A stretch of DNA of 25,934 nt, from the IMG/VR virus record IMGVR_UViG_3300033144_003363, positions 1 through 25,934 of that record. The stretch is one strand, 5' to 3'. Positions within the stretch are counted from its first letter, which is position 1; each line of letters begins with the position of its first letter. The DNA comes from a virus. Both the position numbers and the translations under genes were made by a program. This document shows positions 1 through 25,934 of this stretch, one piece after another. Below the pieces are notes generated by a model. The model was not told the DNA's origin. It worked only from the letters and a program-made list of their open reading frames with translations, and did no database searches.

Positions 1-206
1 TCGGTCTTCCAAGGCTCACCGGAGAAGTGATGCTTGCGGAACCCCTCGAGCAAGTGCTGGTGGAGATCCGATTGCTTGGCGATCGCATCGATGGCTTCCA
101 TCTCGCGCCGCCCCACCCGCCACACGCGGTGGTCATCGGACATCTCGTAGAACCAATCGTGACGCTGCAACAGGTCGTAGAAGTCACCAAGAGGTGTCGT
201 ATCCAT
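1..206 (-). CDS. Small phage protein, function unknown (partial, runs off left edge)
   Basis: The gene starts with ATG at 206-204 on the minus strand and stays open to the window edge, giving 68 visible codons. The product begins MDTTPLGDFYDLLQRHDW and is rich in Asp, His and aromatic residues, including a DDHRVW stretch and a HHFSGEPW stretch. I have a general impression of similar small acidic proteins in phages and plasmids of alphaproteobacteria, but I cannot name a family or function. A GGGAG ribosome binding site lies six or seven bases upstream of the start. The gene follows its minus-strand neighbour by two bases, so the pair is probably co-transcribed. The C-terminus is outside the window. 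Confidence 0.75.
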   Translation of the reverse strand, partial: MDTTPLGDFYDLLQRHDWFYEMSDDHRVWRVGRREMEAIDAIAKQSDLHQHLLEGFRKHHFSGEPWKT

Positions 207-208
207 GA

Positions 209-628
209 TCAGTCTCCCGATTTCGAGGTACGCAGGGATGCGAATTTGGCGTTCAACACCGCCCGCCGAATGTCCGGATCACTCCAGTCAATCGCCGACT
301 TGGGCTTGAACCAACCCAGGACCAGACGGAACGGCCATGTGATGAATTTGAGGATCATCCAGAGGAGCATGGCGCACGCTCCGACCACGAAGCCAAACAG
401 CGCCGAGATCCAGAAGACAGCGCGGTTGACCCAACGCATCGGCGCGGGCAACGCAGCGGCTCCCAGGAGCTTGTCGATTGTATGCAGCACCGAATCATCG
501 GCAGCGTCCACATCGTTCAACCAGTCGTGTGCGATAGCCATCGCCACACGCGCCTCTTCGGCCGTGGCTTCGCCTTTGAGATGTCGGTTCGAAACCTCGA
601 TCGCTTCAGTCAGAGGTGTGCTGGTCAT
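209..628 (-). CDS. Predicted membrane protein, function unknown
   Basis: A 139-aa protein on the minus strand. Its start at 628 is supported by a GGGAG motif about eight bases upstream. The first 60 or so residues are soluble and helical-looking, with an acidic segment around residues 38-46. Residues of about 67-106 are strongly hydrophobic and probably make two transmembrane helices (around FWISALFGFVVGACAMLLW and FITWPFRLVLGWF). The C-terminal 30 residues are polar and basic. It sits in a leftward operon with the small gene at 632-808 upstream and the partial gene at 1-206 downstream, with only 2-3 bases between genes. The family is not recognised. A role at the host membrane is possible, but nothing shows it is a holin. 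Confidence 0.75.
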   Translation of the reverse strand: MTSTPLTEAIEVSNRHLKGEATAEEARVAMAIAHDWLNDVDAADDSVLHTIDKLLGAAALPAPMRWVNRAVFWISALFGFVVGACAMLLWMILKFITWPFRLVLGWFKPKSAIDWSDPDIRRAVLNAKFASLRTSKSGD

Positions 629-631
629 GAT

Positions 632-808
632 CTATACTCCCATGTCGGTTGGTGTCATCGAGACCAGCTCGGCCTCGGTGATCGTCTGTTCCAGGACGTC
701 GCGGTCGCTGAGCTCGCTCACGGCCTGCTTCTCGCGCAGAGCGTCGAGGATGCTCTCCAAGGTCGCCACCCGCCTGAAACTCACGTTGTCGTCGAATAGG
801 TACGTCAT
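632..808 (-). CDS. Small hypothetical protein (58 aa), first gene of leftward unit
   Basis: I place the start at ATG 808-806, which has a GGGAG motif seven bases upstream. The open frame reaches further (to 943), but that extra part has no ribosome binding site and unlikely composition. The 58-aa product begins MTYLFDDNVSFRRVATLESI and is acidic and mostly helical-looking, with an SELSDRDVLEQTITEAELVSM segment. There are no cysteines and no membrane segment. It ends three bases before the start of the membrane-protein gene. It is the first leftward gene next to the long non-coding region. Function unknown. Confidence 0.65.
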   Translation of the reverse strand: MTYLFDDNVSFRRVATLESILDALREKQAVSELSDRDVLEQTITEAELVSMTPTDMGV

Positions 809-1112
809 GTCGGAACTCCCGTTCTCGGGCCCCGCGGGACGCGGGACACCACATCCACATCGCGCTCGCGCGATATGTATCGCCCAACACACTCGCGGGA
901 GAGGGTCAGTCAAGGGCGGAGCGAGAAACCCCGTAAGGGGCAAGCGAGCGAAGCGAGCGCAGAGCTGTCGAGACTAGCGAAGCGGCTCGACTGGTTTTCT
1001 TGCGTAGTCGCCGCAGGCGAGAGGGAACACGGCCTGACCACCACTGGGACATAAGGATGTCATGCGTTCTCACGCATGATGGCCGGCCACCCCGGTGTTT
1101 CCTCCCCTTTAC
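809..1112. other. Intergenic region with dense short inverted repeats (left part)
   Basis: No convincing gene is seen. The stretch holds a tandem GCGGGAC repeat (834-847) and these inverted repeats: 857-878 (ATCGCG, loop CTCG, CGCGAT); 929-940 (CCCC, GNRA-type loop GTAA, GGGG); 967-991 (GTCGAG with CTCGAC, loop containing GCGAAGC); 1008-1020 (TCGCC, loop GCA, GGCGA); and 1060-1079 (TCATGCGT, loop TCTC, ACGCATGA, extendable by a G-T pair that works as G-U only in plus-strand RNA). GCGAAGC, a heptamer known to form an unusually stable mini-hairpin in single-stranded DNA, occurs twice (948-954 and 977-983). The region must also contain the leftward promoter; a TTGACT (complement of 908-913) is the only -35-like hexamer I see and it lacks a well-placed -10. 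It could be the 5' part of the RNA described next, or a separate leader. Confidence 0.5.
1059..1080 (+). other. Perfect 8-bp stem-loop in the divergent region
   Basis: TCATGCGT (1060-1067) pairs with ACGCATGA (1072-1079) around a TCTC loop, and 1059/1080 can add a G-U pair on the plus strand. It is not followed by a T-run, so it is not a typical intrinsic terminator. It could be an operator-like palindrome or an RNA hairpin. Confidence 0.5.
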
Positions 1113-1138
1113 TTATCCCTCGAGAGCCGAGTGATAAT
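1108..1138 (+). promoter_or_regulatory. Possible host sigma-70-type promoter upstream of the structured RNA
   Basis: TTTACT (1108-1113) and GATAAT (1133-1138, five of six to TATAAT) are separated by 19 bases, which is longer than the ideal 17. Transcription would start near 1145 and run into the structured region. The spacer overlaps an inverted repeat (TTATC 1113-1117 with GATAA 1133-1137, plus CTC/GAG inside), which may instead be RNA structure or a repressor site. Weak evidence. Confidence 0.25.
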
Positions 1139-1160
1139 GTCGGGCGATCATATAGAGAGA
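1135..1160 (+). promoter_or_regulatory. Possible phage-RNA-polymerase (T7-type) promoter
   Basis: TATAGAGAGA at 1151-1160 matches nine of ten bases of the T7 promoter initiation region TATAGGGAGA, with the start expected at G1155. TAAT at 1135-1138 resembles the upstream end of a T7 promoter, but it lies three bases further away than in T7. No phage RNA polymerase gene is visible in this window and no clear second copy was found. CTATA followed closely by GGG at 2115-2124 and 2158-2166 is a loose resemblance only. Confidence 0.25.
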
Positions 1161-1596
1161 GAGACCACCGACAGGGCTTTGACCAAGCCAGAGCGAGCAT
1201 GGCGCTGCCCATGCGGCAAGGACATGGCATCGCCATGTTATTGACGCTGGGCGCCATGCTTGCGGTTCTGGATTGTCCACTCGGGCAATACAGAACTGGC
1301 TTGCGTCAAGCTCAGGGGTAACAGGACGATCGCGCAGCGATTGGCCCTGGTACACCGAGAGCGTAAGCCGGGCCACAGGCTGGGCGACCAGTCCCGAGAG
1401 ACGTGACGCGCATCTTGCGCGGCCGCGTCGAACGTGGACACCAAGAACCACTAGGATTGATGAACCTGATCCTTCAGGTTCTCGCATCCAAGGCCGAAGC
1501 CTTGGCCGTGGGATTGTAAAGGACGGCGGAACGTCCTTACCATGGCGCAAGCCATTCGAGACATACGTCACCAGCACTGACATTTAATTGTCGAGC
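1145..1596 (+). ncRNA. Candidate large structured non-coding RNA upstream of the small terminase gene
   Basis: No credible reading frame exists here, yet nearly every base can be placed in nested or adjacent helices. Visible pairs: 1188-1194/1310-1316 (CCAGAGC with GCTCAGG, one A-A mismatch) enclose three arms: 1197-1202/1209-1214, 1222-1228/1232-1238, and a composite arm 1241-1309. The composite arm has four helices: 1241-1247/1303-1309, 1253-1256/1297-1300, 1265-1270/1291-1296 and 1272-1278/1283-1289. Then follow 1327-1333/1337-1343; 1344-1347/1370-1373; 1378-1383/1388-1393 (GCGA loop); 1401-1410/1424-1435 (GA bulge); 1462-1469/1474-1481; 1488-1494/1499-1505 (CGAA loop); 1516-1525/1532-1540 (A bulge); and 1542-1546/1551-1555 (GCAA loop). 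Several stems need G-T pairs that become G-U only in plus-strand RNA (1276/1285, 1328/1342, 1379/1392), which fixes the strand. Size and complexity recall the phage-associated GOLLD and ROOL RNAs. No family assignment is made, and both ends are uncertain. Confidence 0.55.
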
Positions 1597-1621
1597 GTTA
1601 TCAACTGTCTCCATTTGTCCA

Positions 1622-1653
1622 TTGACAGCCCAAAAGGTTACGGTGCTTATTAA
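1622..1653 (+). promoter_or_regulatory. Possible sigma-70-type promoter for the small terminase unit
   Basis: A perfect -35 hexamer TTGACA lies at 1622-1627. The best -10 candidates downstream are TATTAA (1648-1653, spacer 20) and GCTTAT (1645-1650, spacer 17); both are weak. The local drop in GC fits a promoter. Transcription would begin about 20 bases before the ATG at 1682. Confidence 0.4.
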
Positions 1654-1681
1654 ACTTCTACGGATCTGGAAACCTTCCGAT

Positions 1682-2101
1682 ATGCCTCAATACATCGACG
1701 TGACGACCGGTCGACCGCTCGCTCCCATCGAGTTCCCACTGACCAAGAAACAGCGCAAGCTCGTGGACACACTCGTAACGTCGAGACTGAGCATCACCGA
1801 TGCAGCCGTGACAGCAGGCTACGCCAACGGTATCAAGTGTGAAGCTGGTCGCTGTGCGGCGTCTAAAGCACTCCGATTGCCGCATGTAGTAGCTTACATG
1901 ATGCAAGAGACAAGTGCTGCGATGGGTGTGGACGCTGCCAGAGCCAGGCAGTCCATAGCCACGATGAGCTCAGAGGCTCGGTCCGAGTACGTGAAGTTCC
2001 TCGCAAGCAAGGACATCCTCGATCGGACAGGTTTCAAACCGCCAGAGAAGCACGTCCATGAGCACGGACAACTCGATGTTAACATCCGGTTAGATAAGTG
2101 A
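1682..2101 (+). CDS. Probable terminase small subunit
   Basis: The 139-aa product resembles small terminase subunits of the Terminase_2-like type, which bind phage DNA at the packaging site and recruit the large subunit. Residues of about 20-50 carry the family's pattern LTKKQRKLVDTL, then SITDAAVTAGYA, expected to form a DNA-binding helix-turn-helix. Residues of about 58-70 (ASKALRLPHVVAYM) match the usual 'replete... l..p.v..yi' helix. The C-terminal ILDRTGFKPPEK element is also typical. I prefer ATG 1682, since the frame's only upstream initiator is a TTG at 1622 lying inside a promoter-like TTGACA. The ribosome binding site is weak (GGA about 15 bases upstream). The gene follows the structured region and precedes small accessory genes; the large subunit lies 3.3 kb downstream, a common separation. 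It is less GC-rich than its neighbours. Confidence 0.65.
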   Translation: MPQYIDVTTGRPLAPIEFPLTKKQRKLVDTLVTSRLSITDAAVTAGYANGIKCEAGRCAASKALRLPHVVAYMMQETSAAMGVDAARARQSIATMSSEARSEYVKFLASKDILDRTGFKPPEKHVHEHGQLDVNIRLDK

Positions 2102-2199
2102 GGGGGGGAGGCATCTATATCGGGAAGGGGGGTCCCGAGAACGGAACACGGAGTAGGCTATAAGGGTCCGACACCGAGTAGAGGAGGAAACTAGCCGCC
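2102..2199 (+). other. Short intergenic region with G-tracts and a hairpin
   Basis: This 98-base gap has a G7 run (2102-2108) and a G6 run (2127-2132). The second lies in the loop of the inverted repeat CGGGA (2121-2125) and TCCCG (2133-2137). CTATA motifs followed by GGG occur at 2115-2124 and 2158-2166 and could be promoter elements. A strong AGGAGG-like ribosome binding site (2180-2186) for the next gene closes the gap. Confidence 0.4.
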
Positions 2200-2466
2200 A
2201 TGCCGAACACGACACCACTACCGCCTTATGAGGAGGAAGCCATTGAGCGGCTTCTGGCCGATCGCGCTACGGCGCTGATCACCTGGTTATTGGGGAGCGT
2301 CGCGTGTGTCCCGGAGGCAGAAAAGGCCCTCGCGCACCGCTGGCGCGCTGGCGTTGTTTCGCTGCTCCGCGAGTACCGCAAGCACGACAAGTACCCTGTC
2401 ATCACAGTGGCGCCGTTACCGGACCAGGAGGTCCGTGTTCTGGCCCATGGTCCAGGCGAGGAGTAG
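2200..2466 (+). CDS. Hypothetical protein, 88 aa
   Basis: The start at 2200 has a GAGGAGGAA ribosome binding site, slightly long-spaced at about 12 bases. The product begins MPNTTPLPPYEEEAIERLL. Residues of about 10-60 look helical (ATALITWLLGSVACV, then AEKALAHRWRAGVVSLLREY), and the acidic C-terminus ends in GPGEE. There is one modestly hydrophobic stretch (residues 24-37) but no obvious membrane anchor. Family not recognised. It is the first of a run of small genes between the small terminase and the terminator at 4094-4124. The next gene starts eight bases after its stop, using a ribosome binding site inside this gene's end. Confidence 0.65.
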   Translation: MPNTTPLPPYEEEAIERLLADRATALITWLLGSVACVPEAEKALAHRWRAGVVSLLREYRKHDKYPVITVAPLPDQEVRVLAHGPGEE

Positions 2467-2473
2467 CCGCGAT

Positions 2474-2803
2474 ATGACCCGAGTACCGCGCAAGCCGCCG
2501 ATGCGGCGTTCGAGCTTTGCCGAGAGCTTGATTGGTTCGATCGGCCCGATCTATCAGAATTTTCTTGGCACGACGTTACCGCCGCAGCCGAAGCCGCCTG
2601 CGCCTTCCCAGGAGAAACGAAGTCGTTGGCGGTCCGAACGATCGATCGATCTCGCTCAGGCTCGTGACAATATGATCGAAAGCTGGTGGTCGCCGAAATC
2701 CGTTGCCATCCGCAAGTTGTCGAACTGGCAGCTCAATCAGTGGATCCGCGCCGGGCGCAAGGTCAAGCGCCTCGCCGAATTCCGGGAGCTGGTACATCCA
2801 TGA
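2474..2803 (+). CDS. Hypothetical basic protein, 109 aa
   Basis: The frame is open from further upstream, but ATG 2474 is chosen because GCGAGGAG lies about ten bases before it and overlaps the end of the preceding gene. The product is rich in Arg, Lys and Pro: MTRVPRKPPMRRSSFAES at the N-terminus, a proline-rich linker at about residues 33-44, and a C-terminal half with tryptophans (SWWSPKSVAIRKLSNWQLNQ) and basic residues. This composition suggests nucleic-acid or structural binding, but no domain is recognised. It ends with an ATGA overlap onto the next gene. Confidence 0.6.
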   Translation: MTRVPRKPPMRRSSFAESLIGSIGPIYQNFLGTTLPPQPKPPAPSQEKRSRWRSERSIDLAQARDNMIESWWSPKSVAIRKLSNWQLNQWIRAGRKVKRLAEFRELVHP

Positions 2804-2928
2804 GATACGACGGCAAGCGCAGCTTTCCGGCCTTCTGCCGAACCTACTGGCGGCCCTTGTCGGTGCTCGTCATGGTGTTCGTCGTCCTGGGCGTGATCGT
2901 CGCCATCGATCTTCGCTATGGCTTCTAA
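2800..2928 (+). CDS. Small single-pass membrane protein, 42 aa
   Basis: The ATG at 2800-2802 overlaps the previous TGA (ATGA), with GGGAG about ten bases upstream. The product is MRYDGKRSFPAFCRTYW followed by one hydrophobic helix (about residues 18-37: RPLSVLVMVFVVLGVIVAID) and a short RYGF tail. The positive N-terminus suggests an N-in orientation. Such small phage membrane proteins can be holin-like or spanin-like, but the sequence does not decide this. Translational coupling with the preceding gene supports it as real. Confidence 0.6.
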   Translation: MRYDGKRSFPAFCRTYWRPLSVLVMVFVVLGVIVAIDLRYGF

Positions 2929-3505
2929 TCGCCACCTCGCGGAGGAGGCCCTCGGCAGGATCATGCACGACGCGACCCTGTACGGCAGCGCGGTGAACTG
3001 GATCCCGGCGCAGCAATTCAACGACAAGAGCGCCACGGACATTTACGTATGGCTCGAAGAGTGCGAACGCAGAGTTCGAGAGGTCACGGGTATCGATTTC
3101 ACATTTGAGGCAAAGGACAGGTATAGGAATATGAAACCCATCGATGCCGGCAGCGGCAACGAGCTGGCTCACGATATTGTCTCGCACATGCGGGCGCTCT
3201 ACGCGCAGATCAACGACCTGGGGCGCGAGATCAGCGACCTCGAGGACGCCCTTGCCGAGAAACTTCCCCGGTCGCTGGAACGTATGCAAGGCACGACGAG
3301 CAGCCAGATGGAACACCGCACCTTGACGTTTGCGGTTGAGATCGATGAGGGCTGTCTGGACGAGATCGACAAGGCGGGCAGAGCCGGTGTCCAGAAAGCG
3401 ATCGATCACGTCTCGAGGATGGTTGCCAGCGATCTTGTCCATCGCGCTATTAGGGCCCGCTACGATGGCCGACCCGGGCGACCCGCGCGTCGCACCCCCG
3501 AATAA
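2918..3505 (+). CDS. Hypothetical protein with central coiled coil, 195 aa
   Basis: Two starts are possible. ATG 2918 overlaps the previous gene by 11 bases but lacks a clear ribosome binding site. ATG 2963 has GAGGAGG about 15 bases upstream. The longer form adds a plausible helix (ASNRHLAEEALGRIM). Residues of about 45-65 (DIYVWLEECERRVREVTGID) and 95-115 (RALYAQINDLGREISDLED) look like coiled coil. The C-terminus is Arg/Pro-rich (RARYDGRPGRPARRTPE). No enzyme motif is recognised. It lies in the accessory run between the small terminase and the terminator. A long opposite-strand frame here is treated as a shadow because this strand has gene-like spacing and composition. Confidence 0.6.
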   Translation: MASNRHLAEEALGRIMHDATLYGSAVNWIPAQQFNDKSATDIYVWLEECERRVREVTGIDFTFEAKDRYRNMKPIDAGSGNELAHDIVSHMRALYAQINDLGREISDLEDALAEKLPRSLERMQGTTSSQMEHRTLTFAVEIDEGCLDEIDKAGRAGVQKAIDHVSRMVASDLVHRAIRARYDGRPGRPARRTPE

Positions 3506-3517
3506 AAGGAACCCCGC

Positions 3518-3859
3518 ATGGTAGAACACAACGCTGCTGCCCACATCGTCGTCCCGTCGCTTGCCAAGCCGGCCGATGAACGCCCGAGCGCCAAGAGCAT
3601 CATCGATGGCATGGACGAAGACAGCGCCACGGCGTTTCGCTCGATGGCCCATGAAGTCCGGGCGGTGATGGCGGCCAACAAGGAGTTTCAGATCTCCTTA
3701 CAGATCGCCAAGCGCGCCCTCTTCGCTCAGATCGCCGGCGATTACGAGTGCCTCACCGAATGTCCGAGCAAGGACGATTGCATCTGCCGGAAGCAATGCG
3801 ACAACCTCATGCACAAGGCCGCCGAAGCTCTTGGCTACAATGTTCAGATGCCGCAATGA
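3518..3859 (+). CDS. Hypothetical protein with C-terminal cysteine cluster, 113 aa
   Basis: The start at 3518 has AAAGGAA about nine bases upstream. Residues 1-75 look helical and lack cysteine. Then five cysteines cluster at about residues 78, 82, 88, 90 and 94 (ECLTECPSKDDCICRKQC), spaced like a metal-binding or disulfide knuckle, followed by a short C-terminal helix with His99. No known zinc-ribbon family is recognised. If cytoplasmic, it may bind a metal ion; that is inference. It ends in an ATGA overlap with the next gene. Confidence 0.65.
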   Translation: MVEHNAAAHIVVPSLAKPADERPSAKSIIDGMDEDSATAFRSMAHEVRAVMAANKEFQISLQIAKRALFAQIAGDYECLTECPSKDDCICRKQCDNLMHKAAEALGYNVQMPQ

Positions 3860-4026
3860 AACTGTGCCTGTCCCTCTGCCGGTCCGTCGTCGTCGGCGCT
3901 TCGATCGTTGGCGCGCTCCTGTTCGGCGCTCTGACCCTCGGCGCCTTCGGCCTGTTCCTCGCCATCGGCCTCATCGCCGCCGGCGTGTGGCATTTGCATC
4001 GATTGGCGACCCGCTCCAAGGCTTGA
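3856..4026 (+). CDS. Small two-helix membrane protein, 56 aa
   Basis: The ATG at 3856 overlaps the preceding TGA (ATGA), so translation is probably coupled. The product is almost entirely hydrophobic between residues 8 and 44 (RSVVVGASIVGALLFGAL, then LGAFGLFLAIGLIAAGVW). This gives one long or two short transmembrane helices with small-residue faces, followed by a basic tail (HLHRLATRSKA). It is the last gene before the terminator at 4094-4124. Size and topology would suit a class II-type holin, but no lysis enzyme lies beside it, so the function is open. Confidence 0.6.
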   Translation: MKLCLSLCRSVVVGASIVGALLFGALTLGAFGLFLAIGLIAAGVWHLHRLATRSKA

Positions 4027-4093
4027 CAGCCTAACCGGCCAGATACAGTATGCAACATCCGCTTGGCGGCGGTGTTCTTCCCTGACGAAAATT

Positions 4094-4124
4094 GGTCCCA
4101 GGTTTCCCGGCCTGGGGCCTTTTT
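4094..4124 (+). terminator. Rho-independent terminator closing the small-gene unit
   Basis: GGTCCCAGG (4094-4102) pairs with CCTGGGGCC (4111-4119), nine base pairs including one G-U, around an 8-base loop. A run of five T (4120-4124) follows directly. It lies 68 bases after the last small membrane gene and separates that unit from the terminase-leading genes. Confidence 0.85.
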
Positions 4125-4143
4125 CGTGCCGTTTTGGAAAAAA

Positions 4144-4189
4144 GTGTAGTTTCCCCCCCTAAGTACACAAAAACTGCAATAGCCCCCCT
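4144..4189. promoter_or_regulatory. C-tract element with inverted repeat, function unknown
   Basis: GTGTA (4144-4148) and TACAC (4164-4168) form an inverted repeat around a C7 run (4153-4159). A second C6 run (4184-4189) follows, and each run is followed by CT and then a TAC: CCCCCCTAAGTAC and CCCCCCTGGTAC. The imperfect direct repeat sits between the terminator and the gene at 4280, where a promoter, operator or packaging signal would be expected. No good -10/-35 pair is seen; TATGAT (4236-4241) alone resembles a -10. Confidence 0.35.
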
Positions 4190-4279
4190 GGTACTGCTAC
4201 CCCTCTGTGTGCATAGCGCCGGGATCGAAGGCGTGTATGATCGCTCGACCGAACGTAAATTCCAGCAGGGTACAAATCG

Positions 4280-4585
4280 ATGGCCTACCGCGCGAAAACG
4301 TCCAAGACGCTTGCGAAGGAGCTGAACGCCTTTGCCAAGCGCCTCCTCGAAAGCGAGATCGATGAGAATTACCGCACGAATATCGATCTGACGCTCCGCA
4401 TGGTCGAACGCGAGCTCACCTCCGGCGAGCAGAACAGCCGCCACACCAAGGGCAAGCTCAAGGAGCTGGCCGACAAGGAGCAGGCCGACGCGAAGGCCCT
4501 GCAGGAGCATCGCGACCGCATCAACGATCGCAACACCAAGAGCCGCGCCGCGCGAGCCGCGAAGACGCCCAAGGCCAAGAAATAG
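4280..4585 (+). CDS. Hypothetical basic helical protein, 101 aa
   Basis: The start at 4280 is preceded by AGCAGGGT at about 12 bases. The product is highly charged and predicted helical throughout (KTLAKELNAFAKRLLESEID; later KLKELADKEQADAKALQEH), ending in a Lys/Arg/Ala-rich tail (SRAARAAKTPKAKK). There are no cysteines and no membrane segment. It is the first gene after the terminator, and the genes through the large terminase follow closely. Small, highly charged, helical proteins at this position can be DNA-binding or packaging accessories, but I do not recognise a family. Confidence 0.65.
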   Translation: MAYRAKTSKTLAKELNAFAKRLLESEIDENYRTNIDLTLRMVERELTSGEQNSRHTKGKLKELADKEQADAKALQEHRDRINDRNTKSRAARAAKTPKAKK

Positions 4586-4594
4586 GAACCTGTC

Positions 4595-4888
4595 ATGGCG
4601 AATGTACTCGAAGACATCACCGTTTCGGCCGGCTCGCAGGTCTTCTCGACCAACAAGCTGCGCGGCAAAGGCAAGATGCACTATGAGGTCCGGGGAACCT
4701 TCGCCGGCACCTGGCAGGTCCGCCGCGCACTCGACGGAACCAACTTCGTGCCGTTCCTCACCGGAACCGCCGTGGCAGCCGGCACAGTCGACCCGGATGA
4801 CGGCGACGTGCCCGCCGGCGCTCTTTACGACATCGGTCTTTCCGCCTATACGTCGGGAACCGCAGTTTGCACTATCCGGCCCGGATGA
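4595..4888 (+). CDS. Small beta-rich, probably structural protein, 97 aa
   Basis: The start at 4595 has AGGAAC seven or eight bases upstream. The composition is beta-strand-like, with alternating hydrophobics, Gly and Thr. A stretch HYEVRGTFAGTWQVRRALDG followed by TNFVPFL resembles the F-x-G-T-W pattern of small beta-sandwich phage proteins (decoration or baseplate-type). There is no catalytic motif. Overlap with the next gene is ATGA. I infer a virion or assembly role from composition and position only. Confidence 0.6.
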   Translation: MANVLEDITVSAGSQVFSTNKLRGKGKMHYEVRGTFAGTWQVRRALDGTNFVPFLTGTAVAAGTVDPDDGDVPAGALYDIGLSAYTSGTAVCTIRPG

Positions 4889-5142
4889 CCGAACAACCGA
4901 TCAAGATCCTCGGCTCAGGCGGCAGCTTCATCAGCGGCCTAGCTTTCCCCGACCTGTTGCGGCTTCGCGCAATCGTGAAGAAATATCACATGCAATCCTT
5001 CCCGATTGAATCGTACACCGACCGGGAAGCCGATCGACTGATCGAAGCCTTCGGACCGAAGCTCTGCGAGGAGAGGATCGCGCTGGGCGTGCAAGCTAAA
5101 TTCATCGAGCCGAGAACCACTGTGATTGGAGCCATCTCATGA
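4885..5142 (+). CDS. Hypothetical protein, 85 aa
   Basis: I use the ATG at 4885, which overlaps the upstream TGA (ATGA). A TTG further upstream in the same frame (4867) has no ribosome binding site. The product begins MTEQPIKILGSGGSFISGLA, has a mixed helix/strand middle (FPDLLRLRAIVKKYHM; DREADRLIEAFGPKLCEE), and ends PRTTVIGAIS. Family not recognised. It overlaps the next gene by ATGA, so the cluster from 4595 to 5432 appears translationally coupled. Confidence 0.6.
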   Translation: MTEQPIKILGSGGSFISGLAFPDLLRLRAIVKKYHMQSFPIESYTDREADRLIEAFGPKLCEERIALGVQAKFIEPRTTVIGAIS

Positions 5143-5432
5143 CGCACAAACCGATTTTTACGGCCGGCGCTATCGGCCTTCTGCCCGGTTCGAGTGACGG
5201 ACTGACCCCCGACGGCCATGTTGGCGAGGGCGAGCTCACACTCACCGGCGAGGGTGTCAGCCGGTCGATCGACGGCGTGGCTGGCCGCTCCATGCGAGGT
5301 CGCGAGATCTCGGCCGAGTTCGCCGCCCAAGAGATCAACAAATCCTTGGTCGAGGCTGGAAGGTTGCCGCTGGACAGAAAAAATTTCGTCCATCGCGCTA
5401 CGTCAGAAAAACCCGAAGGCGCCGGTCACTAG
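5139..5432 (+). CDS. Hypothetical protein, 97 aa
   Basis: The ATG at 5139 overlaps the previous TGA, and GGAG lies about eight bases upstream. The N-terminal half is Gly-rich (FTAGAIGLLPGSSDGLTPDG; GEGELTLTGEGVSR). The C-terminal half is charged and helical (EFAAQEINKSLVEAGRLPLD). No membrane segment and no recognised domain. It ends eight bases before the large terminase gene, so it belongs to the same transcript; a packaging-accessory role would be a guess. Confidence 0.6.
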   Translation: MTHKPIFTAGAIGLLPGSSDGLTPDGHVGEGELTLTGEGVSRSIDGVAGRSMRGREISAEFAAQEINKSLVEAGRLPLDRKNFVHRATSEKPEGAGH

Positions 5433-5440
5433 ACCCTGAC

Positions 5441-6952
5441 ATGGCTGGCCTCGACTACGAGGCCGGCGGCAAGGTTCTAGCGGACTTCATCAAGGGCGAT
5501 AAGTTCGTTAAAGGCATCCGCGGTCCTCTTGGATCCGGCAAGTCCGTCGGCGCGTGCATCGACATCTTTATGCGTGGTTTGGCCCAAGTGCCGAACCGTG
5601 AAGGTATCCGGAAATCGAAATTCGCCGTGCTGCGCCGTACCGGCCCGCAGCTCAAAACGACCACAATCGCAACGTGGCTCCAGTGGTTCCCCGAAAAGCG
5701 CTGGGGCCGCTTCTTCTGGACGCCGCCGTTCCGTCACGAGATCCGCGCCGGCGACGTCGAAATGGATGTCCTGTTCCTGGCGCTCGATCGACCTCAAGAC
5801 ATCGATAATCTGCTCTCGCTCGAAATCACCGCAGCCTGGGTGAACGAAGCCCGCGAGATCCCGAAAGCCATCATCGATCACCTGACCGGGCGCGTGAACC
5901 GCTACCCGCCGCTGATCGACGGCGGCGCGACCGTCCCTGGCGTCGTGATGGACACCAACTCGCCGGAAGAGGACCATTGGTGGCCGATTATGTCGGGCGA
6001 GGCCCCCGCCCCGGACTGGATGACGGATGAGGACAAACTGACCTACATCCTGCCGGAAAACTGGAAATTCTTCACCCAGCCCGCTGCGATGGTCGAGCTG
6101 CTCGACGGCGAGGGCAAACTCTTCGATTATGACATCAATCCGAACGCCGAGAACCTCGAGTACCTGGCCGGCGACTATTACCCGAACACCATCCAGGGCA
6201 AGACGAAAGCCTGGATCGATGTCTACATCCTGAACCGCCTTGGCAGCGATCAAGAGGGCAAGCCGGTCCAAAAGGGCTTCCGTCGGGACATCCACGTCGC
6301 CCATGACGTCCTGGTCGCCTCTCCCGATGGTAAGCTCTTGATCGGCCTCGATTTCGGTCTGACGCCAGCCGCAATCATCTGCCAGATCATCGGCGGCCGC
6401 TGGCGGGTCCTCGAGGAGATCGTCACGAGCGATATGGGCGTCAAAGCCTTCGGTCAACGCCTCAAGATGCACCTCGCCGTCAATTACCCCGGAATGGCCT
6501 CACAGATTTGGGGCGACCCTGCGGGCGACCACCGCGCCCAAACCGATGAAATGACGCCGTTCCGGTTGCTCGATAATATGGGCGTGCCGGCGTTGCCGGC
6601 CCCCGGCGAGAACGACCTGACCATGCGGATTGAGGCTGTCGACTCGATCCTGTCACGGATGATCGATGGGATGCCCGGCGTCTTGATCTCGCCAAATTGC
6701 CGGATCCTGATTTCCGGCCTCGAGGGCAAGTACCAGTACAAGCGGCGGCGCACCGCCGATGGCGTGAAGTACGATCCGAAGCCGGACAAGAACCATTACA
6801 GCCATATTTGCGAGGCGTTCCAATATGCCGCGCTAGGCGCCGGCGAGGGCTCGCGATTGCTCCAAAGCAACCGACCTCGAGGTCAAGCCAATACTCGCGG
6901 CCGCTGGCGGAAATTCGGCGATCGCACACGTCAACGGCTGCGTGCCGGATGA
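5441..6952 (+). CDS. terL: Terminase large subunit (packaging ATPase and nuclease)
   Basis: The 503-aa product has the two-domain layout of large terminases. The Walker A P-loop is GPLGSGKS at residues 28-35. The Walker B/catalytic acid region is ITAAWVNEAREI, with Glu134 as the probable catalytic carboxylate. The C-terminal RNase H-like nuclease shows GLDFG (Asp302), GDPAG (Asp357) and a third acidic site in HICEAFQYA (Glu456), after the typical PDKNHYSH lead-in. The protein drives ATP-dependent DNA translocation into the prohead and cuts the genome at the portal. Its length is normal. No strong ribosome binding site precedes ATG 5441, so it may rely on coupling to the gene ending at 5432. 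It overlaps the next gene by ATGA. Confidence 0.95.
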   Translation: MAGLDYEAGGKVLADFIKGDKFVKGIRGPLGSGKSVGACIDIFMRGLAQVPNREGIRKSKFAVLRRTGPQLKTTTIATWLQWFPEKRWGRFFWTPPFRHEIRAGDVEMDVLFLALDRPQDIDNLLSLEITAAWVNEAREIPKAIIDHLTGRVNRYPPLIDGGATVPGVVMDTNSPEEDHWWPIMSGEAPAPDWMTDEDKLTYILPENWKFFTQPAAMVELLDGEGKLFDYDINPNAENLEYLAGDYYPNTIQGKTKAWIDVYILNRLGSDQEGKPVQKGFRRDIHVAHDVLVASPDGKLLIGLDFGLTPAAIICQIIGGRWRVLEEIVTSDMGVKAFGQRLKMHLAVNYPGMASQIWGDPAGDHRAQTDEMTPFRLLDNMGVPALPAPGENDLTMRIEAVDSILSRMIDGMPGVLISPNCRILISGLEGKYQYKRRRTADGVKYDPKPDKNHYSHICEAFQYAALGAGEGSRLLQSNRPRGQANTRGRWRKFGDRTRQRLRAG

Positions 6953-7470
6953 ACGGAAACAGCCTCAATGTCGATTATTGGTATGTTGCCTTTTGCGATC
7001 CGCCAGTCCTGCGGCCGTGGTGGCTGCGCTACCTGAAGCCCGGTTTTCGGCATTGCCTCGCCTTCGGCTACGATGCCGTGGTCGAACGATGGATCTATGT
7101 CGATCATTTCATGGGCCGCACGCAAGTGACTGGCGTACCTCGGTTTTTCATCGATAAGCTGATCGCCTACACTTCCAGCGAGGGATTGATCCTCAAGGTC
7201 GAAGCCGATCGATCGATCCTCTTCCCGCTCGTTTCGCTCAGTTATTGCGTGCCGATGGTGAAGGGCCTTGTTGGACATCGCTCCAGATGTCTGACACCTT
7301 GGGCCCTGCAATGTGAATTGCGCGAGCGAGGTGCTATCCCGTATTTTCTCCCGGATGATGTCACACCCGCACCGATAGGAGAGCCTGATGGGCTTCCTCA
7401 TGCCGAAAGCGCCGAAGCCCCAAGGGCCAGATCCGAAGATCGAGAAAGCACGTCGCAAAGCGGAGGCTGA
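6949..7470 (+). CDS. Conserved-looking hypothetical protein downstream of terL, 173 aa
   Basis: The ATG at 6949 overlaps the terL stop. The first 130 or so residues look like a real folded domain: NVDYWYVAFCDPP, then RPWWLRYLKPGFRHCLAFGY, a YVDHFMGRTQV strand, and two further Cys. A Cys/His pair in GFRHC and a later HF could hint at an enzyme, but no family is recognised. Residues of about 147-173 are low-complexity (APIGEPDGLPHAESAEAPRA) because they are the next gene's first 83 bases read in another frame. The unusually long overlap may mean the functional end lies near residue 145. Its fixed position between terL and portal suggests a packaging or head-completion role, which is inference. 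Confidence 0.65.
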   Translation: MNGNSLNVDYWYVAFCDPPVLRPWWLRYLKPGFRHCLAFGYDAVVERWIYVDHFMGRTQVTGVPRFFIDKLIAYTSSEGLILKVEADRSILFPLVSLSYCVPMVKGLVGHRSRCLTPWALQCELRERGAIPYFLPDDVTPAPIGEPDGLPHAESAEAPRARSEDRESTSQSGG

Positions 7471-7624
7471 GGCCAAAGCTGAAAAGAAGGCCCTCGAGGC
7501 GAAGGAGAAGGAGGAAAAGATCCAGGCACTCGCCGGGAATCGAGGCTTCCGATCTCTGCTGACGAATAGCGAAACCGGCTTCCCTGGCGCCGATCTCCTC
7601 GGAGCCTCTGGCACATTGGTGTAA
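7388..7624 (+). CDS. Small charged protein preceding the portal gene, 78 aa
   Basis: The start at 7388 has TAGGAGAG about eight bases upstream. The product begins MGFLMPKAPKPQGPDPKIEK, continues as a Lys/Glu/Ala-rich single helix (about residues 18-48), and ends in a Gly-containing segment GNRGFRSLLTNSETGFPGA. From memory, small proteins of this layout (charged helix plus an RG.RSL-type tail) often sit just before podovirus portal genes, but I know of no function. It overlaps the end of the upstream gene by 83 bases, and the portal gene starts four bases after its stop. Confidence 0.75.
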   Translation: MGFLMPKAPKPQGPDPKIEKARRKAEAEAKAEKKALEAKEKEEKIQALAGNRGFRSLLTNSETGFPGADLLGASGTLV

Positions 7625-7627
7625 TCG

Positions 7628-9259
7628 ATGGCTGACTTTGCTCAAGCAACTGGCGATCTCCTTGGTGACGCGCCAACGGCGATCGCGGGCGCACCCAACA
7701 CCAACGATGAGATTAGCCAGATCCTCAGACTGGTTGCGCGCATGGTTACAAAGCGCAAGCTCTGGGAACCGATCTTCGATGACTGCTACAAATTCGCGCT
7801 GCCGGCGCGCGCCCGCTTCGATCAGACGACCGTTGGTCGCGACAACGCCGGTGAGATCTTCGATTCGACCGCTGTCAACTCCACGCCGGAATTTGCCTCG
7901 AGGCTCCAGTCGGGCATCGTGCCGCCCGGCGTCCGCTTTGCCAAACTGGTCGCCGGCCTCGATGTGCCGGAGAACCAGCGCGAAGACATCAACCGGCAAC
8001 TCGGCCCGATCAACGATGAGATCTTCCGCGCGATCCGCGATTCGAACTTCTCCACGGCGGTCGCCGAGAGCTTCCACGACATCGCGATCGGCACCGCAGC
8101 CCTGATCGCCGATCCCGGCGATGCAGTCCAGGTCGTCAACTTCACCTCGGTGCCATTGACCAACCTTCTGATCAAAGGTGGCCCCTGGGGCGTTATCGAG
8201 ACGATGGCGCGTGAGCGGCGGCTAGAACTCCGCGACGCCTTCAGCTTTTACGAAACCGGGACCTTCAGCCCCGATATGATCCAGGCGATGCACAACAAGC
8301 CGGAAGCTATGTGCGATTTCGTTGAAATCACCTGGCGCGATCGCTCGCTCGCCACCGAACGCTGGCAATACCGGGTAATCGCCAAGAAGTTCAAGCACAT
8401 GGTCGACAGCGACGTGTTCGACGGTCAGGGCTCGAACCCTTGGATGGTCTACCGCTGGACGGTTGCCTCGGGCGAGGATTGGGGCCGTGGGCCGCTCATG
8501 AACGCGCTCCCCGACATCAAGACCCTCAATCTCGTTCAAGAGCTCACGCTCGAAAACGCCGAGATCGCGATCGCCGGTATGTGGCAGACCGACGATGAGC
8601 AGACGATCAACTCGGACAATATCCAGTTGGTCCCTGGCACCATCGTTCCGAAGCGACCCGGCTCCAATGGTCTCGAACCCCTCGAATCGCCGTCGAACTT
8701 CGATGTTGGCCGTTTCGTCACCGAAGAACTCCAGACCTCCATCAAACACGCTCTCTTCGACGATATGCTTGGCCCTGTCGATGACCCGGTGAAATCGGCG
8801 ACCGAGATCAACGTCCGGCGCGCGGAGCTCGCCCGCCGTATCGGCGCCGCCTATGGCCGGCTGATCAATGAGATGGTCCGGCCTGTCGTCATCCGCGTCG
8901 CTCAGATCCTTCGCCTACGCGGTGTGATCGATCTACCCGAGATCGACGGACGTTTCATCGACATCGTTGTCACGTCGCCACTGGCGAACAGCCAGGCCGA
9001 TGAAGAGATCCTCGCGCTCGATCGCTACCTCGAGCAGCTGAACCTCCGCTTCGGCGCCCGGCTTACCCAGGTCGCCGTCAAGGCCGAAGAGGCGGCCCGC
9101 TTCCTCGGCAAGCAGCACGGTATCGATCCGGCGCTCCTTCGGAACGAGCAGGAGGCCCGGACCCTCGCTGAGCAGATGGGGCAGATGGCTGGTGAGGCCG
9201 CGGCCGCTGGCATGGATCCCGCCGCGATCGCCGGCGCAACACAGTCGCAACTCGGATGA
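7628..9259 (+). CDS. Head-tail connector (portal) protein
   Basis: The 543-aa product belongs to the head-to-tail connecting protein family of podoviruses (T7 gp8-like). It forms the dodecameric ring through which DNA enters and to which the tail attaches. Supporting features are the early region KRKLWEPIFDDCYKFALPA, then EIFDSTAVNSTPEFASRL and QSGIVPPGVRFAKL. The hallmark C-terminal-third stretch is FDDMLGPVDDPVKSATEI, followed by a long Arg-rich helix (RRAELARRIGAAYGRLINEM). The end is Ala/Gln-rich (QMAGEAAAAGMDPAA). The length fits the family. No strong ribosome binding site is visible. The stop overlaps the next ATG (ATGA). Confidence 0.93.
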   Translation: MADFAQATGDLLGDAPTAIAGAPNTNDEISQILRLVARMVTKRKLWEPIFDDCYKFALPARARFDQTTVGRDNAGEIFDSTAVNSTPEFASRLQSGIVPPGVRFAKLVAGLDVPENQREDINRQLGPINDEIFRAIRDSNFSTAVAESFHDIAIGTAALIADPGDAVQVVNFTSVPLTNLLIKGGPWGVIETMARERRLELRDAFSFYETGTFSPDMIQAMHNKPEAMCDFVEITWRDRSLATERWQYRVIAKKFKHMVDSDVFDGQGSNPWMVYRWTVASGEDWGRGPLMNALPDIKTLNLVQELTLENAEIAIAGMWQTDDEQTINSDNIQLVPGTIVPKRPGSNGLEPLESPSNFDVGRFVTEELQTSIKHALFDDMLGPVDDPVKSATEINVRRAELARRIGAAYGRLINEMVRPVVIRVAQILRLRGVIDLPEIDGRFIDIVVTSPLANSQADEEILALDRYLEQLNLRFGARLTQVAVKAEEAARFLGKQHGIDPALLRNEQEARTLAEQMGQMAGEAAAAGMDPAAIAGATQSQLG

Positions 9260-9561
9260 GTGAACGATCACGCGCTCGAGCAGCTCAGGCGGCTGGTGTC
9301 CGCAGAGGCGAAATCACGCCGACAGAAGGCATGGGCATCGATGGCGTGATCCGTGAAATAGGCCAGGAAGACCGCATCAACGAATGGTTCGCCCTGACCT
9401 TCAACACACCGCTCGGTGAGGAAATTGTTGATTACCTACGAGGAATTACGATAGACAGCATCAACGGCCCTCGAGTGAGCGACCAGGAATTGCGGCATAT
9501 GGAAGGCCAGCGGTACATCGTCCAGGTCATGCTCTCGCGCATCCAGAAGGGAACGCTTTAA
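9256..9561 (+). CDS. Bbp19-like small phage protein
   Basis: The ATG at 9256 overlaps the portal stop. The 101-aa product has the pattern NEWFALTFNTPLGEEIVDYL in its middle and EGQRYIVQVMLSRIQKG at the end. This resembles the Bbp19-type family first known from Bordetella phage BPP-1 (F-x-T-x-x-G-x-x-V/I-x-x-L ... EGQR-x-I/V). The family sits between portal and scaffold/capsid genes in several podoviruses, as here. Its molecular role is not established to my knowledge. It ends in TAATG, shared with the scaffold start. Confidence 0.7.
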   Translation: MSERSRARAAQAAGVRRGEITPTEGMGIDGVIREIGQEDRINEWFALTFNTPLGEEIVDYLRGITIDSINGPRVSDQELRHMEGQRYIVQVMLSRIQKGTL

Positions 9562-10505
9562 TGCCAGAGTCCCTACTTCCTGCCGCTGCCGGCGACGCTG
9601 ATCCCAACGATGGCGATGACGCCGCAGCCGCCGCAGCCGCCGAAGCTGCCGCCGCCGCAGAAGCCGCCGCCGCCAATAGTGGCAACAACGGCGCCGGCGA
9701 TCGCCCCGACAATATCCCCGAGAAATTCTGGAACGCCGATACCAAGGAGATCCGCGTCGATGATCTCGCCAAGGCCCATGGCGAGCTCGCCGGCCTACTT
9801 GGCAAGCGAGTGACCGACTTCCAGAAAGCATCCCCCGAATTCGAGACCTTGATGGCGACCCACCTCGAGGGCGTCACCGAGACCATGCGCGCCGATCTCA
9901 CCAAGGAGCTCGAGGATAAGGTCACCGAAGGCGTGCCCGATGGCCCCGATGGCTACGAAGCCAAGTTCGATGAGACGGTCCTGCCCGAGTACGTCAAGGC
10001 CGAACTCAGCGAAGACCATCCAATGATGGCGTTCTGGCGTGAGACAGCCCACGCGAACGGTCTCACCCAAGAGGCTTTCGAGGCCGGCGTCACGGCCTGG
10101 GTGAAAGAGGAAGCGACCAAGATCCCCGATCCGACCGAAGAGCTCAAGAAGATCGGCGAGAATTACGAAGCGCGCCGAACGGCTATCGGCGCCTGGGCAT
10201 CCAAGAATCTGAGCGAAGATGAATACTCCACCTTGCGCGGTCTGATGACCGACGCTGCCAGCTTCAACACCCTCGAAAAAGTGTTCAACCACGGTCGAGG
10301 CCGATCGATCGGTCGCGGCGACGGCGGTTCTCCTCCGAGCAACCCGATCAAGACACGGGCAGAGCTCGAGAAGATGATGGACGATGAGCGCTATTTCGAT
10401 CCTGTCAAACGCGACAAAGCCTACATCGAATCGGTGCGGGCTGAGTACGAGAGATCCTTTCCCGGAAAGGTTAACGTAGCAGCGCAGAATCCGAGCGGCG
10501 CATAG
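9561..10505 (+). CDS. Capsid assembly scaffolding protein
   Basis: The 314-aa acidic, helical product starts at 9561. Residues of about 20-45 are an Ala-rich, Asp/Glu-containing low-complexity tract encoded by GCN repeats. This is followed by NIPEKFWNADTKEIRVDDLA (residues of about 51-70), the typical N-terminal signature of T7-like scaffold proteins. The rest is Glu/Lys-rich helix, and the C-terminus has a basic patch (RAEYERSFPGKVNVAAQ) that could contact the capsid protein. Scaffold proteins template prohead assembly and then leave. Position directly before the capsid gene supports the call. The TAATG overlap with the previous gene implies coupled translation. Confidence 0.85.
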   Translation: MPESLLPAAAGDADPNDGDDAAAAAAAEAAAAAEAAAANSGNNGAGDRPDNIPEKFWNADTKEIRVDDLAKAHGELAGLLGKRVTDFQKASPEFETLMATHLEGVTETMRADLTKELEDKVTEGVPDGPDGYEAKFDETVLPEYVKAELSEDHPMMAFWRETAHANGLTQEAFEAGVTAWVKEEATKIPDPTEELKKIGENYEARRTAIGAWASKNLSEDEYSTLRGLMTDAASFNTLEKVFNHGRGRSIGRGDGGSPPSNPIKTRAELEKMMDDERYFDPVKRDKAYIESVRAEYERSFPGKVNVAAQNPSGA

Positions 10506-10616
10506 CGCTGTCTGTGTTGCGACCCGGCCCATAACGACCGCCGCGGCCCGAAAGGACACCCGCCCCGCGTAGAGACTGGACACCCGGCTTCCTGAAATGA
10601 CGAAGGAGGCAAGATC
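10506..10616 (+). promoter_or_regulatory. Gap before capsid gene with strong ribosome binding site
   Basis: This 111-base gap is the largest within the structural genes before the capsid. It contains a direct repeat GGACACCCG (10554-10562 and 10578-10586) and ends with GAAGGAGG (10602-10609), the best Shine-Dalgarno sequence in the window, seven bases before the GTG start. In T7-like phages a late promoter precedes the capsid gene, but I see no recognisable promoter motif here. Confidence 0.45.
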
Positions 10617-11438
10617 GTGAGTACCACGGTTGACCAACACTTCGTCGAGCAGTTCGAGGCCGAAGTCCATCTCAGCTATCAGCGATTTGGATCGATGCTT
10701 CGGAATACCGTCCGGCGTAAGGACGGCATTGTCGGTAGCCAGACCAATTTCCGTAAGTCCGGAAAAGGGACGGCGGGCACGAAGTCACGTCACGGCCAAG
10801 TCCCGCTCGCGAATCTGGTTCACACGAATGTCGTTTGCGCGCTCGCCGACTACTACCTCGGCGAGTTCCTGGACGAGCTCGATGAACTGAAGACCAACAT
10901 CGACGAACGCGAAATCGCTACCGTCTCCCTGGCTGCGGCCATGGGTCGGAAGTCCGACGAGCTCATTCGCGATGATGGTCTCACTCAAGCGACCAACCAG
11001 ACCGCCACCGCCGGCGGCGTCACCAAGGCCAAGCTCGAGATCATCTACGAGAGCTTCGGCAACAAGGACGTCCCGGCCGACGGTCAGCGTTACATCGGTG
11101 TGAGCGCGCAAGGCTTCACCGACCTGATGAACCTCGCGGAATTCTCCACAGCCGAATTCATGGGCTCGGGCGAACTTCCGTGGCGTAATCCGGTCGGCGC
11201 CAAGCGGTTCATGTCATTCATCGTGTTCGAGTATTCCGGCTGGTCGATGCCCGCCGCGATTCGGACTTCGATGGCATGGCACCGCACCGCGGTTGGTCAT
11301 GGCAGCGGCAAGGAGATCGGCCTGGACCTGACCTGGCAGGGTAAGGAACAGGCGCACCTCGCCGTAACCTCGATGAGCCAAGGCTCGTGCACCATCGACA
11401 CCGATGGCCTGTACGAACTTCGGCACACCGAAGTTTAG
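10617..11438 (+). CDS. Major capsid protein
   Basis: The start is GTG at 10617, fixed by a strong AAGGAGG at ideal spacing. The 273-aa product has the pattern of a podovirus capsid family distinct from T7 gp10: VEQFEAEVHLSYQRFGSMLR at the N-terminus, then RRKDGIVGSQTNFRKSGKGT, KSRHGQVPLANLVHTNV, and DYYLGEFLDELDELKTNIDE. A later GERYIGVSAQGF-like strand (actual sequence DGQRYIGVSAQGF) and PWRNPVGAKRFMSFI fit the HK97-like axial domain. It assembles the icosahedral head on the scaffold encoded upstream. The very strong ribosome binding site fits a highly expressed virion protein. Confidence 0.85.
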   Translation: MSTTVDQHFVEQFEAEVHLSYQRFGSMLRNTVRRKDGIVGSQTNFRKSGKGTAGTKSRHGQVPLANLVHTNVVCALADYYLGEFLDELDELKTNIDEREIATVSLAAAMGRKSDELIRDDGLTQATNQTATAGGVTKAKLEIIYESFGNKDVPADGQRYIGVSAQGFTDLMNLAEFSTAEFMGSGELPWRNPVGAKRFMSFIVFEYSGWSMPAAIRTSMAWHRTAVGHGSGKEIGLDLTWQGKEQAHLAVTSMSQGSCTIDTDGLYELRHTEV

Positions 11439-11452
11439 GAAGGGGGTCACAG

Positions 11453-11722
11453 ATGGCTTACACCAAAGCGACCCTTAGCCGCGTTGCGACGATGGGCGCC
11501 GGGGGCAATAGCCTTTGGCACTACACGTCGGGCGATGCCTTGGCTGTTATCGACACCGCCGCGTACTTCACCGGCGATGCCGTTGGCATGTTGAGGGTCG
11601 GCGACTGGATCCTCATCGCGGGCGCCTCGGCGACCTTCGGTATTGCGATCGTTCTCTCGAACGACGGCACCACCGTGGATACGTCCGATGCGGTTGCGTT
11701 TGGGGCGGTCGACGCCGACTAG
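11453..11722 (+). CDS. Small head/decoration-like protein, 89 aa
   Basis: The start at 11453 has GGAAGGGGG eight to ten bases upstream; longer starts lie inside the capsid gene and are rejected. The product is beta-rich and Gly/Ala/Asp-rich. It begins MAYTKATLSRVATMGAGGNS and then has IDTAAYFTGDAVGMLRVGDW, a pattern common in small phage structural proteins placed right after the capsid ('YF..a...l..GDwI'). It likely decorates or stabilises the head. A UUCG-capped hairpin follows 16 bases after its stop. Confidence 0.7.
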   Translation: MAYTKATLSRVATMGAGGNSLWHYTSGDALAVIDTAAYFTGDAVGMLRVGDWILIAGASATFGIAIVLSNDGTTVDTSDAVAFGAVDAD

Positions 11723-11738
11723 CCTTCCACCACCAACA

Positions 11739-11762
11739 GGGCGGGGGCTTCGGCCCTCGCCC
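11739..11762 (+). terminator. Strong UUCG-capped hairpin after the capsid genes (terminator-like)
   Basis: GGGCGGGGGC (11739-11748) pairs with GCCCTCGCCC (11753-11762), ten base pairs with one G-U, closed by TTCG. It sits between the head genes and the tail genes, where T7-like phages have a partial terminator after the capsid gene. No T-run follows, so it may be a leaky terminator or a processing/stability element. Confidence 0.6.
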
Positions 11763-11781
11763 AGCTTGGTAGGAGCTGCCA

Positions 11782-12360
11782 ATGTCGCACACGGATATTG
11801 AGATTGCGTCCAAAGCGCTCGTTCGAATCGGTGCCCGCCCGATTTCCGATTTCGAGTCGAACAGCACTGAGTCGGCTGTCGCCGGCGACATCTACTACGA
11901 GGTGCTGGACGGCTACCTGACGGAGCGAAATTGGCCGTTCGCCAACGGTCAGATCGATCTTGGCGCAGTCCTCGAGGCTGAGCCTGTCGCCAACTGGAGC
12001 TATGCGTTCCAGCTCCCCACAAACCCGCCTGTCCTGGCGATCCGCCGCATCACACGCAGCGGCGTCGACATCATTTATGAGCGGCACGAAGATAAGATCT
12101 ACACCGAAGAGGACGCCGATCTCCAGATGGATTACACCTTCCGTCCGGTCGCCGGCAACTTCCCGGCCTATTTTGTCGAGGCCCTCATCAACCGTCTCGG
12201 CACGTCATTCGCGATCGCGATCCCGCGTAATCTCGAACTGGCGAACGCGATGAACACGATCGAAGAGCATCGCACCGCCAATGGCGGCGCTGTCGCCTCA
12301 CAAGAGCACACCACGAAACGAATTCACGCCACCCGACTGACTGGTCGTAGGCGCAGCTAA
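11782..12360 (+). CDS. Tail tubular protein A
   Basis: The 192-aa product resembles T7 gp11-like adaptor proteins that form the ring between portal and nozzle. The N-terminus EIASKALVRIGARPISDFES and the following YYEVLDGYLTERNWPFA (the conserved 'l....W.fA' element) are characteristic. So are WSYAFQLPTNPPVLAIRRI and YFVEALINRLGTSFAIAIP, followed by a helical C-terminus rich in Arg (RLTGRRRS). TAGGAG lies about eight bases before ATG 11782. The stop and the next start share TAATG. Confidence 0.9.
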   Translation: MSHTDIEIASKALVRIGARPISDFESNSTESAVAGDIYYEVLDGYLTERNWPFANGQIDLGAVLEAEPVANWSYAFQLPTNPPVLAIRRITRSGVDIIYERHEDKIYTEEDADLQMDYTFRPVAGNFPAYFVEALINRLGTSFAIAIPRNLELANAMNTIEEHRTANGGAVASQEHTTKRIHATRLTGRRRS

Positions 12361-14291
12361 TGGGTCTAGCCAAGACGCCGCAGACCGATTTCGTCTCGGG
12401 CGAGCTCGATCCGCTGATGATCGGTCGATCGGACATCGATCACTATGCCCATGGCGCTGCCTCGCTTCGGAACATGCGCCTATTGCTGCATGGCGGCGTT
12501 CGCCGGCGCCCGGGTCTCGAACATAAGAATACGTTTGTCCCGACGACAGCGATTGGGCTCCTGCCCTTCATCTTCTCGGACACTCAGAAAAACATCCTCG
12601 CGTTCTCCAACGCCCGGCTCGATGTCTATGACACCGCCGGCGTCCTACAACAGACCTTGACCAGCCAGCCGTGGACCACGGCAATGCTGCCCCAGCTCCG
12701 TTTCACTCAGGGCGGCGATACGATGTTCCTCGCAAATGGGGATCTTGTAACCCAGACCATCACCCGGACTGGCGCCGACACCTTCGCCGTCGCCAACTAC
12801 GCCTTCGAGGAGCACTCGGACGGCCACCCGAAATATCAGCCCTATTACAAATATGCGCCGGTCGAGATGACGCTCACGCCGTCGTCAACGACTGGCGCGA
12901 GCAACCTCACTGTCTCCTCTGCCTATTGGACGACCGATCACGAGAACACGATCGTTCGATACAAGGGCAAGGAGATCATGTGCGACACGCGCACCTCGTC
13001 GACGATCATGGCCGGCACCGTCCGCGAGACGCTCGATGACACCACCGGCGATCGCGATTGGGACGAGCAGACATTCTCGGCCGAGAAGGGCTGGCCGAAT
13101 GAAGCCGAGATGCACGAACAGCGCCTATGGTTCCTGGGATCCAAGGGCCGACCCCCTGGTGTCTGGGGCTCCAAAATTGGAGCGTTCAGGAACTTCGACA
13201 AGGGCACCGGCCTGGACGATGAAGCGATCTGGGAATCAGTCGGCGACAAGGTGATTAATGAGATCCGCTCCGGTCTCAGCTTGCGCGATCTTCTGATCTT
13301 CACCGACCGTGGCGAGTTCTACGTCCCGACGCAGATCAATACGCCGATCACGCCCGAGACCTTCAGCGCACCGCAGCAGACGCCCTACGGCATCGGCACC
13401 GTTCGGCCCTATGCTCTTGATGGCGCTGCCATTTTCATCCAGAAATCCGGCAAGGCCGCCCGCGAAATGATCTTCGATGAAGTCGAGGACGCCTACACCG
13501 CAGAGCCGATCTCATTGCTGTCGCCGCACCTCATCAAGACGCCGGTCGATATGTCGGTCCTGTACGGCGAAGCCGAGATCACGGAACAGTATGCCTACCT
13601 CGTGAACAGCGACGGCACGATGTCGACCTTCCACACGATCCGCTCGCAGTCGGTCGCGGCCTGGGCACCATGGGACACCGAAGGCGGCGAGACCGTGCCA
13701 GCGTTCGAATCGATCTGCATCCTCGATGATGAAATCTTTGTCTGTGTCGAACGAACGATCGATGGTGCCACGATCAAGCGGCTCGAGAAGTTCAACAACG
13801 CCTATATGCTCGACGCCAGCATCAAGATCTCTGGCGCGGCAACGGACACCTTCGGCGGGCTTGGACACCTCGAAGACCAGGTGGTCCAGGTTGTCTCGGG
13901 CGGCGTCCTCGATGGCGGCACCTACACTGTCGTGAGTGGTTCGATCACCACGGAGGACGAACACACCGACGTCGAGATCGGCCTCGATTTCACGACGGAG
14001 TTGCAGACCCTTCCGCCGAACGTCGTTACGAAATCCGCTGATTTCTCAGGCGAATTGAAGGGCCTGGTCCGGACACTCATCCGCTTTGACAATACCTACA
14101 GCGCTCGAGTTGAGGGCCAGGATCTCATCCTACGCACCGTCAACGAGGACCTGGGCAACCCACCGACGCCGGCGACCGGCTGGCGAGAGTTCTATCACGT
14201 CGGTTATGACCGCGACGCTCAGTCGACAGTCGACCAGGATCGACCGTTGCCGATGACGATCTTGTCCCTGCAAACAGAGGTGCTCGTCTGA
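12360..14291 (+). CDS. Tail tubular protein B (tail nozzle)
   Basis: The 643-aa product matches the T7 gp12-like tail tubular protein B family, which builds the distal nozzle of the short tail. The N-terminus KTPQTDFVSGELDPLMIGRS with DIDHYAHGAASLRNMRLLLH and GGVRRRPGLEHK is diagnostic. The middle holds the family's WTTAMLPQLRFTQGGDTMFL and LANGD segments, and later EMHEQRLWFLGSKGRPPGVW. At 643 aa it is shorter than T7's protein (about 790 aa), as is common outside the T7 group. It uses TAATG from the upstream gene and TGATG into the next. Confidence 0.93.
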   Translation: MGLAKTPQTDFVSGELDPLMIGRSDIDHYAHGAASLRNMRLLLHGGVRRRPGLEHKNTFVPTTAIGLLPFIFSDTQKNILAFSNARLDVYDTAGVLQQTLTSQPWTTAMLPQLRFTQGGDTMFLANGDLVTQTITRTGADTFAVANYAFEEHSDGHPKYQPYYKYAPVEMTLTPSSTTGASNLTVSSAYWTTDHENTIVRYKGKEIMCDTRTSSTIMAGTVRETLDDTTGDRDWDEQTFSAEKGWPNEAEMHEQRLWFLGSKGRPPGVWGSKIGAFRNFDKGTGLDDEAIWESVGDKVINEIRSGLSLRDLLIFTDRGEFYVPTQINTPITPETFSAPQQTPYGIGTVRPYALDGAAIFIQKSGKAAREMIFDEVEDAYTAEPISLLSPHLIKTPVDMSVLYGEAEITEQYAYLVNSDGTMSTFHTIRSQSVAAWAPWDTEGGETVPAFESICILDDEIFVCVERTIDGATIKRLEKFNNAYMLDASIKISGAATDTFGGLGHLEDQVVQVVSGGVLDGGTYTVVSGSITTEDEHTDVEIGLDFTTELQTLPPNVVTKSADFSGELKGLVRTLIRFDNTYSARVEGQDLILRTVNEDLGNPPTPATGWREFYHVGYDRDAQSTVDQDRPLPMTILSLQTEVLV

Positions 14292-14824
14292 TGGCGGATT
14301 TTGGCATCAGTACCATGCTGACGATCGCGTCGATGGCTATGTCGGCTATCGGCTCTTTCGTCCAGGCCAAAGCGCAAGCAGACATGGCCGAGTTCGAAGC
14401 CGCTCAGGCGCGGCAGCGGGCCGAAGACGCTCGACTTCAAGGCGAGCTCGACAAGGCCGATGCAGCCCGCGACTTCGCCAGCAAGATTGCGGCCTCGAGG
14501 GCCAACATCGCCAGCCGCGGCGGCGACCTGGGCGACGTTACATCGTCATCGCTGGGGATCCTCGATAATATCCAGGCACGGTATGAGGACGAGAAACGCC
14601 GCATCGCGATCGCGACCAGCATCAACATAAACAACGCGCTCAATTCTGCGGCTGGCTCCGAATTCACGGCGAGGAGCGCCCGGTTCTCCGGGGCTCTCGG
14701 CGCGGCCGATGCCGTTCTTGCCGGGGCCACGACACTTGCCAAGAAGAAGAAGCCGGCCGTCCTACCACAGATCAACAGTGGCGGTATGGGGAGTGGATCT
14801 TTCGGCGGAAACTCGATGGTGTAA
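14291..14824 (+). CDS. Internal virion protein (T7 gp14-like)
   Basis: The 177-aa product has an N-terminal hydrophobic helix (about residues 7-25) and a long Ala/Glu/Arg helix (residues of about 26-70). Next come SRGGDLGDVTSSSLGILDNI and a charged helix ending in AIATSININNA, which is the conserved pattern of the gp14-like internal virion proteins. The C-terminus is Gly/Ser-rich after a KKKK patch. The protein is probably ejected first and may form an outer-membrane pore, as proposed for T7 gp14. The start shares TGATG with tubular protein B. Confidence 0.8.
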   Translation: MADFGISTMLTIASMAMSAIGSFVQAKAQADMAEFEAAQARQRAEDARLQGELDKADAARDFASKIAASRANIASRGGDLGDVTSSSLGILDNIQARYEDEKRRIAIATSININNALNSAAGSEFTARSARFSGALGAADAVLAGATTLAKKKKPAVLPQINSGGMGSGSFGGNSMV

Positions 14825-14833
14825 GGGGATCCT

Positions 14834-17800
14834 ATGCCTACTGGAATTCAGCGCTTTGAACCAAGCACACGCATTGGCCTGACGAACGTCTCCTCTGGCG
14901 GCGTGTCGAATATCGGCGGCGATCTGTCCAGGATCGGTAGCCGGTTGCTCAGTTTCGCCGATGCCCAAATCACGGAAGAGAACCAAGAGCAGGCGCGCAT
15001 CGATCAAGATCGCGCGGAGACGATCGGTCGAACGCTCGCCTTCAGTCGAGATCCCCTGACAGGCTCTTTCGACAACCGGCCAACGGTCAACGGCACGCTC
15101 GCCAACCAGCAGATGATTGCCTCCTTCGACCAGTACCGTTTCCTGGTCAACAGTCGCCGGGCGAAGGATTCGATCAGTGCGCTCGCGCGTGAGAACGCGG
15201 ACGACGCCAACACTTTCGAGATGGCCTCGGACGCCTACGTCAACGAATTCGCAAGCAGCATCCCGGAGCAGCAGCTCAGTTTGGTGATGGCGGAAGTCCG
15301 CGCACACCAAAGCCAGCTTTTCAACGGCATCGCCACCAGGCAGATGGAGCGCCAGGCCGCCGATGTGCTTGCCACGAGCGTCACCGAGATCGAGAAGCTC
15401 ACCGAGGAGGCCCACGATCTCTTGCTCGAGTACCAAGGCCAGGACGATCGACAGGCCGAAGAAGCCGCAACCATGCGGATCGGCCAGATCGAAGATATGT
15501 ACGACCGCCTTGTTGGGCCCAACTACTCTCAGGCATCAGCGGACGCAGCGAAATCCAAGGCGCGCTATGTAATCCTCGAGGGCAAGTTCCTTGGCGTGAT
15601 GCGGAGCATCTACAACGGCGATATGAGCGACGCAGACGCCATGATCGCCGCCGAAGAGTATATCCAGCAGCTCTCCGATGGCGACATCGAGGGCCTCGAT
15701 TCCGACCAGCAGAGGGCTCTCGCCAACTCACTCGCCAGCGATGTCTCGATACGCGAGCGCGTCATCAACGGTAAAGCTACCAAGGCGAAAGCTGCGTCTG
15801 ACATCGCCGCTCAAATGACGATCGCCCAGATCTCCAGCCGAGTGAAGGATTATGTCGAGGGCCGAAGTGATCAGCCCGTTTCCGACATCGAAATGCTGGA
15901 GCTCGTCCAGCGCGGCATCATCAAGGGCGAGACGATGGCGACGTGGCGAAACGCCCAACTGACTGCCGACAATGAGAAAAGCGCGGCGATCATCCAGACG
16001 GTGAAGGATTACCGGCTCGCCACCGACAACATCATCCAGGCGCTCGGCGGCAGGAAAATGCCCCTGACGGCTGACAACACCCGCGCCTATGAGCTGTTCG
16101 TATCGATCGCCAGAGGCGACCCCAAGGTTGCGGCACTCCAGCGCCTCGAGGAAGGCATGGCAGACCTGCCGGAAGCCGAGCAGGAAGCCATGATCGGTTT
16201 CAACCGGCAATTCCAGTTCATCGCCGGCGACCCTGACACGGTTGATCATTGGGGTGGCCTGATCCAGCAGACCGGCTATGTTGACAAGACCGCTCTCGGA
16301 TACCTGGATCTCGTCAAGACCACTCGCGACAGCGGGCAGGCCGATTATGCCGTAAGCCTCTTTTCGGTCATCTCTGGCGACGCTGCCCTACAGGCGCAGC
16401 TCGACCCCGAAACACTCCGTATGCTCCAGGCGCTCGAGCTCTCCGCTGGCAGCGAATCAATCGACGTCACGCTGGCCCGCCTGCAGGACAACGCTGGCAA
16501 AGCAACAGGCGCCGGCGAGGCCTCCGCCCGAACGATCGGTGAAGCCGCGATTGAATTCAAAGAGAACACCCTGACCGCTGTTCGGCGTGTCATGGCCGCT
16601 GGCGGCGCCGGCTATGGCTTTATCGAGAGCTTTGCTGACAAGGCGATCGGCGCGCTAATCCATCCCTTCTATGACGGAGCGCCCGACATCGAGCTGCCGG
16701 CGACCTACTACGCAGAATTCGAGGAGCTGTATAGCCGGCTTGTGACCGACTATCGCAACTCCGGTGTGAAGTTCGATGAAGACCTGCTTCGGGATGAAGT
16801 CGTCGAGCGCCTGGCAAACCGCTGGCAGCCCTCACGCCTCAACAAAGAGGGCGAAGCCCGTATGGTTCAGAACTCGCTCATGGCGATGCACGGCGCTGGC
16901 TACGATGATGAATATGAAGTGATGCACACCATGGCTGCGCCGATCGCCGAAGCCATGTTCCAAAGCGGAATAATGGATCTCGCAGACGAGGACATCAGGG
17001 ATCTGGACGACATCCACGACATGATCGACAACAACCAGATTATCCCGGTCTTCTCGGGCCACCACAATATGGCCGGACAGCCTACCTACCAGATGTGGAT
17101 GGCACGCGATCAAGACGGTGATGGCGTCCTTGGAAATTACGAACCGCTCTTTGGCGAAGGGCTGCGCCGGATGGAATTTGCTCCGCCGCCCTTCGAACAG
17201 AGCGAACAGGGCCTCGAGCAGAGAGCCCGCACCGTAGCGCTCCACCAGGAACTCACGAAGCAACTGGCTGCGATCGAAAGTGAGGAGGGCCGACCTGCGA
17301 CAACTCTCGAAAAGGCTCTGACTGAAGGCACAATCAGGGTCGCTCAATTCGGCGGGAGAACTGTGAAATCGGCTGGCGAATTCCTGGCTGAGAAAGAGCG
17401 TGACTACTTCGGCAATCCATCCCGGATGAACCAAGCGGCTACTCCGCTAGGCATCCCGGAAGGCGAGCCCGGCAACCCGAAACAGGAGGCACGGACCCCC
17501 ATGCAACCAGCCACACAGGCCGTCTTCACTTTGATCAAAACGGACGAAGGCGACACCCTCGGGAAGCAAGACAGCGGCTCCGGTAAGATTGCTGGCGCGC
17601 TTGGCCTGGATCCGGACCGCAAAGCCGAGATCGAGAACAAGGCCGGGAAGCAGCTCACGGACGAACGCGCCGCGGCCATGGCGATCGAAGAGGACTTCGA
17701 CACGCTCAAGGCCAAGCTCCCGAACTATGCGGGCGCTCCTGTCGGCATCCAGGTCGCGCTCCTCGATCTGGTCTACAACGCTGGAACCGGCATCATCAAT

Positions 17801-18097
17801 AAGGCACCGAAGCTCAGAGCGGCGATGGCGAAGAACCCGCCCGACTATCAGGAGGTCTTGATCCAGACCCTCGACACGGCCACGATCAATGGCAAAGCCT
17901 CGAAGGGCATCGCCGGCCGCCGTGCACGGTATTACAACATCGGCATCAACGATCCTGAGCTCGAGATCCGCACGGTTCGTATGTTCCTCAACGGGACGAT
18001 CTCCTATCTCACGGCCGATGGCTCCAACGTCTTCAGCTTCAAGGCGAAGGGCGGCAAGCATGAAGAGAGCGCCGCCGGCATCTTGGAGATCAAGTAG
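14834..18097 (+). CDS. Internal virion protein with C-terminal lysozyme-like domain
   Basis: The 1087-aa product starts at 14834 behind an AAGGGGA ribosome binding site. Most of its length is helical and Gln/Glu/Ala-rich, as in ejected core proteins (T7 gp15 position). Residues of about 890-1045 resemble the T4/P21-type lysozyme fold. Evidence is IKTDEGDTLGKQDSG (Glu905, Asp913), the core helix IQVALLDLVYNAGTGIINKA, and SKGIAGRRARYYN (Arg1029, Arg1030), matching the family's '..GL..RR..E' end. The Glu-to-Asp spacing is 8 rather than the usual 9 residues, and the expected Thr is not evident, so activity is uncertain. The likely role is local peptidoglycan opening during genome ejection. The segment just before it (residues of about 855-890) is a Pro/Gln linker. 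Confidence 0.8.
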   Translation: MPTGIQRFEPSTRIGLTNVSSGGVSNIGGDLSRIGSRLLSFADAQITEENQEQARIDQDRAETIGRTLAFSRDPLTGSFDNRPTVNGTLANQQMIASFDQYRFLVNSRRAKDSISALARENADDANTFEMASDAYVNEFASSIPEQQLSLVMAEVRAHQSQLFNGIATRQMERQAADVLATSVTEIEKLTEEAHDLLLEYQGQDDRQAEEAATMRIGQIEDMYDRLVGPNYSQASADAAKSKARYVILEGKFLGVMRSIYNGDMSDADAMIAAEEYIQQLSDGDIEGLDSDQQRALANSLASDVSIRERVINGKATKAKAASDIAAQMTIAQISSRVKDYVEGRSDQPVSDIEMLELVQRGIIKGETMATWRNAQLTADNEKSAAIIQTVKDYRLATDNIIQALGGRKMPLTADNTRAYELFVSIARGDPKVAALQRLEEGMADLPEAEQEAMIGFNRQFQFIAGDPDTVDHWGGLIQQTGYVDKTALGYLDLVKTTRDSGQADYAVSLFSVISGDAALQAQLDPETLRMLQALELSAGSESIDVTLARLQDNAGKATGAGEASARTIGEAAIEFKENTLTAVRRVMAAGGAGYGFIESFADKAIGALIHPFYDGAPDIELPATYYAEFEELYSRLVTDYRNSGVKFDEDLLRDEVVERLANRWQPSRLNKEGEARMVQNSLMAMHGAGYDDEYEVMHTMAAPIAEAMFQSGIMDLADEDIRDLDDIHDMIDNNQIIPVFSGHHNMAGQPTYQMWMARDQDGDGVLGNYEPLFGEGLRRMEFAPPPFEQSEQGLEQRARTVALHQELTKQLAAIESEEGRPATTLEKALTEGTIRVAQFGGRTVKSAGEFLAEKERDYFGNPSRMNQAATPLGIPEGEPGNPKQEARTPMQPATQAVFTLIKTDEGDTLGKQDSGSGKIAGALGLDPDRKAEIENKAGKQLTDERAAAMAIEEDFDTLKAKLPNYAGAPVGIQVALLDLVYNAGTGIINKAPKLRAAMAKNPPDYQEVLIQTLDTATINGKASKGIAGRRARYYNIGINDPELEIRTVRMFLNGTISYLTADGSNVFSFKAKGGKHEESAAGILEIK

Positions 18098-18099
18098 CC

Positions 18100-21000
18100 A
18101 TGCCCGTTGTCAGCCTCGAGGAGATGAGGGCCAGCGACGCTCTGGTGCGCGCGCCGAGAGATCGTGTGGCGACGGCGCCGGTAGAGACCCGGCGTCTTCC
18201 CTTCGGGATGATCTTCGACGCGGCTATGCAGATCGACAATCCCATCGCCGGTGCCGGTCGGCTGGCCGGACAGATGTTCCAAGAGGCGATCGAGCCCTAT
18301 CCGATCGATCCGGATTTCGATCCGTTCAAGGATCCGCGCATCGATGCTCTTGGCCCTGAAATGGCCGAAGTGTTTGTGGGCGTTCGGTCGGCTCAGGAAT
18401 TCGAGGCGGTCTACAACAACGCCCGGCGCGAACTCAGCAATCGAGGCATCGTCGCGGAGGCCGGCGCGATGGGCTTCGGCGCGACCATGCTTGCCGCGAC
18501 ACTCTCACCGACAACGCTTCTGCCGCTGGGCTTCTTCAAGACCGGTATGACCGCTGGCAAGGCTGCGCTGTCCGGTGCTGCCACAATCGGCGGGGCCACC
18601 GCGGTTGAAGAAATGATCTTGCAAGGAGCGAGTGAGATCCGGACCCTACAAGAAAGCGGTCTGATCGTCGGAACGGCGTCGATCATCGGCGCTGTCCTGG
18701 CTCCGGTTCTCTCGCGCGGACAGCGCGCCGGCGCCGGTCGATCGTCGCGCATCTTCATCGATCGGCCTGAGATCAAGGTCTCGGAGTACGCCCGCAAGAT
18801 GGACGAGGAGCTCGATCTCCAATCCGCTGATCGTCGTCCCCGCCGCCCTGCACGAAAAGGCGTGCACCAAGAAATGGCGGACCAGGCCCGACGCAACGAA
18901 GAGGCTCGCGGTGATATAGCCGCCGAAGACGGCAGGATCATCGATCCTGATGAGCCGGTTTCACCTCGCACTCTCGGCGCGGCCGCCGTTGATGAAACGC
19001 CGATCCGCTATCGCGACCGTCTCAACGATGAGGCGATGGTCGTGACCCATCTCCTGCTCGAGCGTATGCCCGACAATCCTTTCAAACGGATGCTGATGTC
19101 GACTGATCTCTTTGTCCGTGAAATCACTACACGTCTCGCCGAGACGCCGGGCATCTTGCAGAACAAGCACTTCAGTGGCGGCAAAGCCGTGCCGAGTGTC
19201 GAGCGTGAATTCAAGCGCATCTGGCTGCCGCGCCTGGTCGGCGCGATCAAGCAGGTCGATGCTATTTACGCCAACGTCTACCGGCGCGATGTCCCGCCGC
19301 CTACTGGCTCAGGTTCACTCGACAAAACCCGCGACCTGACCGGTCGACCGCCCGCCGACGCCAGCAAGATCGATATGCTCCAGATGGGTGTCCGCGACTT
19401 CTTCACGAAGACGGACGCTCAAGGCCACCTTCCGGACGGCAAGCTCACCTATCTGGAATTCCGCCGGCAGGTCGGCATTGCTCTACGCAACGGCGATGAG
19501 CACGCTATCCCGGAGGTCCAACAGGCTGCCGAGATCTGGCGACGCGAGATATTCAAGCCGGCCCTCGATGAAGGCATGGAGCACGGCCTATTCAGCATCG
19601 AGCTGCGCCGACGTCTCGATCAGGTCAATGAGGACATCCTGGAAGCCCAGGCCCGCGGCGGCCGCAAGCGCGCCGAAAATCTCGACATCGAGCGCCAGCG
19701 CCTCGAGGCAGAGATCACCCGTCTCGACAAGGACGGTCCGACACTTGAAACCGCAACGAGCTACTTCCCCCGCATGTGGCGTCACGACGTTTTGCAGGCT
19801 CGTGAGATCGAGTTCAAGCAGATCGTCATGGATTACCTGGAAACCAAGAGGATCCCAGCGAAGGAACTCCACCACCTCGCCGACGAGATCTTCGAAAGGA
19901 TCCTCCAGGAGCGTCCTTATGTCAGGATCGATGACGCTATCCGCGACACGCGCGTTGCGCGCGGCGGACGAGCTCGCTCCTTCGAGATCCCTGATCACAT
20001 GGTAGAGGACTTCCTCGAAAGCGACGTCGAGGCTGTCGGCCGTTTCTATACCCGAACTGTCGGGACAGACATCCAGCTTCTCAAGGAATTCGAATCGCTC
20101 GACTTGGCAAAGGAGATCGAAGAGATCACCGCCAACGCTGAGGCGTTGCGTGGTGCCACGAGCGATCCGATCAAGCGCAAGGCGATCATGAAGCAATTTC
20201 GCCAGGACGTCGAAGACCTCCGGGCAATGCGCGATCGCCTGCGCGGCACCTATGGCCTGCCCGATGATCCATATCGAACGGTCTCCCGTATCTATCGAAC
20301 TGCAAAACAGTGGGCTTACCTGACCATGCTTGGTGGCGTGTTCTTGTCACAGCTCCCTGATATTGCGCGTCCGATTATGACGGAAGGCGTTGAAAGGACA
20401 TTCCGGGCGGGCCTGGTGCCGCTATTCAAGAAAAATGCTTTCATCAAGCTCTCTCGCAAGGAAGCCGGGAAAGCCGGCACCGCCTTGGACATGGAGCTTG
20501 GAACACGCGCCCTGGCCTTCGCGGAGATCGGCGACATCTTCGGGCACCGGACAGCGTTCGAGCGATCGTTGACCACCTCGAGCGGCATCTTTTCAATCGC
20601 CAACTTGCTGAACCCCTGGAACGCCATGATTAAGGGCTGGGTCGGCACTATCGTCTCCGATCGGATCCTCGAGCAAGCGATGAAGGTACGCCGGCATCGG
20701 CTACAGCTTCGCGCTGCCAACCTCGAGGTCGAGAAAGTCAGCAGCAAGATCCAGAGGAACGAGCGCGGCAAGCTAGGTCGCTCCGGTCTCGACGACGATG
20801 ACCTGGAAGCGATCGCCATTCAGTTCGAACGCTACGGTCAGACGGAAGAGGGCGTGCGCCTGCCCAACACCGAACTGTGGGACAGCGAGGGGCTCGCCGC
20901 CCTTGCCCGGTTCCGCAACGCTCTCGGCGCCGACGTCGACAGGATCATCGTCACCCCAGGCGTGGCCGACCGGCCGCTCTGGGCCTCGACCGAACTTGGC

Positions 21001-21507
21001 TCCGTCGTCGCGCAGTTCAAGAGCTTCGCGATGTCGGCGAACAACCGCGTCCTCATGGCCGCCCTGCAGGAGCGTGACATGGCAGCGCTGCAAGGCACGG
21101 CGATGCTGATCGGGATGGGGGCGGTGGTCGACAGTCTGAAACGCGCTCAGTTTGGCGACGACCGCGACCAAGAGTTCGGAGAACAGTTGCTTGGCGCGGT
21201 CGATCGATCGGGGATCCTCGGCTATTTCACCGACGCCAACAGGGCGCTCGAAACGATGACCGATTATCGTGTCGGCCTTGGTCCTCTCATCAATGGAGCC
21301 CGGCCTTACGATGCTTCGTTCCGTTCGAAGCTCGGCACGATCGCGGGCCCGACCGGCTCGATGTTCGCGAACATCATGGACATCATGGGTGACACACTCT
21401 CCGGTGAGATGGACCGCTTCACCGCTCGAAAGATCCGGTCGCTGATCCCGCTTCAGAACCACCTTGTATTTCGGGGCATCTTCGACGCCGCCGAACAAGT
21501 CATCTAG
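18100..21507 (+). CDS. Large internal virion (ejection) protein, T7 gp16 position
   Basis: The 1135-aa product follows two bases after the previous stop. It is mostly helical, with hydrophobic segments at about residues 125-170 (AMGFGATMLAATLSPTTLLP and neighbours), 190-212 (GLIVGTASIIGAVLAPVLS) and 735-755 (QWAYLTMLGGVFLSQLPDIA). Near the C-terminus, AQFKSFAMSANNRVLMAAL followed by MLIGMGAVVDSLKRAQF is typical of the C-terminal part of large podovirus internal proteins. No N-terminal transglycosylase motif, as in T7 gp16, is seen; the cell-wall domain appears to have been placed on the preceding protein. The likely role is forming the trans-envelope DNA channel after ejection. Confidence 0.75.
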   Translation: MPVVSLEEMRASDALVRAPRDRVATAPVETRRLPFGMIFDAAMQIDNPIAGAGRLAGQMFQEAIEPYPIDPDFDPFKDPRIDALGPEMAEVFVGVRSAQEFEAVYNNARRELSNRGIVAEAGAMGFGATMLAATLSPTTLLPLGFFKTGMTAGKAALSGAATIGGATAVEEMILQGASEIRTLQESGLIVGTASIIGAVLAPVLSRGQRAGAGRSSRIFIDRPEIKVSEYARKMDEELDLQSADRRPRRPARKGVHQEMADQARRNEEARGDIAAEDGRIIDPDEPVSPRTLGAAAVDETPIRYRDRLNDEAMVVTHLLLERMPDNPFKRMLMSTDLFVREITTRLAETPGILQNKHFSGGKAVPSVEREFKRIWLPRLVGAIKQVDAIYANVYRRDVPPPTGSGSLDKTRDLTGRPPADASKIDMLQMGVRDFFTKTDAQGHLPDGKLTYLEFRRQVGIALRNGDEHAIPEVQQAAEIWRREIFKPALDEGMEHGLFSIELRRRLDQVNEDILEAQARGGRKRAENLDIERQRLEAEITRLDKDGPTLETATSYFPRMWRHDVLQAREIEFKQIVMDYLETKRIPAKELHHLADEIFERILQERPYVRIDDAIRDTRVARGGRARSFEIPDHMVEDFLESDVEAVGRFYTRTVGTDIQLLKEFESLDLAKEIEEITANAEALRGATSDPIKRKAIMKQFRQDVEDLRAMRDRLRGTYGLPDDPYRTVSRIYRTAKQWAYLTMLGGVFLSQLPDIARPIMTEGVERTFRAGLVPLFKKNAFIKLSRKEAGKAGTALDMELGTRALAFAEIGDIFGHRTAFERSLTTSSGIFSIANLLNPWNAMIKGWVGTIVSDRILEQAMKVRRHRLQLRAANLEVEKVSSKIQRNERGKLGRSGLDDDDLEAIAIQFERYGQTEEGVRLPNTELWDSEGLAALARFRNALGADVDRIIVTPGVADRPLWASTELGSVVAQFKSFAMSANNRVLMAALQERDMAALQGTAMLIGMGAVVDSLKRAQFGDDRDQEFGEQLLGAVDRSGILGYFTDANRALETMTDYRVGLGPLINGARPYDASFRSKLGTIAGPTGSMFANIMDIMGDTLSGEMDRFTARKIRSLIPLQNHLVFRGIFDAAEQVI

Positions 21508-21516
21508 GAGACCACG

Positions 21517-22134
21517 ATGGCCCTCAAGATCAATGATGTCGAACCCTGGGTGAGGTACTCGGTCGGTGGCACGCCACAGTCCGCTTTCGCGATCCCGTTC
21601 GAATTCTTCACAAACGCTGACATCGTGTGCATCGATGATACCGTCGTCCAGGTGTTGTCGACCGACTATACTCTGGTCGGCGCCGGCGTCGAAGGCGGCG
21701 GGACGCTCACCTTCGTGACGCCTGTCTCGAATTCGATCATCACGATCTACAACGACATCGCGATCAAGCGGACGACGAACTTCCCGCTGACCGGTCAGTT
21801 CAACATCGCCTCGCTGAACACGCAGCTCAACAAGATCATCGCCATCGAGCTCCAGCTCGAGCGCATCATTGCGATCTGCATCAAGGCCGACGAAGAAGAC
21901 GACATCACCGGGGTCGAGATGACCATGCCGGCCGCAGCGACGCGCGCCAACAAGCTCCTCGGCTTCGACGCCAACGGTGACGTGATCGTCACCACCTCAA
22001 CTGTCGCAGACATCGAAAGTGGTGCGACAGCAGCGGCAGCAGCCCTCGCCGCGATCAACGCCAAGATCACCATCTCGACCAGCGCGCCCTCGGGCGGGTC
22101 GGACGGCGATATTTGGTATCGTGTAACTGCCTAG
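21517..22134 (+). CDS. Tail-fibre anchor (T7 gp17 N-terminal-like) protein
   Basis: The 205-aa product, with TAGGAGA about eight bases before ATG 21517, matches the N-terminal tail-attachment domain of T7-type fibres (Phage_T7_tail family). Diagnostic stretches are IPFEFFTNADIVCID, STDYTLVGAGVEGGGTLTFV, and IAIKRTTNFPLTGQFNIASL with NTQLNKIIAIELQLERII. After about residue 125 comes a short linker with AATRANKLLGFDANGDVIV, an Ala-rich helix and a SAPSGGSDGDIWYRV end that is common in phage tail proteins. There is no receptor-binding domain, so the protein probably anchors other host-contact proteins encoded downstream. Confidence 0.88.
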   Translation: MALKINDVEPWVRYSVGGTPQSAFAIPFEFFTNADIVCIDDTVVQVLSTDYTLVGAGVEGGGTLTFVTPVSNSIITIYNDIAIKRTTNFPLTGQFNIASLNTQLNKIIAIELQLERIIAICIKADEEDDITGVEMTMPAAATRANKLLGFDANGDVIVTTSTVADIESGATAAAAALAAINAKITISTSAPSGGSDGDIWYRVTA

Positions 22135-22146
22135 GAAGGAACCGTT

Positions 22147-22539
22147 ATGGCAGCTCTCAGTGACTTTGCGGAAAAGTTGGCCCTCGATTGGCTGATGACG
22201 AACGGCGCGGCGGTACGGCCGACGGCTTGGTACATCGCGCTCTACACGGCGGCGCCCTCGGACTCGGGCGGCGGCACCGAACTGTCGGGCAACGGCTATG
22301 CCCGTCAGGCCGCGACCTTTGGTGCGGCGAGCTCGCCGGGCGGCACCCAGACCACCACGGACAGCCAGGTCTTTACGGCCTCGGGCGGCTCGTGGGGTAC
22401 GGTGACGCACATGGGCATCTTCGACGCCATCACCACGGGCAATCTCCTCTGGCACGGTATCCTTACCGCGTCGAAGGTGGTTGGTGACGGCGACACGCTC
22501 ACGTTCGCGACTGGCGCGATCGACCTCACGCTCGCGTAG
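22147..22539 (+). CDS. Tail-associated protein of unknown role, 130 aa
   Basis: The start at 22147 has AAGGAAC about seven bases upstream. The product resembles a widespread small phage protein with the signature WYIALYTAAPSDSGGGTELS followed by GNGYARQAATF, and a C-terminal beta-rich half (SWGTVTHMGIFDAITTGNLL; GDTLTFATGAIDLTLA). Such proteins occur in fibre gene clusters. It lies between the fibre anchor and the long repeat protein, and it is followed by a 9-bp hairpin. The exact function is unknown. Confidence 0.75.
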   Translation: MAALSDFAEKLALDWLMTNGAAVRPTAWYIALYTAAPSDSGGGTELSGNGYARQAATFGAASSPGGTQTTTDSQVFTASGGSWGTVTHMGIFDAITTGNLLWHGILTASKVVGDGDTLTFATGAIDLTLA

Positions 22540-22572
22540 GCCCTTGCCTCGGGGCTGCTACGCAATCCGGAA

Positions 22573-22598
22573 GGGACCGGCAGTCCATCGCCGGTCCC
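22573..22598 (+). terminator. Hairpin between tail genes (terminator-like, no T-run)
   Basis: GGGACCGGC (22573-22581) pairs perfectly with GCCGGTCCC (22590-22598) around AGTCCATC. It lies in the 82-base gap between the 130-aa gene and the repeat protein. Without a following T-run it may be a weak terminator, an RNA stability element, or a recombination remnant at the boundary of the host-range genes. Confidence 0.5.
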
Positions 22599-22621
22599 AT
22601 TCGGCTGCCCGGAGGTAGCCG

Positions 22622-25600
22622 ATGGCGACCGTTCCTGTCCTTGAATCCTTTACCGAAGGCTCGGGCTCGTCGACCCAAACAACGGTCACGACCACGGCCA
22701 CGCGACCGGATGACGACGCCTATCTCGTTATCATGGCGAAGGACGACGACAACGCATGGACCTCAATCGACACCGATTGGGGAACGGCGATCTTCGATCA
22801 AGCGATGGGAAACCAGGGACGCCTGACGGCGTGGGCGTTCAAAGGATTAAGCGTACCCGCTTCCTATACGATTGGTCACGATAACGAAGTTACCGAGTGG
22901 TTCTTCGGTCATCTCACTGGAGCGGACGCCGACGACATTATTGAAGCGTTCGGCAACCAAGATGGCTCCGGGTCCACGATAACCGCACCGGAAGTCACAC
23001 CGACGAACAGCGACACACTCATGTTCCGCCTGTTCGGCGCCGACCGCGATAGCGTGAGCGATTCCTCGGAAGGCACGACGGTCATCAACAGAGGCACCGG
23101 GACGGCGCCTAGCGTCTCACTGGTTATCTCCTATGCCAATGGTCCGGCAGGTGGCGCCGGCAGCGGCACGGCAACCGCCACACTTTCGAACGACGAATGG
23201 GCCGGCGCAACGCTTTGCATCAATCCCATTCCAACCATCGACCACGATGGCGCCGTAGATTGGGACGCTGCCGGCGTCCTCACAGGCGCAAACGCGACCG
23301 TTGACCATGAAGGTCTCGGCGCGTTCACCGGCACCGGCACCCTCGAGGAAGCCGTTGGTGTAAGAGGCGCTCCCGGCGCAGCATCCTTCACCGCAGCGGG
23401 CACGATCACTGACGATCCTGAGCCGACCGTATCGAAGAACGTCACGGTTTCGTTGGCGGCGACCGGCAGCCGGCTGGCAGCGGGCTTCGGCACCTTCTCG
23501 GGTGTTGCAGACCTGACAGCCACAGGCTCTCTCGCCGAACAGTCTCAGCTCGATCATCCGCTTGCCTCGTTGTTCGCCGGCGTAGGATCGATCGTCACGG
23601 ATCCGACACCGAACGTCGATCACGGCGCACTGGCGACACTCGCCGGCGCGGGCAGCTTCCTTGTCTCTGACTGCTCTCTCGGTCGCCAGGGCGCCGCTGA
23701 CCTGACGGCGGCTGGCACCCTGGCCGAACAGTCGATCCTCGATCATCCGATCGCTGCGACTATGGCCGCTGCGGGTACGCTCGCCGAGCAATCGATCCTC
23801 GATCATCCGCTCGACATCTCCCTATCGGCTGTCGGTTCCAAGCTGTGGGCTGGCATCGCCGATCATCAAGGGCTGTTCGAAGCGACGGCCACCGGCACGC
23901 TCGCCGACAGCGCCAGCTTTGGTGGCGCCGGGGCGGCCACCCTCGCGGCTGCGGGAACGCTGGCCGACGACGGTTCAATCGTTGATCACCCGGCCACCAT
24001 CACACTCGCCGGCGTCGCCTCTGTCGCGGCGTTCCATCCAGACGGGATCCGCGCGCCTGAGAACGGCACCGATATTCGGCACACCGAAGACGGCGACCAG
24101 CGTGTCACGCAACAGTCTGCTTTCGGCATCGAGCATGACGCCGACGTGGCGTTGTCAGCCGTCGGATCCTTGACCACTCAAGTAAGCCTCGGCCAGCCGA
24201 TCGATGTCTCGCTCAGTGCCGTTGGCAGCAAGGTATGGGCTGGCGTCGGCAACTTCCAAGCCGTCGTAGATCTCACGGCCTCGGGCACGATCGTCGTGAC
24301 CAGCCAGCTCGATCACTCGCTCGATGTCGTCTCGCTGATCGGGGCGGGTAGCCATCTATGGGCTGGGTTTGCAAACTACCAAGGGCTCATCGGTCTTACC
24401 GCCACCGGCACGCTCGCGGAACAGTCGCAGCTCGATCATCCGATCAGCGCACCGACGATGGCGGCGGTCGGCTCGATCGCTTTCGATCCAGCGCCAGAGG
24501 TGACGATTGTCGGCGAGGCCGCGGTCGCGGGTGTGGGCACACTCACACCTACCGTCACCACGATGGATTTCAGCGTCGACGCCTCTCTGAGCGCGACAGG
24601 CAGCCGTTTGGCAGCAGGAGTAGGCACCTATCAGGGTCTAGCGGCCTACACGGCCTCCAGCACGCTCCTGGAACAATCGATCCTCGACCATCCTATCGCC
24701 GCTTCCTTGAGCGCAACCGGCAGTCAGGTATGGGCTGGCTTCGGAAACTTCCGTGGCCTGGCGGACCTCACCGCTACGGGCACGCTTGCCGAGCAATCGG
24801 TCCTCGACCATCCGCTTGATGTTTCGCTGGCTGCCGTGGGCAGTCACCTGTGGGCTGGCCTTGCCAACTACCAGGGCCTCGGTGAATTCATCGGCACCGG
24901 AGGCCTCGCCGAGCAATCGATCCTCGATCATCCTATCGATGCAACGATGACGGCTGCGGGATCTCTGCTAGAGCAATCGATCCTCGATCATCCGTTGGAT
25001 ACGGCGCTATCTGGCACAGGCACGATGACGGGCGACATCGATCTTGGCGGCACAACGGGAGCGGTCCTCGCGGCGATCGCCAGCATCGATGAGGCTGTCG
25101 TCGCGATGAACTATCGCGGCGCCGGCGTCTTCGCCAGCACCGGCACACTCGCAGAGCAATCGACCCTCGACCACCCGAACAGTGCCAGCATGGGGGCTGT
25201 TGGCTCCCTGATCTCTGCCGTCAATCTCGACCAGCCAGTGTTGGTCGACCTCTCGGCGATCGGCTCGAACCTCTATGCGGGCATCGGAAGTTATCAGGGC
25301 GTTGCCGCCCTATCGGCGACCGGTAGCTTGACAGACGCGGCGGTGGTGGCTCTCGGTGGGGCGATGTCCGTCTCGGCTGCGGGCACGATCGCTGCCGCTG
25401 TCGTGCCTACCTTCGCAGGAGCCACAAGCCTGACGGCGACCGGATCGATCGTGGACGCCTCGGGCTTCACGGCCTACGCCGGGTCGACCTGGGTGTTGCC
25501 ATTTGCCCTCGGCCGACTGACCGAAACCGGGCTCGAGCGTATCACCGAAGGCAGCGATTTCCGTATCACCACGATCTCAGGGGGTGGCCCCCTTGGTGTG

Positions 25601-25699
25601 TGGCAAATCCCGATCGTCAAAGTGAGATATAACACCGCTTGGGTCACTCCCCTTGGCGGCTACGTCAAAGACAGCGGCCAATGGAAAAGGATGGATTAG
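22622..25699 (+). CDS. Long repeat-containing tail protein (putative host-contact protein)
   Basis: The 1025-aa product starts at 22622 behind CGGAGGTAG. Residues 1 to about 200 form a beta-rich domain (VPVLESFTEGSGSSTQTTVT; WTSIDTDWGTAIFDQAMGN; FGHLTGADADDIIEAFG). Residues of about 205-960 are built from a unit near 20 residues, consensus L-T/S-A-x-G-T/S-L-A-E-Q-S-x-L-D-H-P-x-D. Nine copies keep EQSxLDHP, and eight copies of a [LV]-[WAY]-A-G-x-[AG]-x-[FYH]-[QRS] variant alternate with them. The C-terminal 60 residues (GRLTETGLERITEGSDFRIT; WQIPIVKVRYNTAWVTP; VKDSGQWKRM) carry motifs common at the ends of phage tail proteins. I infer an elongated fibre or tail decoration contacting the host; no enzymatic motif is seen. 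Confidence 0.75.
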   Translation: MATVPVLESFTEGSGSSTQTTVTTTATRPDDDAYLVIMAKDDDNAWTSIDTDWGTAIFDQAMGNQGRLTAWAFKGLSVPASYTIGHDNEVTEWFFGHLTGADADDIIEAFGNQDGSGSTITAPEVTPTNSDTLMFRLFGADRDSVSDSSEGTTVINRGTGTAPSVSLVISYANGPAGGAGSGTATATLSNDEWAGATLCINPIPTIDHDGAVDWDAAGVLTGANATVDHEGLGAFTGTGTLEEAVGVRGAPGAASFTAAGTITDDPEPTVSKNVTVSLAATGSRLAAGFGTFSGVADLTATGSLAEQSQLDHPLASLFAGVGSIVTDPTPNVDHGALATLAGAGSFLVSDCSLGRQGAADLTAAGTLAEQSILDHPIAATMAAAGTLAEQSILDHPLDISLSAVGSKLWAGIADHQGLFEATATGTLADSASFGGAGAATLAAAGTLADDGSIVDHPATITLAGVASVAAFHPDGIRAPENGTDIRHTEDGDQRVTQQSAFGIEHDADVALSAVGSLTTQVSLGQPIDVSLSAVGSKVWAGVGNFQAVVDLTASGTIVVTSQLDHSLDVVSLIGAGSHLWAGFANYQGLIGLTATGTLAEQSQLDHPISAPTMAAVGSIAFDPAPEVTIVGEAAVAGVGTLTPTVTTMDFSVDASLSATGSRLAAGVGTYQGLAAYTASSTLLEQSILDHPIAASLSATGSQVWAGFGNFRGLADLTATGTLAEQSVLDHPLDVSLAAVGSHLWAGLANYQGLGEFIGTGGLAEQSILDHPIDATMTAAGSLLEQSILDHPLDTALSGTGTMTGDIDLGGTTGAVLAAIASIDEAVVAMNYRGAGVFASTGTLAEQSTLDHPNSASMGAVGSLISAVNLDQPVLVDLSAIGSNLYAGIGSYQGVAALSATGSLTDAAVVALGGAMSVSAAGTIAAAVVPTFAGATSLTATGSIVDASGFTAYAGSTWVLPFALGRLTETGLERITEGSDFRITTISGGGPLGVWQIPIVKVRYNTAWVTPLGGYVKDSGQWKRMD
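23236..25490 (+). repeat. Tandem coding repeats (about 60 bp unit) in the long tail protein
   Basis: Near-identical DNA copies of GAGCAATCGATCCTCGATCA recur. E codons of the EQSxLDHP motif start at 23537, 23726, 23786, 24419, 24671, 24791, 24911, 24971 and 25154, spaced by about multiples of 60 bases (20 codons). The copies differ mainly at wobble positions, though several share stretches of 18-24 identical bases. The array is interrupted at about 24010-24135. Confidence 0.85.
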
Positions 25700-25934
25700 A
25701 TGGCTAACGTCAAGATCTCCGATCTCCCCTCTGCGGCGGCGGCGCTTGCTGCCATGCAGCTCGAGGTGAATGACGCCGGTACATCCCGGCGCATGACCGT
25801 CGCGCAGGCAACCACGCTGATCGAGAAGGACGCCCGCAACTGGCTGGCGATCCAAAAGCTCGCACAGGGAACCCCGGTTGCTTCGGGGAGCGCGCTCACG
25901 CTTGGTGCCGATGGCAATATGTTCGACATCACCG
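25700..25934 (+). CDS. Tail protein, N-terminal part (runs off right edge)
   Basis: The ATG at 25700 follows the preceding TAG directly (TAGATG), and AAAAGGAT lies about ten bases upstream. The 78 visible codons begin MANVKISDLPSAAAALAAM, the common 'I-S-D-L-P-x-A' opening of phage fibre or tailspike proteins, followed by NDAGTSRRMTVAQATTLIE. Then QKLAQGTPVASGSALTLGAD with GNMFDIT resembles the start of a beta-rich fibre domain. The product is probably another host-contact protein; its catalytic or receptor part is outside the window. Confidence 0.75.
   Translation, partial: MANVKISDLPSAAAALAAMQLEVNDAGTSRRMTVAQATTLIEKDARNWLAIQKLAQGTPVASGSALTLGADGNMFDIT

Follow-up and report, generated by a model that had tools for sequence, protein, structure and literature searches.

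A real, unannotated structured element precedes the gene for the terminase small subunit (terS) in the window analysed here, a 25.9-kb podovirus record (25,934 nucleotides taken as a whole). An initial annotation of this DNA drew attention to the structure but overstated its length, the helix thought to close it and the proof of its strand. The existence of a large structured non-coding element at this place is supported by folding energy, synteny and, in relatives, covariation. In the reading that we favour, and whose chances we put at about even, the element would be a plus-strand structured non-coding RNA with its core at 1190-1556, located in the divergent region where the packaging operon begins and acting through its shape. 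More generally, we see in it a new class of rapidly evolving structured elements upstream of terS, probably made of RNA.

Left of the gap that precedes terS, genes lie on the minus strand, and the nearest one with gene-like codon composition is a small divergent gene (Table 1). The GC content at the three codon positions of the ORFs inside the gap is.68/.55/.53,.52/.68/.55 and.65/.50/.57; the main structural genes of the window have about.60/.44/.77. A Pfam search with the 156-aa ORF at 1113-1583 on the minus strand returned no match. Codon-position composition and the lack of relatives rule out the gap ORFs as coding sequences, and because none of them has a gene-like codon composition, the gap of approximately 809-1681 is non-coding, as had been claimed. 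Farther downstream, the window encodes a 1087-aa protein (14834-18097) that may be an internal virion protein; its C-terminus weakly matches phage lysozyme (E 0.0019).

Table 1. Features of the window bearing on the terS-upstream element (positions are those of the window).
Feature	Position	Strand	Evidence or remark
Small divergent gene, 58 aa, left border of the gap	632-808	-	Start codon at 808; codon-position GC.59/.36/.86, gene-like
Left part of the non-coding gap	809-1190		Hairpins not above shuffled sequence; z -1.8 to +0.8
Local hairpin 967-972/986-991	967-991	+	Competitor of the proposed closing pair 985-991/1590-1596
Structured domain, the only part folding beyond chance	1190-1556	+	z -10.1 plus, -7.9 minus; centroid close to MFE
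Long interrupted arm; ends 1193-1203/1253-1263, apical stem 1222-1228/1232-1238	1193-1263	+	Pair probability >0.8 in three fold contexts
Hairpin 1265-1270/1291-1296 and 1273-1278/1283-1288, including G-U pair 1276/1285	1265-1296	+	Predicted fold
Multibranched domain; closing helix 1298-1307/1544-1553	1298-1553	+	1297-1556: z -8.2 plus, -5.0 minus
Arms of the multibranched domain	1310-1362, 1367-1385, 1391-1439, 1454-1489, 1492-1507, 1519-1538	+	
-35-like motif TTTGTCCATTGACA; form in relatives TTTGTGCRTTGACA	1613-1627	+	Common to window and relatives; -10 poor in the window
terS, terminase small subunit	1682-2101	+	phrog_2538 E 4e-8; Terminase_2 E 1.6e-5
terL	5441-6952		
Portal/head-tail connector	7628-9259		
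Major head protein	10617-11438		
Tail protein	12360-14291		

Compared with dinucleotide shuffles, the real sequence folds far more strongly. The plus strand of 985-1600 reaches -289 kcal/mol (z -11.1 with 20 shuffles and -8.9 with 50) and the minus strand -278 kcal/mol (z about -6.7); ten control pieces of 616 nt downstream of terS gave z from +1 to -4. Within this region, the plus strand of 1190-1560 has a minimum free energy (MFE) of -201.4 kcal/mol (z -10.1, with 0 of 100 shuffles as strong) and the minus strand a z of -7.9, and the signal is found both in 1190-1300 (z -8.6) and in 1297-1556. The sub-stretches 809-985, 900-1190 and 985-1190 are ordinary, and 1560-1681 deviates from shuffles by at most 1.8 standard deviations. 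Because dissection confines the signal to 1190-1556, the structured finding amounts to about 370 nt and not 612: the structured RNA of about 600 bases originally delineated at 985-1596 keeps its far-beyond-chance fold and loses its extent.

On the plus strand, 1190-1560 has a well-defined predicted fold, with a centroid energy of -200 against the MFE of -201.4 kcal/mol and 112 of the 134 pairs predicted with a probability above 0.8. More than 15 helices have pair probabilities above 0.8, which agrees with the initial count of at least fifteen. The helix closing the multibranched domain has a competitor in a local GCAA hairpin at 1542-1555. Other structural details fared unevenly. GCTCGAC (985-991) is indeed the exact complement of GTCGAGC (1590-1596), but the helix proposed to close the entire domain is lost once the flanks are folded, when 986-991 pairs with 967-972. 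Of the G-U pairs singled out, the plus-strand MFE structure contains 1276/1285 and 1328/1342 but not 1379/1392. The "several" GNRA loops are few, namely GCAA at 1547, in the competing local hairpin, and GUAA at 933, outside the domain.

The assertion that the structure is compatible with RNA on the plus strand only went too far, given that the minus strand, with z from -6.7 to -7.9, likewise folds well beyond chance. In the final 260 nt ahead of the promoter motif of the window, the plus-minus energy difference exceeds composition by 13.7 kcal/mol (sd 3.2), that is, about 4 standard deviations, and these folding predictions make the plus strand, and hence RNA over DNA, likely for the window. 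The terS-proximal half of the gap is more stable on the plus strand in 51 of 64 relatives' gaps when raw energies are used. We dropped this preference as proof of strand because neighbouring coding DNA leans likewise and the preference is gone after composition correction, when 37 of 64 gaps prefer plus (p = 0.32). When helices were predicted on each strand and counted in a strand-fair way, G-U occurred in 52 variable pairs and A-C in 36 (p = 0.11); the same counts from hairpins alone are too few to serve. Across relatives, plus-strand preference is thus only a trend. Plus-biased purine-rich loop k-mers are ambiguous as strand evidence because CCGAAGG is cUUCGg on the minus strand; the loop at 1495 of the window likewise becomes cUUCGg when read on minus.

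A nucleotide similarity search of 50,697 phage records found no near relative of the window, there is none among the viral contigs obtained either, and TerS as a single-protein query against viral contigs had no match. Related podovirus loci were gathered with TerL and a TerS alignment; compared with the window, their TerL proteins are 50-54% and their TerS proteins 40-59% identical. A non-coding gap of 209-1131 nt separates terS from a divergent gene (required to encode at least 120 aa) in 122 contigs. Many of these terS-upstream gaps fold strongly, with z < -3 in 29 of 64 independent gap clusters versus 7 of 40 in adjacent coding DNA. There is little nucleotide similarity between gap clusters, and the sequence, length and architecture of the gap turn over fast among relatives. 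In one locus (L060), the half of the gap beside the divergent gene favours the minus strand by 44 kcal/mol and the terS-side half favours plus, so that long gaps may contain two elements. Contigs binned as bacterial or archaeal MAGs with the same phage terS and gap (L165-L172) are probably misbinned phage contigs.

Among isolates, only Pelagibacter phage EXVC031P Hodr has a related TerS; its terS (minus strand) and a plus-strand gene diverge across a 337-nt gap (L082:12037-12373) that folds with z about -5 on both strands. This gap holds a near-perfect long inverted repeat with the ribosome-binding site of the divergent gene inside it, and this site could therefore be sequestered in the mRNA. 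GC skew in Hodr is confounded by gene direction and was discarded as a test for an origin.

Strong covariation was found in homologous gaps from two separate clusters of relatives; no relative aligns with the helices of the window itself, so the following figures pertain to relatives only. In the five sequences of cluster C3, 28 of 98 consensus pairs show two-sided changes and 95.5% of cells are paired, with 0 of 500 shuffles scoring as high and slid controls giving 1-3; in the four sequences of cluster D, two-sided changes affect 13 of 55 pairs, the share of paired cells is 99.1%, no shuffle out of 500 equals the covariation score and slid controls give 0-2. Both sets of figures are to be read with the provisos that the structures were derived from the same alignments and that kinship among sequences inflates such counts. 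The two clusters, otherwise dissimilar, share an internal loop in the promoter-proximal arm, in which CAT-S-GTTC lies opposite Y-GGTT-S'-TG, with a G.U/U.U/U.G core and one single-base bulge per side. The motif occurs in nine sequences of the two clusters, and its S-S' pair switches from G-C in one cluster to C-G in the other. A looser form was found in 13 gaps on the plus strand, 1 on the minus strand and 1-3 in shuffles; the motif CAT-S-GTTC/Y-GGTT-S'-TG itself is absent from the window.

The window and its relatives agree in the position, size and foldedness of the element and in the motif TTTGTnCRTTGACA, which lies between the element and terS in both. Direct sequence links are few. A covariance model of the cluster C3 arm (R1) scores 12.2 bits on the plus strand of the window and 11.5 on the minus strand, which is near equal; a model of the window arm (R2) has one match in 609 kb, in the plus strand of the terS-upstream gap of L229 (E 0.11); and blastn gives a single 72-nt match, to L254 (E 0.01). 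We infer that the element of the window is of the same kind as those of the relatives. A consensus scan did not score the TTGACA-containing motif of the window as a promoter. At the left of the gap, the search for a sigma-70 promoter of a separate RNA yielded a faint excess only; neither a promoter nor a terminator for such an RNA was found, nor was an intrinsic terminator between the element and terS.

In 104 of 170 non-redundant terS loci (about 60% of relatives), the -10 region of the terS promoter is immediately followed by a doublet of G-tracts, mostly 16-50 nt before terS (e.g. L196:2444, L209:2436). The two tracts are equal in length in 102 of these 104 loci (7/7, 6/6, 5/5, 8/8) and are separated by spacers such as ACACA, AACACAA, ATTACA or TAA. 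The promoter of the window has no such equal-length doublet; an unequal one is found instead after the terS stop (2102-2132), with the form G7-AGGCATCTATATCGGGAA-G6. A second doublet at or just past the terS stop is also present in relatives (L013:1744, L046:8224, L052:5303, L060:2265, L273:1441), often as GGGGGTGGGGGG or GGGGGTAGGGGG followed by A-runs, and resembles mitochondrial CSB II. Contig ends near G-tracts were set aside as a sign of genome ends because poly-G also breaks assemblies.

If the element is a plus-strand RNA, it would be transcribed in the direction of terS, either on its own or at the upstream end of a terS-operon transcript; as such a leader, it would be expressed from a promoter farther left in the gap. 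The folded RNA may act via its arms and non-canonical internal loops, by binding protein or by controlling read-through into terS and terL, and selection would then be mainly on shape. A packaging or late role may be surmised from position only. A more far-reaching proposal, which we consider less likely than not, is that this entire podovirus group carries a new phage RNA class where the packaging operon starts. Members of this class would retain their foldedness and a few internal-loop motifs, with sequence, length and architecture being rebuilt from one close relative to the next; in most relatives, the RNA would be coupled to a transcription start that bears two equal-length G-tracts, perhaps as part of an RNA-DNA-hybrid switch for replication or packaging. 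Among open-licence papers, we found no description of such an element. If the element is an RNA, large structured RNAs encoded by phages beside their packaging genes form a widespread, unannotated class, of which Hodr is a cultured representative.

A competing explanation, which has a real but minor chance of being correct, is that the gap is a hairpin-rich region functioning as DNA, such as a replication origin or a packaging or recombination site, where template switching during replication makes inverted repeats and keeps them perfect; the apparent compensatory changes would then stem from mutation, with no need for a structured RNA. The near-equal folding of the two strands in relatives (z -2.73 on plus, -2.71 on minus), the excess of two-sided Watson-Crick changes over wobble changes in many clusters, the rapid turnover of gap sequence and length, the inverted repeat in Hodr and the adjoining G-tract doublets, which could mark an origin or packaging site, are all consistent with this explanation. 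A study of template switching reports that this process creates and maintains RNA hairpins with apparent compensation (PMC8794818), and seeming compensatory changes in perfect stems are common to those hairpins and to ours. However, template switching would be expected to erase the bulges and the G.U/U.U/U.G internal loop that are conserved in two clusters; moreover, the compensatory changes are scattered along long arms, and in the window the plus strand leads by about 4 standard deviations after composition correction. Should template switching prove to maintain these structures, they would provide a clear example from nature of how searches for structured RNA are misled by covariation statistics taken alone. 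The structure could also be the minus-strand 5' leader of the divergent gene, controlling its translation or transcription. Although the minus strand too folds beyond chance, the long hairpin of Hodr contains the ribosome-binding site of that gene and the adjacent half of the L060 gap prefers minus, we consider such a leader unlikely: the domain in the window is about 380 nt from the start codon of the divergent gene, the stretch between is unstructured and plus is the favoured strand.

The plus-strand RNA that we favour can be set against several known systems. GOLLD and ROOL, which form homo-oligomeric RNA cages, are likewise large phage non-coding RNAs dense in helices, and the initial annotation had offered a divergent member of these families as one identity for the element. 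According to a 2025 cryo-EM study, GOLLD and ROOL are often found near tRNA islands, and many GOLLD members exceed 800 nt (PMC12286853). The window has no tRNA, and its Rfam search gave no relevant match at gathering score, nor any for 800-1800 when the filters were relaxed and E values as high as 5 allowed; in the gaps of relatives there was no match to GOLLD, ROOL or another relevant family. Phage origin and dense helices notwithstanding, a highly divergent GOLLD or ROOL is scarcely credible for a domain of about 370 nt that sits at terS, has neither a covariance-model match nor a tRNA neighbourhood and lacks a conserved core across relatives.

The pRNA of phi29 is compact and comes from a phage that lacks TerS; RNAs of this type are bound at the portal and required for packaging. 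As in that system, we would have a phage RNA near the packaging genes whose fold is kept while its sequence is free, and its place before the terminase genes would suit a structural component of the motor beside the portal. We nevertheless judge a phi29-like packaging RNA very improbable: these phages encode TerS, an Rfam match is absent, and size and architecture vary several-fold, from about 200 to 1130 nt among relatives, a poor fit to one ring-shaped motor part. The ColE1 RNA II pre-primer and mitochondrial CSB II both have a structured transcript upstream of a G-rich stretch able to form an RNA-DNA hybrid, much as the G-tract doublets of relatives come right after the gap; here, however, there is no evidence of an origin and the promoter of the window lacks the doublet, so the likeness is an analogy only. 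A new class of structured element is compatible with everything found.
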